Source: Anaerolineales bacterium
Lineage (GTDB): Bacteria; Chloroflexota; Anaerolineae; Anaerolineales; UBA11858
Direction: 5' to 3'
Assembly: GCA_028278545.1 (NCBI GenBank)
Contig: JANQED010000033.1
Coordinates: 62,001-126,000 of the forward strand
DNA: 64,000 bases
This document shows positions 1 through 64,000 of this stretch, one piece after another (within the stretch, counting starts at the first letter, position 1; every line of letters starts with the position of its first letter). A program made the position numbers and the translations under genes. Below the pieces are notes generated by a model. It worked only from the letters and a program-made list of their open reading frames with translations, was not told the DNA's origin and ran no database searches.

Positions 1-290
1 TACACTTTGATAGGCTGCCCTACCTCAAAGCCTTCAAGGACTTCCGTGTCAATTTGATCCAATTCTCTGCCGGTGATAATCCCCTCCGATTTGGCACCAA
101 TACTGACCAGAATCTCGGAACCCGAGATGGCGGCGATGGTTCCATCTCTAAGTTCTCCAGACTTCGGCAAGTCAATGTCCAGACCCTCTTCGTACAGCAG
201 TTCTTCCATCGAGGGTTGGGGCGATTCCTCTACTTCTTCCTCCGCGATGTTTTCTTCGACGAGAGTTTCACTATCGTTCATCAATATCAT
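1..290 (-). CDS. rpsA: 30S ribosomal protein S1, N-terminal part (cut by window start)
   Basis: The minus-strand frame stays open from about 290 to the window edge. It encodes an acidic N-terminus followed by the beginning of an S1 RNA-binding repeat, with the run ELRDGTIAAISGSEILVSIG and then KSEGIITGRE. That is the usual opening of ribosomal protein S1, which helps mRNA bind the 30S subunit. Two in-frame ATG codons compete, at 290 and 281. GGAG lies 3 bases before the first and 12 before the second, so neither is clearly favoured. The rest of the gene lies outside the window. A generic S1-domain RNA-binding protein is possible, but the acidic leader fits S1 of this kind of bacterium. Confidence 0.8.
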   Translation of the reverse strand, partial: MILMNDSETLVEENIAEEEVEESPQPSMEELLYEEGLDIDLPKSGELRDGTIAAISGSEILVSIGAKSEGIITGRELDQIDTEVLEGFEVGQPIKV

Positions 291-319
291 ACACTCCAAT
301 TTTGTGAGATCGACGGTAC

Positions 320-348
320 ATTATAAGTGCTAAGAGATAACTTGGCAA
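320..348 (-). promoter_or_regulatory. Sigma70-type promoter of rpsA
   Basis: Read on the minus strand, TTGCCA (348-343) and a perfect TATAAT (325-320) are separated by 17 bases. They lie about 30 bases upstream of the S1 start codons. The match is good enough to predict strong housekeeping transcription. Confidence 0.75.
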
Positions 349-400
349 CCTTTATGGTAAGATTGTCGCGAACTTTTTAATCTACCAGAGAAGAGACTCA

Positions 401-1486
401 ATGCCAACGATTTACCCCTTTACAGCGATTGTCGGCCAGGAGAGGATGAAGCGGGCGCTGATCTTGAATGCGGTTTCCCCCCGCATTGGCGGCGTCTTGA
501 TCCGCGGTGAGCGCGGGACGGCGAAGTCAACGGCGGCGCGCGCTCTGGCTGCCTTGCTGCCTCAGGTGAAGGTGATCAGCCAGTGCCGCTTTGGCTGCGA
601 CCCTGAACGATCGCACACCTGGTGTACGGAATGCCGCGAGCGTGCCGACCAGGATGTCGAGCTGCGCACCACTCCTTTTGTGAACCTCCCCGTCTCGGCG
701 ACCGAGGACCGCGTTGTGGGTACGCTGGATATCGAGAAGGCCATTCAAAAGGGGGAGCGGCATTTTGAACCCGGGGTGCTGGCGGCTGCCAACAGGGGGC
801 TGCTGTATATCGATGAAGTCAACCTGCTGGATGATCATGTGGTAGACCTCTTGCTGGACTCCGCGGCGATGGGCATGAATATTGTCGAGAGGGAGGGTAT
901 CTCCTTCAGCCACCCGGCGCGCTTCATCTTGGTGGGGACGATGAACCCCGAAGAGGGCGATCTGCGCCCTCAGTTGTTGGACCGCTTTGCGCTCTCCGTA
1001 GATATCCATGGCATTCGTTCTCCCCAGGAACGGGTTTTCATTATGGAGCGCAATCTGGCCTTTGAAGGGGAGCCTGAGGGCTTCCGTCAGCAGTGGATCG
1101 ACAAGGAACAAGAGATCTCGGCACAAATCGAACGCGCCCGCAAGCTTGTGGGGCAGGTGAAATACACTCGTAGAGATTTGCTCTCCATCGCGGCTTTGAG
1201 CGCTTCTTTGAATGTGGACGGCCACCGCTCGGACCTGGTGATCCTGAAAGCGGCTCGCGCTCACGCGGCATTCGAGGGCCGCCGTCAGGTCACCGAACGG
1301 GATATCGCCCTGGCTGCCGAGTTGGCTTTTCCCCATCGCATCAAGCGCGGCCCCTTCGACCAGGCTGATATCGGTTTCGATGAGTTGCAGGAACGCATTG
1401 AGCAGTTGCAGGGGGCCTCTGCGCCGATGGAAGAACGACAACCCGGGTCCGAACAGCAGGAAGTCGACGAAAAAAAAAAGCCGTAG
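401..1486 (+). CDS. Magnesium/cobalt chelatase AAA+ subunit (ChlI/CobS-like), zero-frame product
   Basis: This 361-residue protein is an AAA+ ATPase of the ChlI/BchI/CobS type, which powers metal insertion into a tetrapyrrole. The P-loop GERGTAKST is at residues 36-44, the Walker B segment LLYIDEVNLL is near residue 130, and the cysteine-bearing ChlI insertion (CRFGCDP, then CTEC) is near residues 62-78. The lid and sensor-2 region follows at 245-315. The zero frame ends at TAG 1484-1486, directly after a run of ten A. The -1 frame continues without a stop into a ChlD-type VWA domain, so this is probably the short product of a frameshift gene whose long form has about 678 residues. There is no ChlH/CobN partner in the window, so the metal and the pathway stay open. 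Confidence 0.88.
   Translation: MPTIYPFTAIVGQERMKRALILNAVSPRIGGVLIRGERGTAKSTAARALAALLPQVKVISQCRFGCDPERSHTWCTECRERADQDVELRTTPFVNLPVSATEDRVVGTLDIEKAIQKGERHFEPGVLAAANRGLLYIDEVNLLDDHVVDLLLDSAAMGMNIVEREGISFSHPARFILVGTMNPEEGDLRPQLLDRFALSVDIHGIRSPQERVFIMERNLAFEGEPEGFRQQWIDKEQEISAQIERARKLVGQVKYTRRDLLSIAALSASLNVDGHRSDLVILKAARAHAAFEGRRQVTERDIALAAELAFPHRIKRGPFDQADIGFDELQERIEQLQGASAPMEERQPGSEQQEVDEKKKP
1458..1486 (+). promoter_or_regulatory. Programmed -1 frameshift site (dnaX-like A AAA AAG)
   Basis: The zero frame reads GAA AAA AAA AAG CCG TAG at 1469-1486, so the heptamer A AAA AAG (1474-1480) is in the correct phase for a -1 slip. A Shine-Dalgarno-like AGGAAG (1458-1463) lies exactly 10 bases upstream of the heptamer. 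This is the same arrangement as the E. coli dnaX stimulator. Downstream, GAGGA and TCCTC around 1502-1521 could form a weak stem. Transcriptional slippage on the ten A bases is an alternative route to the same fusion, and a homopolymer sequencing error is the main artefact to exclude. Confidence 0.75.
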
Positions 1487-2436
1487 CTGATGACGTCGGC
1501 GAGGAGAGAGACGAGTCCTCCCGGGCCCCGGCAGAACCGGCCAAGCAGGAGGTCTTCGATTCATCTTCGTCTAACTGGTGGGAAGGGGGAGAAAAAGTAA
1601 AATCTGGTGAGTCATTCGACGCTAAAAAACTGGAGACGCCCCTAGATCGTCTCTCGCGCCGCCGGAGCGGCCGTCGTTCGCGCACGCGCACAGAGCGCAA
1701 GCGCGGGCGGTATATTCAAGCCCGACCAGCCGGTGGGAAAACCAGCGATATCGCTTTCGATGCCACCATCCGCGCTGCCGCGCCTTATCAGAAAGAACGC
1801 CAGGAGCAGCGCAAGGAAGTGGCCTTCGCCATTCGCTCTCAAGATTTGCAGCAAAAAGTGCGCGTCAAGCAGACCGCCAACTTGGTGGTCTTTGTGGTGG
1901 ATGCCTCCTGGTCTATGGCGGTTGCTGAACGCATGGCTGCCACGAAGGGAGCTATCCTCTCCCTGCTGACCGATGCCTATCAGAGGCGAGATCGAGTGGG
2001 GCTGATCGTCTTCCAAAAGGATCGCGCTACCCTGGTGTTGCCTCCGACCAATTCGATCCAGTTGGCTCAACATGCCCTAACCAATATCCCCGTGGGCGGC
2101 AAGACCCCCCTGGCCGCGGGCCTGTTCCTGGCTCATCAAGTCATTCAGCAGCAGAGCATGATCTACCCTGATGTTGAGCCGCTGATGATCATGCTCACCG
2201 ACGGGGCAGGCAATGTCTCTATGGGCGATTTGCCGCCGCAGGAGGAGGCCCATAAACTGGCTGAGAAGATCGCCCTCGATGAGATTCGCAGCGTGGTGAT
2301 CAATATGGAGCATGCTGCCTTCGATCAGGGCCTGGCCCAGGAACTGGCTCATCATCTCGATGCGCCGTGCTACACCCTTCACGAACTCAAAGCGGAGACG
2401 TTGTATCAAGCCGTCAGGGATGAGATGGGTGGGTAG
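1480..2436 (+). CDS. ChlD/CobT-like linker and VWA domain, reached by -1 frameshift
   Basis: Counting from the slip point, this frame is open for 318 codons. It begins with an acidic, then Arg-rich linker (about residues 1-100), as in ChlD and CobT. It ends in a von Willebrand A domain with a complete MIDAS: DASWS, then the Thr of GGKTPLAAG, then the Asp of LTDGAGN. Family knowledge assigns this domain to contacts with the catalytic chelatase subunit. No ribosome binding site precedes an ATG early in the linker. The first ATG, at 1819, lies inside the domain boundary and has no good RBS, so independent initiation looks unlikely. Joined to the upstream ATPase, the product is the normal length for a fused ChlID protein. 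Confidence 0.82.
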   Translation, partial: AVADDVGEERDESSRAPAEPAKQEVFDSSSSNWWEGGEKVKSGESFDAKKLETPLDRLSRRRSGRRSRTRTERKRGRYIQARPAGGKTSDIAFDATIRAAAPYQKERQEQRKEVAFAIRSQDLQQKVRVKQTANLVVFVVDASWSMAVAERMAATKGAILSLLTDAYQRRDRVGLIVFQKDRATLVLPPTNSIQLAQHALTNIPVGGKTPLAAGLFLAHQVIQQQSMIYPDVEPLMIMLTDGAGNVSMGDLPPQEEAHKLAEKIALDEIRSVVINMEHAAFDQGLAQELAHHLDAPCYTLHELKAETLYQAVRDEMGG

Positions 2437-2506
2437 GCCGCGAAACGGGCAGTAAAGCCCAGGACTCCAATATCCAACATCTTGCCTCCAACCCAGGAAC
2501 ACATCT

Positions 2507-4015
2507 ATGTCTGAACAAGAGACCCAACAAGAAGAAACCACTCCAAAGTACGAAGATAATCTCTCTATAACACACCATACTGTCGCCATCGACGGGCGGG
2601 AAATCCATTATACGGCCACCACGGGCACGATGATCTTGAAAGAGGAGCCTGATGACCCAACGGAGGAGAACGGCCAGCCGGAAGCCGAGAAGCCCAAGGC
2701 AGCCATTTTTTTCACCGCGTATACGCTGGATCAAGATGAAGCGGCCTTAAGTGCTGAACACCGCAAGACGCGCCCGGTCACCTTTTCGTTCAATGGCGGG
2801 CCGGGATCGTCTTCGGTGTGGCTGCATCTGGGGTTGTTGGGACCCCGGCGCGTCAAGATGGGTGACGAGGGCAAAATGCCTCCGCCCCCCTTCGAGTTGG
2901 TGGATAACTCCTTCTCCCTGCTGGACCTCACAGACCTGGTCTTCATTGACCCGGTCACCACCGGGTATAGCCGTACGATCCCTGGGGAGAATCCGAAACA
3001 GTTCCACGATTTTCAGAAGGACATTCAATCCGTGGGCGACTTCATCCGCCTGTATACCAGCCGCTATCAACGTTGGGTGTCCCCCAAATTACTGATTGGT
3101 GAGAGCTACGGCACCACGCGGGCGGCGGGTTTGGCCGGGTATCTGCAAGAGCGGCATGGTATGTACTTGAATGGCATCATGCTGATCTCCTCGATATTGG
3201 ATTTTCAAACGGCGCGCTTTCTCCCCGGCAACGATCTGCCCTACGTATTGTTCCTGCCTACCTATACCGCGGCGGCCTGGTACCATGGCAGGCTGGATGC
3301 CGAACTGCAGAAGGACTTACGCGACAGCCTTGATGAGGTAGAAGCCTTTGCCCTGGGGGAATACACCTCTGCATTGATGAAAGGGGATGCCTTGCCTAAT
3401 GGAGAGAAAGAAAAAATCGTCCAGAAGCTGGCGCGTTACACGGGTTTGTCCGCGGCGTATATCGAGCAGACCAATTTGCGGGTTGAGATCACGCGCTTCA
3501 CCAAGGAGTTGCTGCGGGATGAACGCCGTACCACTGGACGGTTGGATGCGCGCTTCAAAGGCATCGATCGTGATTCTGCCGGTGAAGCCTGGGAATTCGA
3601 TCCCAGCCTGGCAGCCATTACCGGTCCTTATACGGCTACCTTAAATGATTACGTGCGCTCTGAGTTAGCGTTTGAGAGTGATTTGCCCTACGAAATCTTG
3701 ACCAATCGCGTGCAGCCCTGGAGTTACGACCAGCACCAGAACCAGTTCGTCAACGTGGCTGAGACGCTTCGTAAGGCTATGTCCATCAACCGCTACCTGA
3801 AGGTTTTTGTGGGCAACGGCTATTACGACCTGGCCACCCCCTACTTCGCCACGCTGTATACCTTCGATCATATGGCCCTGGATGAAAGCCTGAGGGACAA
3901 TGTTTCGATGGGGTTCTACGAGGCTGGGCATATGATGTATATCCATTTGCCGTCGTTGGAGAAGATGAAGAGGGATTTGGCGAAGTTCATTGGGTCGGCT
4001 TTACCCCAAAAGTAG
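2507..4015 (+). CDS. Peptidase S10 family serine carboxypeptidase
   Basis: The 502-residue protein belongs to the alpha/beta-hydrolase peptidase family S10, which removes C-terminal residues from peptides. The oxyanion-hole segment FSFNGGPGSSSVW is near residue 92, and the nucleophile Ser200 sits in GESYGTTR. A late Asp (VGNGYYDLATP) and a late His (YEAGHMMYIH) complete the expected triad. There is no obvious signal peptide, so it may be cytoplasmic. The gene follows the chelatase gene after 70 bases and precedes dppA by 30, so it may form a peptide-use unit with dppA. The charged first 50 residues are not part of the conserved fold. Confidence 0.9.
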   Translation: MSEQETQQEETTPKYEDNLSITHHTVAIDGREIHYTATTGTMILKEEPDDPTEENGQPEAEKPKAAIFFTAYTLDQDEAALSAEHRKTRPVTFSFNGGPGSSSVWLHLGLLGPRRVKMGDEGKMPPPPFELVDNSFSLLDLTDLVFIDPVTTGYSRTIPGENPKQFHDFQKDIQSVGDFIRLYTSRYQRWVSPKLLIGESYGTTRAAGLAGYLQERHGMYLNGIMLISSILDFQTARFLPGNDLPYVLFLPTYTAAAWYHGRLDAELQKDLRDSLDEVEAFALGEYTSALMKGDALPNGEKEKIVQKLARYTGLSAAYIEQTNLRVEITRFTKELLRDERRTTGRLDARFKGIDRDSAGEAWEFDPSLAAITGPYTATLNDYVRSELAFESDLPYEILTNRVQPWSYDQHQNQFVNVAETLRKAMSINRYLKVFVGNGYYDLATPYFATLYTFDHMALDESLRDNVSMGFYEAGHMMYIHLPSLEKMKRDLAKFIGSALPQK

Positions 4016-4045
4016 GATAAAGGTATTGATTATGGAGAGGCAAGG

Positions 4046-4873
4046 ATGAAAATTTTGATCGCTGCGGATATGGAGGGGATCTCGGGGGTGACTAATTGGG
4101 ATCAGGTTGATCCCTCGAAACCCGAGTACCCCCGCTTCTGTAAGATCATGACTGCCGATGTCAACGCGGCGGTTTTGGGTGCATTCGACGGCGGGGCTAC
4201 AGATGTCGTCGTGTCGGACGGTCATGCGGGTGGCTATAATATTTTGATCGAGGAGCTGGACCCGCGCGTGCGGCTGAATTCGGGGAACTCTGCACCCTTC
4301 GCGATGGTTCAGGGAATCGAGGCTGGCGGCTTTTCTGGTGTGATCTTTGTGGGGTACCACGCCCGCAGCGGCACGGAGAATGCCGTGTTGGCGCATACCT
4401 GGTCCAGCAGACGCGTTGCCAACCTGTGGCTCAACGACATCCTGGTGGGGGAGTATGGTTTGGGTGCCGCGGTGTGCGGGGCTTTCGGCGCGCCGGTGTT
4501 GATGATCACCGGGGATCAGACCACCTGCCATCAAGCGGGTGAACTGCTGGGCTCCTTGGAGACGGCGATCGTGAAGCAATCGACCAGTTTTTCTTCCGCG
4601 GAGTGTCTGCACCCCGAGGTCGCTCAAGGGATGATCCGGGAAGCGGCGCAAAGCGCGGTCACGGATTTGAGGGAGGGAAAAGCGCCTCAACCCTTCACTG
4701 TTTCCGAGCCAGTGAAAGTGACCGTTGAATTTAGGCTGTCCGAGATGGCTGACAACGCCTGCCGTCTACCCGGCGCAAAGCGTTTGGATGCCAAACGCAT
4801 TGAGCTGACCGCCTCAGATATGCCGATGGCTTATCGAGCTTTCCGGGCTGCTGTACAGGCGGCGGGGTGGTGA
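4046..4873 (+). CDS. dppA: D-aminopeptidase DppA family (M55)
   Basis: The 275-residue protein matches the M55 D-aminopeptidase family, which releases N-terminal D-amino acids from peptides. Expected zinc ligands are visible as Asp8 and Glu10 in AADMEGISG, His60 in SDGHAGG and His105 in VGYHARSG. The proposed nucleophile His is at about residue 117 in LAHTWS. A GGCAAGG-type RBS lies just upstream of the start. It probably shares a transcript with the S10 carboxypeptidase. A role in peptidoglycan peptide recycling or peptide catabolism is likely, but the substrate cannot be read from sequence. Confidence 0.9.
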   Translation: MKILIAADMEGISGVTNWDQVDPSKPEYPRFCKIMTADVNAAVLGAFDGGATDVVVSDGHAGGYNILIEELDPRVRLNSGNSAPFAMVQGIEAGGFSGVIFVGYHARSGTENAVLAHTWSSRRVANLWLNDILVGEYGLGAAVCGAFGAPVLMITGDQTTCHQAGELLGSLETAIVKQSTSFSSAECLHPEVAQGMIREAAQSAVTDLREGKAPQPFTVSEPVKVTVEFRLSEMADNACRLPGAKRLDAKRIELTASDMPMAYRAFRAAVQAAGW

Positions 4874-5022
4874 AGACGCTGGACAAACAGGCAAAATTCT
4901 TGTCTGCATGCCCAAAAGGTAACCGCACCGAAAAACTGAGTAAAGCAGGTTTCATAGAAGCAGGCAGCCAACGTTATTTTATAAGCTGTCCGCATAATCC
5001 GTTCGCCAAATAGAGTGTAAAG

Positions 5023-5069
5023 AAAGACCCGGCATGTTGTGAGTTGATGCTGGGTCTTTGTGCTTTTTT
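5023..5069 (+). terminator. Rho-independent terminator after dppA
   Basis: AAAGACCCGGCAT (5023-5035) pairs with ATGCTGGGTCTTT (5047-5059), with one wobble or mismatch. T-rich sequence containing a run of six T follows. The hairpin ends the 401-4873 gene run and insulates the next promoter. The remainder of the 4874-5186 gap holds no convincing gene. Confidence 0.8.
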
Positions 5070-5103
5070 GGGTTGAATGGAGGCGGGATTCTGGAAAAGG
5101 ACC

Positions 5104-5131
5104 TTGACAAAGCCGGGAATTTGTGTACAAT
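5104..5131 (+). promoter_or_regulatory. Promoter of the YtrA-type regulator operon
   Basis: TTGACA (5104-5109) and TACAAT (5126-5131) are spaced by 16 bases, a good sigma70-type promoter. The -10 is embedded in the first of six octamer repeats, so repeat-bound protein would directly block or alter transcription. Confidence 0.7.
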
Positions 5132-5170
5132 TATACAAAGATACAATAATACAATCGTACAAAGATACAA
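5123..5170 (+). repeat. Six tandem 8-bp repeats ending in TACAA, across the promoter
   Basis: The six units are GTGTACAA, TTATACAA, AGATACAA, TAATACAA, TCGTACAA and AGATACAA, in exact 8-base register. The array starts at the -10 box and stops 16 bases before the GntR start codon. It is a probable autoregulatory operator array or a slippage-prone leader. The 8-base period does not match one helical turn. Confidence 0.85.
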
Positions 5171-5186
5171 TTGCCCTGGAGGGTGT

Positions 5187-5597
5187 ATGCAAGTAGAGAT
5201 CGATCTGCTGTCGAAAATACCCATTTATGTGCAGATCATCGACCAGATCAAACATATGATCCTGGCCGGAACCCTGAAATCCGGTGACCAGCTCCCCACC
5301 GTAAGGCAACTGGCGACGGATTTGCGGGTCAACTTCAATACCGTTGCCCGGGCCTACCGGATGCTGGACGAAGAAGGATTAATCTCCACGCAACATGGCC
5401 GCGGCACCTATATCTTGCCTCCTCCATCTGAGGAAAACGGAGAGCGCTTGCGCCGCCAGGATATCGAATGGCTGACACGCCATTACCTGAACGAAGCGGC
5501 GGGCCTGGATTACTCCGCCGAAGAAGTCAAAAAGATAGTTGAAAGAAATATCGATCAATGGATTGAGAGAGGCGCTCCGCCTCCTGAACACGCTTAA
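5187..5597 (+). CDS. GntR-family transcriptional regulator, YtrA subfamily
   Basis: The 136-residue protein has an N-terminal winged helix (IYVQIIDQIKHMILAGTL, then LPTVRQLATDLRVNFNTVARAYRML and HGRGTYIL). A short helical C-terminal tail of about 50 residues is typical of YtrA rather than of large-effector GntR proteins. The ATG at 5187 is chosen because GGAGGG lies 3 to 8 bases upstream; an earlier in-frame start at 5058 would run through the promoter. YtrA regulators usually control a neighbouring transporter or membrane operon. Here the next gene, 18 bases on, is a band-7 protein, so the downstream cluster is the likely target. Confidence 0.9.
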   Translation: MQVEIDLLSKIPIYVQIIDQIKHMILAGTLKSGDQLPTVRQLATDLRVNFNTVARAYRMLDEEGLISTQHGRGTYILPPPSEENGERLRRQDIEWLTRHYLNEAAGLDYSAEEVKKIVERNIDQWIERGAPPPEHA

Positions 5598-5615
5598 TGA
5601 AAAGAGAGGTTATTT

Positions 5616-6548
5616 ATGAAGAATCCCACTTACCAGCGAATGCGAAGATCAGATGCCAACAACCCCCGCATCAACGGCGTCGCGGGCATCTTGTTCGCCA
5701 TTTTTCTTGCTATCGCCACCTTCGGCGCCGTCATCATGGGGTTAGAAGGTATAGATGTCTGGGTGATTATCGCATTTACCCTGGTGTCCACCCTGATTGG
5801 TCTGTATCTGATGTTCGCCCTTAAGATCGCTGATCAATGGGAGAAGGCTGTTGTGCTGCGTTTTGGTAAGTTCCGCGGCCTGGTCGGGCCGGGGTTGTTT
5901 TGGATTATCCCTATTGTAGATACCATCCCTGAATGGATCGATCACCGGGTGATGGTGACGCCCTTCAGCGCGGAGAAGACCCTCACCAAAGATACTGTCC
6001 CTGTTGACGTGGACGCGGTTTTGTTCTGGATGGTCTGGGATGCGGAGAAGGCCGCTTTGGAGGTGGAAGATTATAAGATGGCCATTGCCTGGGCTGCACA
6101 GACCGCGCTGCGCGAGGTGATCGGTCAGATGGATTTGGCTGATATTCTGGTGGGACGCGCCAAGATGGACGCCGATTTGCAGAAGATCATCGACGAGCGC
6201 ACCACCCCCTGGGGGGTCACCGTACAATCTGTGGAGATTCGCGATATCGTCATCCCGCAGGAGCTTGAAGATACCATGTCACGACAGGCGCAGGCCGAAC
6301 GCGAACGTCAGGCGCGCGTGATCTTGGGTGAATCCGAAAAGCAAATCGCGGACTCGTTTTCCGAGGCCTCCAAAGCCTACGCGGATAATCCCACTGCTTT
6401 GCACCTGCGGGCGATGAACATGCTCTTCGAAGGCTTGAAGGAAAAAGGTGCCATGGTGATTGTCCCCAGCACTGCGGTGGATACGATGAACCTGGGTGGC
6501 CTAAGTGGCATGGTTTCCCTGGCGAAAACCTCGGAGATCAACGAATAA
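5616..6548 (+). CDS. SPFH/band-7 (stomatin-like) membrane protein
   Basis: The 310-residue protein has two hydrophobic segments near residues 28-50 and 52-70. A band-7 core follows from about residue 78 (EKAVVLRFGKFRGLVGPGLFWIIPIVD) and then a coiled-coil-prone region rich in Glu and Arg (RQAQAERERQARVILGE). Stomatin-like proteins form oligomeric membrane scaffolds. The final segment with MNLGGLSGMV resembles the C-terminus of prokaryotic slipins. GAGAGG upstream supports the start at 5616. There is no NfeD partner nearby, which sets it apart from many slipin operons. Its position behind a YtrA regulator suggests an envelope-stress role, but that is inference. Confidence 0.88.
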   Translation: MKNPTYQRMRRSDANNPRINGVAGILFAIFLAIATFGAVIMGLEGIDVWVIIAFTLVSTLIGLYLMFALKIADQWEKAVVLRFGKFRGLVGPGLFWIIPIVDTIPEWIDHRVMVTPFSAEKTLTKDTVPVDVDAVLFWMVWDAEKAALEVEDYKMAIAWAAQTALREVIGQMDLADILVGRAKMDADLQKIIDERTTPWGVTVQSVEIRDIVIPQELEDTMSRQAQAERERQARVILGESEKQIADSFSEASKAYADNPTALHLRAMNMLFEGLKEKGAMVIVPSTAVDTMNLGGLSGMVSLAKTSEINE

Positions 6549-6626
6549 TTTTGACTCGCCCCATCAATTAACTGGCTCAGGGCCATATACCAGCCCTGGG
6601 TCAGTCTACATGGAAGGAGCGCTCCC

Positions 6627-6851
6627 ATGGATGAGATCAAAAAATGGGAATACCAGGTACTGACGATAGGTTCGGTCTTTGGAACCAAAGATGAGCAAAT
6701 TTCGGCCACCTTGAACGCCTGGGGAGAGGATGGATGGGAAGTGTTCAATGTGTACACCCCCTCTAACAGCAGCAAAGTGACCATAGTTGCCAAACGGCCT
6801 TTGACCGAGGCGGTTCGCAGACAACGAAGCAGATTGCAGCGGGATTGGTGA
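6627..6851 (+). CDS. Small DUF4177-type protein
   Basis: The 74-residue protein contains the pattern KKWEYQVLTI...LNAWGEDGWEVFNVY, diagnostic of the DUF4177 group of tiny beta-alpha-beta proteins of unknown function. AAGGAG is well spaced from the ATG. The following gene carries a second copy of the same motif, so duplication within the operon is likely. A 13-bp hairpin with two wobble pairs (6571-6605) lies between the band-7 gene and this one and may affect mRNA stability. No catalytic residues are evident. Confidence 0.8.
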   Translation: MDEIKKWEYQVLTIGSVFGTKDEQISATLNAWGEDGWEVFNVYTPSNSSKVTIVAKRPLTEAVRRQRSRLQRDW

Positions 6852-6875
6852 AGACGAAATTGAAAGGAAATGCTG

Positions 6876-7388
6876 ATGGCATATCACGGCGCACATATCG
6901 CCGCGACCGCGGCAGCGGAAAGACGGCGAAAACTAGAAGAAGCTGAGGAAGAAAAGATGACCAAGTACAATAATGACAGCTCTGAGAAATGGGAATATAA
7001 GATCGTGCGCTCTGAGACGGGCGCGTTCAGAAAACCGGATGTCTTGGCGGCCCTGGCGGAAGAGGAGTCCCTGGCCGGTTGGGAGATGCTGGAGAAATTT
7101 GACAATCGCCGCATTCGATTCAGGCGCCCAGTGGAAGCGCGCAAGCAAGATCATCTGCTCCCCCAGCATATCGATCCCTATCGCACCAATTACGGGGGGT
7201 CACTAACCCGCCTGGGTGTTTTGGTTGCGCTGGGCCTGCTGATGTTGGGTGTGCTGTTTTTCAGCTTGGTGATGTATCGGGATGCATCGAGTTTCTCCAT
7301 CGCTGGGGCAGCGCCGGTCATCGCCATTCTCGTTGGCGTGATGGCTGTTGGTCTTGTGGTGGCAGTAGCGGCTGCACGTTCACGTTGA
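6876..7388 (+). CDS. Membrane protein with DUF4177-like soluble domain
   Basis: The product has about 170 residues. It opens with a charged, Lys/Glu-rich helix, followed by a DUF4177-like core (EKWEYKIVRSET...SLAGWEMLEKFDNRRIRFRRP). Two transmembrane segments come at the C-terminus (LGVLVALGLLMLGVLFFSLVM and APVIAILVGVMAVGLVVAV). I prefer the ATG at 6876 because AAGGA has normal spacing there and is too close to the ATG at 6870. It is the last gene of the YtrA/band-7 unit. Function is unknown; anchoring a DUF4177 fold to the membrane beside a band-7 scaffold suggests a joint complex. Confidence 0.75.
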   Translation: MAYHGAHIAATAAAERRRKLEEAEEEKMTKYNNDSSEKWEYKIVRSETGAFRKPDVLAALAEEESLAGWEMLEKFDNRRIRFRRPVEARKQDHLLPQHIDPYRTNYGGSLTRLGVLVALGLLMLGVLFFSLVMYRDASSFSIAGAAPVIAILVGVMAVGLVVAVAAARSR

Positions 7389-7482
7389 TTTTGACAAACC
7401 GGTGAACATTCAATCACGATTTCTTGTAATATCTGGGAGGGCTAATGTGAGAAGTTGTCTTGTGCAAAGCCCTCTAAGGTTA

Positions 7483-7498
7483 TGTTTCACGTGAAACA
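7483..7498. other. parS centromere site 1 (perfect match)
   Basis: TGTTTCACGTGAAACA is identical to the 16-bp palindromic parS consensus bound by ParB. It lies between convergently unrelated genes in a 171-bp gap. parAB are not in the window. Confidence 0.9.
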
Positions 7499-7520
7499 TT
7501 TTTTCCAAATACAGGGATCG

Positions 7521-7536
7521 TGTTTCACGTGAAACC
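7521..7536. other. parS centromere site 2 (15 of 16)
   Basis: TGTTTCACGTGAAACC matches parS at 15 of 16 positions and begins 38 bases after the first site. Two such sites by chance in one gap is implausible, so the pair is probably a functional ParB nucleation locus. Confidence 0.85.
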
Positions 7537-7559
7537 AGGTTCGAGATTTGAGAGAAACG

Positions 7560-8423
7560 ATGGATATTTTCGTACGAGCTCTGAATGCACTTCTGATGAT
7601 CGCCATGCCTTTGGGCCTGGGTGTTTATCTGGCGAGAAGCCTGCGAACTGAATGGAAGCTCTTTGGTATTGGCGCGGTAGCTTTTGTTGCATCGCAAGTT
7701 TTGCATATCCCTTTCAATCATTGGGTGCTCTCTCCAGGGATTGAGCGATTAGGATTGTCCGGGGCAGAGAGCGGCATCAGGCTGGTGACCCTGGCGGTGT
7801 TCTATGGATTGTCGGCAGGAGTATTCGAAGAGAGCGCCCGTTATCTGGCCTACCGCTTTTGGCTGAAAGAAGAGAAGAACTGGAAGTCGGCCTTGATGTT
7901 GGGGGCGGGGCATGGCGGCATCGAAGCCATTCTTCTGGGCGCTTTGGCGCTCTATGCGCTGATCCAGGCCCTGGTGCTGCGGGGTGCTGACCTAGCTACG
8001 ATCTTGCCCCCAGAACAGATCGAACTGGCTCGATCCCAGCTTCAGACCTATTGGTCACTGCCCTGGCACCTGGCTGTGATGGGTGCGGTTGAACGGGTAG
8101 GCGCGCTGTGTTTCCACTTGTCCGCTTCTGTGCTGGTGTTGCAGGCTTTTACTCGCCGGAATCTCCTCTGGGTTGGTGGGGCGATCATCTGGCACACCAC
8201 CATCAATGCGGTAGCCTTGTTTAGCATCCAGGTTTGGGGCATTTATGTCACCGAGGGGATTGTGCTCTTCCTGGGGGTGTTGAGCGTCGTCCTGGTGATT
8301 GTTTTGCGCGATCCGCATAATGGGCAGATGCCACCTTCTTTTCCGCCTCCCACGCCCAGCGCCGCGTCCGGCAAGCCTGTCCAATCAGAGGAGAATCTCG
8401 AAGACAGTCGATACGTCTCTTAG
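7560..8423 (+). CDS. YhfC-type intramembrane protein (putative metalloprotease family)
   Basis: The 287-residue protein is almost entirely hydrophobic, with seven or eight predicted membrane helices. It carries the family motifs GVFEESARYLAYRF and LGAGHGGIEAILLG, in which Glu and His residues lie inside membrane helices. These mark the YhfC family, related to CPBP-type intramembrane proteases. Proteolysis is not proven for the family. The ATG at 7560 has GAGAG 5 bases upstream; a TTG at 7548 is in frame but less likely. The stop is 8 bases before the ABC ATPase gene, so the three genes 7560-10165 probably form an operon. Confidence 0.8.
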   Translation: MDIFVRALNALLMIAMPLGLGVYLARSLRTEWKLFGIGAVAFVASQVLHIPFNHWVLSPGIERLGLSGAESGIRLVTLAVFYGLSAGVFEESARYLAYRFWLKEEKNWKSALMLGAGHGGIEAILLGALALYALIQALVLRGADLATILPPEQIELARSQLQTYWSLPWHLAVMGAVERVGALCFHLSASVLVLQAFTRRNLLWVGGAIIWHTTINAVALFSIQVWGIYVTEGIVLFLGVLSVVLVIVLRDPHNGQMPPSFPPPTPSAASGKPVQSEENLEDSRYVS

Positions 8424-8431
8424 GTGCTTTT

Positions 8432-9358
8432 ATGGATGATTCAAAATTGATCGTTGTAGATGAGTTGTCGAAATCTTTTGGCCGAGTGCTGGCCGTCGAC
8501 AAGCTGTCGTTTTCAGTGCAGGCCGGGGAGATATTCGGCTTGCTGGGCCCGAATGGTGCTGGAAAAACCACCACCGTGCGCATGTTGGGAGCGCTGATTG
8601 GGCCGAGCAGCGGAGAGGCCTGGGTCAACCACTACCAGATTGGCCGTCAGGATCAGCAGATTCGCCGTAGCGTGGGGATTCTGACCGAATCGCCGGGTTT
8701 ATACGACCAGCTTAGTGCCGAACGAAACCTGTCTTTTTATGCCACAATCTACGATGTTGAGGATGTGAATGGTCAGGTTGAGCGTTATCTACGCTTGTTA
8801 GGGCTGTGGGAGCGCCGCCACGAGGCTGTGGGGACCTTTTCGAAAGGGATGCGGCAGAAATTAGCCATTGCCCGGACGCTGCTGCACGAGCCCAGCGTGC
8901 TCTTCCTGGATGAGCCTACCAGCGGGCTTGACCCGCAGGCCGCGCGTATGCTGCGGGGTTTCATCGCCGATCTGAAGAGCGATGGACGGGCGATCATCAT
9001 GTGCACCCACAATCTCGACGAGGCGGACCGGCTATGTGACCGCATCGCGGTGATCAGGGGCAATTTGTTGGCCCTGGATACACCGACCGCTCTGCGGCGC
9101 AAGTTGTTCGGGCGTAAGGTTGTTTTTCATCTCCGCGATGTTGAGGAGGGATTTACGAAGATAGTAGAGAATTTCGATTTCGTGCAGTCGGTCGAGGTGA
9201 TCGACCACAAACTTGTGATCGGGTTGGATGAGCCTGAGATGCACAACCCGGCACTGGTCCGTGCTCTGGTTGAGGGGGGCGCGGAAATCCAGTTCGTCGG
9301 GGAATTGCGCCGCAGGCTTGAAGATGTGTACCTGCAATTGGTAAATCAAGCGGATTGA
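8432..9358 (+). CDS. ABC transporter ATP-binding protein
   Basis: The 308-residue ATPase has Walker A GPNGAGKTTT near residue 40, a signature near residue 139 (TFSKGMRQKLAIA, a variant of LSGGQ) and Walker B VLFLDEPTSGLD with the switch His in CTHNLDEADRLC. The C-terminal 80 residues form the accessory domain seen in ABC-2 exporters of the NatA/CcmA/DrrA type. Its partner permease starts 9 bases downstream. The substrate is unknown. Confidence 0.92.
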   Translation: MDDSKLIVVDELSKSFGRVLAVDKLSFSVQAGEIFGLLGPNGAGKTTTVRMLGALIGPSSGEAWVNHYQIGRQDQQIRRSVGILTESPGLYDQLSAERNLSFYATIYDVEDVNGQVERYLRLLGLWERRHEAVGTFSKGMRQKLAIARTLLHEPSVLFLDEPTSGLDPQAARMLRGFIADLKSDGRAIIMCTHNLDEADRLCDRIAVIRGNLLALDTPTALRRKLFGRKVVFHLRDVEEGFTKIVENFDFVQSVEVIDHKLVIGLDEPEMHNPALVRALVEGGAEIQFVGELRRRLEDVYLQLVNQAD

Positions 9359-9367
9359 AGGTGTGTT

Positions 9368-10165
9368 GTGATGGATAAAATCTGGACTCTGATTAGAAAA
9401 GAATGGGCCGAAGTGTTCAAGAATCGCTTCGTGCTGTTCACGGTAGCCTTTTTGCCTTTATTGTTCACGGCTCTGCCCTTGATCATTCTCTATGTCAGCA
9501 GGTCATCCGGGGATTGGGGTGACGCTGTGGCCTTCTCGGATGTGCCTCCCCAATTTTTGGAGATGTGCGGCGGGCTGGAAGCCGGCGGATGTATGCAGTA
9601 TTTCATCGTCAGCCAGTTCATGCTGTTGTTCATGATGGTGCCGATGATTGTGCCGATTACCTTTGCTTCTTATTCGATCGTCGGAGAGAAGACGACGCGC
9701 ACCCTGGAACCTCTCCTGGCGACGCCGATCACCACCCTGGAACTGCTGGCGGGCAAAGCCCTGGCAGCATCCATCCCGGCCGTGGTGGCAACCTGGCTGT
9801 GCTTCTTCTTGTATATGATCGGAGCGCGCATATTGGCGGTCAGCCCGGGTGTGTTGGCGAAGCTGTTCGATCCCTTGTGGTTGAGTGCGATCTTCGTAGT
9901 TGGCCCTTTGTTGGCGCTGGCTGGGGTCAGTCTGGCGGTGATGATCTCTTCGCGGGTGACGGATCCCCGGGTAGCCGAGCAAATCTCAGCGATCTTTGTG
10001 CTGCCGCTGATCGGGCTGTTTGTCGGCCAGTCCACTGGGTTGATCTTCCTCAATGAGCGCATCATCTTGTGGATGGCGGTTGGGCTGTTGATCCTGGATG
10101 CGGGGCTGCTGGCCTTTGCAACGCAGTTGTTCCAACGAGAGACGATCTTGACGCGCTGGAAGTAA
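9368..10165 (+). CDS. ABC-2 type transporter permease
   Basis: The 265-residue protein has six predicted transmembrane segments, with the first after an N-terminal amphipathic stretch (IWTLIRKEWAEVFKNRFVLF). The conserved ABC-2 motif GEKTTRTLEPLLATPITTLELLAGKAL is present. An extracytoplasmic loop near residues 45-75 contains two Cys (EMCGGLEAGGCMQ) that could form a disulfide. It pairs with the ATPase at 8432. Similarity is closest to NatB-like permeases, but the cargo cannot be assigned. Confidence 0.9.
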   Translation: MMDKIWTLIRKEWAEVFKNRFVLFTVAFLPLLFTALPLIILYVSRSSGDWGDAVAFSDVPPQFLEMCGGLEAGGCMQYFIVSQFMLLFMMVPMIVPITFASYSIVGEKTTRTLEPLLATPITTLELLAGKALAASIPAVVATWLCFFLYMIGARILAVSPGVLAKLFDPLWLSAIFVVGPLLALAGVSLAVMISSRVTDPRVAEQISAIFVLPLIGLFVGQSTGLIFLNERIILWMAVGLLILDAGLLAFATQLFQRETILTRWK

Positions 10166-10302
10166 GGAAGAGACTTCCGAAGTCTTTGGATTTGTGGGTT
10201 TGCCATCCCAAAATTCGATCTCGAAAAAGCCCTTTTAGGGTTAGAATAGTAAAACGTTGACCATCGGGTGGTCGGCGATATAGTTGTTTTCAGGATTCGA
10301 TC

Positions 10303-11043
10303 ATGAAATGGATGATCTCATTTTTGTTTGTGCTATTCCTGGTGGCGCTGCCGCTGTCGGCAGCTGCCCAGGAAGAAGTCGATGTGCTAATTGTCAGTCT
10401 GCGCAAAGATTTTGGTTATGCCGCGGGTGGCAAAATCCAGGGAAGCTTCTCCCTGAAAGTGCGCTCGCCGGATGATCTGATGCGGGTGTATTTTCTAATC
10501 GATGGCCAAGTTGTGCATACCGCCACAGAAGACCCTTTTGAGCACAAATTCAATACAGCCGACTTCTCCGTTGGCGAGCATACCTTTTCCGCGATTGGCT
10601 ACCGTGCGGACGGCACTCAACTATCTTCAAGCGAGTTAAGGCGTGAATTGATCACTGCGGAACAGGCCTGGGAGAACGTTGGCAGGCTGGTTGTGCCCCT
10701 GTTTGTAGGTGTCGGCGGGATTTCGCTGCTGGGGATTTTAGGGTCTGTGCTTATGGGCAGGAAGAAGGATTTCAAGCTGGGAGAATATGGGGCTGCGGGG
10801 GGTGTGGTTTGTCCTCGCTGCCAAATGCCTTATTCGGCCAGCTTCCTGGCACCTAATCTGGTGGTTGGTAAGTTGCTGTGCTGCCCACATTGTGGGAAAT
10901 GGGCGGTCACCCCGCGCGCCTCTCAGGCCGCGCTTGAAGCCGCCGAGGCCCGTTATGCCACCGATGGCGTCGGTGATGTGGCCGCAGCGGGTGAGGGGGC
11001 TCAATTCCGTGAGATGGTGGAGGAATCTCGATACGAACAGTGA
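10303..11043 (+). CDS. Secreted/membrane protein with Ig-like domain and cytoplasmic zinc ribbon
   Basis: The 246-residue protein has a signal peptide (about residues 1-22, ending SAAAQEE). An Ig-like beta domain follows (VYFLIDGQVVHTATEDPFEHKF...GEHTFSAIGYRADG), then one transmembrane helix near residues 126-148. The cytoplasmic tail holds a zinc ribbon made of CPRC and CPHC separated by about 30 residues. The topology links an external beta domain to an internal metal-binding knuckle. The histidine kinase gene follows by 22 bases, hinting at a sensory unit. I do not recognise a named family. Confidence 0.72.
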   Translation: MKWMISFLFVLFLVALPLSAAAQEEVDVLIVSLRKDFGYAAGGKIQGSFSLKVRSPDDLMRVYFLIDGQVVHTATEDPFEHKFNTADFSVGEHTFSAIGYRADGTQLSSSELRRELITAEQAWENVGRLVVPLFVGVGGISLLGILGSVLMGRKKDFKLGEYGAAGGVVCPRCQMPYSASFLAPNLVVGKLLCCPHCGKWAVTPRASQAALEAAEARYATDGVGDVAAAGEGAQFREMVEESRYEQ

Positions 11044-11065
11044 AAGTAGAGTCGTGGGTACGAGC

Positions 11066-12304
11066 ATGAGCAACAGAGCCGATCAGACCTCCACGGTGCA
11101 GATGTTGAGGCGGCTCGTGGATATCAGCCTGACGCTGAATTCCACGCTCGAATTAGAGGTTGTGCTGAAAAACATTCTCAATGCCGGCATTGAATGTCTG
11201 CAATGTGAAGCGACTTCTATCTTGCTCTACAATGAAGAAGATAGCCAGCTCTATTTTGCTGCTGCCAGCGGCGCGGAATCTGGCGAGCTTGAAACCATCT
11301 CCGTACCTTTGAGTGGGAGTATTGCCGGGACGGTCTTTCAGGAAAACCGACCCCTTATCGTAGACAATGTATCGACTGATCCTCGCTACTACAAAGTGGT
11401 CGAGGAGCGCACCGGGTATCATGTGCGCAGTTTGTTGGGAGTACCGATGAATATCGGCGGTCGTGCGGTCGGGGTCATCGAAGCGCTCAACAAAGATGGC
11501 GGCAATTTCACGGATGAGGATACCCAAACTCTGTCCATCGTGGCCGCGCAGGCTGCGGTGGCGATCAACAATGCTCGCATCGTGGACGAGTTGCAGAAGG
11601 CTAATGAAGAACTGCGCAAGGCGGACAAACTCAAGGCTGACTTCATGGCTATTGCTTCTCATGAGCTGCGCACGCCGCTGGGGATTATCCTGGGCTATAC
11701 CACTTTTCTAAAAGAGCAGGCCAAGGGAGAATTTTCGGAACTTGCCGAAACCGTTTACAAGGCCGCACTGCGGCTGCGCAAGCTGCTTGAAGATATGACC
11801 AATATGAACTTGCTCTATACAGGTGCTACGAAGCTTCGTTTGCAGCCGATACATATCCAGTCGATGGTTCGCAGGGTTTATGATGAGATTTCTCAGATGG
11901 CTGAAGCCAGAGAATATCAATTCGACTTGATCCAACCGTCGCAGGATCTCTGGATTTACGCAGATGACCGGCTTCAAGATGTTTTTGCAAGTTTGTTGAA
12001 CAATGCTATTCGATTTACGCCCACCAAAGGCAGTATTGTATTGCAGGTGACCGCCACCGAGGAAGATGTCCTCATCGAGGTCAAAGATAGCGGCATTGGA
12101 ATCCCCTCTGATGAGTTAGAACGCATCTTCGAGCACTTCTACCAGATAGAGCATCATATGACGCGCCGTTACGAAGGTTTGGGCCTGGGATTAGCGATTG
12201 CCCGGGGCCTGGTGGAGCTTCACGATGGCCGGATTTGGGCGGAATCTGACGGGCCAGGGCGAGGCTCAACCTTCAAGGTGCTGCTGCCAAGATATTACCC
12301 CTAA
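11066..12304 (+). CDS. GAF-domain sensor histidine kinase
   Basis: The 412-residue protein has no transmembrane segment. A GAF domain covers roughly residues 25-165 (ILNAGIECLQCEATSILLYNEEDSQ...IGGRAVGVIEALNK). A short coiled coil follows, then the H-box ASHELRTPLGIILGY and an ATPase domain with N, G1 and G2 boxes (LLNNAIRFTP, VKDSGIGIP, GLGLGLAIARGLVELH). It is a soluble sensor kinase with an unknown GAF ligand. No response regulator is adjacent. The ATG at 11066 is chosen because longer frames run into the preceding gene. GTG at 11054 is an alternative. Confidence 0.88.
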   Translation: MSNRADQTSTVQMLRRLVDISLTLNSTLELEVVLKNILNAGIECLQCEATSILLYNEEDSQLYFAAASGAESGELETISVPLSGSIAGTVFQENRPLIVDNVSTDPRYYKVVEERTGYHVRSLLGVPMNIGGRAVGVIEALNKDGGNFTDEDTQTLSIVAAQAAVAINNARIVDELQKANEELRKADKLKADFMAIASHELRTPLGIILGYTTFLKEQAKGEFSELAETVYKAALRLRKLLEDMTNMNLLYTGATKLRLQPIHIQSMVRRVYDEISQMAEAREYQFDLIQPSQDLWIYADDRLQDVFASLLNNAIRFTPTKGSIVLQVTATEEDVLIEVKDSGIGIPSDELERIFEHFYQIEHHMTRRYEGLGLGLAIARGLVELHDGRIWAESDGPGRGSTFKVLLPRYYP

Positions 12305-12310
12305 AAGAAA

Positions 12311-12338
12311 AGAGTTGGCTGCAAGCGAAGCCAACTCT
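12311..12338. terminator. Bidirectional terminator
   Basis: AGAGTTGGCT (12311-12320) pairs perfectly with AGCCAACTCT (12329-12338). TTTT follows on the plus side and a T-rich tract (CTTTTCTTTTAG) on the minus side. It separates the convergent kinase gene and the 12349-13353 gene. Confidence 0.8.
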
Positions 12339-12348
12339 GCGGTTTTCA

Positions 12349-13353
12349 TCAGACGCCATGTTCAAAAGCCCAACTTTCTATGTTCTCTTGGGCTTGTTCC
12401 AAATAAACCCCTAACGCCTCAATACGCTCTGGGAAATCCTCGCCGAGCAATCCCAGTTGTTCGAAGGCCGATTGCCACGTCAGGAAAGCCGGGTCGTCTT
12501 CTGGAAGGCAGCCGGCGACTTGAGTCCAGGTGAGCAGGAGAGGCCACAAGACATCCTTGGGCCTTTCATTGGCTAATAGCGCTTCGAACGCCCGCAAGTA
12601 ATACTCTTTGCGATCGGGGTGAATCTGGGGAGGGCGATTGGCTATGGATATGGCAGTATAGCTGGTATCCCATATCGATACCCAATCGTGGAGGGTTTCC
12701 ACTTCCACGCGCGGCGCGCCCAGCAAGCCCATCAGCCCGGCATATAACCCGGCCTGACCCAGCGACTGCGTGCGCGCTGCGAAAGTGCTGAGAAAGCGGC
12801 GATCAGTCAGGGGTTCGCCGACGAGAAGGGACAGCGCATTGGCGATCTCTGCGGCGGTTCTCAAATATCTCGCGACCGTTTGCTGGTCGGCTGTCTGGGG
12901 AAGATCTTGCAGTTCCGCCCAAGAACGGTGAGCGTTCTCTATCGCGGAACGCGCGCGGGCTATGGTGTAGTCTTCGCGGTGGAACATGCCTCTCACGGTT
13001 GCGATCGTGAAGTTCAGGAAGTGTTGGGGATCATAGAGAACTTGCGCATTATATAAATTTGGCCCCATTGTGGGGTGGAGGCGCAGTTCCCGCCCTTTGA
13101 GGTATTCTTCTTGGGGGTGGTGTTCGATATCCAGATGGACCTCGTCCGACAGCCTGACGATTTCGCGGCTGGTTTCGGGAGTATCGGCGTGTATGTAAAC
13201 GAGATCGATATCTGTGGTATTGCCCAGCAGAGGGTCACCTCCCATGACCAGGGAGCCTCGCAGGTATGCCGCCATGATGTCGAAGTTGGCGCGGGCTGTT
13301 TTTTCGACCGTAGTTTCAGCAAATTGTTTGAGATTCCCAGGGGTAAGCTGCAT
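12349..13353 (-). CDS. Nucleotidyltransferase-fold protein
   Basis: The 334-residue protein has the polymerase-beta-type nucleotidyltransferase signature near residues 33-54: RGSLVMGGD followed by the DID pair in TTDIDLVYI. That is GS-x(10)-D-x-D with likely catalytic Asp residues. The C-terminal 200 residues are helical, like the HEPN-like or kanamycin-nucleotidyltransferase helical domains. It lies 43 bases downstream of the deoxynucleoside kinase gene and is probably cotranscribed. Substrate is unknown; a small-molecule or nucleotide-modifying enzyme is plausible. It is not a CCA-adding enzyme, because the required motifs are missing. Confidence 0.68.
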   Translation of the reverse strand: MQLTPGNLKQFAETTVEKTARANFDIMAAYLRGSLVMGGDPLLGNTTDIDLVYIHADTPETSREIVRLSDEVHLDIEHHPQEEYLKGRELRLHPTMGPNLYNAQVLYDPQHFLNFTIATVRGMFHREDYTIARARSAIENAHRSWAELQDLPQTADQQTVARYLRTAAEIANALSLLVGEPLTDRRFLSTFAARTQSLGQAGLYAGLMGLLGAPRVEVETLHDWVSIWDTSYTAISIANRPPQIHPDRKEYYLRAFEALLANERPKDVLWPLLLTWTQVAGCLPEDDPAFLTWQSAFEQLGLLGEDFPERIEALGVYLEQAQENIESWAFEHGV

Positions 13354-13396
13354 ATATTCTCCTCCTTATACCTCGTCGTTATCCCCAACGAGATGG

Positions 13397-14044
13397 TCAA
13401 GCAGCGTCTTTAAGGTCGAGCGGGAGCTCCGTTTGGAAGGGGGGCATCTCTAGACTTTGGCGAATCCGGCGTTCAACGAGTTGTAAGTCATCGAGATTGG
13501 CGACGTAGTTGAGGTTATTGGTGTCGATGGGAAGGACCTTGGGGCCCTCGTAACCTTCCCCGAAGAAATTTTCATAAGCATTGTTCAACTCGTCGATGTA
13601 GTTGGACTCCATATCCCTTTCGTATGGCCTGTCGCGATGGGCGATGCGCTGCATGAGCACATCGGTGCGGGCGCGCAGATAGACGATCAGCTCGGGTACG
13701 GGAATTTTCTCAGCCAGGGCGTCGTGCACCTGGTGATAAGTGTCAAGCTCATCGTTCACCAGGTTGATGCCAGCAAAGAGGGCATCTTTTTTGAAGGTGT
13801 AGTCGGTGATCACACTCTTGCCAGGCCCCAAAAGCTTCGAGACCACGCGCTGCTGATGGTATCGGCTGAGCAAAAAGAATATCTGGGTTTGAAATGCGTA
13901 GCGGTCGCGGTCGGAATAGAAGTCCGCCAGAAAGGGGTTCTCCTCGAAGACTTCCAGGAGCAGTTCAGCATCGAAAACAGGTTGTAGGAGACGAGCTAAT
14001 GTGGTTTTGCCAACGCCAATGACGCCTTCGATTGCGATATACAT
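13397..14044 (-). CDS. Deoxynucleoside kinase (dGK/dAK type)
   Basis: The 215-residue protein has a P-loop at the N-terminus (IEGVIGVGKTTLARLL). The deoxynucleoside kinase features EVFEENPFLADFY and FQTQIFFLLSRYHQQ follow, then the DRPYERD segment near residue 140. The family phosphorylates deoxynucleosides in nucleotide salvage. The length and lack of a zinc motif separate it from thymidine kinase. GAGGGAATAT-like sequence precedes the ATG. The paired nucleotidyltransferase gene may act on the same nucleotide pool, but that is only suggested by synteny. Confidence 0.85.
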   Translation of the reverse strand: MYIAIEGVIGVGKTTLARLLQPVFDAELLLEVFEENPFLADFYSDRDRYAFQTQIFFLLSRYHQQRVVSKLLGPGKSVITDYTFKKDALFAGINLVNDELDTYHQVHDALAEKIPVPELIVYLRARTDVLMQRIAHRDRPYERDMESNYIDELNNAYENFFGEGYEGPKVLPIDTNNLNYVANLDDLQLVERRIRQSLEMPPFQTELPLDLKDAA

Positions 14045-14165
14045 ATTCCCTCAGCTTTTTAGATGGGATTTTGGCTGTGTTCAGGCTTCATCAAGGATAC
14101 CAGCCTTTGAGCGAGCAGGCAACTTTTGTCTTCGTTTGGGGCTGGCCTAACAACCCCAGCGGAGG

Positions 14166-14684
14166 CTATATTTTTGAGCTTTCTAATTCAAGCAGCCAGG
14201 CTTTGGTCTTTAAACCTCCGTGCCCGCTGTAGCCGTGTAGTTTGCCATCAGAGCTGATCACCCGGTGGCAAGGGATCACAATCGGGATGGGGTTCGTAGC
14301 CTGGGCGCGCCCCACGGCGCGGGAGGCCTTGGGATTGCCGACCAGCCCAGCAAGCTCGCCATAGGTACGGGTTTCTCCACGGGATATCCCGCAGGTCGCT
14401 CTCAAAGCTTTCTCCTGGAATGGAGTCATCACTGACCAGTCGATGGGTAAATCGAAGCGCTCGCGCGCCCCGGCGAGATACTCCTGGACTTGAAGCGTAT
14501 ACGCTTCAGTACGCCGTTCATCGAGTATAACCGTAGTACGATGACGTTCTTCCAATTCGTCAATGAAGGCGTTTCTGTCGTCCAGCATCGATATGGCGAC
14601 CAGACCCCGTTCGCTGACCGCGACCCAAATCCGGCCCAGGGAGGTGGGGCTGCTTACACCAATGTAGATGGACTCATCACTCAT
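14166..14684 (-). CDS. ogt: Methylated-DNA-protein-cysteine methyltransferase
   Basis: The 172-residue enzyme has the Ogt/MGMT active-site motif PIVIPCHRV with the acceptor Cys at residue 139. The helix-turn-helix region TYGELAGLVGNPKASRAVG precedes it. It removes alkyl groups from O6-alkylguanine in a suicide reaction. The ATG at 14684 is preferred over 14708 because GGAGG lies 5 bases upstream. It follows the ABC permease gene by 41 bases and may be the last gene of that operon. There is no AdaA zinc domain, so it is a stand-alone repair enzyme. Confidence 0.94.
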   Translation of the reverse strand: MSDESIYIGVSSPTSLGRIWVAVSERGLVAISMLDDRNAFIDELEERHRTTVILDERRTEAYTLQVQEYLAGARERFDLPIDWSVMTPFQEKALRATCGISRGETRTYGELAGLVGNPKASRAVGRAQATNPIPIVIPCHRVISSDGKLHGYSGHGGLKTKAWLLELESSKI

Positions 14685-14725
14685 CGATACCTCCAAGACA
14701 GTGTGCAAGGTTCCAACATTCGACG

Positions 14726-15643
14726 TTAGTAGTTTGTCACCATGTCGATCATGCCGCGCTCACGGGCACGATGCTCACACCAGAAGAAGATCACTGCAGC
14801 GAGTACGGCGAAAACTGTGGTCAGGGCGAGCAGGATGCCCATTAGCTGGGCATTGCTGAACCCCGAGAGCGTGGGGAAGGCCTGGGCCACGGAGCCGACG
14901 AGGGAACGCCTTAACAACTCCAACCAGTAAGTGATGGGCATGAAGAAGCCCACCGGGCGCAGGAATCTGGGCAGCACATCCAGGGGGAAGATCGCGCCGC
15001 TGAAGAGATATAAAGCGCCGGCGGTGATATCCCCGATGAACCAGACGTGCTGCGCGATGAGCAGTGTAATCCCGGCCAGCATGAGTCCCATCATTGCCAG
15101 CATGAGCACCCCTATCAACAGAGAGACGAAGAACAGCCCCCAGTTCACGGCAGCCAGGTCGATCTTGACGTGCAGGAAGGCCACGCCGAATAAGATCGTG
15201 ATCAGCACCGAGATCGAAGAGACGATGAAGCGCGCCACGCCGCGGCCCAGCAGGTAAGTGGGCATGTGGATGGGCGCTACATACATATATTTGAGGGTCT
15301 TATAGTGCTCGCGGTCGTCGATCACTGCCCAAGAGATGCCCGTCATCACCCCGCCGACGTACATGTAGAAGGCGTTGCCCAGGTAGATGTAGGGGAAGAT
15401 GGGGGACTCGAAGGCCCCATTGGTGATGATGCTGTACATGACCACCAAGATCGCGGCACCGGCCAACGGCTTGGCGATGGAGTAGACCGCGAAGAGGAAA
15501 GGGTCGGTCCAATTGGATTCGATCTGCCAGCCCAGCCAGGCCGCTATGCGGAAGGAGCGCGTGAAGGTCTGGCGATCCGGTATCAGGGATTGGATATTCA
15601 AGATAGATGTTTTTTGCATCTGCGGATTTGCTGGTTTATCCAT
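14726..15643 (-). CDS. ABC-2 type transporter permease (second of pair)
   Basis: The 305-residue protein has six predicted transmembrane helices and the ABC-2 membrane pattern with LLGRGVARFIVSSISVLI and FSGAIFPLDVLPRFLRPVGFFMPITYWLELLRRS. The latter is the common drug/polysaccharide exporter motif. The first 40 residues are soluble. The gene sits 11 bases after the first permease and completes an ATPase-permease-permease exporter. The two permeases share the same layout but differ in sequence, so the channel is probably a heterodimer. Confidence 0.9.
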   Translation of the reverse strand: MDKPANPQMQKTSILNIQSLIPDRQTFTRSFRIAAWLGWQIESNWTDPFLFAVYSIAKPLAGAAILVVMYSIITNGAFESPIFPYIYLGNAFYMYVGGVMTGISWAVIDDREHYKTLKYMYVAPIHMPTYLLGRGVARFIVSSISVLITILFGVAFLHVKIDLAAVNWGLFFVSLLIGVLMLAMMGLMLAGITLLIAQHVWFIGDITAGALYLFSGAIFPLDVLPRFLRPVGFFMPITYWLELLRRSLVGSVAQAFPTLSGFSNAQLMGILLALTTVFAVLAAVIFFWCEHRARERGMIDMVTNY

Positions 15644-15654
15644 TGGCTCTTTGA

Positions 15655-16491
15655 TTACCTTCTGCTCTCCGTCAGCCGTCCCTCACGGATGGCCAGTTTC
15701 TCCATGTGCTCAAGCAGCAGCTTGGCGGCGGTGAGAAAGATGACGCACAGCGCCGCGAGGATTCCAATCTCTACCGGGACGCTGAGGAAGCCCAGGGCCG
15801 CGCCGGAGGGAAATACCAACTGGCGCATAGCGTCCAGCCCCAAGGTAAGAGGAATGATGGAGGCTGTCGCCGCCACCCAGAAGTTGAAGCTCTTGATGGG
15901 GAAGTAAAAGCCAGAGAACAGGTACACCGGCTCCTGGGCCAGATTGGAGAGATGCCAAGCCTCCCGGCTCAACAGCAAGAATAAAGACGCAAATAACATC
16001 CCCATGCCGTAGAGGGCTATCATCGCCAGCATGAAGACCAGGAAAAGCTGGCCGAAACTGGCTACGGCATAGGGAATCTCGAAGAGCCAACTTCCCAGGA
16101 CGGTGATCGCCAAGGCCCTGAGGGTGGTAGCCACCAGCCCGCCTAGAGCCATCCCCAGCAAGATAGCCATCATGGAGTTGGGCGCCATGATATATAACGA
16201 TAGATTGCCCATCTCCTTCTCCCAATAGAGCTGGCTGGACATGCTCCACAAGACATTCATCCAGAAGGCGGTCATCGCCCCGCCCATGACCACGAAGCCG
16301 ACATATTCCTCTGGCGCGCCGATGGCGCGATAGACGAAGACATAGGCTGAGACGGCCAGCAGAGGCAGGAAGATATCGAAGAACACCCACGATTTCTCGC
16401 GTTGCTGCCCGATGATGCGCGGATAGGCGCGAGCAATCACTGTTTGGAGAAACAGACGCAGACCAGTGTTCTTGTCAGGAGGAAACCCCAT
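15655..16491 (-). CDS. ABC-2 type transporter permease (first of pair)
   Basis: From the ATG at 16491 the product has 278 residues and six predicted membrane helices. The motif FSGFYFPIKSFNFWVAATASIIPLTLGLDAMRQ matches the partner permease in position. The longer frame back to 16614 overlaps the ATPase gene and has no membrane or family signal, so it was not used. The start lies 19 bases after the ATPase stop, with only a weak RBS (GAGAAG), so translation may be coupled. Confidence 0.87.
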   Translation of the reverse strand: MGFPPDKNTGLRLFLQTVIARAYPRIIGQQREKSWVFFDIFLPLLAVSAYVFVYRAIGAPEEYVGFVVMGGAMTAFWMNVLWSMSSQLYWEKEMGNLSLYIMAPNSMMAILLGMALGGLVATTLRALAITVLGSWLFEIPYAVASFGQLFLVFMLAMIALYGMGMLFASLFLLLSREAWHLSNLAQEPVYLFSGFYFPIKSFNFWVAATASIIPLTLGLDAMRQLVFPSGAALGFLSVPVEIGILAALCVIFLTAAKLLLEHMEKLAIREGRLTESRR

Positions 16492-16510
16492 GTTGTCCGC
16501 GGGCCACTTC

Positions 16511-17515
16511 TCAGGATTCACCGGCTTCGACCTCCTCCATGCTGCGGCCAACAAGATCGACGAAGACATCCTCCAAAGTGGGTTCGCGCTTTTGCAGGTT
16601 GAGGATATGCACATCGTTGGAGGTCATCATGTTGACCACGCCGCCCAAAGCATCGTCTTTCTCCAAGATCAGGTCAAGTTCGGCAGAACCATCTTTGGGG
16701 ACATGGATGGCTTTCCTGACTCCGGGCAGGCCTTCGAAAGAGTCCACGCTCAGCCCGTTGAGGGGGCTGAGCTCCATCTTGAAGATGGCATCCTGCTGAA
16801 GTCGCCGTTTTAGAGTGGCTGGCCTGTCACAAGCGAGCACGCGCCCCTCGTTGATGATCGCCACCCGGTCGCACAATTCATCGGCTTCGACCATGTAGTG
16901 GGTCGTCAGCAGCAGGGTGCGGGTGTGATCCTCATCGATCCATTGGCGGATGAAACCGCGCACATCGCGTGAAGCGCCCACATCCAGCCCCAGCGTCGGT
17001 TCGTCGAGGAAGAGCACCTCGGGGGCGGTCATAAAGCCGCGCACGATGTTCATCTTTTGGCGCAGGCCGGTGGAGAGATCGGATGATTTGGTGTTCAGGC
17101 GGTCTCCAAGGCCAACCACGTCCAGCAGGTGCTTGATGCGGCGATTGGCTTCTTTCGTGGGGATGCCGTAGAACTGGCTGAACATCCACAGGTTTTCCCG
17201 GACAGTGAGCAAACCATAACCTGACGACTCGCCGCCCGAAACCATGTTGATCCTGGCGCGCACCTTCTGGGGGTGTTTGATGACATCGAACCCCGAGACC
17301 GAGGCTTGCCCTGAGGAGGGCGCTAAGAGGGTTGTGAGGACCTTGATCAACGTGGTCTTGCCGGCCCCATTGGGGCCCAGCAGCCCGAACAGTTCCCCTG
17401 GCGCGATTTCCAAATTGATGCCCCGGAGGGCTTCCAGTTCCTTCGGGTCTGACTTCTTCCCGCCGCGGATCTTATAAATGCGGCCTAAATTCTCTGTGTG
17501 AATGGCAAATTGCAT
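16511..17515 (-). CDS. ABC transporter ATP-binding protein (DrrA/NatA type)
   Basis: The 334-residue ATPase has Walker A GPNGAGKTTLIKVL near residue 44, a signature region DLSTGLRQKMNIVRG and Walker B VLFLDEPTLGLDVGA followed by TTHYMVEADELCDR. The C-terminal 90 residues match the DrrA-type accessory domain. It leads the operon with two permeases. The transported compound cannot be told; this family exports lipids, drugs or glycans. A hairpin lies between its upstream region and the end of the DinB-like gene. Confidence 0.92.
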   Translation of the reverse strand: MQFAIHTENLGRIYKIRGGKKSDPKELEALRGINLEIAPGELFGLLGPNGAGKTTLIKVLTTLLAPSSGQASVSGFDVIKHPQKVRARINMVSGGESSGYGLLTVRENLWMFSQFYGIPTKEANRRIKHLLDVVGLGDRLNTKSSDLSTGLRQKMNIVRGFMTAPEVLFLDEPTLGLDVGASRDVRGFIRQWIDEDHTRTLLLTTHYMVEADELCDRVAIINEGRVLACDRPATLKRRLQQDAIFKMELSPLNGLSVDSFEGLPGVRKAIHVPKDGSAELDLILEKDDALGGVVNMMTSNDVHILNLQKREPTLEDVFVDLVGRSMEEVEAGES

Positions 17516-17639
17516 GTTTTTTTGCTTTCAGGATTGATGGGATTCCGTAGGTTAAGCGTAGGGTAAACGTCAAGCAAGACTTGAGGAGTTTTAGTATATT
17601 TATGCTCGAAGGGCGATTTCTCTTCTTCTCCTCCTTAGA

Positions 17640-17668
17640 GAGAGCCGGGTATGGCGAACCCGGCTCTC
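17640..17668. terminator. Strong hairpin between DinB-like gene and ABC operon
   Basis: GAGAGCCGGGT (17640-17650) pairs perfectly with ACCCGGCTCTC (17658-17668) around a 7-base loop. No T-run follows on either side, so it may be a factor-assisted terminator for the gene ending at 17697 or an mRNA end-protecting structure. Confidence 0.55.
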
Positions 17669-17696
17669 GGTGATTCTAACGCACTAGTTTACCCTA

Positions 17697-18191
17697 TCAG
17701 GAAGGGGATTGCTCCTGCAACAGTTCCTGAAGTTGGACACGATGCAGGATGGGGTGCATGACTGCGTGTTCCAGCATGGCATCGATGCAGTAACGAACGC
17801 CCCAATTTGATTCATACTCTTGTTTGTGGAAGCGTTCTTCCTCGACATTGGCGAGCGGCTTACGCCAGCGTTCGATTAAATGCGTGATGTAGCCATCGGC
17901 CTGGGCGGCGATGACGTCCAACGGCGGCGGCGGTTCGATCTGGGGGTCTGGCAGCTCCAGCATTCTACAAATCCAAATCAAATAGCCGCGGTCAGCCTTC
18001 AGTACGTGGGCTAATACTGTTTCTAAGGAAATATAGCTGGGGTCGTCGGTCTCCGGCAGCGCAATGCCGGCTTCTTTGGCTTGTTTCCAGGCTTCCAAGC
18101 ATTCCCTTAAATACAGCCCGCGCAGATGCACCATGGTGCGCGCCGCGCCGTAGCGGTATTCCGGCAGTGTGTTTGCTTGTATGGGGGTCAT
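17697..18191 (-). CDS. DinB/YfiT-like four-helix protein
   Basis: The 164-residue product, from the ATG at 18191, is helical. It has widely spaced His residues (LAHVLKADRGYLIW, LEHAVMHPILHRVQLQELL) in the arrangement of the DinB/YfiT superfamily, whose members bind a divalent metal with three His. The start overlaps the stop of the upstream gene in an ATGA, so translation is coupled. A longer frame back to 18233 is less likely. Members act as thiol-dependent transferases or are uncharacterised; no substrate can be assigned here. Confidence 0.65.
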   Translation of the reverse strand: MTPIQANTLPEYRYGAARTMVHLRGLYLRECLEAWKQAKEAGIALPETDDPSYISLETVLAHVLKADRGYLIWICRMLELPDPQIEPPPPLDVIAAQADGYITHLIERWRKPLANVEEERFHKQEYESNWGVRYCIDAMLEHAVMHPILHRVQLQELLQEQSPS

Positions 18192-18898
18192 GAGTCCTTC
18201 CCCACAAACTTCTCGTTCATCGCTTGAAGCCACTTCACCATAGGGGAGAGCTTCTGATAATGGGCGAAACAGAAATCAACCAGAGCCTCGGAATATAACT
18301 GCTCAGGGAGGCCCAACTCGATTCCGGCAGTCAGGCCGCTGTGCAGCAGCAACTCGGCATTTTCGTGCTCGGGGTCATAACCACGCGGTACGCGCTTGTA
18401 GGTCTTATTGCCAACATTATAACCATGACCGGCAGCGTCGGTGACAGCCTGAGCCAGCGCCGGGCCGAGGGTGGGATCGACCGCGGCATCGCGGTAAGCC
18501 TTGATGATTGGCTTGGCAAAGGAATATAGCCCTACTCCCAGCATGAGGTTGTCAGGATCGAGGTGGAAGTAATATCCTGGATTCTCGAATTTGGCCCCCT
18601 CACCGACCCAGAACCACAGCCCCAGGTTGGTTTTGTAGGGTGTCTTGTCTTTGGAGAAGCGTGTATCTCGGTAGATGCGGAAAATAGATTTATTGACGCG
18701 CGGGTCGGCGTTGACACCTGGGGAGATCTCCTGTAAACGCTCGCCCATGGCGACCACAAAGTCCCGCGCCGGGGCCATGACGTAATTTTCAAAGACGGGC
18801 TTGTGTTCGGTAAACCAGGTTTTGTTGTTATTAGCAGCAAGCTCAACAAAAAACGAGATCGTATCCTTAGAGAATCCGTTGAATGGGGAAGTGGTCAT
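18188..18898 (-). CDS. DUF2461 family protein
   Basis: The 236-residue protein matches the DUF2461 (TIGR02453) pattern. It starts with FNGFSKDTISFFVELAANNNKTWF, then has NKSIFRIYRDTRFSKDKTPYK and GYYFHLDPDNLMLGVGLY. The family is widespread and its function is unknown; sequence alone gives no catalytic site. It is the first gene of a two-gene unit with the DinB-like protein through an ATGA overlap. A plain RBS-like GGAGTAACC precedes the start. Confidence 0.85.
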   Translation of the reverse strand: MTTSPFNGFSKDTISFFVELAANNNKTWFTEHKPVFENYVMAPARDFVVAMGERLQEISPGVNADPRVNKSIFRIYRDTRFSKDKTPYKTNLGLWFWVGEGAKFENPGYYFHLDPDNLMLGVGLYSFAKPIIKAYRDAAVDPTLGPALAQAVTDAAGHGYNVGNKTYKRVPRGYDPEHENAELLLHSGLTAGIELGLPEQLYSEALVDFCFAHYQKLSPMVKWLQAMNEKFVGKDS

Positions 18899-19021
18899 GG
18901 GGTTACTCCTTATTTGAGACGTGGGCCGATTATATTCGAACTTATGTTCTATCGCAAGATTTCGAAACTTAAAGAATTGGATTCTCTAAGTCCGATTTAG
19001 AAGCAATTCGAACCTCTATGC

Positions 19022-19027
19022 TATAAT
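19022..19027 (+). promoter_or_regulatory. Candidate -10 element of dnaE
   Basis: A perfect TATAAT lies 82 bases upstream of the dnaE start in a 211-base AT-rich gap. The -35 is weak (around TTAGAA 18997-19002), so the assignment is tentative. The gap holds no other gene-like signal. Confidence 0.45.
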
Positions 19028-19109
19028 CGGATTCGGTTGATCCGTTAATCAATTTTGTCGCTGCTGTCGAGGCCAAAATCCGAACTTTGGGGTAGTTTAA
19101 CTACAAACT

Positions 19110-22100
19110 ATGTCCTTTGTCCATCTCCATACCCATACTGAATACTCTCTGCTGGACGGTTTTAGCAATATTGAGAAACTGGTTCGGCGCGCTGCCGAAT
19201 TGGAGATGCCTGCTTTAGCGATCACCGATCACGGCACCATGTTTGGGGTGATCGATTTCTATAAGGCGGCAACCGATGCGGGCATCAAGCCGATTATTGG
19301 GGTGGAGGCCTATATGGCCGCCCGAGGCATGACAGATCGGACTGCCCAGCTCGACAAGAAATCGTCGCACCTGCTGCTGCTGGCACAGAATCAAGCTGGC
19401 TACCAAAATCTGCTGAAAATCGCCTCAGCGGCCCAGTTAGAGGGCTTCTATTACCGCCCGCGCATTGATCATGAATTCCTGGCCGACCACGCCGAGGGGC
19501 TGATCTGTACTTCGGGTTGCATGTCTGCTGAAATCCCTCGGGCTATCAACCGGGGCGATATCGCGGGAGCCCGGGCCAAGTTAGACTGGTATTATGAGGT
19601 TTTCGGCCCGGAAAATTTCTACCTCGAACTTCAGGAACACGAAATCCCCGAGTTGGTGAATATCAACAAGGCGCTGATGGAACTCGGCCCGCGCTACAAA
19701 GCCCGTTATGTGGCGACAAACGATGTCCATTATATCGACCCCTCTGATGCCGAGCTGCAGGATATCTTGCTGGCAGTGCAGACCGGGTCTTTGCTCACCG
19801 ATCCCAAGCGCATGCGCATGTCGGATAGCACGTATTACCTGCGAAGCGCGGAGGAGATGGGGCGTATTTTTGCCGAGGTCCCTGAAGCGATCTCCAATAC
19901 GCTGCTGATCGCCGAGCGCTGCGAAGTGGATTTAGGCTTCAAGGACTATCATTTGCCAGATTTCCCCGTTCCCGATGGAGAAACCGCAAAGAGTTATTTG
20001 CGTGATCTTTGTGTGCAGGGGTTGCGCCGACAGTATGGACAGCGCGCCGATGACCCTGAAGTGTTCGGTCGTTTGGAGCACGAATTGAAGGTGATCAATG
20101 ATATGGGCTTCGATGCCTATTTCTTGATCGTGTGGGATCTGTGCCAGTACGCTCAAAAGGAAGACATCTGGTACAACGCGCGAGGCTCAGCGGCCGGCTC
20201 CATCGTGGCATATGCCCTGGGTATCACCCTGGTAGACCCTATTGAGCACGGCCTGATCTTCGAGAGGTTCCTCAACCCCGGGCGAGTCTCCATGCCCGAT
20301 ATCGACCTGGATTTCCGCGATGACCGCCGCGCCGCAATGATGGAATATTGCGCTCGAAAATATGGCAGCGACAAAGTTGCCCAGATCATCACTTTTGGCA
20401 CGATGAAGGCGCGTGCGGCAATCCGGGATGTGGGGCGGGTAAAAGATATACCCATCAACGAGGTAGATAAAGTTGCCAAGTTGATCCCCGCGATCCCGGG
20501 CAAACCCGTGACCATCGAAGAAGCGCTGGAATCTGTTCCTGAACTAAAGACGCTTTACAATTCTACTGACTTCATCCGCGACCTGGTGGATACCGCTAAA
20601 GGGATGGAGGGGGTCACGCGCAACGCCGGTACGCACGCCGCGGGGGTGGTGATTACCGATAAGCCGATTGTCGAATATCTGCCCCTTCACCGCCCCACGA
20701 GCGGTGCCCAGGACAGCCCCATCGAAACGGTCACGCAATTTGCGATGTCGGTCATCGACGCTCAGGGTCTGCTCAAAGTGGATTTCTTGGGATTATCTAC
20801 GCTGACGGTGATGGCCAGGGCCTGTGATTTGATCCATAATCGTCATGGTGTTGAGTATCACCTTGGCAATATCCCTCTGGACGATCCTGAAACTTACGAA
20901 CTCCTGGGACGGGGGGAAACGGCGGGGGTTTTCCAGGTGGAAGGTTCGGGGATGCGTCGGTATCTGGTTGACATGAAGCCTCAGAACCTGGATCATGTCA
21001 TCGCCATGGTGGCCCTCTTCCGACCTGGACCGATGGATTTTATCCCCAGCTATATTCGGCGAATGCATGGTGAGGAAGAGGTTACCTACGTCCATCCAGC
21101 ACTGGAATCCATCTTTGGCGAGACTTATGGTATCCCGGTCTACCAGGAACAAATCATGCGAGCCGCGGTAGATATCGCCGGATATGCCGCTTCGGAGGCA
21201 GATTATCTTCGCAAGGCGATTTCAAAGAAAATCAGAAAGGAATTGGAGGAGCATCGCGAGAAATTCGTCACCGGGGCGGCGAAGAATGACATCGATGAGC
21301 AGACCGCGGCGGTGATCTTTGCCGATTGGGAGGAATTTGCCAGGTATGGGTTCAACAAATCCCATGCCGCTGACTATGGCGTGATCGCCGTGCAAACGGC
21401 TTATCTCAAAGCCCATTACCCCGTCGAATATATGACGGCCTTGCTTTCGGTTGAGTTGAACAATACCGATAAAGTGGCCGCTTATGTCGCGGATTGCCGC
21501 CGCATGGGCATCGAAGTGCTGCCCCCAGATATCAACACCAGCCTGTGGGACTTCACCATCGAAGGTGAAGGGAAAGAGGCCTCCATCCGTTTTGGCCTGG
21601 GGGCGGTCAAGAACGTCGGTCATGGCCCTGTCGATACGCTCCTGGAAGCGCGCGCAGAGGGGCCATTTACGGACCTTAACGAGTTTGTCCGTCGGGCGGA
21701 TTTGCGCAAAGTGGGGAAGCGCGCCCTCGAATGTCTGATCAAAGTGGGCGCCTTGGATGTATTTGGTTCTCGCCCGGCGTTGTTCGATTCCCTGGATCGG
21801 ATCGTGTCGATCAGTTCTTCTTATTTTGCAGCCGTTGATTCTGGGCAAATGACCTTGTTTGGCGCTCAAACGGGTTTGACGGAGGATATTGACCTGCCCT
21901 CAATCGATGCGCAGGTCACTCGCCGGGAACAGCTCGATTGGGAGCGGGAGTTGATTGGTCTGTATGTATCCGATCACCCCCTCAGCACGGTGATGGATGC
22001 CATCGACCAGACCGTCACCCATTATTCCACGGAACTGGTCGAAGCCAGCGACAGGCAGGAAGTGCGTGTGGCCGGGCTGATCGCGCGTATCCGTCCCCAT

Positions 22101-23042
22101 ACCACCAAGAAGGGTCAGCCCATGGGATTTGCTACCCTGGAAGATGTCCAGGGTAATATCGACTTGGTGATCTTCCCAAGAACCTGGGAAAAATACCGCG
22201 ATCTCATCGACTATGACGCGATCGTGCTTGTAGATGGTAAAGTGGATGCCCAGGGGGCTGAGCCGAAGATATTGGTCGATCATGTCTCTACTGAGTTGGA
22301 GCATGTTACCCCGTTGGAAACCTCTTACCCGCCCCCAGGGGGAAGTTCCGATAGAGATTTTGGAGGGGTTCCTGGCCCTCAACCAGGTACGCTCCCCTCG
22401 GCTGAAACCGGCGAATCCACCCCAAAGAGAATTATCGAAGATGCGCCTGCTTATGAGGTGGAAACCGGGGATGGCGGTAGCCCCCCGCCCCCACCGGAGG
22501 CTTTCCCAGACGATTGGGCGGAGATCAACGGCGAAACCAGCGTGCCAGGCACCGCTCCTGCCGAAACGCCAGCGCCCGAAGAGCAACCTGAAGAAGCTCA
22601 AGAGAGAGGATCGTTGGTAGAAGAGGCTTTATCGCTCGCCGAGGGATTCCATGAGGTACAGCAGTTGCAGGAGATGATTGCCGAGGAGACAGCACCCGAT
22701 TCGGCTGAACCTGACGAGGTTGTTGCTGAGACGATCGCACATCCGACGGCAGATTCCTCCATTTTGCCAGCATTGGATGGCGATGATATCCACATGATCA
22801 CGGTGATCCTCAGGCCAGCATTGGGAAAGGTGCGCGATACCCTGTTGATGCGCCGGATCTTTGGCAGGTTGATCAGTTTTCCCGGCAACGATCGCTTTGC
22901 TTTCCACATTTTCGAGGATGGGCGTGGTTTTCTGCTTGATTTTCCCAATTATTCGACCCGCCTCAACCCAGATTTGATCGCCGAACTGCATGAACTGATG
23001 GGCCAGGAGAATATTCGTATCGAGAAGATCACTTTTCAGTGA
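19110..23042 (+). CDS. dnaE: DNA polymerase III alpha subunit
   Basis: The 1310-residue replicative polymerase starts with a PHP domain (FVHLHTHTEYSLLDG, then AITDHGTMFG). The polymerase palm holds the catalytic Asp397 and Asp399 in PDIDLDF and a third Asp in KVDFLGLSTLTV. An HhH region and an OB-fold domain follow (VRVAGLIARIRPHTTKKGQP). The PHP metal-binding His residues are intact, unlike in E. coli, which fits a PHP-type proofreading exonuclease. After the OB domain comes an unusual Pro/Glu-rich linker of about 130 residues (around 1075-1205). A last small domain ends in RLNPDLIAELHELMGQENIRIEKI. The ATG has no strong RBS. Confidence 0.96.
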   Translation: MSFVHLHTHTEYSLLDGFSNIEKLVRRAAELEMPALAITDHGTMFGVIDFYKAATDAGIKPIIGVEAYMAARGMTDRTAQLDKKSSHLLLLAQNQAGYQNLLKIASAAQLEGFYYRPRIDHEFLADHAEGLICTSGCMSAEIPRAINRGDIAGARAKLDWYYEVFGPENFYLELQEHEIPELVNINKALMELGPRYKARYVATNDVHYIDPSDAELQDILLAVQTGSLLTDPKRMRMSDSTYYLRSAEEMGRIFAEVPEAISNTLLIAERCEVDLGFKDYHLPDFPVPDGETAKSYLRDLCVQGLRRQYGQRADDPEVFGRLEHELKVINDMGFDAYFLIVWDLCQYAQKEDIWYNARGSAAGSIVAYALGITLVDPIEHGLIFERFLNPGRVSMPDIDLDFRDDRRAAMMEYCARKYGSDKVAQIITFGTMKARAAIRDVGRVKDIPINEVDKVAKLIPAIPGKPVTIEEALESVPELKTLYNSTDFIRDLVDTAKGMEGVTRNAGTHAAGVVITDKPIVEYLPLHRPTSGAQDSPIETVTQFAMSVIDAQGLLKVDFLGLSTLTVMARACDLIHNRHGVEYHLGNIPLDDPETYELLGRGETAGVFQVEGSGMRRYLVDMKPQNLDHVIAMVALFRPGPMDFIPSYIRRMHGEEEVTYVHPALESIFGETYGIPVYQEQIMRAAVDIAGYAASEADYLRKAISKKIRKELEEHREKFVTGAAKNDIDEQTAAVIFADWEEFARYGFNKSHAADYGVIAVQTAYLKAHYPVEYMTALLSVELNNTDKVAAYVADCRRMGIEVLPPDINTSLWDFTIEGEGKEASIRFGLGAVKNVGHGPVDTLLEARAEGPFTDLNEFVRRADLRKVGKRALECLIKVGALDVFGSRPALFDSLDRIVSISSSYFAAVDSGQMTLFGAQTGLTEDIDLPSIDAQVTRREQLDWERELIGLYVSDHPLSTVMDAIDQTVTHYSTELVEASDRQEVRVAGLIARIRPHTTKKGQPMGFATLEDVQGNIDLVIFPRTWEKYRDLIDYDAIVLVDGKVDAQGAEPKILVDHVSTELEHVTPLETSYPPPGGSSDRDFGGVPGPQPGTLPSAETGESTPKRIIEDAPAYEVETGDGGSPPPPPEAFPDDWAEINGETSVPGTAPAETPAPEEQPEEAQERGSLVEEALSLAEGFHEVQQLQEMIAEETAPDSAEPDEVVAETIAHPTADSSILPALDGDDIHMITVILRPALGKVRDTLLMRRIFGRLISFPGNDRFAFHIFEDGRGFLLDFPNYSTRLNPDLIAELHELMGQENIRIEKITFQ

Positions 23043-23129
23043 AGGCGGGCGCACCGCGCTCACTCTATGCGCCCGGGGTGTGGCCCTTTGGGGGTTTGCA
23101 ATGCAAAAACCATTTTGCGAACGGGGGTG

Positions 23130-23308
23130 CTCGTGATCGTTCTGCTCTTTGTGGCCTGCTTGAGCCATTCATCCAAGCTGGGAAGGCCGTTTTTGGGGTA
23201 GAATATGAACTCGACAGCGCTGAGTTCTGCTCAAAAGCCAACGCCATGGACTTCGATTTCCTCGTAAAGGACTGGGATTTGAACGCTTGGCGGGAAGCGT
23301 GTCGCTGA
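23130..23308 (+). pseudogene. C-terminal remnant of a GH114-type glycosidase
   Basis: One frame encodes CGLLEPFIQAGKAVFGVEY, then an FCSKANAM...FLVKDWDLNAWREAC segment and a stop. This reads like the extreme C-terminus of endo-alpha-1,4-polygalactosaminidase (GH114/TM1410) proteins. Nothing of the N-terminal barrel is present, because dnaE ends 90 bases upstream, and there is no RBS for an independent start. I read it as debris from a deletion next to dnaE. It fills most of the 308-base gap. Identification rests on my memory of the family C-terminus. Confidence 0.6.
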
Positions 23309-23350
23309 CCATCCATTCTCTTATCGGTACAAATTGCCAAAGGAAAAATC

Positions 23351-23839
23351 ATGAAACGAAAACAGTCTTTACTTGTATTAGTGGTAACCCTTTTGATCAC
23401 CAGCCTCGCCTGCGCAGTGTTGGGTGGTGCAGATCAGGGAGCCGAAGCGCCGGCTTCAGAACCAGCGGACCAGGAAGAAGCCGCGGATGATGTAGAGGAA
23501 GCAGAGCCGGCTGAAGCAGTTGAGGAAGATATGTCATCCTCCGGTGAAACCCAGGAATACGATACCCCGTTCCCTCTCCCCGATGATGTGCAGAACTTCA
23601 CTGGAGGCGGCGATCAGGTCAATTTCGCCACCAGCCTGACGGTAGAGGAAGCGATTGGTTTCTATCGCAGTGCGCTCGCTGAGATGGGATTGTCGGAACG
23701 CACCCTCAACACCGCCATTACCGAAACCACCTTTAACATGGTTTTTGACGGCCATGAAAGCGGCCAGGCCGTCGTAGTGCAAGGTGTGGATTTGGGCAAT
23801 GGCACAACCAATATCAATATTCGCTTTGAGGATGTCTAG
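23351..23839 (+). CDS. Lipoprotein of unknown function
   Basis: The 162-residue protein starts with a lipoprotein signal peptide (MKRKQSLLVLVVTLLITSLAC, lipobox Cys about residue 21). A 35-residue Ala/Glu/Pro linker follows, then a compact C-terminal domain (about residues 60-162). That domain contains VNFATSLTVEEAIGFYRSALAEMGLSER, which recalls small domains that occur in other secreted bacterial lipoproteins. No catalytic residue stands out. AAGGAAAA precedes the ATG. It probably sits on the outer face of the cytoplasmic membrane. Confidence 0.75.
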   Translation: MKRKQSLLVLVVTLLITSLACAVLGGADQGAEAPASEPADQEEAADDVEEAEPAEAVEEDMSSSGETQEYDTPFPLPDDVQNFTGGGDQVNFATSLTVEEAIGFYRSALAEMGLSERTLNTAITETTFNMVFDGHESGQAVVVQGVDLGNGTTNINIRFEDV

Positions 23840-23928
23840 TAAGGTAATCCTTTCAGCGCGGTGAAAGCCGCGTTCGGGTCCTACAGATATGTAGCCAAGA
23901 AATTAGAAAGCTGATTTAGGAGAAACGA

Positions 23929-24147
23929 ATGGTCAGTCAAGAGCTCATTGAAATCTTACGCTGCCCAGCCTGTGTGCGAGACACAGAAGGGTTACTGGAG
24001 TACTACAAAGAATCCTGGTTTATCTGCCAGGACTGCGGGCGAAAGTACCCTGTCCGTGACGATATCCCTGTCATGTTAATCGATGAGGGTGACAAATGGG
24101 TGGAGACGGTAAAAGACGACCTGCCCATTCCGCCGCCAGAGAAATAA
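23929..24147 (+). CDS. Trm112-family zinc ribbon protein
   Basis: The 72-residue protein has two Cys pairs, CPAC near residue 15 and CQDC near residue 37, followed by the family ending YPVRDDIPVMLIDEG. Trm112-type proteins activate methyltransferases in eukaryotes and archaea, and bacterial copies often serve unknown partners. AGGAGAA lies 4 bases before the ATG. A related ribbon is fused to a methyltransferase at 57302-58213, so a methyltransferase partner is plausible here too. Confidence 0.88.
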   Translation: MVSQELIEILRCPACVRDTEGLLEYYKESWFICQDCGRKYPVRDDIPVMLIDEGDKWVETVKDDLPIPPPEK

Positions 24148-24153
24148 ATCCCA

Positions 24154-24186
24154 AGAAGTCCGGCTTCTCAAAGAGGCCGGACTTCT
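24154..24186 (+). terminator. Hairpin after Trm112 gene
   Basis: AGAAGTCCGGC (24154-24164) pairs perfectly with GCCGGACTTCT (24176-24186) and the loop can pair further. No T-run follows, and the next gene starts 7 bases later, so it may instead be an attenuating or mRNA-stability element. Confidence 0.5.
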
Positions 24187-24192
24187 GCCGAA

Positions 24193-24771
24193 ATGCCCAA
24201 CCTCCAGCCCCTGATCTCCAACTTGATATCCGGCGACGATGAACTGGCCGAGGCCGCCGCAATCGAGTTGGTTGCCCTCGGGAGCGGCGCGTTGCCGGCG
24301 CTGAAGGAACTGCTCCCTTCCCCCGATGCTGATACCCGCTGGTGGGCCACGCGCGCCCTGGCAGGGATCGCGGAACCCGAAGCGGTCCTTCTGCTCAGAA
24401 AGGGCTTGCGAGATTCCGATCTATCTGTGCGCCAGTGTGCAGCTTTAGCTCTCAAGGAGCAGGCCTCCGCTGAAGCGATCCCCGATCTCTTGGCTGCCAT
24501 GAGCGACGCTGACCCTATGCTCAGGCGTTTAGCGGCTGAAGCCCTGGTCGCTGTGGGTTCGAGGGCCGTCCCGGCGCTGCTTGAAGTAATGCAAAACGGC
24601 CTCCCTGCCGCGCGCCTGGAGGCCGTTCGTGCCCTGGCTCTGGTTGGGGATCAAGCTGCTATCTCGGCATTGTTTGAAGCCTTAGACGATGATTCGATCC
24701 TGGTCAGGCATTGGGCCGAGGAAGGTCTTGAGCGCATGGGGGTGGGGATGACTTTCTTTCGACCTGATTGA
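24193..24771 (+). CDS. HEAT-repeat protein
   Basis: The 192-residue protein consists of about five alpha-helical HEAT repeats, with recurrent segments such as LRDSDLSVRQCAALALKE, DADPMLRRLAAEALVAVG and DDDSILVRHWAEEGLERMG. Such repeats build protein-binding scaffolds, as in PBS-lyase-like and condensin-type proteins. No lyase or other catalytic motif is present. The first ATG follows a hairpin and has no RBS, so initiation may be leaderless-like or the true start slightly later. Its partner is unknown. Confidence 0.85.
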   Translation: MPNLQPLISNLISGDDELAEAAAIELVALGSGALPALKELLPSPDADTRWWATRALAGIAEPEAVLLLRKGLRDSDLSVRQCAALALKEQASAEAIPDLLAAMSDADPMLRRLAAEALVAVGSRAVPALLEVMQNGLPAARLEAVRALALVGDQAAISALFEALDDDSILVRHWAEEGLERMGVGMTFFRPD

Positions 24772-24823
24772 AAGTAAACAGATAACAGAACACCGGCTGT
24801 GGCAGGCCGTGGTCCTGTCACGG

Positions 24824-25321
24824 TCATCCCCAAAAGGCCCAGGCCGCCCACAGGCTGATCATCAGCAAACCCAACACAAAGCGGGCCGCAAAAGATAACC
24901 CTAAACCGATGATCAGGGCTTTGACCACCTCGCCAGCCTGTTTGCTGTCACCCAGGCGGCGAAATTCCATCAAATAGAGAAGCAACGGGGCGGCGATGAT
25001 CCCACCAATGGGGGGGAAGACAAAGGTGAAAATCACACCAGCAACCAGAGCGGTGATGATCGAACTCCAGGCAGCGCCCCTTTCACGGGCCTTGGCGCCC
25101 ATCAGCAAGTTGTCCGCGCTCACAGCGATCAACATCAGCAATGTGATCAGAGCGAACAGCACGCCTCCCAGATTGCCAAATCCGAAAACGACCCCGTAAA
25201 CCAGCGTCGCCACCCAGATGACCACATTCCCAGGGAATATGGGGATGATCAGACCGAACTGGCCCACGAGGATGGTGAGGATAATGAGAACGTTAATCGT
25301 AGATTCTAGCCAAGCGGGCAC
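24824..25321 (-). CDS. DUF456 family membrane protein
   Basis: The 165-residue protein has five hydrophobic helices and the DUF456 pattern LVGQFGLIIPIFPGNVVIW, a GNLGG...DNLLMGAKARERGAAW loop, and PPIGGIIAAPLLLYLMEF. The family is uncharacterised. GGAGGC lies upstream of the start. It is the last gene on the strand before the convergent HEAT gene. I see no link to serS except common orientation. The C-terminal end carries one extra helix rich in Trp. Confidence 0.82.
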   Translation of the reverse strand: MPAWLESTINVLIILTILVGQFGLIIPIFPGNVVIWVATLVYGVVFGFGNLGGVLFALITLLMLIAVSADNLLMGAKARERGAAWSSIITALVAGVIFTFVFPPIGGIIAAPLLLYLMEFRRLGDSKQAGEVVKALIIGLGLSFAARFVLGLLMISLWAAWAFWG

Positions 25322-25421
25322 GAAAGCCTCCTTGTTATGGTAGGGCTTGGGTATGAGGAGATTCTTGCACCTGATACCGGGATTTCATTACTATTTACGA
25401 AAGAGTCGGCGATTGGTTGCC

Positions 25422-26702
25422 TCACTTTGGTTCTGGCAGGATGACCTCGATCCCACCCATCCAGGGGCGCAGCACTTCCGGGACAACCACCGAGCCGTCG
25501 GCTTGTTGATAGTTCTCGAGGAGGGCGATCATCACTCTCGGTAGCCCCAGCCCGGAACCGTTGAGGGTGTGCACGAAGCGCGGTTTGCCGCCGCCGTCTG
25601 GCCGGTAGCGGATATTGGCGCGACGCGCCTGAAAGTCGGTCACGTTTGACACTGAGGAGGCTTCCAGCCACTCCCCGCAGCCCGCAGCCCAAACCTCGAG
25701 ATCGTAAGTGAGGCTACCCCCAAAGCCGAGGTCGCCGGTGCAGAGCTGATGCGTCCGGTAAGGCAGCCTCAGCAGCGCGGCGGTCTCCTCGGCGTCGGCA
25801 AACATCTTCTCGAAGGCCGCAGGAGAATCTTCGGGTTTGGTGAACATGTACATCTCGACCTTATCGAACTGGTGGCCGCGCTTGATGCCGCGCACGTCCC
25901 GTCCGGCGCTCATCTTCTCGCGGCGGAAGCAGGGCGTGTAAGCGGTGTAGTAAAGAGGAAGCTGCTCTTCGGGGATGATCTCATCCATGTGGTAGCCGGT
26001 CAGCGGCACTTCGGCAGTCGGGACGAAGTAGAGGTCTTCCTCGTGGTCTTTGTAGAGGTTATCGGCGAATTTGGGCAGCTGCCCGGCCCCGAAGACGGTA
26101 TCGGTGCGCACCATGAAGGGCGTGTATTTCTCTGTGTAGCCCTGCTTGATGTGCAGGTCGAGCATGAAGGCGATCAAGGCTCGCTGCAAACGCGCTCCCG
26201 CGCCACTGAGCACATAGAAGCGCGAACCGGTGATCTTGACGCCGCGCTCGAAATCCAGGATGCCCAGCTCTGGGCCGAGGTCCCAGTGGGGTTTGGGTTC
26301 GAAGTCAAACTCGGGAAGTTCCCCCGAGGTCTTCAGGACCACGTTTTCGCTTTCGTCCACCCCCAAGGGAGTCCGCTCGTCCGGCATATTGGGCAGGGTG
26401 GACATGACAGCATCCAGGGAGGCCTGCACCTCCCGCAACTGTTCATCGATGTCGCTGATCTTATCCCCCACGGCGCGCATGGCCTCGATCTTGGCCTGAC
26501 GCTCGTCAGCGTCCTGCATTTTCCCGATCTCTTTCGAGACTTTGTTGCGCTCCGCTTTGAGGCTTTCCGTATTCTGGATCAGATCGCGCCGCTGGGCGTC
26601 CAATTCCAGGACCCGGTCAACGGGGGCGGGGTCTTCCTGGCGCTTCTTGAGCGCCTCTCGCACGAGATCTGGGTTTTCGCGGATCAGGTTGATGTCTAAC
26701 AT
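25422..26702 (-). CDS. serS: Seryl-tRNA synthetase
   Basis: The 426-residue enzyme charges tRNA-Ser. It has an N-terminal coiled-coil arm ([21 protein letters not shown] to about residue 105) and the class II core. Motif 2 is seen as [24 protein letters not shown] and motif 3 as [20 protein letters not shown]. The ATG at 26702 is chosen because GGAGG lies 6 bases upstream; longer frames run into the T-box leader. Expression is governed by that leader, so it should rise when uncharged tRNA-Ser accumulates. Confidence 0.97.
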
Positions 26703-26990
26703 GGTGCACCTCCAAATAAAGATATGTGAAGCCCCCCTCTCCGTGCAGGACGAGGGGGGCGCTCGTGGTGCCACCTGCTTTTGCCGCCCCGATGGGACAG
26801 CCTCATCTTCGCGCTAACGGGCGAACCCGGCTCCCTTACGATAAACGGTTTTTATCTCTGCGGGAGCGATCCCCTGAACAGGGGACGGAGGGGATTTCAT
26901 CGCTGGACCTGCCGCCTCACACCGACCGGCGGCTCTCTGGAAGGTTGCACGATTACTCGTCTCCGTGCTGATCTTTCGAGATCGGAATGG
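26703..26990 (-). promoter_or_regulatory. T-box riboswitch leader of serS
   Basis: On the minus strand the leader carries the T-box AGGTGGCACCACG (26776-26764). It folds into a textbook antiterminator: GCAGG/CCTGC and ACGAG/CTCGT flank the bulge TGGCACC. The variable C of TGGCACC would pair with discriminator G of tRNA-Ser. The competing terminator pairs GCCCCCCTC with GAGGGGGGC (26760-26731). Only a weak T-tract follows, so control could be transcriptional or translational. Upstream, GACGAGTAA (26961-26953) and the stem GCCGCC/GGCGGC with loop GGTGTGAG match stem I. The exact specifier codon (a TCC is present nearby) was not fixed. Confidence 0.93.
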
Positions 26991-26994
26991 TGCG

Positions 26995-27022
26995 ATTATA
27001 CCGGAGGTTTCGCAAGAGTCAA
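26995..27022 (-). promoter_or_regulatory. serS/T-box promoter
   Basis: On the minus strand TTGACT (27022-27017) and TATAAT (27000-26995) are 16 bases apart, which places transcription start near 26988, just before the T-box stem I. Confidence 0.85.
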
Positions 27023-27091
27023 GCAAAATTATGGTTGTAGTAAGGCAATCGCATATGGATTTTTCTCTTTAGAAAACCTTTCCGGGTCAAT

Positions 27092-27114
27092 CGCCCAACT
27101 CGGTTGGGCGGTTT
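27092..27114. terminator. Short GC hairpin with T-tract
   Basis: CGCCCAAC (27092-27099) pairs with GTTGGGCG (27103-27110) across a 3-base loop and is followed by GTTTTA on the plus strand. The 27023-27255 gap contains this and the next hairpin and no gene. Confidence 0.5.
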
Positions 27115-27191
27115 TAGCAGGCGTTTTTGTCTAATCCGGCCGCCAACGCGGTTGGCTTGCTACCCGAAATATTGTTTCCGCATCGCTCATT

Positions 27192-27214
27192 GCTGGACTT
27201 TCTTAAAGTCCAGC
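27192..27214. terminator. Perfect hairpin downstream of histidine kinase
   Basis: GCTGGACTTT (27192-27201) pairs perfectly with AAAGTCCAGC (27205-27214). It lies 42 bases past the kinase stop on its strand. No long T-run follows, so it may be an inefficient terminator or an RNA-stabilising element. Confidence 0.5.
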
Positions 27215-27255
27215 CCAGGAATTGAAGGGCGCTTCGTATGAGTCATCAAGATTCT

Positions 27256-28704
27256 TCATCCCAAAGTTGGCAGTTGGATGATGAAGGTGCTGCCCCGGCC
27301 AAGCTCGCTCTCAACGCGGATGCCCCCCCCGTGCATCTCGACAATCGATTTGGCGATTGCCAGCCCCAACCCAGACTCCCCCTCTACTCCTTGACGGGAT
27401 TCATCGCCGCGGTAGAAGCGGTCGAAGATGCGCGTTATATCCGCCGGGCTGATGCCGGGGCCGGTATCTGTGACGGCAACCTGCAACCAGGAGCCGGGAC
27501 TGGTTTGGTCGCTGGCGACCGAGCATTGGATGCGGATATCCCCTCCACCGGGCGTGTGCCGGATGGCATTACTGACCAGGTTGCCGAGCACCTGCATGAT
27601 GCGGTCGGGATCGACATGGATGTGCGGTAAATCGGGCTCTGCGGTGACGCTGAGGTTGATCTTTCGCTTTTCAGCGGGATGGCGATAGGCGGCCTGGAGC
27701 TGTTTTAGCAGGGCTTCTGGAGCCACGGGAGCCAGATTGAGAGATAATTCGCCCGCCTCGGCCAGCGTAAGGGTGCGCAAATCACTTACCAAACGCTGCA
27801 AATGGTGGACTTCGTTGAAGATGGTCTCTAAGCGTTCGGGGGTGGGCTTGAGCACTCCGTCACGCATGGATTCGATGTACCCGGCGATGACCGTCAGCGG
27901 GGTGCGCAGGTCGTGGGCGATGTCGGCGGTCATCTGGCGGCGCTGCATGCTGAGATGGGCCAGGTCGGCGCTCATCTGGTTGAAATCCCCCGCCAGTTGG
28001 CCGATCTCGTCTTTGGAGTTCACGTTCACTTGTCGGCCGAACTCCCCTTTAGCGGTATGGCGGATGGCGGCGGTCAGTTCACGCAGCGGGCGAGTGAGTC
28101 TCCCGACCAGCAGCAGACTCAGGATGGCTGCCACAGCCATCGCGCCAAGGGTGGCGTAGAGCAGGGATTGATTTGCGCGCTCTAAAAACAGCTCTTCGCG
28201 CCGAGCCAGCGGCGGAATATCCCCGGTGGCGATGACAGCACCTACGATCTCTCCGTCGATTTCAATGGCCGTTCCCTCCTGCAGTTGATCCTCTGAGAGG
28301 ACATCCCCCCGACGGTATTCCCCGGCCGGGACGACGATGCGCCCGCGGGTGTCGATGAGGGCAAATGTCAGCGCCTGGGTTTGAGCCTCTCTCCCCGGCG
28401 GGTTATCTATCGGTTGCGGTGGCTGCTGAGGCGGCTGCCCAGGGGGTGGGTTTTGAGGATCGCCCTGGGGCTGCGCCGGCAGTTGGTTTTGACGGCGTGG
28501 TAGCGTCTCGGCGAAGCCGCGCCACGAGCCCGTAGCCAGATAATAGGTTGTGGCCAGGTCGATGAAGTTGTTCTGGGCGTTGCTCAGCACCAACTTGGCG
28601 AAATCTCGCTGGGTGGTGTAGCGGGTGATGGCTACGGCTAACAGGGCTACGGTCAGGCTGACGGCCAGAAAGGCGAGCAGCAGCTTAAGGGTCAGAGAGC
28701 GCAA
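27256..28704 (-). CDS. Membrane sensor histidine kinase (BaeS-like)
   Basis: The 482-residue kinase has an N-terminal transmembrane helix (LLLAFLAVSLTVALLAVAITRY). A periplasmic region with a Gln/Pro-rich tract (around residues 75-105) follows, then a second helix near residue 185. Next come a HAMP domain, the H-box ADIAHDLRTPLTVIAGY and an ATPase domain (LVSNAIRHTPGG, TDTGPGISPADI, GLGLAIAKSIVEMHGG). It follows the regulator gene by 2 bases, so the pair is one operon. The Gln/Pro tract in the sensor is unusual. The stimulus is unknown. Confidence 0.93.
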   Translation of the reverse strand: MRSLTLKLLLAFLAVSLTVALLAVAITRYTTQRDFAKLVLSNAQNNFIDLATTYYLATGSWRGFAETLPRRQNQLPAQPQGDPQNPPPGQPPQQPPQPIDNPPGREAQTQALTFALIDTRGRIVVPAGEYRRGDVLSEDQLQEGTAIEIDGEIVGAVIATGDIPPLARREELFLERANQSLLYATLGAMAVAAILSLLLVGRLTRPLRELTAAIRHTAKGEFGRQVNVNSKDEIGQLAGDFNQMSADLAHLSMQRRQMTADIAHDLRTPLTVIAGYIESMRDGVLKPTPERLETIFNEVHHLQRLVSDLRTLTLAEAGELSLNLAPVAPEALLKQLQAAYRHPAEKRKINLSVTAEPDLPHIHVDPDRIMQVLGNLVSNAIRHTPGGGDIRIQCSVASDQTSPGSWLQVAVTDTGPGISPADITRIFDRFYRGDESRQGVEGESGLGLAIAKSIVEMHGGGIRVESELGRGSTFIIQLPTLG

Positions 28705-28706
28705 GG

Positions 28707-29411
28707 CTATGCTTCCTCTCCGGAGGCAGTATCAGCTTGAAAACGGTAACCCACCCCAAAGACGGTCTCGATGCGCTGTGGGTTGCTGGGGTCGGCCTCG
28801 ATTTTGGTCCGCAGGTTGCGGATGTGCACATCGATAGTGCGTTCGACGCCCTCGAAGGCGGTGCCCTGCAACCTTTGCAGCAAGTCTAACCGGGAAAAGA
28901 CGCGTCCCGGCGCGGACATCAGCACCCCCAGCAGGTCGAACTCCGAGGGGGTCAGGTCGACGAACTGCTCGTCGACCTTCACGGTGTGCTCATCTTGATT
29001 GAGGGTGATCCCGCCCCCGCGCAGGAGATTGGGCGTCGGGGCGGCCTGGCTGGTGCGCCGCAGCACGGCCCGGATGCGCGCCACCAGTTCTTTCATGCCG
29101 AAGGGCTTGGTGACATAGTCGTCAGCGCCCAACTCCAGGCCCAGCACCTTGTCGGTTTCTTCCAGTTTGGCGGTCAGCATGATGATGGGCGTCTCGCTTT
29201 CCTTGCGGTAAGCGCGCATGAAGTCGTACCCGCCCATTTCGGGCATCATGATGTCGAGGATGATCAGATCGGGCTTTTCATGTCGGGCAACATGCAGGGC
29301 CACCTGTCCGTTCTCGGCACTGACCACCCGGAAGCCATCCTCGGTCAGGTATTCCCGCAGCAGCGTGCGCACATTGGCTTTGTCATCTACGACGAGGATG
29401 GTTTTGCTCAT
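28707..29411 (-). CDS. OmpR/PhoB-family response regulator
   Basis: The 234-residue regulator has a receiver domain with acidic pocket VVDDKANV, phosphoacceptor in IILDIMMPEMGG and Lys in DDYVTKPFGMKEL. A winged-helix DNA-binding domain follows (LTPSEFDLLGVLMSAPGRVFSRLDLLQRL, VDVHIRNLRTKIE). It is the upstream gene of the two-component pair at 27256-29411. Its targets are not evident, although the DUF1566 lipoprotein gene lies 32 bases upstream on the same strand and could be cotranscribed. Confidence 0.95.
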   Translation of the reverse strand: MSKTILVVDDKANVRTLLREYLTEDGFRVVSAENGQVALHVARHEKPDLIILDIMMPEMGGYDFMRAYRKESETPIIMLTAKLEETDKVLGLELGADDYVTKPFGMKELVARIRAVLRRTSQAAPTPNLLRGGGITLNQDEHTVKVDEQFVDLTPSEFDLLGVLMSAPGRVFSRLDLLQRLQGTAFEGVERTIDVHIRNLRTKIEADPSNPQRIETVFGVGYRFQADTASGEEA

Positions 29412-29443
29412 GGGATTATTGTACCCAAAAACCGGGTAAATCC

Positions 29444-31027
29444 TTAGGGCCTATTGGCGGGGACACAGGCTAACTGGCTTTGGATGTTCTCACAGGTGCC
29501 GCCGCCGGGCCCGACCGTACAGGCCGCGCCGGCGCTCAAACCAGAACAGGCATCGATGGCTTCCTGGGGCGGGCTGGGCTGGCCGCCTACATTTTGACCA
29601 CTTGGCCTTTGATCTAGCCCCTGATCGCCAGCGGGTTGCGTGAATGCAGTTTGATCCACTTCACCGCCAGTGATGACCTGGTCAGAGACGCCACCCCGCA
29701 CGCAGCGCACATAGTTGAGCAGCCGGCTGGCGTCGCCCTGGGGGCCGAAATAGCTGGGGTAGTCGGCGGGGTCGCCAGACTTGGGATCAGAGCGCTGTGC
29801 GCCAGCGCCATGCACATCCATCCAGACATTGTTGAAGTAACCCAACGCCCGGCCAAAGGCGATATACACCGCCGACTGGGCGCCGTGGGCGCCGACATGG
29901 GAGGTGCTGGTCCAATAGAAAGGATAATCTTGTTGGCCAGCTTCATTGACGATCTCGCTGACAGAAAAGATGGGGTCAATGGCGGCAGAACCGGTAGTAT
30001 CGGGGCTGCGGGTGTAGTCAACGATGCTCTGAAGTTCTTTGGCATTGGGCAAACGCCAGTCATCTTGTCCGGCTAAGTCCAGGCTTTCGCAATAATTGAG
30101 GGTGCTGCTCCAATCCATGCCCTCTGTTGAGTCGGCTCCCTGCCAGACGAGGCCGGTGGCAAGATCGCTGACGGTGCCATCGCCATTATCCACGAGTTCG
30201 TTTTCACCGTAACCTTCGCCGCCGCGTACCATGCGCAGGAAATAGGTCTTGCCCATGCGGCTACTGGTGGGGTAGCATTTGATGCGCCCATCGGCGAAGT
30301 TGACGCCAAAGAAGCATTCCTGGTTGTCCATCACGCTGGCCTCGTAGATGGTGCTGGTGACCCACTGCGAATCGAGTTCGCGCTCGCCGATGGAGGGGTC
30401 GCCGTATTCAAAGATGAAATAATCGGTGTCGATGAAGGGGTCAGTGCCGGTGACGGCATCATCGACCCCCGAAAAGTCCATCAGGCTGTAGAGTTCTTTG
30501 ATGGTGGGCACGCGCCAATCGTCGTAGCCAGCAAATAAGAAAGAGTCGGCGTAGGCAATGGCGTCAAAGTAAAGCATTTTGTCGCCGGGGTCCTGGATCC
30601 ACATCAAGCCGGTGTTGAGATCGGTGACGGTGCCATCGCCGTTATCCACATAACGGGCCTGCAGGCCGCTGTACTGAGCATCCTGACCGAAGAAATCCTC
30701 GCCTGCGGTTGGGCAAGAGATGCCCGCTCGGTCGTCGTAGCAGTAAGCCTGGCTTGTATCCACGATGGTGTAGCTGTATGTGGGAGCGGTGTCGGCTGTG
30801 ACTGCGGATGCAGGTGAGGTTTGCTCTACGGAGACGAGCTGATCGTCTGCTTGGATCACGGATTCTTCTGAAATCACGGTGGCATCGGTAATGCTCTGCT
30901 GTGCAGTTTGTGAGGATGTACCAGCATTATTGACCAAGATCGACGCCAGCGGTTGAGCGGCGTTACAGGCTGTCATGGCGAAAGCGACAGCGACTGCGAT
31001 TATCAGGGTTTTGCTTTGCTTGTCCAT
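29444..31027 (-). CDS. DUF1566 (Lcl-type) lipoprotein with C-terminal Cys cassette
   Basis: The 527-residue lipoprotein has a lipobox near residue 20 (AFAMTACNAAQ). Two DUF1566/Lcl domains follow (TGLMWIQDPGDKMLYFDAI...DDWRVPTIKELYSLMD and TGLVWQGADSTEGMDW...DDWRLPNAKELQSIVD). In several known proteins this domain sits on surface structures. After a Gln/Pro-rich tail, the C-terminus is a small Cys module: DACSGLSAGAACT, then GTCENIQSQLACVP (about residues 489-522). The same module occurs inside the GT39 enzyme at 35730. The signal peptide puts it outside the membrane. A terminator at 31202 separates it from the upstream GGDEF gene. Confidence 0.85.
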   Translation of the reverse strand: MDKQSKTLIIAVAVAFAMTACNAAQPLASILVNNAGTSSQTAQQSITDATVISEESVIQADDQLVSVEQTSPASAVTADTAPTYSYTIVDTSQAYCYDDRAGISCPTAGEDFFGQDAQYSGLQARYVDNGDGTVTDLNTGLMWIQDPGDKMLYFDAIAYADSFLFAGYDDWRVPTIKELYSLMDFSGVDDAVTGTDPFIDTDYFIFEYGDPSIGERELDSQWVTSTIYEASVMDNQECFFGVNFADGRIKCYPTSSRMGKTYFLRMVRGGEGYGENELVDNGDGTVSDLATGLVWQGADSTEGMDWSSTLNYCESLDLAGQDDWRLPNAKELQSIVDYTRSPDTTGSAAIDPIFSVSEIVNEAGQQDYPFYWTSTSHVGAHGAQSAVYIAFGRALGYFNNVWMDVHGAGAQRSDPKSGDPADYPSYFGPQGDASRLLNYVRCVRGGVSDQVITGGEVDQTAFTQPAGDQGLDQRPSGQNVGGQPSPPQEAIDACSGLSAGAACTVGPGGGTCENIQSQLACVPANRP

Positions 31028-31201
31028 GGTTTGCTCCTAGAGTAACTCAGAAAACATCTTGAAGGAATGGTAGCAAACACTTGTTCAAAAGTTGTTTAGA
31101 AGATTTGTAGATTTGATTGAGATTTATGGGGACGAGTCTCGATTTCAAGGTGAGCACTGGACAATCCATCTGAATTGTACTCCCCAGGGTAGTCCGTGAA
31201 A

Positions 31202-31232
31202 AAAACAGGCTGCGATCATCGCAGCCTGTTTT
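31202..31232 (-). terminator. Rho-independent terminator of GGDEF gene
   Basis: AAAACAGGCTGCGA (31202-31215) and TCGCAGCCTGTTTT (31219-31232) form a perfect 14-bp stem. On the minus strand it is followed by a run of seven T. It lies 20 bases beyond the GGDEF stop. Confidence 0.92.
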
Positions 31233-31251
31233 GCGGAAGGGGACTTTTTGC

Positions 31252-31803
31252 TTAGATATTTTGAGAGATACCTTGGGTTTGATATTGGTTTTGAACCCAG
31301 TTAGGCAGACTTGCTTTGCCGAGGCTTGAAACCCGGTTCTTCCCCATTTCTTTGGCGGCTTGCTGGCAGGATTGAGCCGCTCCGACGGTATCCCCGATAC
31401 CGATGCTGACCCCGTATCCCTGCCTATTGATGTGCGCAAGGATCCTTTTGGCAATGGCCTCTGCTTCGGAGGAGGTGATATTGTATAGGAGAACGGCGAA
31501 CTCATCTCCGCCCCAATGGCTGACCAGATCGGTTTTTCTGACATGCTGAATAATGCTTTTAGAAACCGTGACAATGGCCTCATCGCCGGCCTGATAACCG
31601 TGTTCCCGATTGATCTTTTTCAGGTTATCAAGATCGATAAAAAGGGCAATATAGCCTCCCTCGAGGACGGCAGCATTAAAGGCCTCTCTGGTTGGCAAGC
31701 ATGTTAGAGGGTTTCGCACATAGAACGGCTTGGAGTCGTTTAACACCCAATCAGCGACTATAAAGCGCAGGCGATTCAAACGGGTTGCATGTATGCCTAA
31801 CAT
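31252..31803 (-). CDS. GGDEF-domain diguanylate cyclase
   Basis: The 183-residue protein is a nearly bare GGDEF domain: CLPTREAFNAAV, ALFIDLDNLKKINREHGYQAGDEAI, the active-site motif WGGDEFAVLLYN, and VSIGIGD. Residues 1-40 are a short N-terminal segment without a recognisable sensor. With the exact GGDEF residues and the Mg-binding Asp it should make c-di-GMP. No inhibitory RxxD site is obvious upstream of the motif. It lies near surface glycosylation genes, which could be targets of c-di-GMP control, but this is only synteny. Confidence 0.92.
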   Translation of the reverse strand: MLGIHATRLNRLRFIVADWVLNDSKPFYVRNPLTCLPTREAFNAAVLEGGYIALFIDLDNLKKINREHGYQAGDEAIVTVSKSIIQHVRKTDLVSHWGGDEFAVLLYNITSSEAEAIAKRILAHINRQGYGVSIGIGDTVGAAQSCQQAAKEMGKNRVSSLGKASLPNWVQNQYQTQGISQNI

Positions 31804-31952
31804 TTCTTCCTCTGAGAAATCACATCCTTCATGCTTGCCGTTGCAAGATTTATACCGAAGATTGGTTCAGATGATGTTTAGGCGCTTTTCAGGTTTGGGT
31901 GGAACTGAGCTAGCCGAGCTTTTTCTGCCTCTGGGCGTGCGCGACAGTGTGA

Positions 31953-32822
31953 TCAAGGCGTCGGGGTATCGGTTGCCGTAGGTGCGGTTGTATCGGTCGC
32001 CGTAGGTGCAGGTGTGTCGGTCGCGGTAGGCAAGGTGGTGTTGGTTGACGTCGGAGCTGTGGTGCTCGTCGATGTTGACGTTGGTGCCGTTGTACTTGTG
32101 GAAGTAGCTGCGGTTGTGCTGGTGGGGGTGGATGTGTCCCCGGTTGCGGTGGCCGTGGGGGTCTCCGTCGTGGTCGCGGTCGAGGTGGCATCCCCGGTGA
32201 CCACGATCTGGACGTAGAAATTGTGACCGAAAGGCTCCCCAGCGGCGTTCTTGAGCTGCCAGTAGCCGGTGTAGGTGCCGGCGGTAGCTGGGGCAACTAG
32301 CTCCAGAGAAATTTCGAGCGAGAAGCCAGCCGCGGTCTCGGTGGTCAGGAGTTGGGGGCTGACGCCGCTCATGCTATCCCCATTGACAAAGAAGACCGAA
32401 TAGGCCGTCGTCCAGGCGCAGGAGCCGCTGTTTTGCATGCGCCAGGTTTTGGTGAAGGCCGTTCCCGGGGCAAACTGCGTGCCATCCGGGATGGTGACAT
32501 CGCTGACGAAAGTGGCGTTGTCGCAGCCGCTGGCCTGTCCACCGGTATTGCCACCCACCGGATTGGACACCGCGGCCACAGTGTAAGAGCTGGTTGCGCT
32601 GGGGCTGGGTGTCAGCGTGCTGGTGGCGGTTGCCGTAGCGGAGGGTGTGCTGGTCTCTGTCGCCTGCGGGGTCAACGATAGGGCGGCGAAGACTGTTTCG
32701 GCCGCGGAGGTGAGAACCTGCTCAGCAGAGGGGACTTCTTCGCCCCCACCGGCGCCCAGGTCGCAGCCGGTCAGCAGCAATAAGCATATGGTGAACAATA
32801 GGATACTTTTTTTGTGTTTCAT
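31953..32822 (-). CDS. Lipoprotein with NBR1-type Ig domain and Thr/Ser-rich tail
   Basis: The 289-residue lipoprotein has a lipobox (LLLLTGCDLG). A Thr/Ser/Pro linker follows, then an NBR1-like Ig domain near residues 98-205 (DVTIPDGTQFAPGTAFTKTWRMQNSGSCAWT...YTGYWQLKNAAGEPFG...FYVQIVV). About 80 residues of Thr-rich repeats (TATDTPAP type) form the tail. The corresponding DNA has an imperfect 24-base tandem periodicity at its 3' end. The tail looks like a surface stalk and an O-glycosylation acceptor. It is the last gene of the operon that starts with the GT39 enzyme and lies 19 bases after the Cys-rich protein gene. Confidence 0.85.
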   Translation of the reverse strand: MKHKKSILLFTICLLLLTGCDLGAGGGEEVPSAEQVLTSAAETVFAALSLTPQATETSTPSATATATSTLTPSPSATSSYTVAAVSNPVGGNTGGQASGCDNATFVSDVTIPDGTQFAPGTAFTKTWRMQNSGSCAWTTAYSVFFVNGDSMSGVSPQLLTTETAAGFSLEISLELVAPATAGTYTGYWQLKNAAGEPFGHNFYVQIVVTGDATSTATTTETPTATATGDTSTPTSTTAATSTSTTAPTSTSTSTTAPTSTNTTLPTATDTPAPTATDTTAPTATDTPTP

Positions 32823-32841
32823 TCAACAGCTCGATTCACTA

Positions 32842-34464
32842 CTACTCGAATAAGAAATCGGTATTGGGGATCTCCGGCATGGGGATTGGTTGAGAATACA
32901 GGTAAGCGCCGGATGGGTAGATCATCTCGCCCAATAATTCTGCGCGGAGGGCCATAAGTCCCGCTAACTGTTCAGCGTTCAGGGTTGTGCCTACCCAGGC
33001 GAAGTTTGCCGCGTAGTTGTAGACGATGGCGCCGTCCAACTCGCCGTAGGTTTTCATCAGGTTCAGCACCTTGACGTTGTCGGCAGATTCACCGGCCATA
33101 AACTTGCGTAGTTCCAACGAGACCTGCTCGCGTATGTCTACAATGCCGATCAAGTTGGCGCGTTGGATATCGACCAGGGTGGTAACCAGGCCCGCTTGCC
33201 CGGGGGTCAGCGCTGCCAGGAAGGCTTCTCCGTAATCCGCGGTGATGTTGGTGCCGATATTATAGCCGGGATTGCCCACAGCGGGGGCGTCCTTCATGTA
33301 GAACGAGCCGAAATAGGCCCCTTGCCGCTCGGGACAGAAATACACATCCGCTTCCAGCGATCCGAGGTACCAACTGAACATGTCACCGGCGTAGGTCATC
33401 ACCGCCACTTTGACATCACGCTCGAGGTGGCGAACGTCGGAGGGTTCCTCGGCATCGGGCCAATCGAGCATCCCGACCCCGACCAAGGCATCCAGGTGAG
33501 CCCGCTGGTCGGCGTCCAAAGCGTGGAGAATGCCGCCCATCACCTGGGCCCGCTCGAAGCTGATCTTGCCGTCCAGCCGGTAAAGCTCTGCCGAGTAGGC
33601 TTTGACAGCTTCTTCGTTTAGGCCCGTGGTTCCGGTGGGCAGGTCGCCCTCCAGCAGGCGGCGAAAAGCGTCCATCAGCACAAAGCGCCTATAGCCATGT
33701 TCATTGATCGAGTCGACCTGGCCCTCGGCCAGCGCCACCAACTCGGCGCGCTGATCGGGTGTCAGAATAGACAGCATGTTGAAGGCAGCCTTGGTCAGGA
33801 AATCAGTATTATGGCCCATTTGGCTGGGATCATTGTCCCGCAGATATTGGAAACCCCAAAAGTCGGCCACTTTGCCGGGTGGGAAGAAGGAGTCAGCGCC
33901 CAGGTTGCCGGTCAGGAAAGCCAGGGCGTCGAAGGCAATGGTGGTGCGCTGGGCCTGGTCTGAGATAGCTTGCTCGATGGTCATCTCCCTGACGCTTTCT
34001 TCCTGTTCCTGGGGTGCTGCCTCGGGTTGAGTACCTGGAGACCCAGCACAGGCGTCGCGGCAGTAGCGGCGATCACCTCCTTGCAGGTCAGCGGAGTCGT
34101 CGCAGCAGTCTTTGCAGGTGCCCTCGTCGCCCGATGAAGTACAAAATGAATAGTCGCCATTTGGGCCCAGGATTGAAGCCACTTCGAAGCTGATCAAGTC
34201 CGTGTTCTGGGAGAAATCCTGCGTGGCGCACGAATCTCGACAGGATTTTCGGGTTGAACCGTCCGTGTCCAGGCTATCGCAGCAATCTTTACACTGGCCT
34301 TCGCTAGAGGTGTTGTTGATACAGGCATCCTCCGTCAAGGTTTGGATAGATGATTGGGCTGTGAAAGCTTCGACAGAGGCTGCTTTTGCCTGGATGGTTG
34401 CGCAGGCAACGGTTACAGTTGCAAGTATGAGCAGGGTGATAGGGAAGAATTTTCTTGTCAGCAT
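32842..34464 (-). CDS. Secreted Cys-rich protein with two CKDCCD modules
   Basis: From the ATG at 34464 (AAGGAAA upstream) the product has 540 residues and a signal peptide ending in CATIQAKAAS, possibly lipidated. The N-terminal third carries two copies of a module with CKDCCD...CRDxC (about residues 49-70 and 106-130), then a Gln/Glu linker. The remaining 370 residues are helical and contain two related halves with LTPDQRAELVALAEGQ and LTPGQAGLVTTLVDIQ, as if duplicated. I do not recognise a family. It lies 20 bases after the GT2 gene in the glycosylation operon, so it may be a modified substrate or a surface component. Confidence 0.75.
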   Translation of the reverse strand: MLTRKFFPITLLILATVTVACATIQAKAASVEAFTAQSSIQTLTEDACINNTSSEGQCKDCCDSLDTDGSTRKSCRDSCATQDFSQNTDLISFEVASILGPNGDYSFCTSSGDEGTCKDCCDDSADLQGGDRRYCRDACAGSPGTQPEAAPQEQEESVREMTIEQAISDQAQRTTIAFDALAFLTGNLGADSFFPPGKVADFWGFQYLRDNDPSQMGHNTDFLTKAAFNMLSILTPDQRAELVALAEGQVDSINEHGYRRFVLMDAFRRLLEGDLPTGTTGLNEEAVKAYSAELYRLDGKISFERAQVMGGILHALDADQRAHLDALVGVGMLDWPDAEEPSDVRHLERDVKVAVMTYAGDMFSWYLGSLEADVYFCPERQGAYFGSFYMKDAPAVGNPGYNIGTNITADYGEAFLAALTPGQAGLVTTLVDIQRANLIGIVDIREQVSLELRKFMAGESADNVKVLNLMKTYGELDGAIVYNYAANFAWVGTTLNAEQLAGLMALRAELLGEMIYPSGAYLYSQPIPMPEIPNTDFLFE

Positions 34465-34484
34465 GGTATGTTTCCTTGATTTGA

Positions 34485-35216
34485 TTATCTTAGCCCAAAA
34501 CGCCACTTCAGATAGCCGGTCACGGCGGTTTGTTTTTGCAAAAGGGTCCACAGATCGCGAAAGGCTTTGACGATCACGTGGAGATTCGCTCCAGTGGCCT
34601 CGCCGCCCACTCTGGGGCGATGAGGCACAGGCACTTCTTCGATGCGATGGCCCAGGCGTCTTGCCTTGGAGAGGAACTCGGTATCGATCAGTGCACCGTC
34701 CGATTCGATGGAGATACGATGGAGCAAATCTCGCTGGAAGAGCTTGAAACCGCAGTCGATGTCGCGGCATAGATAGCCAAACAGGATTCGGATGAGCATG
34801 TTCCAGCCAAATGCGTTGAATTTGCGCATGAACGGGTCTCGCCGGGGTGTCCGGTAACCACAGATGACCTCAGCGTTGGTTTCGTCGTGGCGTTCCAGCA
34901 AGCGGGTGATCTCCTCGAAGTGGAACTGGTTATTGGCTGGGAAGAAGGCGATCAACTCCTTACGGGCGGCGGCGAAGCCGGCTTTGAGGGCTCCACCGTA
35001 ACCGCGGTTGGGGTAATGCTCCACCAGGCGGAAGTTGTGAACAAATCTAGCCAAGTCGCGCCCGATCTGGCCGGTGCGGTCGTGACTGCCATCGTTGACC
35101 AGGATGATCTCGTAATCGAGGCCCAACTGGTCAGCGACGCCGGACACTTCGGCGATAGTGGTGTGTACATTGGCTTCTTCGTTGTAGGCGGGGATGACAA
35201 TGGATAGACTTTTCAT
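34485..35216 (-). CDS. Glycosyltransferase family 2 (polyprenyl-phosphate sugar synthase-like)
   Basis: The 243-residue protein matches the DPM1/GtrB-type GT2 fold: SIVIPAYNEEANVHTTIAEV, LVNDGSHDRTG, YGGALKAGFAAARKE and CDIDCGFKLFQRDLL. It should transfer a sugar from an NDP-sugar to a polyprenyl phosphate. At the usual metal-binding DxD or GDNQ position this protein reads FPANNQFHFEE, where the expected Asp is Asn; activity may rely on other residues. It is followed by no transmembrane tail. It lies 53 bases after gtrA and 20 before the Cys-rich gene. Confidence 0.9.
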   Translation of the reverse strand: MKSLSIVIPAYNEEANVHTTIAEVSGVADQLGLDYEIILVNDGSHDRTGQIGRDLARFVHNFRLVEHYPNRGYGGALKAGFAAARKELIAFFPANNQFHFEEITRLLERHDETNAEVICGYRTPRRDPFMRKFNAFGWNMLIRILFGYLCRDIDCGFKLFQRDLLHRISIESDGALIDTEFLSKARRLGHRIEEVPVPHRPRVGGEATGANLHVIVKAFRDLWTLLQKQTAVTGYLKWRFGLR

Positions 35217-35269
35217 GGTTTACCTCGTTTGGTTGTAGAGATGCAGTCCGAGTGTGTCTTTAGTGACGT

Positions 35270-35746
35270 TTATTTAAAGACCACCAGCTTGTTCAAGATG
35301 AAATTCCAGGCGAAAGACGCCCCGGTTGCCAGGATGAGCGAAACAATCTCACTAAGGTTAAACGCTTCCAGGCCCAGATACATGACACCGGCGTTGATCC
35401 CCAGGGCGGCGATATGCGTCAGGGTGAACAAGAATGCGGCGTGCCAGGGGTCGCTCTGTGATTTGAAAGTCCAGGTGCGGTTCCAGTAGAAGCTGTTGAC
35501 CATGCCGATGGCATAGGCGATGCCCTTGGCCAGCACGGCCAGCGATTCGAGCCACAGCCAACGCGTCAGGATGAAATAGGCTGCCGCGTCAATGAGGGTG
35601 TTGGATACGCCCACGGCGGCGTATTTGAAGGCCTGGCTGAGGGTCTTTTGGATGAAACCCTCAGCCAGGCTGTTGCTCCGTTCCGGCCCCCTCTCTCCGG
35701 CGGGGAGAGCAGGTGTGGTAATGATGGTTCTAGTTTCCGCAGGCAT
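35270..35746 (-). CDS. GtrA-family flippase-like membrane protein
   Basis: From the ATG at 35746 (GAGG, 6 bases upstream) the 158-residue product has four hydrophobic helices and the GtrA features FKYAAVGVSNTLIDAAAYF, NSFYWNRTWTFKS and FAWNFILNKLVVFK. GtrA proteins help flip polyprenyl-linked sugars. The first 30 residues are soluble. The start overlaps the end of the GT39 gene by 17 bases, so expression is coupled. Together with GT2 and GT39 it forms a classical three-part sugar transfer route. Confidence 0.9.
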   Translation of the reverse strand: MPAETRTIITTPALPAGERGPERSNSLAEGFIQKTLSQAFKYAAVGVSNTLIDAAAYFILTRWLWLESLAVLAKGIAYAIGMVNSFYWNRTWTFKSQSDPWHAAFLFTLTHIAALGINAGVMYLGLEAFNLSEIVSLILATGASFAWNFILNKLVVFK

Positions 35747-37976
35747 AGAGCACCTCTTCGGTTTGGCCGTCGCGCGGTCCAGAGGCATTGGATGGCCTCA
35801 GGTTTTCCGATGTCTGGAGTTCCACGGCGCTGCAATTATTCATCATCCATTGGGCGATCTCTGGTTTCTGCTGTGGGATGCCCAGGATGTAGCGCAGTTC
35901 ACCGTTTTCGATCATCTTGATCAGATCGTCGAGCCCCACGACATCATCTCCCCCCGTAAAGCCGCCGAAGGTGAGCACTTTGCGCCCGGTTTCCAGGATG
36001 TAAGGTGCTGCGCCGCGGGCGTTGAGGGTCGCCAGCAGATAATCGTCTGGGTCGGTGTGGGCCAGCAGATAGTCCAGGATGACCTGCCCGCGGGCGCTGA
36101 GGGTGGTCTGGTTGGGGGTCATGAACGTGGCCCGGGTTTGGTCCGAGGACCCGACTCCCGCGGTGGGAAGGGCTACATTGGGATTGGTGTTGAGCGTGGT
36201 CAGCGCCGACCAGGTGAGGGGAGCCACCAGCATAGCCGTCAGCAACAATGCCAGCCCCACTTTGTAAATGGGGAGTAATTTACTGAACGCCAGCACCCCG
36301 ATTCCGGCCAGCCAGATCAGCACCGAGATCGCCGTGACCCAACCGGCGTAATCGGGATAGCTGCGGAAGATGAAGATCTCGAAGATGACCGTGCAGCCGG
36401 TGATGAAGGCTGCCACGAGCCAACCCAGGGTGGGGTTCTGTTTCCAGTGTTTGGCGATGCTCCAGAGGCTGATGCCTGCCAAAGCGGCTAACGGCGGCCC
36501 CAGCATGATTAAGTAATAGCGGTGGAACAGGCCGGTGGTGAAGCTGAAATAGGCCATAGGGGGCAGCAGCCATCCGGCCCACAGGAATAAACTGTTTTGT
36601 TTTCCATTCAGCGGCCATGACCAGCTCATCGCCACCAGGGCAATGGGTAGCCCCAGCAACACCAGGGGCAGCAGCCAACTGGCCTCGGTGACCAGGGGCT
36701 CTTCGAACAGGCGCAGCACGCCGGCCGTACCCGTCTCGCCCGAGCGGCCACCACCAGGGCCGCCGCTGTTGGCAGGGCCATCCTGATTGGGAGAGGATTG
36801 GGGCTGTGCGGGGGAATTTTGATTCGCCTGTGGTCCCCTGCCTTCTGGCACGCAGACTAACTGGTCTTGGGCGTTATTCAGGCAGGTTCCCTCGACGGTA
36901 TTTCCGTTGCGTAAGCTGGCAGTGCAAGCCTCACTTTCCGCCAGACCTGTGCAGGCATCGAGAACTTCCCGGGGTGGATTGGGGCGATTATCAGCGGGGA
37001 CGGTGTTCTGGCCGGGAGGGGCGGACCCCGCCGGAGGTCGGTTCGTGGTTCCATCTGTGGGGGAGCGGCCAGCCCCGGGGCCGTCGGCCCCAGCGCGCGG
37101 GCCATCCCCCCCGGAGCGGCGATTGTTCCCGGTGAGGCCCAAACGCCTCAGCCCGTTATGGCCGATGATCAGTTCCAAAACGGTGTTGTCTTCGCTGCTG
37201 CCGATATATGGCCGCTGGTCGGCGGGGGTGAGGTCAACGGCGATAACCCAGGCAAAGGACACTACCAACATGACAATGGCTGCCAGGCCAAGCTGAAGGA
37301 TGCGTTTCCACCAGGGGGCACGGGCACCCAAGAAGTAGACGGCGAAGAAGGCGGGCAGCACCATATAGGCTTGCAGCATCTTGATGTTGAAGCCCAGGCC
37401 GACCAGGATGGCACCCAGCAGCAGGTGGCGGGTTTTGCCCGTCTCAGTTGCTTTGAGGAAAGCCCAGGCCGCCAGCAGCAACACGAAGACCAGCAGGCCG
37501 TCGATGGTGTTGTTGCGCTCGGTGGCGACGGCCACAGGCATCAGGGCCAGCACCAGGGCGGCGGCCAACCCGGCCCAGATGCCGAAATATTTGCGAACCA
37601 GATGGTAGAGCACGGGGATGGAGAGCGTCCCGGCCAGGGCCTGGGGAAAGGCCAGGGCAAAGCCGTTGACGCCCAAGAAGTACGCCGAAACCGCCTGCAC
37701 CCAAAAGCCCAGCGGGGGCTTATCCACGGTCACCGAGCCGCCCGGCTCGAAGGTCACGTAGAAGAAGTTATGCCAGGAAGTGAGCATGGATTTGACCGCG
37801 GCGGCGTAATAGGTGTTGCCGATGCTGTAAGCGCCGAGCTGGTAGAAGCGCAGAAAAGCGCCCAGCGCGATAATGGCTAACAACCCCACCGTAGCGATGA
37901 TTTTCTGGCGGCTGATGCCCGAGGCATCCGCGCGGGAGGCGGGGGTGATTGGTGTGGTTTGGGTTTTTACAGTCAT
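35730..37976 (-). CDS. GT39/ArnT-like membrane glycosyltransferase with Cys-rich insert
   Basis: The 748-residue protein has about a dozen membrane helices and the catalytic-loop region YYAAAVKSMLTSWHNFFYV...GGSVTVDKPPLGFWVQ, typical of polyprenyl-sugar-dependent transferases of the PMT/ArnT/YkcB kind. A large Gly/Pro/Asn-rich extracytoplasmic insert (about residues 275-405) splits the helices. It contains a Cys module DACTGLAESEACT...GTCLNNAQDQLVCVP, like the tail of the DUF1566 lipoprotein. The soluble C-terminal domain has DPDDYLLATLNARGAAPYILETG. GGAGCACGTT upstream fits the ATG at 37976. It heads the operon to 31953 and likely attaches sugars to secreted proteins. Confidence 0.88.
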   Translation of the reverse strand: MTVKTQTTPITPASRADASGISRQKIIATVGLLAIIALGAFLRFYQLGAYSIGNTYYAAAVKSMLTSWHNFFYVTFEPGGSVTVDKPPLGFWVQAVSAYFLGVNGFALAFPQALAGTLSIPVLYHLVRKYFGIWAGLAAALVLALMPVAVATERNNTIDGLLVFVLLLAAWAFLKATETGKTRHLLLGAILVGLGFNIKMLQAYMVLPAFFAVYFLGARAPWWKRILQLGLAAIVMLVVSFAWVIAVDLTPADQRPYIGSSEDNTVLELIIGHNGLRRLGLTGNNRRSGGDGPRAGADGPGAGRSPTDGTTNRPPAGSAPPGQNTVPADNRPNPPREVLDACTGLAESEACTASLRNGNTVEGTCLNNAQDQLVCVPEGRGPQANQNSPAQPQSSPNQDGPANSGGPGGGRSGETGTAGVLRLFEEPLVTEASWLLPLVLLGLPIALVAMSWSWPLNGKQNSLFLWAGWLLPPMAYFSFTTGLFHRYYLIMLGPPLAALAGISLWSIAKHWKQNPTLGWLVAAFITGCTVIFEIFIFRSYPDYAGWVTAISVLIWLAGIGVLAFSKLLPIYKVGLALLLTAMLVAPLTWSALTTLNTNPNVALPTAGVGSSDQTRATFMTPNQTTLSARGQVILDYLLAHTDPDDYLLATLNARGAAPYILETGRKVLTFGGFTGGDDVVGLDDLIKMIENGELRYILGIPQQKPEIAQWMMNNCSAVELQTSENLRPSNASGPRDGQTEEVLYACGN

Positions 37977-38156
37977 AACGTGCTCCTGGGTACTGGGCGT
38001 CGGATATTGGGGTCAAGCCAATTCTGTGGATGGTTATTTCGAATATCTGACGCCTGCTCACCTGATTCTTGGCCATCAGTTTACCGGAGAGATGTTCAGA
38101 ACTTGTTTAGATCATTTGTGGATTCCATTTAGAGTTCGTAAAGGGTTAAAATAGAA

Positions 38157-38192
38157 AAAGCCCCCGACCGCTTTACTGCGATCGAGGGCTTT
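38157..38192 (-). terminator. Terminator of M1 peptidase gene
   Basis: AAAGCCCCCGACCGC and GCGATCGAGGGCTTT form a 15-bp stem with two mismatches and a 6-base loop. On the minus strand it is followed by TTTTTCTATTTT. It lies 71 bases after the M1 gene stop. The surrounding 37977-38262 gap holds no gene. Confidence 0.85.
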
Positions 38193-38262
38193 GGTTTGCT
38201 GCTTCTGCAGAGAGACTGGCTAGTAACTGCCGTCTGGTTGCGGCTGGATGCTGCGCGATGGG

Positions 38263-39768
38263 TTATCTGAGGAAATATAGTTCTAGGAGATCACTGAGGT
38301 CTGTGTCTATATACTTCGACAGCAGCCGAAAGAAATCGTTTCCAGTTGCGATTTGGTTTGTATATGTGGAGGCATAGTCCTTTAGGAATGCGAAGAAGGC
38401 TTCATCGCCGATCAGCTCTCGCAGATCGTTCAAGAATATTGCCCCTCGCAAGTAGACGGCGTCGCGATACTCACGATAACCTGAGGTATTGTAAAGGGTG
38501 CTGTTCACCCACCCGGCAGGATGGTAAGGGTTCACGCGATGATCCCACCAGAAATTATCTAATCTCTCAGGGTAATAGTGTTCGTAAAATAAATACTCGC
38601 TGTAGGTGGCTAAGGCTTCATCAAGCCAAGGCTCTAAGGCCTGATCGTTGGCGACCAATCCATACCACCATTGGTGGGAGGTTTCATGGGCCGCAATGGC
38701 GACCAGGAAGCTCCCGGCGGTGCCGTCGAAGGAAGCGAAGAAGCCTCGGTTGAGGAAGTACAGGCCCTGGTATTCCATGCCGTGGTCGAAGTCGGCCTGT
38801 ACCATTGATAACATGGGATGGGGATAGGGGCCGTAGAGTTCAGTATAGAGTTGAAAAGCGTCTATGGTGGCTTGAAAGGCGCTTTCTCCTGCGACGACAT
38901 CGGGGGTGAAGACATACCCCATGATGGTTGTACCGTTCACCTGCTCTTCGGAGACCTCGTAAGATGGGCTGACAGACCAGACGAAATTGCGACCCTGTTT
39001 CAGATGGTATCTGTGGGTTTCCCCCTCTCCAATATCAGGTGCGCTGGCAGCGATGGTCACTGGCTGGGGGAGATTTTTGAGTGTGATGTTGATATCGAAA
39101 TTCGCAACGGGGTAAACGAGAAATTCACCAAAAGCCCAGGGGTCTCGCGTAACCCAGCCCTCGCCATCACGATAGGGTGGCACAAAAGGGTACCAATCCA
39201 CCAGGTTGATCTGACGGGTGGTGTACCCAAAGGGGGTCGGCCCCGTTTCGTCAGAAGCATCGTTGGGAGGCAGCCAAATCTCATAGTTCAGGATGATATT
39301 TTTCGTTGTACCGGGGTCGAGCGGCTCTGGCAGTGGAATGGATAATTGGGAGCCTCTCAGGGCATGATCTGCAATCTCCTGGCCGTCATCCCAGGTGATT
39401 TGCTTCAAGTGGAAAGCGTCCTGGTATAAATTTGGGGGCACCAGGAGGATGATTTCTCGGATAGCGGTTGATGAGGTATTGGGAATGCTGATGAATTGGG
39501 CTACTGTCAGCGTTCGATTGACATAATCTAGCTCGGTGGAGATCACATACTGGATTTCTGGCTGGGGAGGCGTTGTTGGGGTGGGACTGGCCGTTGATGT
39601 GTGGGTGGCCGTGGGAGCGACTGTGGCCTCGGGGGAAGGGGTGGATGTCTGCGTCTGCGTTTGGGTCGCAATGGTCGGGGTATTGGTTGATGCCACCGGC
39701 GGCGTTCCACAGGCCACTAAAGTGCAAAAAGAAATGATGAAAATGACGATGTGGCAGTAAATTTTCAT
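38263..39768 (-). CDS. M1-family (gluzincin) peptidase lipoprotein
   Basis: From the ATG at 39768 the 501-residue product has a lipobox (ISFCTLVACGTPP) and a Thr/Pro/Ser-rich linker of 40 residues. An M1 aminopeptidase-like domain follows, with zinc motif HETSHQWWYGLV and the third ligand Glu in WLDEALATYSEYL. The catalytic Tyr is not certain. It is membrane-anchored and outward-facing, so it may trim peptides outside the cell. Longer frames to 39945 and a second ATG at 39780 have no better RBS. The Thr-rich linker resembles that of the other lipoproteins. Confidence 0.88.
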   Translation of the reverse strand: MKIYCHIVIFIISFCTLVACGTPPVASTNTPTIATQTQTQTSTPSPEATVAPTATHTSTASPTPTTPPQPEIQYVISTELDYVNRTLTVAQFISIPNTSSTAIREIILLVPPNLYQDAFHLKQITWDDGQEIADHALRGSQLSIPLPEPLDPGTTKNIILNYEIWLPPNDASDETGPTPFGYTTRQINLVDWYPFVPPYRDGEGWVTRDPWAFGEFLVYPVANFDINITLKNLPQPVTIAASAPDIGEGETHRYHLKQGRNFVWSVSPSYEVSEEQVNGTTIMGYVFTPDVVAGESAFQATIDAFQLYTELYGPYPHPMLSMVQADFDHGMEYQGLYFLNRGFFASFDGTAGSFLVAIAAHETSHQWWYGLVANDQALEPWLDEALATYSEYLFYEHYYPERLDNFWWDHRVNPYHPAGWVNSTLYNTSGYREYRDAVYLRGAIFLNDLRELIGDEAFFAFLKDYASTYTNQIATGNDFFRLLSKYIDTDLSDLLELYFLR

Positions 39769-39859
39769 GGGCGAGATCATATCATGAATTTTGGCGGTTT
39801 CCCCCCCGATGAAGTATAATCGGGCAGAATCTGATGAAGGACAAGGACGCGGATTTACA

Positions 39860-40504
39860 ATGAAGATAACCTGGCATGGACATTCCTGTTTTCGACTCTC
39901 AGCACGCGGTTTAGCAACGGTTGTCACCGATCCATATGACGACAAAGTGGTTGGTTATGGACCTCTGAACCTGCGCGGGCATATTGTCTCCATCAGCCAG
40001 GATGCGCCAGCCTACAACAACCAGGGAGCGGTGAAATCCAAGCAGCGGATGGTGTGCGGGCCGGGCGAGTATGAGATCGGGAATGTCTTCATCACCGCGG
40101 TGCGCACCAATGGCGGCAACCAACGCAAAAAAGATGAGCTCCGCAATACGCTTTATGTGTTCGATTATGAGGGTGTGGCGGTTGCCCATCTCGGCAATTT
40201 GTATCGGGTGCCCAGCCAGTCTCAGGTGGAGGCATTGGGGACGGTGAACGTCGCCCTGGTGCCCGTAGGTGGGGGTGAAGGCCTGAATGCCGCCAAGGCT
40301 GCCGAGGTGATCAGCTTGCTTGAACCGGGAATCGTGATCCCCATGCATTACAGCATGCCTAAATGCAAAATCAAATTAGACCCGCTCAGCAAATTCCTCA
40401 AAGAGATGGGCCTGGGAACGATCAAGCCTGTGGAAGAGCTATCAGTGACGCCTTCATCCGTCCCGGCCGAGACTCAGGTTGTGGTCTTGGAGTATCAGGC
40501 GTGA
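39860..40504 (+). CDS. MBL-fold protein with degraded metal site
   Basis: The 214-residue product, from the ATG at 39860, follows the fold of UPF0173-type metallo-beta-lactamase relatives (MKITWHGHSCFRLSARG; MVCGPGEYEIG; VALVPVGGGEGLNAAKAAEVISLLEPGIVIPMHY). The canonical THxHxDH motif is replaced by SISQDAPAYNN, and the HLGD motif reads HLGNLYR. Only the C-terminal His of PMHY remains. Catalysis by the usual two-metal site is therefore unlikely. Longer frames to 39791 add no family sequence. The next gene follows by 16 bases, and the two are likely cotranscribed. Confidence 0.85.
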   Translation: MKITWHGHSCFRLSARGLATVVTDPYDDKVVGYGPLNLRGHIVSISQDAPAYNNQGAVKSKQRMVCGPGEYEIGNVFITAVRTNGGNQRKKDELRNTLYVFDYEGVAVAHLGNLYRVPSQSQVEALGTVNVALVPVGGGEGLNAAKAAEVISLLEPGIVIPMHYSMPKCKIKLDPLSKFLKEMGLGTIKPVEELSVTPSSVPAETQVVVLEYQA

Positions 40505-40520
40505 TATCTGGAGAGAGATT

Positions 40521-40823
40521 GTGGCCGTAAAGCTGTTGATGACCTGGAATATCCTGCCGGGGCGCGAACAAGAGTACTTTGAATTTGTGGTGCGTGAATT
40601 TATCCCGGAAGTTCAACAACTGGGACTCGAAACGACCGAGGCCTGGGTCACAGTTTATGGCGATCACCCTCAAATCCTGGCCGCGGCGAAGACTAATGAC
40701 CCCAACGAGCTGCGCCGGATTATCCTCTCTCAAGAGTGGGATGGTCTGACAGCGCGTTTGCAAGATTACGTCAAAGATTTGGAGTTCAAAACCGTCCAAG
40801 AGCAGCCTGGCTTCCAAATGTAA
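40521..40823 (+). CDS. Small dimeric alpha/beta-barrel-like protein
   Basis: The 100-residue product (GTG start at 40521, with GGAGAG upstream) has the pattern of ABM/NIPSNAP-like ferredoxin-fold proteins: LLMTWNILPGREQEYFEFVVREFIPEVQQLGLETTEAWVTVYG and later LSQEWDGLTARLQDYVKD. An ATG at 40539 is a second candidate. Such proteins form dimeric barrels with varied catalytic or structural roles. It closes the two-gene unit with the MBL-fold protein and is followed by a strong terminator. Confidence 0.65.
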   Translation: MAVKLLMTWNILPGREQEYFEFVVREFIPEVQQLGLETTEAWVTVYGDHPQILAAAKTNDPNELRRIILSQEWDGLTARLQDYVKDLEFKTVQEQPGFQM

Positions 40824-40831
40824 ATGTCCTG

Positions 40832-40878
40832 AAAGAAGCGTATGCCAGACAGTGCTGCTGCCTGGCATACGCTTCTTT
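40832..40878 (+). terminator. Rho-independent terminator before mutY
   Basis: AAAGAAGCGTATGCCAG (40832-40848) pairs perfectly, over 17 bp, with CTGGCATACGCTTCTTT (40862-40878). TTT is at the foot and GCTTGC follows. It lies 9 bases past the small protein stop, and mutY begins 13 bases downstream. Confidence 0.8.
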
Positions 40879-40890
40879 GCTTGCATACCT

Positions 40891-41949
40891 ATGGTTACCC
40901 CATTTGCTGAAAAATTGTTGGATTGGTACGCTGAAAACGCCCGTGACCTGCCCTGGCGCGGGATGGCCGATCCCTACGCGGTGTGGGTCTCGGAGATTAT
41001 GCTCCAGCAAACCCGGGTGGAGACCGTGATCCCCTATTTCGAACGGTGGTTGGCGCGCTTTCCGAATCTTCGTGTACTGGCTGAGGCCTCGCAACAGGAT
41101 GTACTCAATCTGTGGGAAGGTTTGGGCTACTACAGCCGGGCGCGCAATCTGCACAAGGCGGCAAAGATGGTCATCAATCAGCATGGTGGCGAATTACCCG
41201 CTGATGTGGCTTCACTGAAAAGCCTGCCAGGGATCGGGCCTTATACGGCTGCTGCCATTGCCTCGATTGCCTTTGGCTTGGATGAAGCCGCCCTGGATGG
41301 CAATATCCGCCGGGTGTTGTCGCGCACCTTCAACGTCAGCCAAGCGCTAGGCTCGTCCGCTGGGGAGCAGCGTCTTTGGACTTTGGCGCGCGAGCATCTG
41401 CCATCGGGTCAAGCCGGGGACTACAACCAGGCCTTGATGGATTTGGGGGCCACGGTATGCGTGCCGCGCGAGCCGGCGTGTGATCGGTGCCCTTTGTTTG
41501 AGCTATGTGAGGCGCGCGAGCTTGGCGTGCCAAACCTGCGCCCGGTTCGAAAGAAGAAAGATAGCATCCCCCACCATACGGTTACCGCGGCGGTGATCCA
41601 GCGTAATGGAAATGTGCTCATCGGGCAGCGGCCAGAGGGTGGTTTGCTGGGAGGGATGTGGGAGTTCCCGGGGGGTAAAACCGAGCCGGGAGAGACTCTG
41701 CAAGCCTGCCTGAAGCGCGAAATTTGCGAGGAGTTGGGTGCGGATATCGAAGTCCGGGAGCCTCTCGGCGTATACGAGCACGCTTATACGCACTTCCGGG
41801 TCACCCTGCACGCTTTTCGCTCTGCGCTGCTCTCTGGGGAACCTCAACCATTGGGCCATGATGCCCTGCGATGGGTGCCCACCTCAGAACTCAACGATTA
41901 CCCCATGGGGAAGATCGACCGTCAAATTGCGGACTCATTGAAAGGCTGA
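40891..41949 (+). CDS. mutY: A/G-specific adenine glycosylase
   Basis: The 352-residue enzyme removes adenine mispaired with 8-oxoguanine. Visible are the catalytic Glu in LQQTRVETVIPYF, the HhH motif LPGIGPYTAAAIASIAF, the catalytic Asp in LDGNIRRVLSR, and the iron-sulfur loop C-x6-C-x2-C-x5-C in CVPREPACDRCPLFELC. A C-terminal NUDIX-like domain follows (GGMWEFPGGKTEPGETLQACLKREICEELG), which recognises 8-oxoG. The ATG at 40891 gives the standard N-terminus. The M19 dipeptidase gene starts 8 bases later. Confidence 0.97.
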   Translation: MVTPFAEKLLDWYAENARDLPWRGMADPYAVWVSEIMLQQTRVETVIPYFERWLARFPNLRVLAEASQQDVLNLWEGLGYYSRARNLHKAAKMVINQHGGELPADVASLKSLPGIGPYTAAAIASIAFGLDEAALDGNIRRVLSRTFNVSQALGSSAGEQRLWTLAREHLPSGQAGDYNQALMDLGATVCVPREPACDRCPLFELCEARELGVPNLRPVRKKKDSIPHHTVTAAVIQRNGNVLIGQRPEGGLLGGMWEFPGGKTEPGETLQACLKREICEELGADIEVREPLGVYEHAYTHFRVTLHAFRSALLSGEPQPLGHDALRWVPTSELNDYPMGKIDRQIADSLKG

Positions 41950-41957
41950 TTTTATCC

Positions 41958-43031
41958 ATGCTGATTGTAGACGCGCATCAAGACCTGGCCTGGAATGTGC
42001 TCGCCTTCGACCGTGATTACACCCTCTCGGCGTCTGAAACGCGCCGCCGGGAACGCGGCAGCGAGGCCCCCATCCACAATGGCGATACATTGTTGGGCTG
42101 GCCGGACTATCAGCGTGGGCGCGTGGCAATCGTCTTCGCAACGCTTTTCGCAGCGCCTGCCCGACGTAAGCTGGGCCCTTGGGATACGCAATGTTATCGT
42201 GACTTCGCGGAAGCAGTTGATCGCTATCAGGCTCAAATCGACGTCTACCACCGTTTGGTAGAGGATCATCCCGACAAGTTCCGTCTGTTGCGGGCGCAGG
42301 AAGAATTGCACGATCATCTGGACGAGTGGGAATCTGATGCTTCCTCTCCGCCGGTGGGCCTGGTCATTCTGATGGAGGGTGCTGAGGCTGTAGGCGATCC
42401 GTCGGAGCTGGCTGAATGGTGGGAACGCGGCGTGCGCATCATCGGCCCTGCCTGGGCAGGCACCCGTTTCTGCGGCGGCACTGGCGAACCCGGCCCAATG
42501 ACCAAAGAAGGGCATGCCTTGTTGGAGGGCATGGCGGATTTGGACCTGATCCTGGACATCAGCCATATGGATGAGAAGGCGGTGTTGGGGGCTTTGGATG
42601 CATACCCTGGTTCGATCATTGCATCCCATTCGAATGCCGCCGCGCTGCTCGATGGTCTCGACAGCAACCGCTTCCTCTCTGATCGCGTGATCCATGGCTT
42701 GATGGAGCGCGATGCTGTGATCGGTGTAGTCCCCTTTAACCGCTTCTTGCTTTCTGGGTGGCAGGAACGCGACGGACGCCATCTCGTCACCCTGGATTCT
42801 GTGGCTGCACAGATCGATTATATCTGCCAAATGGCGGGGGATGCCCGTCACGTGGGTTTGGGAAGCGACTTCGATGGCGGTTTTGGTTTGCAGAATACCC
42901 CCCTAGAGATCGACACCGTCGCTGATTTAGGGAAGTTGTCCCCTATCTTGATCAATAAGGGTTATACTGAGGAGGATGTTTCTGCCATTCTAGGACGGAA
43001 TTGGATCACACTTTTAGAGAACGGCCTGTGA
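41958..43031 (+). CDS. Membrane-dipeptidase-family (M19) dipeptidase
   Basis: The 357-residue protein belongs to the renal dipeptidase-type amidohydrolases (M19). Metal ligands appear in VDAHQDLAWN (His and Asp), in LMEGAE (Glu), in ISHMDEKAV and ASHSNAAAL (His), and in VGLGSDFDGGFG (Asp). No signal peptide is present, so it is cytoplasmic. The ATG at 41958 is preferred; the longer frame overlaps mutY. The enzyme cleaves dipeptides, often with D- or dehydro-residues, which would fit the DppA peptidase elsewhere in the window. Confidence 0.9.
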   Translation: MLIVDAHQDLAWNVLAFDRDYTLSASETRRRERGSEAPIHNGDTLLGWPDYQRGRVAIVFATLFAAPARRKLGPWDTQCYRDFAEAVDRYQAQIDVYHRLVEDHPDKFRLLRAQEELHDHLDEWESDASSPPVGLVILMEGAEAVGDPSELAEWWERGVRIIGPAWAGTRFCGGTGEPGPMTKEGHALLEGMADLDLILDISHMDEKAVLGALDAYPGSIIASHSNAAALLDGLDSNRFLSDRVIHGLMERDAVIGVVPFNRFLLSGWQERDGRHLVTLDSVAAQIDYICQMAGDARHVGLGSDFDGGFGLQNTPLEIDTVADLGKLSPILINKGYTEEDVSAILGRNWITLLENGL

Positions 43032-43035
43032 AAGG

Positions 43036-43500
43036 ATGAGTGTTGTGGTTGAGGTAAGGTCTCAGAATGGGTCTCGCAGGGAGGGGGTTGGCTTGGGATT
43101 AGCGATCTTTGGCTTTGTGCTATTTCTGATGGGCGTCGAACCCGGTATTTTCAACTTGGACCGCAGCCCGGTGGTGGGGTTTGTGCAGATCGCGGTCTTT
43201 TTAATAGGGCTGGCGGTTATTTGTGTTGGAGGATATATCAGTTTTTCAATTCAGTGGACAGCGGGAGAGCGGTCCCTGGCTGCCGATATCGGCCTGCGCC
43301 TGGTCAGTACCGGTTATGTGATCGCTTTTGTCTCAGGATTGGCAGATGTGTTCGGGTTTGGCACCCAACCCTTTCCGATGGTGCCATATTTCGGCCCCTT
43401 GCAAGCCGCGGGGGTAGTGGTGGGGGAAGTTGTCATCGCAATCGGCTTTCTGTTGGTGATTTTGCCCAAAAAATCGCCCGACTCCCACATGGAAGAGTAG
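43036..43500 (+). CDS. Four-helix membrane protein of unknown function
   Basis: The 154-residue protein has four predicted hydrophobic segments at about residues 17-36, 48-72, 90-110 and 122-143, and an intervening hydrophilic loop. I do not recognise a family and see no catalytic motif. It starts 4 bases after the dipeptidase stop and has AAGGATG at its start, so translation is likely coupled. A role in the same peptide-use unit is possible but unsupported. Confidence 0.7.
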   Translation: MSVVVEVRSQNGSRREGVGLGLAIFGFVLFLMGVEPGIFNLDRSPVVGFVQIAVFLIGLAVICVGGYISFSIQWTAGERSLAADIGLRLVSTGYVIAFVSGLADVFGFGTQPFPMVPYFGPLQAAGVVVGEVVIAIGFLLVILPKKSPDSHMEE

Positions 43501-43514
43501 GAAACGCGGGGGAA

Positions 43515-44846
43515 TTATCCCAACGCTTCAAGCATTTCTCGATTTGTAGCGAATTTAAAGTCTTCCAGGCCGTGGGCTTCAGCTTGCGCCCTTTCGATCT
43601 GGCTGAGTCTTTCAACACCGGCCTTATCAACCACGGGGTGAGGCAGTTTCGCCATCCTCTCAGCAACAGCTCCAAGATGGTTAGCGGTGTCTTCGGGAGC
43701 GGGTAAGGTTTGAAGATATTGAAGCACGGCCTCGGCGCCATTTTCTCCGTCTTTACGGGCATAACCGACCAATCCGCTGCTGGCCTCGCGCGACCACCCA
43801 GCTACGAAGACACCTTCTAAGGGTTTTTGCGTTTCCGGGTCGAACACTTCGTAGGAAAGCTCGTTGATCGGGTAGCGAGGGGTGGGATGTTTGACGAAAG
43901 CATTCCACTGGACCGGAAGGCCAAACGATTCATCGACCTTATCCCCGATACAGAACACGACCGTGTCCACATCTAAGACGCGCCTGGTGCCCAGCGGGTG
44001 GGTTTTCGTGCCCCCATTGCGGGCGACCAATTTTGTGTCCTCAACTTCCAGGCCGCGCACCTCTCCACGGTCATCTCCAAGCATTCGCGTTGGCGATGAG
44101 AGGAACTGAAATGTGAAGCGCGATTCCGAATTAGGCTCTTTGGCCTTTGGCAGCGCCGAGAGGATGAAATCCTTGGCTGCCGTGGGGTCTTGATCTACGG
44201 CGCGCATGTGCACGGCAACGCGCTCGAACTCAGCCTCTAGAGCATCCAGATCGAGGTTGAGGGCTACACTTTCCATCTCTTTTTTGGTGAATTTGACTTC
44301 TGCTGGGCCTCGCCTTGCTACTGCGATCACTTCATCGACTTTCTTGTCGCGGATCATCCAATGGGCAATATCGATCATCACATTGCCCACACCGATCAGC
44401 GCGACGCGCCTCCCGATGGCGAACTGGCGTTCACTGAAGGGCGGCAGCTTGTTATAGTGATAGACCAGGTCTTTGGCATGGAAAACCCCTTTGAGGTCTT
44501 CTCCGGGCAGCCCCAGCCATTTGGTGCCCTGAGCACCAACAGTCACGACGATGGCCTGAAATCCGATCTGGCGCAGGTCATCAAGGTTCAAATCCCCGGC
44601 ATTTCCGACCCTGACATTCCCGTAATAAGTGATCTTCTGCTCGGCGAGGATCTTTTGAAATTGTTTGCGCAGACCAGCCTTCATACGATATTTGGTGTGA
44701 TAAATACCATATTCAGCCAGGCCGCCCGGTTTGATGTCGCGGTTAAAAATGACCACCTCGACCCCAGCCTGGGCCAGTTTTTTAGCAGCATATAAGCCAG
44801 CCGGGCCAGCGCCAACGACAGCCACAAGATAATTCCCATTTTCCAT
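43515..44846 (-). CDS. FAD-dependent NADPH-ferredoxin reductase-like oxidoreductase
   Basis: The 443-residue flavoprotein has an N-terminal FAD-binding motif (VAVVGAGPAGLYAAKKLAQAG) and an NADPH site near residue 150 (VALIGVGNVMIDIAHWMI). The adrenodoxin-reductase/GltD-like pattern includes GYARKDGENGAEAV near the C-terminus. It most resembles FprA/adrenodoxin reductase, which passes electrons from NADPH to ferredoxin. No ferredoxin gene is next to it. A divergent promoter region separates it from the M16 genes; TATAAT on the minus strand (44891-44886) is its likely -10. Confidence 0.87.
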   Translation of the reverse strand: MENGNYLVAVVGAGPAGLYAAKKLAQAGVEVVIFNRDIKPGGLAEYGIYHTKYRMKAGLRKQFQKILAEQKITYYGNVRVGNAGDLNLDDLRQIGFQAIVVTVGAQGTKWLGLPGEDLKGVFHAKDLVYHYNKLPPFSERQFAIGRRVALIGVGNVMIDIAHWMIRDKKVDEVIAVARRGPAEVKFTKKEMESVALNLDLDALEAEFERVAVHMRAVDQDPTAAKDFILSALPKAKEPNSESRFTFQFLSSPTRMLGDDRGEVRGLEVEDTKLVARNGGTKTHPLGTRRVLDVDTVVFCIGDKVDESFGLPVQWNAFVKHPTPRYPINELSYEVFDPETQKPLEGVFVAGWSREASSGLVGYARKDGENGAEAVLQYLQTLPAPEDTANHLGAVAERMAKLPHPVVDKAGVERLSQIERAQAEAHGLEDFKFATNREMLEALG

Positions 44847-44984
44847 GTAGTGTGTTCCTCCGAGGGTTGGTTAGCTTCTGTGGGTATTATACCTGCCCTT
44901 GTTTGTGACCTGCCAGCCTCGCGCGATGGAAAGAGGCCATCTTAAAGCGGTTGTTGATGATACAATTCCAGTTTGATTGTTGAC

Positions 44985-45058
44985 GAGACAGCCCCCGTTC
45001 ACCTGGCTGTGCCGGTTTGTTCCTGGGTGGTTCTTGATCCCAAAGGGATAGCTGTCTC
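44985..45058 (+). ncRNA. Candidate structured leader RNA upstream of M16 genes
   Basis: GAGACAGC (44985-44992) pairs with GCTGTCTC (45051-45058) and encloses two smaller stems: CACCTGG/CCTGGGTG around 45000-45029, with wobbles, and ATCCC/GGGAT around 45037-45049. The layout is a three-way junction, ending 44 bases before the M16 start. No known riboswitch class was recognised, and the stems are short. It could also be an incidental fold. Confidence 0.3.
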
Positions 45059-45102
45059 CGGAGTTGGTCGCAATAAAATCTTTTTATGAGGTATTGCTTT
45101 AG

Positions 45103-46392
45103 ATGGACTCTCCCATAACTGAATTAAAACTTTCCAATGGGATGCGAGTGATGCTCAAGGAGATCCACACAGCGCCGATCATCAGCAGTTGGGTCTGGTA
45201 TCGGGTTGGGTCGCGCGATGAAATCCCCGGCAAGACGGGGATATCTCATTGGGTGGAGCATATGCAGTTCAAAGGCACCCCCCAGTTTCCTGGCGGCGTT
45301 CTCGATAAGGCCGTCTCCAGGGAAGGGGGTGTCTGGAATGCCTTTACCTACCTGGATTGGACAACTTATTTCGAGACCATGCCCGCCGACAAGATCGACC
45401 TGGCCCTGCGCCTGGAAGCGGACCGCATGGTCAACAGCATCTTCGACGCCGAAGAAGTAGAATCTGAGCGCACGGTGATCATCTCTGAGCGGCAAGGCAG
45501 CGAGAACCAGCCTCTCTTCCAATTGGGTGAGGTGATGCGGGCCGCGGCCTTCCGGGTGCACCCCTATCATCATGAGATTCTTGGAGATATGGCCGATCTG
45601 CAAACCATCCAGCGTGATGATCTTTACAATCACTATCGCAGTTATTACCGGCCTAATAATGCCGTGATGGTCGTGGCGGGAGATTTCGAAACCCAGGCGG
45701 TGAGGGAGCGCATCGAAGCGCTGTATGGGCCCTTGGGGGCTGGTGATGATCCCATACGACCGGCACGCCCCGAGCCCCCCCAGCGTGGTGAACATCGCCT
45801 GACCGTGGAGGGTTCTGACGATACAACGTATGTGCAGGTGCTCTATCACTCTCCGGTCGCCTCAGACCCGGACTTCTTCCCCTTCATCGTCCTGGATAGT
45901 TTGCTGACCGGCCCCACGGGTTTGAACATGTTTGGCGGCGGGATTTCCAACAAGACCTCGCAACTCTATCTCAAGCTGGTGGAGGGCGACCTGGCAGTGG
46001 GCGTGCGAGGCAGCCTGCCTGTGACTATTGACCCTTATGTTTACAACATTACAGTGACCGTCCATCCTGACCGTACGGCTGAGGAGGTCATCACTGCGCT
46101 GGATGAAGAGATCCAGCGAGTGCAGGAGACGCCGCCGACCCAGGAGGCCGTCGATCGGGCGGTCAAACAAGCGCGGGCGCTGTTTGCCTACGGCAGTGAG
46201 AGCATCACCAACCAGGCTTTCTGGATGGGCTTCACGGAGATGTTTGATTCTTACGACTGGTTTACTGGTTATCTGGATCGTCTGGCTGCTGTGACGACCG
46301 ATGATGTGCAGCGCATTGCACAGACGTATTTGGTGCCCCGCCAGCGGGTTTTGGGAACCTATTTGCCCACCAATGGGGAGGTGTCAAAATGA
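45103..46392 (+). CDS. M16-family zinc peptidase, catalytic subunit
   Basis: The 429-residue protein has the inverted zinc motif HWVEHMQFKGT near residue 47 (His-x2-Glu-His). A distal Glu lies about 75 residues later, in the segment around IFDAEEVESERTVI. The second M16 half spans residues 170-429. M16 peptidases cut peptides within a clam-shell formed by two halves. The adjacent gene is the paired non-catalytic subunit, and the two overlap as ATGA, so the enzyme is a heterodimer. No signal peptide is present, suggesting cytoplasmic peptide degradation. Confidence 0.93.
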   Translation: MDSPITELKLSNGMRVMLKEIHTAPIISSWVWYRVGSRDEIPGKTGISHWVEHMQFKGTPQFPGGVLDKAVSREGGVWNAFTYLDWTTYFETMPADKIDLALRLEADRMVNSIFDAEEVESERTVIISERQGSENQPLFQLGEVMRAAAFRVHPYHHEILGDMADLQTIQRDDLYNHYRSYYRPNNAVMVVAGDFETQAVRERIEALYGPLGAGDDPIRPARPEPPQRGEHRLTVEGSDDTTYVQVLYHSPVASDPDFFPFIVLDSLLTGPTGLNMFGGGISNKTSQLYLKLVEGDLAVGVRGSLPVTIDPYVYNITVTVHPDRTAEEVITALDEEIQRVQETPPTQEAVDRAVKQARALFAYGSESITNQAFWMGFTEMFDSYDWFTGYLDRLAAVTTDDVQRIAQTYLVPRQRVLGTYLPTNGEVSK

Positions 46393-47666
46393 AGCTCGCA
46401 ATTAGCCAGTCTTCTCTCCCTGGCCCTGATGACATTACTTGCGTTGAGCTTTCCAATGGCATCACCGTATTGGCCCGGTCAAATTTCAACAGCCCGTCCG
46501 TCACGGTGAGCGGTTACCTCGCTGTGGGGGGATTATTCGATCCTGACGAGAAGCTGGGCATTGGGGATTTCGTCTCTGCGGCCCTGATGCGCGGCACCGA
46601 GAAACGCGACTTTCAGGGGATATACCAGGCCCTGGAGTCTGTGGGGGCCAGTTTGAGCTTCAGCGGCGCGACCCATACGACCGGCTTTGGGGGAAAATCG
46701 CTGGCGGAGGATTTGCCCCTGCTGTTGGAATTGCTCTCCGAGGGGCTGCGCCAGCCGGTGTTCCCTGAGCAGCAGATCGAGCGCTTGCGGGCACAGTTGC
46801 TGACAGGGTTGACTCTGCGCGCCCAGGACACGCGCGATATGGCCGGGTTGACCTTCGACCAGATGGTCTACAAAGGCCACCCTTACAGCCGACCGGAAGA
46901 TGGCTACCCGGAGACGATCCAATCGATCACTCGCCAGGATTTGGTCCACTTCCACAAAAAGCATTATGGGCCGCGCGGCATGGTCGTCGCTGTGGTCGGC
47001 GGGGTGTCGCCCGAAGAGGCGGTCGAAAGAGTTCGGGCCGCCCTGGGGGGTTGGGAGAACCCCGATCAACCGGACCCGCCTCAACTCCCGTCCGTCGCTC
47101 CGCTTGAGAAGGTGATCAGCCAACGGGTAGAAATCCCTGGCAAATCTCAGGCCGATATCGTGGTCGGCGCGGCCGGTCCCCCCCGCAAAGCGGAGGAATT
47201 CTTCGAGGCTGCCCTGGGGAACAGCGTCTTTGGACAGTTTGGGATGATGGGGCGCATTGGTGAGGCAGTGCGGGAGAAGGCCGGCCTGGCGTATTACGCC
47301 TTCAGCCAGATGAGCGCCGGCATTGGCCCAGGCCCGTGGTCGGTGAGTGCGGGCGTCAACCCGGACAATGTTGAGAAAGCTATTGACCTGATCCGCGCTG
47401 AGATCAAACGCTTTGTGACGGAATCGGTGGCCGAGGATGAGTTGAGTGACAGTAAGGCCAATTTCATCGGGCGTCTGCCCCTGGCCCTGGAGTCCAACGG
47501 CGGGGTAGCCGGTGCGCTGCTCAATCTGGCGCGCTATGACCTGGGAATGGATTATTATCAGCGTTATGCTGGCCTGGTTGAGGCCGTGAGTCCAGAGGGC
47601 GTGCTGGCGGCAGCGAGCAAATACCTGCACCCCGACAAGCTGGCAGTGGCCGTTGCTGGCCCTTAA
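46389..47666 (+). CDS. M16-family peptidase, non-catalytic subunit
   Basis: The 425-residue protein has M16 fold features, but the zinc motif position reads GDFVSAALMRGTEKRD and lacks the His-x2-Glu-His. This is the usual state of the regulatory partner. The C-terminal half carries the R/Y-type segment seen in such subunits (AYYAFSQMSAGIGPGPWSVSAGV), which helps close the clam-shell. It begins inside the catalytic subunit's stop codon. Expression coupling ensures a 1:1 ratio. Confidence 0.93.
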   Translation: MKLAISQSSLPGPDDITCVELSNGITVLARSNFNSPSVTVSGYLAVGGLFDPDEKLGIGDFVSAALMRGTEKRDFQGIYQALESVGASLSFSGATHTTGFGGKSLAEDLPLLLELLSEGLRQPVFPEQQIERLRAQLLTGLTLRAQDTRDMAGLTFDQMVYKGHPYSRPEDGYPETIQSITRQDLVHFHKKHYGPRGMVVAVVGGVSPEEAVERVRAALGGWENPDQPDPPQLPSVAPLEKVISQRVEIPGKSQADIVVGAAGPPRKAEEFFEAALGNSVFGQFGMMGRIGEAVREKAGLAYYAFSQMSAGIGPGPWSVSAGVNPDNVEKAIDLIRAEIKRFVTESVAEDELSDSKANFIGRLPLALESNGGVAGALLNLARYDLGMDYYQRYAGLVEAVSPEGVLAAASKYLHPDKLAVAVAGP

Positions 47667-47699
47667 TCAATTTAATTATGCGTTTAGCGTGAAAGTGAT

Positions 47700-48104
47700 A
47701 TGAAACTGGCAACCGGCGTTGACATCATCGAGATCGAACGCATCGAAGAGTCTATCGCCCGCAACGGTGAGCGATTCTTGAAGCGCGTTTACACTGAGGA
47801 TGAGTTAGCGATATGCGGCGATGACCCGGCCTCCCTGGCGGTGCGCTTCACTGCCAAGGAAGCCGTCGCCAAAGCGCTGGGCTGCGGCATCGGTGATGTG
47901 CGCTGGCAGGAGATCGAAATCCTGCGCGATGAAAAGCGCGCCCCAGTTTTGCATCTCTATGGGGCTGCCCAGGCATTAGCAGATGAACTTGGACTGGAAA
48001 ACTGGTCGCTCAGTCTCAGCCACACTAAGAGCCATGCGGTGGCGTTTGTGGTGGCCCTTGGAGGTTGGGGGTTGGAGGGTGGAAATTGGATGTTAGAAGT
48101 TTGA
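47700..48104 (+). CDS. acpS: Holo-[acyl-carrier-protein] synthase
   Basis: The 134-residue protein is AcpS, which transfers phosphopantetheine from CoA to acyl carrier protein. The Mg/CoA-binding Asp appears in GVDIIEIERIE at the N-terminus and Glu in RFTAKEAVAKALGCG near residue 57. It lies 33 bases after the M16 pair, but a role with it is not evident. The C-terminal tail beyond SLSHTKSHAVAFVV is about 17 residues longer than in compact AcpS proteins. A bidirectional terminator follows. Confidence 0.93.
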   Translation: MKLATGVDIIEIERIEESIARNGERFLKRVYTEDELAICGDDPASLAVRFTAKEAVAKALGCGIGDVRWQEIEILRDEKRAPVLHLYGAAQALADELGLENWSLSLSHTKSHAVAFVVALGGWGLEGGNWMLEV

Positions 48105-48133
48105 CGATGTTCTTTTCAGTGCTTTAGAAATTG

Positions 48134-48170
48134 AAAACCCGGTTCATCTCTGGAGAGCGAACCGGGTTTT
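48134..48170. terminator. Bidirectional terminator between acpS and DedA genes
   Basis: AAAACCCGGTTC (48134-48145) pairs with GAACCGGGTTTT (48159-48170) over 12 bp. T-rich flanks exist on both strands. It ends the 45103-48104 and 48858-48190 transcripts. Confidence 0.88.
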
Positions 48171-48189
48171 GATATTTGCCTGTATTCTT

Positions 48190-48858
48190 TTATGCTTCGG
48201 CTTCTGCTTCCGCTTTTTCGGCTTTGATTTCTGCTCTGGCCTTGAAGAACTCGTAGACCGGCGGAATGAACGAGATAAAGATGATGGCGAAGATCACCAA
48301 CTCGAAGTTGTTCTTGACGAAGGGCAGGTTGCCGAAGTAATAGCCCAACAATGTGAAGCTGGTCACCCAGACGATGGCACCCACAACGTTGTAAGTGACA
48401 AAACGGCCATAGCGCATCGTCCCGACACCGGCTACGAAGGGGGCAAAGGTGCGGATAATGGGGACGAAACGCGCCAGGATGATGGTCTTGCCGCCGTGCT
48501 TCTCGTAAAACTGCTGGGTCTTTTGGAGATAATCCTGTTTCAGCCAGCGGATGTTGCCGCTGAAGGCTCGATCTCCAACATAGCTGCCGATCCAGTAGTT
48601 GATTGTGTCTCCGAGGATCGCGGCGACTATCAGGAGGCCAATGATCGTCCAATGATTCAGGTCTCCCTTGGCTGCGAAGCTCCCTGCGGCGAAGAGCAAG
48701 GAATCGCCGGGCAGGAAGGGGGTCACTACGAAGCCTGTTTCCATGAAGACGATCAAGAACAGGATGATATAGGTCCAAGTGCCGTATTGGGAGATGATGG
48801 TGCTCAGGTGTTCATCTATATGGAGCACGAATTCGATCAAGAAGGTGATGAGTTCCAT
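48190..48858 (-). CDS. DedA-family membrane protein
   Basis: The 222-residue protein has six hydrophobic stretches and DedA motifs: FVVTPFLPGDSLLFAAGSFA, ILGDTINYWIGSYVG, EKHGGKTIILARFVPIIRTFAPFVAG and GRFVTYNVVGAIVWV. DedA proteins act as membrane flippases (undecaprenyl phosphate or phosphatidylethanolamine) and in proton-gradient upkeep. The charged C-terminal tail is rich in Lys, Ala and Glu (RAEIKAEKAEAEAEA). The protein should be an inner-membrane polytopic enzyme. The next gene upstream on this strand, the selenoprotein candidate, lies 105 bases away. Confidence 0.93.
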   Translation of the reverse strand: MELITFLIEFVLHIDEHLSTIISQYGTWTYIILFLIVFMETGFVVTPFLPGDSLLFAAGSFAAKGDLNHWTIIGLLIVAAILGDTINYWIGSYVGDRAFSGNIRWLKQDYLQKTQQFYEKHGGKTIILARFVPIIRTFAPFVAGVGTMRYGRFVTYNVVGAIVWVTSFTLLGYYFGNLPFVKNNFELVIFAIIFISFIPPVYEFFKARAEIKAEKAEAEAEA

Positions 48859-48963
48859 GGGGTATCCTTTTGAAGGTTAAAGCGGGCGGAATTATAGCCT
48901 GTGACCATCAATCGAGCAATGCAAGGACGCGGTTCTTCCATGCAACCGCGTCCCTGATGAGCG

Positions 48964-50277
48964 TCATTGTTCTGTGATAATGACCGTAATGATGTTATCT
49001 CCCGGGGGCAGCTCCCCACCCTGGGATGGATCGCGAGGCGTGAAATCTTGAACCACTTCCATGCCGCTGATCACTTCCCCAAAGATGGTGTAACCACCGT
49101 CGAGGTGAGTGGCGGGGCCGTAAGTGATGAAGAACTGGCTGCCATTGGTGTCCAGGCCGGAATTAGCCATGGCGACCAAGCCCTCACGGTCGAAGGATAG
49201 ATCTTCTGATGTTTCGTTCTTGAAGGCGTAACCTGGGCCGCCCAAGCCTGTTCCCGTGGGGTCCCCACCCTGGGCCATGAAGCCAGGCAGCACGCGGTGG
49301 AATGGTGCGCCGTCAAACCAGCCTTCTCGGGCTAAGAAGACGAAGCTGTTGACCGTTATGGGGGCCACATCGGGGAAGAGTTCGATGACAACGTCGCCCT
49401 TTTCAGTCTGAAGGGTGGCAGTGTACCCCTTGAGTGGGTCGATGACCATTGGGGGACATTCGGTATATTGCTGCTCGGCGAATTCGGTCAGGCTGAGGAT
49501 GGCGGTGATGCTGGCAGAATCCAGCGGGCCGTTGTAGGGGTTGTTGTTGAGCGCAAAGAAGGGCGTGCCGGGAAGCCCGATCCGCTGACCCTCTTCCCAG
49601 GTATTCTCTGCCAGGGCGACGATCTGCTCGCTGTTGAGATCAGCCTCGAATTGGGCTGCATCTATCTCCAATGCAGGGGCATTGTCGATCAGCCAACTCT
49701 GGAAGCCTTCTACGGAGAGGCCGGTCCAATTGGAGATGTTTTCGTAGAGGAAATTGTGCATCTCCCAGAATTTGCCTTGCAACCCGGCTGCTTCTGCGGC
49801 CTGGGTAGCCAGCAGCGCTTTATCATGAATGGAGGCCAGAGGGAAATGACGGTAGACCACGCGCACATCTTCGGGAAAATCGACTTTGAGTTGCGCCAAC
49901 ACGGGCGCAATTTGAGCGCAGTATGGTCATTGATAGTCGCCGTACTCGACGATGGTCAGGGCGGCGGTTTCGGGGCCTAAAACCCAGTCGTCGTCGGTGA
50001 CAGCGAAGATGTCCGCGTAGGGTGTTTCTGGGTCCATGGGCGCGCTGACCATGGTGCACTCACTGACGAATTTGGCCGGGGTGGGCTCTTCTTCGGCGGC
50101 GAGAGCGGGGGTCTCCGTGGGGGGAGGTTGGGTGGGGGGAGGTTGAGTATGGGTGGCTTCGGGAGTAGGGGGTGCTTCTTGTGCAGAAGTCTCCCCGGCC
50201 TGAGTCGGCGCCTCCCCGCCGCAGGCGGCCAATAAGAAGGCCAGTACCAACAAAGGGATTAGAAAACGTTTGTACAT
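48964..50277 (-). CDS. Predicted selenoprotein lipoprotein: DsbA-like (UPYC) plus cyclophilin PPIase
   Basis: Read through an in-frame TGA (49929-49927), this is a single 437-residue frame. It has a lipoprotein signal peptide (VLAFLLAACGG), a Pro/Thr-rich linker, and a DsbA-like thioredoxin domain (about residues 85-270). A cyclophilin-type peptidyl-prolyl isomerase follows (about 283-437; FHRVLPGFMAQGGD, NSGLDTNGSQFFI). The TGA is residue 117, in VEYGDYQ-U-PYCAQIAP, exactly where DsbA homologues have the first Cys of CPYC; the resolving Cys is residue 120. The cis-Pro is in GLPGTPFFAL. A SECIS-like hairpin follows the codon. A true nonsense mutation is the rival reading, but the frame continues intact for 320 codons. 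It is secreted and probably folds disulfide proteins; the zincin gene lies 9 bases upstream. Confidence 0.85.
49891..49910 (-). promoter_or_regulatory. Bacterial SECIS-like hairpin after in-frame UGA
   Basis: On the minus strand TTGCGCC (49910-49904), loop CGTGTT and GGCGCAA (49897-49891) form a perfect 7-bp stem. The loop starts 24 bases after the UGA, and a G is the second loop base. Bacterial SECIS elements lie just 3' of the codon with a G/U-bearing small loop, so both position and loop fit. ACT/AGT further out may extend the stem. Confidence 0.75.
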
Positions 50278-50286
50278 GAATCTCTC

Positions 50287-51585
50287 CTAAGGGGTTAGAT
50301 TTTTCTCCACAGCCGCTTGCAACTGCTCGAAGGACCACATCCAAGAGATGCGGTTGACGAAAGCAGCCAGCGAGGGGCTTTCGGCGCGCAGGGCGCGTAC
50401 AGCGGCACCAATAGGGTCTTCACTGACGCCTGCCGCGCCGCCGGGTTGGTCTGCGTAAGCGCCGTGAAAGGCAAAATAGGCCTGATTGAGCTTGCGGATA
50501 CGGTAGCCGTTCTCAACGAAAAGTTGGCGGCGGGTCTCCATATAGGCTTCGGCTTCTTCGATCTCCCCTTCGGCCAGCATCTGATCGACGTTGAGGCGGG
50601 TTTCGTGCATTTCAGCCCTGAAATCGAAGGCCGGGGGTTCGGGTTCGGGGGTGATCTCTTCACTGGGCTCCGCGATTGGCTGCGGCGGGGGCGGGACGAA
50701 CTCTGGATAATAGCGCTCGATGAGTGCGGCGCCGATTTCTTTCCCGGCGATGTTGGCTGTCGTCTCGTTGATGGTGCGCAGCTCAGCGTTTTTCATGTAA
50801 CTGGCTCCCAGAGGGCGTAGGGTGAGGAAGTTGTGGATCCATTCGTGGGCCACTACCTCAGCCAGCCAGTTGATGTTCGTGGTCTGGACAACCATGGTGG
50901 GATAGGTGCCCACGCCGCCGATATTTACGACCAATGAGGATACGTTCAATGCCTGGTCAACCTGGGTTTCGAGGGTAGCGCGCTGGTCGGTGGGGTACTC
51001 GTGCTGGAGAGAGATGTTGGCATCTTGCTGGATCACGTCCCGAGGGGAGACGATCAGGGCCAGCGGCAGCGGCGTGATATGGTAAAGCACTGGCGGTATG
51101 GATTGCCCCCCAAAGGTCAGGTCTAGTTCTGCGGCGGTAGTCCTGAGCTGGTTCTGAAAGATCGATTCGGCCAGGGGAGCCAGGTGTCTGCGGTGCTTGT
51201 AAAGCCGGTCCAGTTCTTGGCGCAGCGGTTCTGAGGCCGCCTCAGGGTTGGCGATTTCTGGGTTGGTGTAATACTCGTCGAGGTAGCCTTCGTATTGGGA
51301 AATTTGCGCGACCAGATCGAGGTAGTCCAGCACAAGCAGGCTTTGATCATCTGGGGTCAGGTAATCGGCTGTTCCTATGCCGATCTGACCCAGTTTGTCC
51401 TGCAGGGCATCCAGAGTCCAGTTCACGTAGTCGAATTCGATCTGACGTGTGAAGGCGCGTACGCGCTCGACTTGATCTCCTGGCTCCAGGACGCTGCGCT
51501 GCAGGGAGAAAACGGCCATCAGGACGACAATTGTGGGGCGGAGAAAAGGCCTTATCAACGACCATAAACCGGGCATAACGGGCAT
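50287..51585 (-). CDS. Membrane-anchored zincin-like metallopeptidase
   Basis: The 432-residue protein has one N-terminal hydrophobic segment (SLIRPFLRPTIVVLMAVFSLQ), which is a signal anchor or uncleaved signal. The main domain is external and contains the zinc motif VAHEWIHNFLTLRPLG (HExxH) near residue 245 and ELRTINETTANIAGKEIG about 25 residues on, a likely place for the third zinc ligand (Glu). The family is not one I can name. It precedes the predicted selenoprotein by 9 bases, so the two are probably produced together. A disulfide or cis-proline requirement of the peptidase would fit. Confidence 0.7.
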   Translation of the reverse strand: MPVMPGLWSLIRPFLRPTIVVLMAVFSLQRSVLEPGDQVERVRAFTRQIEFDYVNWTLDALQDKLGQIGIGTADYLTPDDQSLLVLDYLDLVAQISQYEGYLDEYYTNPEIANPEAASEPLRQELDRLYKHRRHLAPLAESIFQNQLRTTAAELDLTFGGQSIPPVLYHITPLPLALIVSPRDVIQQDANISLQHEYPTDQRATLETQVDQALNVSSLVVNIGGVGTYPTMVVQTTNINWLAEVVAHEWIHNFLTLRPLGASYMKNAELRTINETTANIAGKEIGAALIERYYPEFVPPPPQPIAEPSEEITPEPEPPAFDFRAEMHETRLNVDQMLAEGEIEEAEAYMETRRQLFVENGYRIRKLNQAYFAFHGAYADQPGGAAGVSEDPIGAAVRALRAESPSLAAFVNRISWMWSFEQLQAAVEKNLTP

Positions 51586-51633
51586 GATTGTATCACGGCG
51601 AGCTTAGAGGGGAATGAATGCAGTCAGATATCC

Positions 51634-51662
51634 TTGACATACGATTAGATTATCAGTATTAT
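51634..51662 (+). promoter_or_regulatory. Promoter of padR operon
   Basis: TTGACA (51634-51639) and TATTAT (51657-51662) are 17 bases apart, a near-consensus promoter. The -10 overlaps a perfect palindrome, so it is likely repressible. Confidence 0.8.
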
Positions 51663-51677
51663 TAAGTTAATAATACT
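51655..51677. promoter_or_regulatory. Perfect palindrome, candidate PadR operator
   Basis: AGTATTATTAA (51655-51665) and TTAATAATACT (51667-51677) flank a single G, giving two perfect 11-base arms. It covers the -10 of the padR promoter, the normal position for autorepression. Confidence 0.75.
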
Positions 51678-51783
51678 TGTAGCTGGTCATATGTTTTGGA
51701 GCAAGATGATGCCTGCGTTGATCGCTTCATCATGAAGTCATAATCAGTTTGGAGTTCACAGTTACAAGGAAGGGAGCAGTTTT

Positions 51784-52152
51784 ATGGATGAACAACCCCT
51801 CAACAAAAAATTTCAAAAAGAACTGCTTACCGGGATTTCATCCCTGGTATTGTTGAGCATCATGGGGCGCAGCGAAGAACCGATGTACGGTTATCAGATT
51901 ACCAAGATGCTGGATGCCAGCAGCGGGGATGCGGCGATCATCAAGCAGGGAGCGCTTTATCCGGTGTTGAGATCCTTGGAGAAAAGCGGGCTGCTCTCAA
52001 GCTCTGTGGAGCCATCGATCTCTGGCCCCCCGCGCCGGTATTACGTCATCACCGATTTGGGCAGTCAAACACTCGCAGAGTGGAAATTAATCTGGCAGGA
52101 AATGAGGACGTTTGCAGAAACGATTCTCCAAGGAGCTGAAGATGAAAAATAG
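51784..52152 (+). CDS. PadR-family transcriptional regulator
   Basis: The 122-residue protein has the PadR winged helix: SLVLLSIMGRSEEPMYGYQITKMLD, GALYPVLRSLEKSGLLSS and PPRRYYVITDLGSQTLAEWKL. The short C-terminal helix is of the PadR-s1 type. It probably represses its own promoter through the palindrome at 51655. AAGGAAGGGAG lies upstream. The next gene overlaps it by 11 bases and encodes a HAAS-type membrane protein, the common partner of PadR regulators of this kind. Confidence 0.92.
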   Translation: MDEQPLNKKFQKELLTGISSLVLLSIMGRSEEPMYGYQITKMLDASSGDAAIIKQGALYPVLRSLEKSGLLSSSVEPSISGPPRRYYVITDLGSQTLAEWKLIWQEMRTFAETILQGAEDEK

Positions 52153-53035
52153 AGTCATAGAAGATTATCTGGCTGAATTGCGTAGCGAACTCTCAGGCCT
52201 GGATAGAGCCATCATGCGCGACGCGCTTGCCGATGCAGAGGAGCACCTCCGTACGGCGTTGGACAACGAGGCGGCTGCGCAGCCAGATGCGCCCGAGAAT
52301 GATGTCGTTCGGTCCATTATCGATGAATATGGCACGCCAGCCGAGATAGCCGATGCCTATCGAGTGGTCGAAATCTATGCCAGCCCGGCCCTGGGCAGCG
52401 GAAGGCGCTCCACGAATGGCAATGCCCTGGCACGTTTTTTCGGCGTCTATGCCGACCCGCGAGCCTGGGGAGCACTGCTGTATATGCTGATCTCATTATT
52501 GACCGGGGTGGTCTATTTTACCTGGGCAGTCACGGGCATATCGCTGGCAATCCCTTTCGCTTTATTCATCTTTGGGCTGCCCTTTGTGGTGTTATTTGCC
52601 ATATCGGTCAAAGGCATAGGGCTGTTGGAAGGCCGCATTGTGGAGGCCTTGTTGGGCGTGCGCATGCCTCGCCGGGCGGTCTTCTTTCCCAAAGACCTGT
52701 CCTGGCGGCAGCGTTTGCAGGCTCAGCTTACGGATAGAAATACCTGGTTTGGGTTGTGCTACATGGCCTTGCAATTGGTTTGGGGGGTGATCTACTTCAC
52801 ATTATTCGTAACCCTGATATCGTTTTCGCTTTCCTTTATGGCTATGCCTGTTGTCCAGATTGGCTTTGGCGAACCTGTCATCGACCTTGGTAACGCGCAA
52901 TACTTTGTGCCAGATGCGGCTCTGCCGCTTGTGGTGCTCTTGGGTTTCGTGCTGCTCACGGGGACGCTTCATCTGGCGAAAGGCATTGGCAAGCTGCATG
53001 GGCGATATGCCAAGTTCGTGCTCGTTGGTGAGTAG
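52142..53035 (+). CDS. HAAS-domain membrane protein (PadR partner)
   Basis: The 297-residue protein has an N-terminal soluble helical domain (VIEDYLAELRSELSGLDRAIMRDALADAEEHLRTAL...IIDEYGTPAEIADAYR) of the HAAS/DUF1700 kind. Four hydrophobic segments follow (near residues 110-128, 130-155, 200-228 and 255-275). HAAS proteins are often encoded right after a PadR-like regulator and are thought to signal membrane state. The ATG at 52142 overlaps padR, so translation is coupled. A 10-bp hairpin (GTCCGATTTC/GAAATCGGAC, 53069-53093) follows the stop. Confidence 0.85.
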   Translation: MKNRVIEDYLAELRSELSGLDRAIMRDALADAEEHLRTALDNEAAAQPDAPENDVVRSIIDEYGTPAEIADAYRVVEIYASPALGSGRRSTNGNALARFFGVYADPRAWGALLYMLISLLTGVVYFTWAVTGISLAIPFALFIFGLPFVVLFAISVKGIGLLEGRIVEALLGVRMPRRAVFFPKDLSWRQRLQAQLTDRNTWFGLCYMALQLVWGVIYFTLFVTLISFSLSFMAMPVVQIGFGEPVIDLGNAQYFVPDAALPLVVLLGFVLLTGTLHLAKGIGKLHGRYAKFVLVGE

Positions 53036-53191
53036 GTAGCAGCAGTCTGCAAAATGATTCATGTAGACGTCCGATTTCGTGAAGAAATCGGACATCCAGG
53101 CTTTAAGGGGTGATAAAATGGTGTTGGCGAAACGGAACCTCGCGTTGGGAAGTGGGTTTATTCTGCTGAGAGATAACTACAAGGAGTCGCG

Positions 53192-54568
53192 ATGAGTTCA
53201 GCTGCAATAGATCAACCGGTTGTCAATGATCGACGTGAAATTTTTGGATGGGCCATGTACGATTGGGCCAACTCCGCCTTCAGCACCACCATCGGTACTG
53301 TTTTCCTGGGCCCATATCTGGCATCGCTGGCCGCGGGCGCGGCCTCGGCACATGCCGATGGCATGGCGCGCTTCTTTGGGATCCCTGTTGCGCCAGATTC
53401 CTTTTTCCCTTACGCGGTCTCTTTTTCCGTGGGCCTGCAGGTGCTCTTTTTGCCCGTTTTAGGCGCTATTGCCGATTATTCCCAACGCCGCAAGCAGTTG
53501 ATGCAGCTTTTCGCCATCTCAGGCGCATTGGCGACGATTGGTTTGTTCTTGGTGACAGAACCATTGTGGTGGTTGGGCGGCGTTCTCTTTATCATCGCCA
53601 ACCTTTGTTTTGGCGCGGCGGCGGTTTTCTATAACGCTTATCTGCCCGATATCGCCGATGAAGAACAGCGCGACCGGGTTTCGTCCTTTGGTTGGGCGAT
53701 GGGGTATTTGGGCGGTGGCTTGTTGTTGCTCTTCAACCTGATCTTCTACCAATTTCACGAGAAGTTGGGCGTGCCTACAGGATTAGCCATCCGTATCAAC
53801 CTGGCCTCGGCCGGTCTGTGGTGGTTGGGTTTTTCATTCATCACCTGGGCGCGACTGCGGACCCGGCGTGCTTCGCGCCGGTTGCCCGAAGGGACCACTT
53901 ATCTCAAAGTTGGCTTCAGGCAGCTGCTGCACACCATCAAGGAGATCAGGAACTTCCCCGAAACACTTAAATACCTGCTGGCCTATTTCCTCTATAATGA
54001 TGGCATTCAAACTGTGATCGCTGTTTCAGCCACTTTCGCGGCTGCACCGCTGATCCGCGGCGGCCTGGAGCTCGATCAGGGCACGCTCACCATGGTCATT
54101 TTGATGATCCAGTTTGTGGCCTTTGGCGGCGCCCTCTTTTGGGGAAGATTGGCCGGGTGGGTCGGCGCGAAGCGCTCGATACTCATCAGCCTGGTTATTT
54201 GGGCCGGGGTGGTGACCTACGCTTACATCGGTCTGCGGGGCGAGTCGCGCGTGCTCGAATTCTGGATTCTAGGGGCCTTCATCGCCCTGGTAATGGGCGG
54301 CAGTCAGGCCATCAGCCGCAGCCTGTTCGCCCAGATGATCCCTTACGGTCAGGAGGCCGAGTATTACTCCTTCTACGAAGTCAGTGAGCGCGGCACCTCC
54401 TGGATTGGACCGTTGATCTTTGGCCTCGTGAATCAGGTTTTTGGAAGTTTGCGCCCGGCGATCCTCTCGTTGATCTTTTTCTTTGTGATGGGCTTGATAC
54501 TGCTGCCCTTTGTGAATGTCGAAAAGGCCATCTCGGACGTCAAAGCCTATCAACCGGAACAACCTTAG
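53192..54568 (+). CDS. MFS transporter, UMF1/Atg22-like
   Basis: The 458-residue protein has 12 predicted membrane helices and the UMF1 start FGWAMYDWANSAFSTTIGTVFLGPYLASL, also LPDIADEEQRDRVSSFGWAMGYLGGG and MGGSQAISRSLFAQMIPYGQEAEYYSFYEVSERG. UMF1 proteins resemble vacuolar amino-acid exporters (Atg22) of fungi. Its substrate is unknown. The start has AAGGAG 5 to 10 bases upstream. A strong terminator follows. Confidence 0.92.
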   Translation: MSSAAIDQPVVNDRREIFGWAMYDWANSAFSTTIGTVFLGPYLASLAAGAASAHADGMARFFGIPVAPDSFFPYAVSFSVGLQVLFLPVLGAIADYSQRRKQLMQLFAISGALATIGLFLVTEPLWWLGGVLFIIANLCFGAAAVFYNAYLPDIADEEQRDRVSSFGWAMGYLGGGLLLLFNLIFYQFHEKLGVPTGLAIRINLASAGLWWLGFSFITWARLRTRRASRRLPEGTTYLKVGFRQLLHTIKEIRNFPETLKYLLAYFLYNDGIQTVIAVSATFAAAPLIRGGLELDQGTLTMVILMIQFVAFGGALFWGRLAGWVGAKRSILISLVIWAGVVTYAYIGLRGESRVLEFWILGAFIALVMGGSQAISRSLFAQMIPYGQEAEYYSFYEVSERGTSWIGPLIFGLVNQVFGSLRPAILSLIFFFVMGLILLPFVNVEKAISDVKAYQPEQP

Positions 54569-54590
54569 CCCTTCCCGCCTTAATGTAGAG

Positions 54591-54628
54591 ATAACGCGAC
54601 GCGCATGTATCGTGCGTCGCGTTATTTT
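54591..54628 (+). terminator. Rho-independent terminator after MFS gene
   Basis: ATAACGCGACGC (54591-54602) pairs perfectly with GCGTCGCGTTAT (54614-54625). TTTTG follows. It lies 22 bases past the MFS stop. Confidence 0.88.
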
Positions 54629-54676
54629 GTGTGAGGGGGCACTCTATCCCCCTTTCTTCATGGTAGACTCTGCCTC

Positions 54677-55381
54677 ATGACTGATCTGAGCGGTTCTGAA
54701 AGGGCCAGCTATGTCAGGGGCATGTTCACTCGCATCGCTCATCGCTATGATTTGATGAACCGGCTGATGACTGCCGGACAAGACGCGGTCTGGCGTCGTG
54801 AGGTGATCCGGCGCGCTGCCCTGCCCCCGGGGGGGAGCCTCCTGTTGGACCTCGGGTCCGGTACCGGTGATTTGGCCTTAGAAGCCCTCCGACAGCACCC
54901 CAAAGCGACCCCCATCGCCGCGGACTTCACCCTGGCGATGATGCAGGTTGGTCGCAAGCGCCAGAATGGCCGCTGGGTGCACTGGTCTTCTGCTGACGCT
55001 TTGAAGCTGCCCTATGCTGAAGGCACCTTTGATGCCGTGATTTCGGGCTTTTTGCTGCGCAATGTGATCGATCTTCAGGAAACGCTCGCCGAGCAGTACC
55101 GCGTGCTCAAACCCGGCGGCGTGATGGTTGCCCTCGACACTACCCGCCCGCGCCAGAACCTGCTTTCACCTTTGATCCGCTTTCACATGCAAACCGTGAT
55201 CCCGACCCTGGGGCGCTTGCTGACAGGTCAAGCCGATGCTTATACCTATTTGCCGGATTCATCAATCCATTTTCTACGTGCAGAGGAGTTGACTGCGCGC
55301 ATGGCTGCGGTTGGTTTTCGCCAGGCAGATTTCCAGCGCAAGATGTTTGGGGTCGTAGCGATTCATTGGGGGAGAAAGTGA
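54677..55381 (+). CDS. ubiE: Ubiquinone/menaquinone biosynthesis C-methyltransferase
   Basis: The 234-residue SAM-dependent methyltransferase has the UbiE hallmarks: VRGMFTRIAHRYDLMNRLMTAGQDAVWR, LLLDLGSGTGDLALEAL and FDAVISGFLLRNVIDLQETLAEQYRVLKPGG. The SYTYLPDSSIHF-like element appears as YTYLPDSSIHFLRAEEL. It methylates demethylmenaquinone in menaquinone synthesis, which is likely here. The ubiX gene overlaps its stop codon (GTGA). Confidence 0.93.
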   Translation: MTDLSGSERASYVRGMFTRIAHRYDLMNRLMTAGQDAVWRREVIRRAALPPGGSLLLDLGSGTGDLALEALRQHPKATPIAADFTLAMMQVGRKRQNGRWVHWSSADALKLPYAEGTFDAVISGFLLRNVIDLQETLAEQYRVLKPGGVMVALDTTRPRQNLLSPLIRFHMQTVIPTLGRLLTGQADAYTYLPDSSIHFLRAEELTARMAAVGFRQADFQRKMFGVVAIHWGRK

Positions 55382-55971
55382 AACGGCGACTGGGCGAGTC
55401 AACGAGTCAGCGGAGGCTGGTTGTGGGGATCAGCGGGGCCTCGGGGGCCATTCTTGGGGTCCGGCTGCTGGAAGTGCTGCGCACGATGGATTGTATTGAA
55501 ACCCATGTAGTGATCTCTCCTGCTGCCCGAATGACCATCACCCAGGAAACTGATTGGAAGGTAGAGGATGTGCTGGCGCTCGCCGATGTGGTTTACAACC
55601 ACGGAGATATCGGTTCATCGGTCGCCTCTGGTTCCTTTGACACTTCTGGAATGGTGATTATCCCTTGCTCGATCAAGACTCTCTCCGAAGTCGCCAACGC
55701 ATATTCCGAAAACCTGCTCTCCCGCGCCGCGGATGTGACCCTCAAAGAGGGCCGTCCGTTGGCCTTGGTGGTACGCGAGACCCCTCTGCACCGTGGTCAT
55801 CTGCGTCTGATGGCTCAGGCTGCCGAGGCCGGTGCGGTGATCTTCCCGCCGGTACCAGCCTTCTACACGCGGCCAGAGTCAATCGCGGAGGTTGTCGATG
55901 ATATAGTAGGGCGTGTATTGAATCGTATTGGAGTCAACAACGAATTGTATGCGCGCTGGAGGGGCAAATGA
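55378..55971 (+). CDS. ubiX: Flavin prenyltransferase
   Basis: The 197-residue protein matches UbiX, which makes prenylated FMN for UbiD decarboxylases: VVGISGASGAILGVRLLEVL, FDTSGMVIIPCSIKTLSEVANAYSENLLSRAADVTLKEGRPLALVVRETPLHRGHLRLM. A UbiD gene is not in the window. I use the GTG at 55378, which overlaps the ubiE TGA and has GGGGGAG upstream; TTG at 55366 is the alternative. The C-terminal residues GK end at the border of the S23-type element, so that element may have inserted at the gene end. Confidence 0.93.
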   Translation: MKRRLGESTSQRRLVVGISGASGAILGVRLLEVLRTMDCIETHVVISPAARMTITQETDWKVEDVLALADVVYNHGDIGSSVASGSFDTSGMVIIPCSIKTLSEVANAYSENLLSRAADVTLKEGRPLALVVRETPLHRGHLRLMAQAAEAGAVIFPPVPAFYTRPESIAEVVDDIVGRVLNRIGVNNELYARWRGK

Positions 55972-56450
55972 GCAAAAAGGCAAATCAGCAAGGGAGCAGA
56001 TCAGCAAAAGAGCGAGCCACAAAAAACGTGCATCTTCAAAATCAAGCTGTTTTGACGTTTGAAGAATGGAAGTTACAAGTAACAGAAACAATTCGTAGCG
56101 AGAATTTCTGGCAAATGATCGCTTATCAAAAGGCATTGTATTTGTATGAATTGATTTGGGCTGATACAGAGCAGTGGTTAAAAGATATCCGCGGGCGCGA
56201 ATTGGCACGCCAAATTATCAGAAGTGCTGATTCTATTTGTTCAAATATTGAGGAAGGGTATGGGCGTGGTTTTGGCAAGGAAATGTTGTACTTTTATCGA
56301 ATTGCCCTTGGCTCTGCTCGTGAAACGAAAGGCCATTACTATCGAGCTAAGGGGCTGCTGAGACGTGAAGCATTAGAACATCGACTAAAGCTGGCAGGGG
56401 AAGTGATTGCTCTTGTTCTTACTGAAATTAACCGCCAAAAGAAAAGGTAG
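55968..56450 (+). CDS. Four-helix bundle (S23/IVP-type) protein
   Basis: The 160-residue protein has the S23/IVP pattern: FWQMIAYQKALYLYELIW, RGRELARQIIRSADSICSNIEEGYGRG, EMLYFYRIALGSARETKGHYYRAK. Its relatives are encoded within 23S rRNA intervening sequences or as Avd accessory proteins; a free-standing copy has no known job. The first 20 residues (MSKKANQQGSRSAKERATK) are low-complexity and coincide with the left inverted repeat. The codon mix is clearly AT-richer than that of its neighbours. It starts in the ubiX stop codon (ATGA). Confidence 0.85.
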   Translation: MSKKANQQGSRSAKERATKNVHLQNQAVLTFEEWKLQVTETIRSENFWQMIAYQKALYLYELIWADTEQWLKDIRGRELARQIIRSADSICSNIEEGYGRGFGKEMLYFYRIALGSARETKGHYYRAKGLLRREALEHRLKLAGEVIALVLTEINRQKKR

Positions 56451-56491
56451 TTGTGTGCTGCGAATTTGCCATTTGCCACTTGCTGATTTGC
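55980..56491. mobile_element. Putative IVS-like element framed by 13-bp inverted repeats
   Basis: GCAAATCAGCAAG (55980-55992) is repeated in inverse as CTTGCTGATTTGC (56479-56491). The arms frame the S23-type gene almost exactly, and flanking bases hold imperfect further copies (GGCAAATG, GCAGATCAGC). Together the unit is about 512 bases of AT-rich DNA between ubiX and a methyltransferase. No transposase is present, so a passive or RNA-level mechanism would be needed. Confidence 0.55.
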
Positions 56492-56502
56492 TATTGGGCA
56501 TT

Positions 56503-57243
56503 ATGAACGAACGGAATTACGAAAAAGCCGCCCTGCGCGGCGAACCCTCTTACGTCTGGCGGGCTGGGCAGGAGCGCCGCTTGAAGATGGTCCTCGATGC
56601 TGCGGGGGAGCGCGTCACTGGCCGCGTGTTGGAGAATGGCTGCGGTGTGGGGATGTACGTGGAGAAGTTGAGCGCTTACGGGGGCGACGTGATTGGCCTG
56701 GAATACGATTTCGAACGCGCGCTTGAAGCACACGTGAACTCACCTCACATCACCAATGCCGCCGGGGAACATTTGCCCTTTCCCAAGGGCGCATTTGACC
56801 TGATCCTGAGTCACGAGGTCATCGAGCATGTTCAGGATGATCGGACAGCGATCGCCGAGATGGTGCGGGCTTTGCGCCCAGGGGGTCGGCTGATGCTCTT
56901 TTGCCCTAACCGCGGCTATCCCTTCGAGACCCATGGGGTTTACTGGCGCGGAGAATACAGGTTCGGCAACATCCCCCTGGTGAACTGGCTGCCGCGGGCT
57001 TGGCGCAACAGGGTAGCACCCCATGTACGCGCCTACTGGCGCCGAGATGTGGAGCGGTTGTTTGGGAATTTGCCGATACGCGTGATTGAGCAGAAGATAA
57101 TATTCGGCGCTTACGACAATATCATCGCCCGATTTGGTGGTTTCGGGCGTGCCATGCGAGTGGTGCTGCAATTCCTGGAGCGAACGCCGTTGAAGATATT
57201 GGGATTATCGCACTTTTGGGTTATCGAAAAGATTGGGGATTAG
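56503..57243 (+). CDS. Class I SAM-dependent methyltransferase
   Basis: The 246-residue protein has motif I RVLENGCGVGMYVEKL, with VIGLEYDFERAL after it, and the later motifs AFDLILSHEVIEHVQDDRTAI and LRPGGRLMLFCPNRGYPFETHGVYWRG. The length and the FETHGVYW segment resemble methyltransferases of polysaccharide or glycolipid loci rather than UbiG. The ATG at 56503 starts 11 bases after the right inverted repeat, so the true promoter may have been displaced. The substrate is not known; ugd nearby hints at a surface sugar. Confidence 0.85.
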   Translation: MNERNYEKAALRGEPSYVWRAGQERRLKMVLDAAGERVTGRVLENGCGVGMYVEKLSAYGGDVIGLEYDFERALEAHVNSPHITNAAGEHLPFPKGAFDLILSHEVIEHVQDDRTAIAEMVRALRPGGRLMLFCPNRGYPFETHGVYWRGEYRFGNIPLVNWLPRAWRNRVAPHVRAYWRRDVERLFGNLPIRVIEQKIIFGAYDNIIARFGGFGRAMRVVLQFLERTPLKILGLSHFWVIEKIGD

Positions 57244-57301
57244 CTAAAAACTTTGTTTGAATACAAAGATTGATGGTAGAGGCTTTATTGATTAGCGATC
57301 T

Positions 57302-58213
57302 TCAATCGTCTGTGCTCCCATCCCTACCCCGAAAATCGTAAATCCCGTCCACGATGGGCCATACTGCTCCGCAGCGGGGACATTTCAGCGATCGTGAGGT
57401 TTCTTCTAGCTCGTCTATCTCACACTTCGGGCAGCGGAAGAAAGCGCCATTGTGGGGCCGGATGGCATTTTGTCCGACGGCTAGCGATTTCACAAACACG
57501 CTGGGGGTCAGTTGCCACCAATCTCCGGTCCACTGGGCCAGGGAATCCAGCGCGACCAGCAGCCTGGTTGGCACCAAGTGCTTGAGCAGCCCAATCCGGA
57601 AGTGGGAGACGGTCAGTTGGCGCTGGACTTGGAAGCCGGATTCTGTCAGCCAGGCGCGCACCGTCTTTGGGTGAAAGTTGAAATTGAGGGGTACAAACTC
57701 CACTGGCTCTGGGGTGAAGGGATTCCAATCTTGCCGGCGCAAGAGATAGCGCAGGATGGCCTTGAGATTCTGTTTGCTGGCAAACTCCAGGATGAAAGTG
57801 CTCTGGGGACCCAGCACACGGCGGATTTGGGCCAGTGCTTGGGGAGCATCGGCCAAATGGTGCAGCACACGGATCATGGTGGCGGCATCGAAAAGACCAT
57901 CTACGAAGGGCAGGCGGTACACATCCCCGGTGACGTAGATGTAGCGGTCGCCCCTCCCAAGACGCTCTTGGGCTTGCTGGAGTTGGGTCAGGGAGTAGTC
58001 CAACAGCACAACCCGCTCGAACCCCTGGTAGCGGGGGGTGTTGCGACCGGCCCCGGCGCCGAGTTCTAAGAGCAGTTTGCCGCCGGGGGGCAGCAGACGC
58101 CGAAGGGCCAGGGCTTCGGCCTGGTCTTCGTAAGCGCGTCCGCCTTGATCCCAGAAGCTGGTCTGATAATCGGAGCCCTCATAGTCGCAGATGGGGGGAT
58201 GCCCTTCGGTCAT
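57302..58213 (-). CDS. SAM-dependent methyltransferase fused to Trm112-like zinc ribbon
   Basis: The 303-residue protein has an N-terminal methyltransferase (LLLELGAGAGRNTPRY, DAATMIRVLHHLADAPQALAQIRRVLGPQSTF). Its C-terminal 45 residues form a zinc ribbon (FFRCPKCEIDELEETSRSLKCPRCG, then AVWPIVDGIYDF). The ending WPIVDGIYDF matches Trm112. In other organisms Trm112 is a separate activator of methyltransferases, so the fusion suggests a built-in activator. It may be cotranscribed with ugd, which lies upstream on the same strand. Confidence 0.85.
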   Translation of the reverse strand: MTEGHPPICDYEGSDYQTSFWDQGGRAYEDQAEALALRRLLPPGGKLLLELGAGAGRNTPRYQGFERVVLLDYSLTQLQQAQERLGRGDRYIYVTGDVYRLPFVDGLFDAATMIRVLHHLADAPQALAQIRRVLGPQSTFILEFASKQNLKAILRYLLRRQDWNPFTPEPVEFVPLNFNFHPKTVRAWLTESGFQVQRQLTVSHFRIGLLKHLVPTRLLVALDSLAQWTGDWWQLTPSVFVKSLAVGQNAIRPHNGAFFRCPKCEIDELEETSRSLKCPRCGAVWPIVDGIYDFRGRDGSTDD

Positions 58214-58242
58214 TTCGGAGTAGGGAAGCCGATTCCCCTGGG

Positions 58243-59568
58243 TTATTTCTCGGCGGTGCGGGTGCCGTTGTAGCCGCGTCCCACACCACGATAGCTGAAG
58301 CCCAATTGAGCCATCTCTTCAGGGTCGTATATATTGCGACCGTCGAAGATCACCGGTTGTTTCATCACCTGGCTCAGCTGGCGGCGATTCAACTGTTTGA
58401 ACTCATTCCATTCGGTGTTGACGATAATGGCGTCGCAGCCATCGGCCATGGTGTAGGGGTCGTCAAACATCTCCACCTGAGGGAGGAGTGGTGCGGCAAC
58501 CTCCATGGCGACCGGATCGTAGGCGCGCACGGTGGCGCCGCGGGTGGTTAGTTTGTTGGCAATATCAATTGAGGGCGCGTCGCGCATATCATCGGTGTTG
58601 GGTTTGAAAGCCAGCCCCAACATCCCAATGGTGTGACCATCTAGTTTTCCATCGAGCAGATCTGTAAGTCGTTCGATAGCCATCGGCCGCCGATCGGTGT
58701 TGATCTCCATGACGGCGTTCAAGAGTTGGGGGTGTTTGCCTTTTTCCTCAGCCATATGTGCCAGGGCGAGGACGTCCTTTGGGAAGCAAGAACCCCCATA
58801 CCCCAGGCCAGCGTTCAGGAAGTGCGGCCCAATGCGCTCATCGTAGCCCATGCCGGTGGCTACTTCGGTGACGTCAGCCCCCAGGGCTTCGCAGATGTTG
58901 GCAATCTCGTTGATGAATGAAATCTTGGTTGCCAGGAAGGCGTTCGAAGCATACTTGATCATCTCAGCGGTGCGCAAATCGGTGATCACAATGGGCGCGC
59001 GCAGCGGAAGGTGGAGTTGGGCTACTTTGTCGGCGGCTTCACGATCCAGAGAGCCCAAAACGGTTCGATGGGGGTTCATGAAATCGAAGATCGCCGAGCC
59101 CTCTCTGAGGAACTCTGGGCAGGAAACCACGGAAAAGGGGATGGATTCCTTTTGGTTGCGCTTGACGATCTCAGCGACCCAGTCGCCAGTGCCCACAGGC
59201 ACGGTGGATTTGTTGATGATGACCAGCTCAGCGCTCATCACCTCGGCGATGGAGCTGGCAGCAGCCTCGACGTATTGTAAGTCGGCCTCGCCATCGACAC
59301 CGGAGGGCGTACCCACGGCGATGAAGATGAATTCTGTATCCTTGATGCCTTCGGCGTAGGATGTGGTGAAGGTGAGACGCCCCGATTTCACATTGCGTTC
59401 GACCAGCTCTTCCAGGCCAGGCTCGTAGATAGGCATCTCGCCGCGCTTCAGGCCTTCAATTTTCTCTTCGCTGATATCCAATGCGATCACGCGGTTGCCC
59501 AGATCGGCAAATCCGGCAGCTGTGATCAGGCCCACATAGCCGACGCCTACAACACAAATCTGTTTCAT
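58243..59568 (-). CDS. ugd: UDP-glucose 6-dehydrogenase
   Basis: The 441-residue enzyme oxidises UDP-glucose to UDP-glucuronate with two NAD. Visible are the N-terminal NAD motif [19 protein letters not shown], the segment [20 protein letters not shown], the catalytic Cys in [18 protein letters not shown] and [22 protein letters not shown]-glucuronate would feed surface polysaccharide or glycolipid. TACCTCC-type RBS (GGAGGTA) precedes the ATG. The methyltransferase-Trm112 gene follows at 29 bases. Confidence 0.95.
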
Positions 59569-59762
59569 TCTTTACCTCCGAGATTCAAGGGAATTTGACA
59601 TTCAATGCCGTTTCCCACCTCAGGTTGTGTGTTTGATTGTCTGACAAGTCATTTGGGTGACTTTCATAGCCCGCAAATCTTACCATAAGCTGTACTATTT
59701 GGCACGAGCGCGCGTTTTAGGGTGTGCGCAAAAGGTCATTTCTGAGCAATGATCTCTGTCAC

Positions 59763-59791
59763 TTGCAGATCGGACAAAAACACTCTAAAAT
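59763..59791 (+). promoter_or_regulatory. Promoter of rrf2-type gene
   Basis: TTGCAG (59763-59768) and TAAAAT (59786-59791) are 17 bases apart, about 48 bases before the ATG. GGACA (59772-59776) and TGTCC (59807-59811) form a wide inverted repeat that may be part of an operator. Confidence 0.6.
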
Positions 59792-59838
59792 ATTGGCGAT
59801 AAATCTTGTCCGTAAGGCCAAAAAAGGAGAAAATTATC

Positions 59839-60258
59839 ATGCAGATCACACGTCAGGCCGATTACGCAGTGCGAGCGGTGTATTATCTGACTACGCTCGG
59901 CAAGGGCAGCCGGGCGGCTACCAGTAAGATCGCTTCTGAACAGCATATACCGCCTTCGTTTTTGGCTAAGATCGTTTCCCAATTATCGGTAGCGGGGTTG
60001 TTGCACACGTCACGCGGCGCTCGAGGAGGTGTCTCCCTGGCGCGTGAGCCTAAGGAAATCAGCCTCCTGGATGTGGTCGAGGCCATTGATGGGCCGATCC
60101 AGTTGAACGAGTGCGTGGGTGATGATGGAGTGTGCATGTTTGATGACACCTGCCCCATGAGGCCGATTTGGTGCGATGCACAGCAGGATTTGGTCGACCG
60201 ACTGGACTCAACGAAATTCTCTAAATTTGTAAATGGGCAGAAAGCCGCCGTAGGGTAA
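59839..60258 (+). CDS. Rrf2-family transcriptional regulator, probable Fe-S sensor
   Basis: The 139-residue protein has the Rrf2 winged helix (MQITRQADYAVRAVYYLTTLGKG...IPPSFLAKIVSQLSVAGLLHTSRGARGGVSLA). Three Cys follow in NECVGDDGVCMFDDTCPMRPIW at intervals close to those of IscR and NsrR (C-x6-C-x5-C), with a further Cys behind. A cluster-binding role is likely. AGGAG lies 9 bases before the ATG. IscR, NsrR and CymR functions cannot be told apart, and no isc or suf genes are near. hutU follows in the same direction. Confidence 0.88.
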   Translation: MQITRQADYAVRAVYYLTTLGKGSRAATSKIASEQHIPPSFLAKIVSQLSVAGLLHTSRGARGGVSLAREPKEISLLDVVEAIDGPIQLNECVGDDGVCMFDDTCPMRPIWCDAQQDLVDRLDSTKFSKFVNGQKAAVG

Positions 60259-60340
60259 CGGAATCAGCCCTGGCCTGCGCCCTGAATCTCCTTTTCGGCG
60301 ACCGCGCTCCTCCAAGAATAACTCAAAAACTGATCGTTTC

Positions 60341-60375
60341 ATCCCCTCTTGGCGTATAATTGATCAAGAGGGGAT
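60341..60375. promoter_or_regulatory. Inverted repeat over a -10-like box before hutU
   Basis: ATCCCCTCTTG (60341-60351) pairs perfectly with CAAGAGGGGAT (60365-60375). The loop contains TATAAT (60355-60360). Since TTTC and TTCTG flank it, it could act as an Rrf2 terminator or as a regulated hutU promoter; the sequence does not decide between them. Confidence 0.5.
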
Positions 60376-60479
60376 TTCTGTTATCACTCGGCCAAGCGGG
60401 AACGCGCTCCCAACGGTTGAGCGTTACAGGAATAGGAAAATGTGTTGTCGGAGAAATCGACAAATAATAGGAGGCTGAT

Positions 60480-62132
60480 ATGTCCAAACCTCGTACGGTG
60501 CGTGCCCCGCGCGGTACCCAACGAACCTGCAAATCCTGGCTGACTGAAGCGCCGTATCGTATGATCCAGAACAACCTGGACCCTGAGGTCGCTGAACGCC
60601 CTGAAGACCTGGTGGTGTATGGGGGGCGTGGGCAGGCGGCCCGTAGTTGGGAGGCATTCGATGCGATTCTGGCTACCCTGGCTGACCTGGAGGATGACGA
60701 GACCTTGCTGGTGCAGTCTGGCAAGCCAGTGGCTGTGTTCGAAACGCACGAGGATGCGCCGCGGGTGTTGATAGCCAACTCCAACCTGGTCCCCTGGTGG
60801 GCTACTCAGGAGCATTTCGATGAACTGGCTGCCCAGGGGTTGATGATGTATGGGCAGATGACCGCCGGTTCGTGGATCTATATTGGCACGCAGGGCATTT
60901 TGCAAGGCACTTATGAGACCCTTGGCTCGTTGGCTAAGCAGCGCGGCTGGGGCTCGTTGAAAGGCAAGTTTGTGCTCACAGCCGGGCTGGGGGGCATGGG
61001 GGGCGCCCAACCCCTGGCGGTGACCATGAATGAGGGCGTGTGCTTGATCGTCGAAGTCGACCCTGAACGAGCTAAACGCCGCCTGGAGATCGGGTATGTG
61101 GATATGGTGGTGGATACCCTCGAAGAGGCGATGACTTTAGTTGAGGAAGCAGTAGAGGACGGCGTGCCCAAATCTATCGGCCTGATTGCCAATGCCGCCG
61201 ATATCTATCCCGAACTGGTTCTGCGCGGCGTCATCCCAGATGTCGTCACCGACCAAACGCCAGCCCATGATGTCCTCAGCTACATTCCCACCGGGCTGGG
61301 TGTGAAAGAAGCCGAATTCTTGCGCGAATCCGACACAAAGGAATACGAACGCCGCACATTGGCCTCTATGGCCCGGCATGTCGAAGCGATGTTGGCATTC
61401 CAGAAGAAGGGCGCTGAGGTATTCGATTACGGCAACAACCTGCGCCAGCGCGCCTTCGATCATGGTGTGGAAAAGGCCTTCGATTTCCCCGGCTTTGTGC
61501 CCGCTTATATCCGGCCGCTGTTCTGTGAGGGGAAAGGACCCTTCCGTTGGGTGGCGTTATCCGGCGATCCCGAGGATATCTACCGCACTGATGAAGCCGT
61601 GATGGCATTGTTCCCTGACGACGAGCATCTACATCGCTGGCTGCGCATGGCTAAAGAGAAGATCCCCTTTCAGGGGCTGCCCTCGCGCATCTGCTGGCTG
61701 GGATTTGGTGAACGAGCGCAGGCGGGCCTGGCCTTCAATAACCTGGTCGCTGAAGGGATTGTCAAAGCGCCGATTGTGATCGGTCGTGACCATTTGGATG
61801 CCGGTTCGGTGGCCTCCCCTAACCGGGAGACTGAAGGGATGAAAGATGGCACGGACGCGGTCAGCGATTGGGCGATCCTCAATGCCTTGATCAATGCGGT
61901 TGGGGGCGCAACCTGGGTTTCGTTCCACCATGGCGGCGGTGTGGGCATCGGCTACAGCCAGCACGCCGGACAGGTGATCGTCGCCGACGGCACTGAAGCG
62001 GCGGCGCGCAGGCTCAAGCGGGTACTGACGGCTGATCCGGGGATGGGCGTTGTGCGCCATGCGGATGCGGGGTACCGGCAGGCCATTGAGGCGGCTAAAC
62101 GGCACGGCATCAAGATGCCGATGCTAGGATAG
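60480..62132 (+). CDS. hutU: Urocanate hydratase
   Basis: The 550-residue enzyme is the second enzyme of histidine breakdown and converts urocanate to imidazolonepropionate with bound NAD. It has [58 protein letters not shown], the NAD-binding [22 protein letters not shown] and [19 protein letters not shown]; the active Cys lies in [24 protein letters not shown] is 5 bases before the ATG. hutH, hutI and hutG are not in the window, so the pathway must be encoded elsewhere or this copy works alone. Confidence 0.97.
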
Positions 62133-62249
62133 GGGTATAAGGACTTTGTTTAACGTCCTGTAAAAGTTTCTTGCATTGAAACAACCGCTTTAGACTTACG
62201 GTAAAATTCAGGCGATTGTTGATACAAGTTAAAGTCAGGTGAAGTGAGC

Positions 62250-64000
62250 ATGGCTATCAAGCGAGTTGCAGTATTCACAAGCGGGGGTGACGCCCAGGGG
62301 ATGAACGCCGCCGTTCGATCGGTGGTGCGTACCGCTTTGGACCGGGGTCTGGAAGTTTTTGCGATCTATGAAGGCTACCGGGGGCTGGTCGATGGCAGTG
62401 ATCGCATCCGCGAGATGAGTTGGGATTCCGTCGGCGGGATATTGCAGGGCGGCGGCACGGTCATCGGCACAGCGCGTTGTGAGGAGTTTCGTACCCGAGA
62501 GGGGCGTCTGGTGGCTGCCAACAACCTGATCAAACGCGGCATCGAGGGATTGATCATCATTGGTGGGGATGGGTCACTGACCGGGGCGAATATCTTCCGT
62601 CAAGAGTGGGGCGAGTTGGTAGCGGAGCTCGTCGATAGAGGGGAGATCAGCGCCGATGATGCGGCGGCGTATCCCAACTTATTGATCGTTGGTTTGGTAG
62701 GCTCTATCGATAACGATTTCTTCGGCACAGATATGACCATTGGGACCGATTCGGCGCTGCATCGCATCACCGAGGCCGTCGATGCCATTGCCAGCACGGC
62801 CGCCAGCCACCAACGCACCTTTGTGGTCAAAGTGATGGGGCGCAACTGCGGTTACCTGGCGATGATGGGCGCGCTGGCCTGCGGCGCAGACTGGGTGCTA
62901 ATCCCCGAAAACCCTCCTGATGTCGAGAACTGGCAGGAGGTCATGGCTGAGCGCTTGAAGACCGGTCGGGAAGCGGGTCGGCGTGATAGCATCGTCGTCC
63001 TGGCTGAAGGTGCCCGGGACCGAGATGGCAACTATATTGGCAGCAGCGATGTCGCGAGAGCACTGGAAGAGCGCCTGGGCGAGGAAGTGCGCGTGACGGT
63101 GCTGGGACACGTACAGCGCGGGGGTCGTCCCAGCGCGTTCGACCGCAACCTGGGTACGTTGCTGGGATATGAAGCTGTTAATGCCATCATCGAGGCCAAG
63201 CCCGAAGACGAGCCCGTCCAGGTGGGCTTCAAGGGCAACCGTATCGTCAGGCTGCCCCTGATGGAATGTGTGGAGAAAACCCACGCCGTTGCCAATGCGG
63301 TGGAAGCAAAAGATTACGAGAAAGCGATGTCGCTGCGCAGTTCCAGTTTCACGGAGGCCTTTCAGACGTTGCGAATCATGGTGCGCGCTATTCCCCACAC
63401 CCCTGACCCGGATCAAAAACACTTCCGCATCGGCATGCTCAACGCTGGCGCCCCCGCTCCGGGGATGAACACGGCTTCGAGGGCGGCGACTCGCCTGGGG
63501 CTTGATAAGGGCCACATCATGCTAGGCATCTATAACGGCTTTGAGGGGATGGCCGAGAACGAAGTAGAGGAACTGAACTGGATGAGCATGGGCGGCTGGG
63601 CGTCTATGGGCGGCTCTGGCTTGGGTACCAGCCGCCGAATCCCTAAAGGCAAGGACCTGTATGCCATTGCCCGCACCATCGAGGTCAATCAAATCGACGC
63701 CCTGCTCGTGATCGGGGGTTGGAATGGCTACGAAGCCGCTTACAAGTTGTATACGGAGCGGCCGAACTTCCCGGCCTTTGATATCCCTACGATCTGTCTG
63801 CCGGCTTCGATCAATAATAACCTGCCCGGTTCAGAGCTCAGCATTGGAGCAGATACGGCGCTTAACAGCATTGTCAGCGCGGTGGATAAAATCAAGCAAT
63901 CGGCGGTGGCTACCCGGCGCTGTTTCGTCGTGGAAGTGATGGGGCATTGGTGCGGTTACCTGGCCTTGCTGGGCGGATTGGCGACCGGTGCCGAACGGGT
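62250..64000 (+). CDS. Two-half 6-phosphofructokinase (cut by window end)
   Basis: The open frame encodes two tandem PFK domains and runs off the window edge. Half 1 (about residues 1-330) has the ATP-type site TSGGDAQGMNAAVR and GGDGS, the catalytic loop GLVGSIDNDFFGTDMTIGTDSAL (the usual Thr before the catalytic loop is Ser) and VLGHVQRGGRPSAFDR. Half 2 starts near residue 390 (FRIGMLNAGAPAPGMNTASRAA) but reads GGWNGYEAAY and PASINNNLPGSELSIGADTAL, so its catalytic Asp residues are lost, as in the regulatory half of animal and fungal PFK. The start has GTGAGC upstream but no clear RBS. Confidence 0.9.
   Translation, partial: MAIKRVAVFTSGGDAQGMNAAVRSVVRTALDRGLEVFAIYEGYRGLVDGSDRIREMSWDSVGGILQGGGTVIGTARCEEFRTREGRLVAANNLIKRGIEGLIIIGGDGSLTGANIFRQEWGELVAELVDRGEISADDAAAYPNLLIVGLVGSIDNDFFGTDMTIGTDSALHRITEAVDAIASTAASHQRTFVVKVMGRNCGYLAMMGALACGADWVLIPENPPDVENWQEVMAERLKTGREAGRRDSIVVLAEGARDRDGNYIGSSDVARALEERLGEEVRVTVLGHVQRGGRPSAFDRNLGTLLGYEAVNAIIEAKPEDEPVQVGFKGNRIVRLPLMECVEKTHAVANAVEAKDYEKAMSLRSSSFTEAFQTLRIMVRAIPHTPDPDQKHFRIGMLNAGAPAPGMNTASRAATRLGLDKGHIMLGIYNGFEGMAENEVEELNWMSMGGWASMGGSGLGTSRRIPKGKDLYAIARTIEVNQIDALLVIGGWNGYEAAYKLYTERPNFPAFDIPTICLPASINNNLPGSELSIGADTALNSIVSAVDKIKQSAVATRRCFVVEVMGHWCGYLALLGGLATGAER

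Follow-up and report, generated by a model that had tools for sequence, protein, structure and literature searches.

A predicted selenocysteine-containing fusion of a DsbA/DsbG-type thioredoxin fold and a cyclophilin in an Anaerolineales bacterium

An open reading frame on the reverse strand of a 64,000-nucleotide stretch of Anaerolineales DNA (the window) runs from an ATG to a final TGA with a single interruption, a further TGA at codon 117. Does this internal triplet end translation, or does it encode selenocysteine (Sec, U)? The original prediction placed the triplet at the first position of a DsbA-type CPYC motif with intact sequence on either side, and both statements held on inspection. 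Read in frame, the context is D-Y-Q-U-P-Y-C, such that the TGA sits on the first Cys of C-P-Y-C. The sequence ahead of it comprises a signal peptide of lipoprotein type (LLAAC19), a linker, and the opening strands of a thioredoxin fold, which is completed downstream and followed by a cyclophilin domain. When the codon was read through, Pfam matched Thioredoxin_4 and DSBA over residues 95-261 and Pro_isomerase over residues 288-413, all above cut-off. Coordinates of these and other features are collected in Table 1.

Table 1. Features of the fusion locus, in positions of the window
Feature	Position	Strand	Remarks
DsbA/DsbG-type thioredoxin and cyclophilin lipoprotein gene	48964..50277	-	437 residues if the internal TGA is an amino acid
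Signal peptide, ending in lipobox-like LLAAC	50221..50277	-	lipidated Cys19 predicted
Thioredoxin-fold domain	49495..49995	-	PF13462, residues 95-261; PF01323, residues 108-246; profile and model
Cyclophilin domain	49039..49416	-	PF00160, residues 288-413; profile and fold
In-frame TGA, predicted Sec codon	49927..49929	-	residue 117, first position of UPYC; same-column TGA in 52 of 127 homologous loci
Second active-site Cys	49918..49920	-	residue 120; invariant in the 30-row alignment
Thr238-Pro239, likely Thr-cisPro loop facing the active site	49561..49566	-	P239 invariant in 30 rows; meaning from the available parts of PMC4597128 and PMC4460558; cis geometry predicted
Cys74	50056..50058	-	nearly invariant in the 30-row alignment
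Cys274, in linker ahead of the cyclophilin domain	49456..49458	-	invariant in 30 rows
Predicted bacterial SECIS hairpin	49891..49910	-	stem TTGCGCC / GGCGCAA, hexaloop CGTGTT, loop 23 nt after UGA; comparison and covariation
GTG within the SECIS loop	49900..49902	-	start of a 312-aa ORF from mechanical calling; likely false start in databases
Upstream gene, 432-aa protein with HEWIH (HExxH) motif	50287..51585	-	9 nt from the fusion gene

The window protein, with its UxxC motif, scored 50.5 bits against PF01323 (cut-off 25.6), and all 30 members of an alignment of the family matched this profile at E 0.001. C19 was present in at least 90% of the rows of that alignment. An AlphaFold model of the fusion (30 sequences) reached a mean pLDDT of 84.7 and a pTM of 0.70. 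In this model residue 117 directly precedes a helix (118-133) and follows a strand (107-113), while residues 19-67 form a low-confidence linker. Nearly all of the 50 PDB matches listed by Foldseek were cyclophilins or spliceosome entries, and the best solved matches of the C-terminal domain were cyclophilins by both profile and fold. The N-terminal half was matched by sequence profile to DsbA-like chains, e.g. 3gyk and 4xvw. Outside the active site, the conserved Cys74 and Cys274 may form a structural disulfide with each other.

We then asked what relatives encode at the column of the TGA. Some match to the read-through protein was present in all 61 genomes searched (that of the window included). 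The best loci of these genomes were pooled with loci that a search of 298 members of the class yielded among the matches listed, and with fetched stretches, to give 127 homologous loci. Alignment revealed the alternation of Cys and UGA for which the original prediction had proposed looking: 52 loci carried TGA (51 genomes, with G347 represented twice), 59 Cys, and 16 another residue, proportions that are not an unbiased frequency because best-scoring loci were taken and TGA-containing and full-length matches from the class search were fetched deliberately. The 16 others comprised 8 Ser, 3 Ala, 3 Asp, 1 Thr, and 1 Gly; Trp occurred in none of the 127. Among the best 30 loci, TGA stood at the exact column in 13, Cys in 16, and Ala in 1, and two loci outside this set (L049 and L053) likewise had TGA. 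A separate scan of named genomes found TGA in 7 of 80 kept loci, all from Anaerolineales, Anaerolineae, or Chloroflexi MAGs, some of which are records already counted. Motifs within the family included UPGC, UPAC, and others besides UPYC.

The closest relatives kept both the TGA and the hairpin described below, the reverse of what would be seen had close relatives replaced the codon with Cys and lost the hairpin. In relatives with Cys the hairpin was mostly absent, as expected for Sec/Cys pairs. An apparent pair of TGA codons in genome G270 was rejected as such, since one is the Sec codon and the second the normal stop. In ten relatives (L060, L077, L082, L083, L095, L102, L107, L085, L086, and L089) the Sec/Cys column holds Ser, Thr, or Asp, as in DFQSQGC, which leaves no attacking residue there. 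The match to these relatives still covers both domains, and they cluster with two Cys rows on a quick tree. Two DsbA-like paralogues without a cyclophilin domain, L055 (G053) and L057 (G039), likewise have TGA in frame at the first Cys of the motif, followed in L055 by the stretch CGTTTC[CGTGTT]GAAACG.

The hairpin in the window begins at the 17th base after the UGA, a gap of 16 bases, and consists of the perfect 7-bp stem and CGTGTT loop named in the original prediction (stem strands at 49904-49910 and 49891-49897, loop at 49898-49903). According to the available part of PMC13188914, a bacterial SECIS (bSECIS) model allows a loop of 3-9 nt, a stem of 4-16 bp, a G in the first two loop positions, a spacing of 16-37 nt, and a minimum free energy of at most -7.5. 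The window hairpin fits this model, with 7 bp, a 6-nt loop, G then U at loop positions 2-3, and a spacing of 23 nt. Its reading as a bacterial SECIS was supported by the published bounds and by covariation of the stem, and found no support in folding of the single sequence or in Rfam, where a search at the site gave no SECIS match. The 60-nt stretch folds at -11.9 kcal/mol, and 62 of 200 shuffles folded at least as well (z -0.35). By itself the hairpin is not beyond chance, and a single-sequence z-score is uninformative. Its significance derives instead from recurrence across genomes at the same column, in the same loop register, and with a covarying stem. Conservation of the hairpin is partly a protein-level effect, because it overlaps the codons of the conserved peptide APVLAQL.

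Hairpins were counted across the 125 unique loci that remain after two duplicates are removed from the 127. In a search reaching 42 nt, a range chosen after the +38 stems described below were known, a hairpin of six or more Watson-Crick pairs with G[G/U] at the start of its loop occurred in 48 of 52 TGA rows, 4 of 58 rows with Cys, none of the 15 with another residue, and 12 of 988 control anchors (positions inside TGA rows). With the published bounds instead (16-37 nt, loop 3-9), the corresponding counts were 47 of 52, 4 of 58, 0 of 15, and 19 of 988. Four TGA rows had no more than 4-5 consecutive Watson-Crick pairs, and two close rows (L020 and L024) had one unpaired stem position. Compensated stems in the same register occurred within the group of the window, namely TTCCGCC/GGCGGAA (L029), TTGCACC/GGTGCAA (L030), and TTGCTCC/GGAGCAA (L035).

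The SECIS stem covaries. Among 30 TGA rows selected by a CGTGNT loop sequence alone, 87.2% of cells were paired, compared to 74.2% after shuffling. Double changes numbered 24 against a shuffle mean of 8.2, and none of 500 shuffles scored as high. Pairing fell to 33-57% when the partner strand was slid. A further measure, how many pairs had changed on both sides (4 versus 2.8), was within control, as 61 of 500 shuffles were as high. Misfits within this set formed 3 (L105), 2 (L127), 5 (L129), and 2 (L130) of the 7 pairs, and the best hairpin lies elsewhere in these rows, at +38 in L127, L129, and L130 and at +16 in L105.

Such displaced hairpins were common. The loop of the best hairpin lay at +23 in 26 TGA rows, at +37/38 in 23, and at +16/17 in 3. 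The +38 type has a G[G/U]N triloop closed by a stem such as GCGTCT/AGACGC, and counting the loop as a triloop puts it one base past the published spacing. On a quick tree, at least 4 switches between the two DsbA hairpin types are required within the Sec rows, and at least 15 between Sec and non-Sec states. The tree comprised 124 rows (L053 was omitted for an N gap) and was built by a quick method under LG+G4 without an outgroup, such that gain and loss of Sec are indistinguishable and the deep branches and direction of change unsure. One of the four Cys exceptions, L031 (G038), has a Cys codon and nonetheless carries TTGCGCC[CGTGCT]GGCGCAG at +23, nearly letter for letter the hairpin of the window. 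It is likely a relic of a Sec-containing ancestor, pointing to a Sec-to-Cys switch.

A third register was observed in a different gene. SelD genes contained their own TGA in 41 of 43 cases among the matches listed, and in 34 of 35 matches over cut-off in a further set of TGA carriers; in the SelD rows examined, no such TGA was found for L070 and L174. The best hairpin (at least 6 pairs) had its loop at +32/+33 in 37 of 50 SelD rows, a set that leaves out L180 and L196. One SelB may accept the +23, +38, and SelD hairpin forms. These comparisons incline us, by a modest measure, toward an Anaerolineae-wide selenoprotein family in which the SECIS was rebuilt at different places in one gene (CGUGNU hexaloop at +23, G[G/U]N triloop at +38) and in which Sec and Cys or another residue replaced each other at least the 15 times counted on the quick tree. 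If so, the family would offer a natural series for following how a Sec codon and its recoding signal arise, shift, and disappear where the same bases must also encode protein.

Genes for Sec insertion were sought in the same genome, where the original prediction would have them. The draft encodes selA (531.8 bits), selB (328.7 bits together with a neighboring piece; cut-off 242), and a tRNA-Sec with anticodon tca (75.1 bits). For selD, no match in this 85% complete draft exceeded the cut-off of 125 bits (best, 57 bits). Its absence likely reflects draft incompleteness, as selD was found in 5 of 7 genomes of the same genus. Across the class, selD exceeded cut-off in 32 of 36 further TGA carriers.

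Within the 61 genomes, selB was above cut-off in 41 and tRNA-Sec was found in 39. All 15 genomes with a TGA copy had selB or tRNA-Sec. Those without a selB match (G012, G050, and G058) or a tRNA-Sec match (G003, G007, and G033) are all drafts. The 14 genomes lacking both showed no TGA copy among the matches listed (Fisher p 0.011, uncorrected for relatedness). Three genomes (G031, G056, and G041) were judged by protein search alone, which for G041 means the matches listed, weak ones not being among them. A tRNA gene search of the 64-kb window found none, and in the genome of the window tRNA-Sec and the fusion gene lie on separate contigs. At four other loci (L049-L052), the DsbA-cyclophilin match has a tRNA-Sec gene on the opposite strand at a distance of 267 to 1255 bases; the column residue in these is Sec once, Cys twice, and Ser once. 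The G039 draft gave two matches each for selB, selD, and tRNA-Sec, indicating either a mixed bin or a doubled system.

With a codon, hairpin, and machinery of this kind, we consider it very likely that the gene encodes a selenoprotein, probably a lipid-anchored, extracytoplasmic fusion of a DsbA/DsbG-type domain and a cyclophilin with Sec at the attacking position of U-P-Y-C, and that its chemistry is thiol-disulfide exchange. This estimate covers the chemistry apart from its direction. In the mechanism we propose, SelB likely binds the CGUGUU loop and would deliver Sec-tRNA to the UGA, which lies 23 nt upstream of it. The selenolate of Sec would serve as the nucleophile toward disulfides in substrates, and Cys120 would then resolve the intermediate by forming a U-S bond.

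The direction of exchange is where an alternative survives best. Selenocysteine may be retained in a protein acting mainly as a DsbA-type oxidase that is recharged by VKOR, a reading which we regard as possible and hold tentatively. It agrees with the Pfam DSBA and Thioredoxin_4 matches and with VKOR in 19 of 21 genomes, that of the window among them. DsbD_TM was likewise present in 19 of 21, again including the window's own genome, so that candidate membrane partners of both families (CcdA/DsbD-type and VKOR) are encoded. The active-site residues speak against an oxidase. In the available parts of PMC4597128 and PMC4460558, DsbG has CPYC with Thr-cisPro, while DsbA has CPHC with Val-cisPro. 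The window protein combines UPYC with T238-P239 (cis geometry predicted), which is the DsbG-type pair, and an isomerase or reductase therefore seems the likelier role. The argument from the motif is weakened by UPGC, UPAC, and other variants in the family. On balance, disulfide isomerization or reduction, with recharge by a CcdA/DsbD-type membrane protein, is moderately favored over pure oxidation.

The cyclophilin domain has the catalytic residues FHRVLPGFMAQGGD, corresponding to CypA R55, F60, and Q63, which we take to be the catalytic Arg with its nearby Phe and Gln. In the 30 rows, R328 and F333 were nearly invariant and Q336 was invariant. Both the PF00160 fold and the Arg/Phe/Gln set of cyclophilin-type PPIases are present, and isomerase activity is predicted. 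This domain would isomerize X-Pro bonds in the unfolded clients that it shares with the thioredoxin domain, on the surface of the membrane, and the protein as a whole would function as a foldase.

A second alternative takes the TGA as a true stop and the locus as the source of two products, a short lipoprotein and a cyclophilin started at the GTG within the hairpin loop. That GTG does open an ORF, which is commonly the database entry. The 120 nearest database proteins listed include 96 that begin after the TGA (the fragment from the window counted), as the original prediction foresaw in expecting automatic annotation to cut the gene, and 57 of the 96 begin at (M/V)LAQL, the position of the loop GTG. 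Where named, the 96 mostly bear peptidylprolyl-isomerase names. Two products are nevertheless very improbable, because the cut would divide the thioredoxin fold after strand 107-113 and before helix 118-133 and would part the two active-site residues, the Cys-containing relatives form one continuous gene, and the hairpin covaries.

We give slightly less credence to decoding of the UGA as another amino acid, whether Trp, Cys inserted by a suppressor tRNA, or the product of a reassigned code. Some read-through is needed in any case. However, 5 of 13 neighboring ORFs (48964-50277 included) end in TGA, which is therefore a working stop here, the genome encodes selA, selB, and a tRNA-Sec with anticodon tca, and the alternate residue at the column is mostly Cys and never Trp. 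A further alternative is a pseudogene, in which a DsbA-cyclophilin gene of the usual Cys type acquired a nonsense mutation or was misread in sequencing. The unremarkable single-sequence hairpin, the 59 Cys loci, and the mostly fragmentary database relatives listed might have suggested it. This is refuted as a general explanation by an identical TGA in 51 genomes, a hairpin that tracks it, and conserved domains in both halves, and for this gene is the least probable reading of all.

The upstream gene for a 432-aa HExxH protein and the fusion gene are likely in the same operon. Of 23 family loci checked (that of the window included), at least 17 have a homologue of this neighbor next to the fusion gene, and the opposite side is often occupied by a VTT/DedA-type gene. 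The 432-aa protein had no Pfam or NCBIfam match, and its motif and association make it a candidate metallopeptidase family tied to the fusion locus. A plasmid search returned 357 records, none of which covers 80% of the query.

If the selenoprotein reading is correct, selenium would join the extracytoplasmic folding machinery of a large class known mostly from assembled metagenomes. The enzyme has likely been overlooked in some 50 related genomes. Databases usually list it without its front part; the 96 late-starting proteins lack everything ahead of the Sec codon and illustrate this loss. The occurrence of Sec, Cys, or neither in one column, together with an apparent relic and a relocated SECIS, would make Sec/Cys exchange directly testable.

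Selenoproteins of DsbA-like and DsbG-like type with UxxC are established, according to the available parts of PMC1088965, PMC1794560, and PMC13188914. The first of these lists DsbA-like form 1 (PF01323, UxxC) among the new families of the Sargasso Sea set. Its main text, so far as available, does not contain the word cyclophilin and describes no such fusion. The text of the 2026 review PMC13188914 contains none of the words cyclophilin, peptidyl, PPIase, or lipoprotein, and the available part of PMC12013277 names neither DsbA nor an isomerase. A literature search over titles and abstract openings, with most subscription journals outside its coverage, found no selenoprotein fused to a cyclophilin, nor did the papers listed on DsbA-cyclophilin fusions describe one; a search on 'Rcas_1661' returned nothing.

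The best NCBIfam match was NF041057 (DsbG-like / Rcas_1661 family thioredoxin-like (seleno)lipoprotein), over residues 9-250. The window protein shares with it UxxC in a predicted lipoprotein, a type listed as DsbG-like, UxxC in the available part of PMC13188914. It differs in that the model spans 247 positions without a cyclophilin, and at 96 bits it falls below the curated cut-off of 190, as do ten other TGA rows (76-121 bits). With DsbA-like form 1, as described in the available part of its source, the protein has in common a PF01323 match above cut-off and UxxC, and the cyclophilin fusion is its own. In comparison with DsbG, Pfam matched no N-terminal dimerization domain, and residues 19-67 are the low-confidence linker of the model. 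The C-terminal domain resembles cyclophilin-type PPIases (PF00160, 148 bits; nearest solved chain by profile 1w74, PpiA), from which it differs in being predicted to be exported, lipid-anchored, and fused behind a thioredoxin fold. Also close are the Cys-type DsbA-cyclophilin fusions of Chloroflexota, such as that of Bellilinea caldifistulae (L242). These have the same two domains and can be aligned column by column, and they differ in carrying TGC or TGT in place of TGA and in the rarity of a SECIS-type hairpin (4 of 58 Cys rows).
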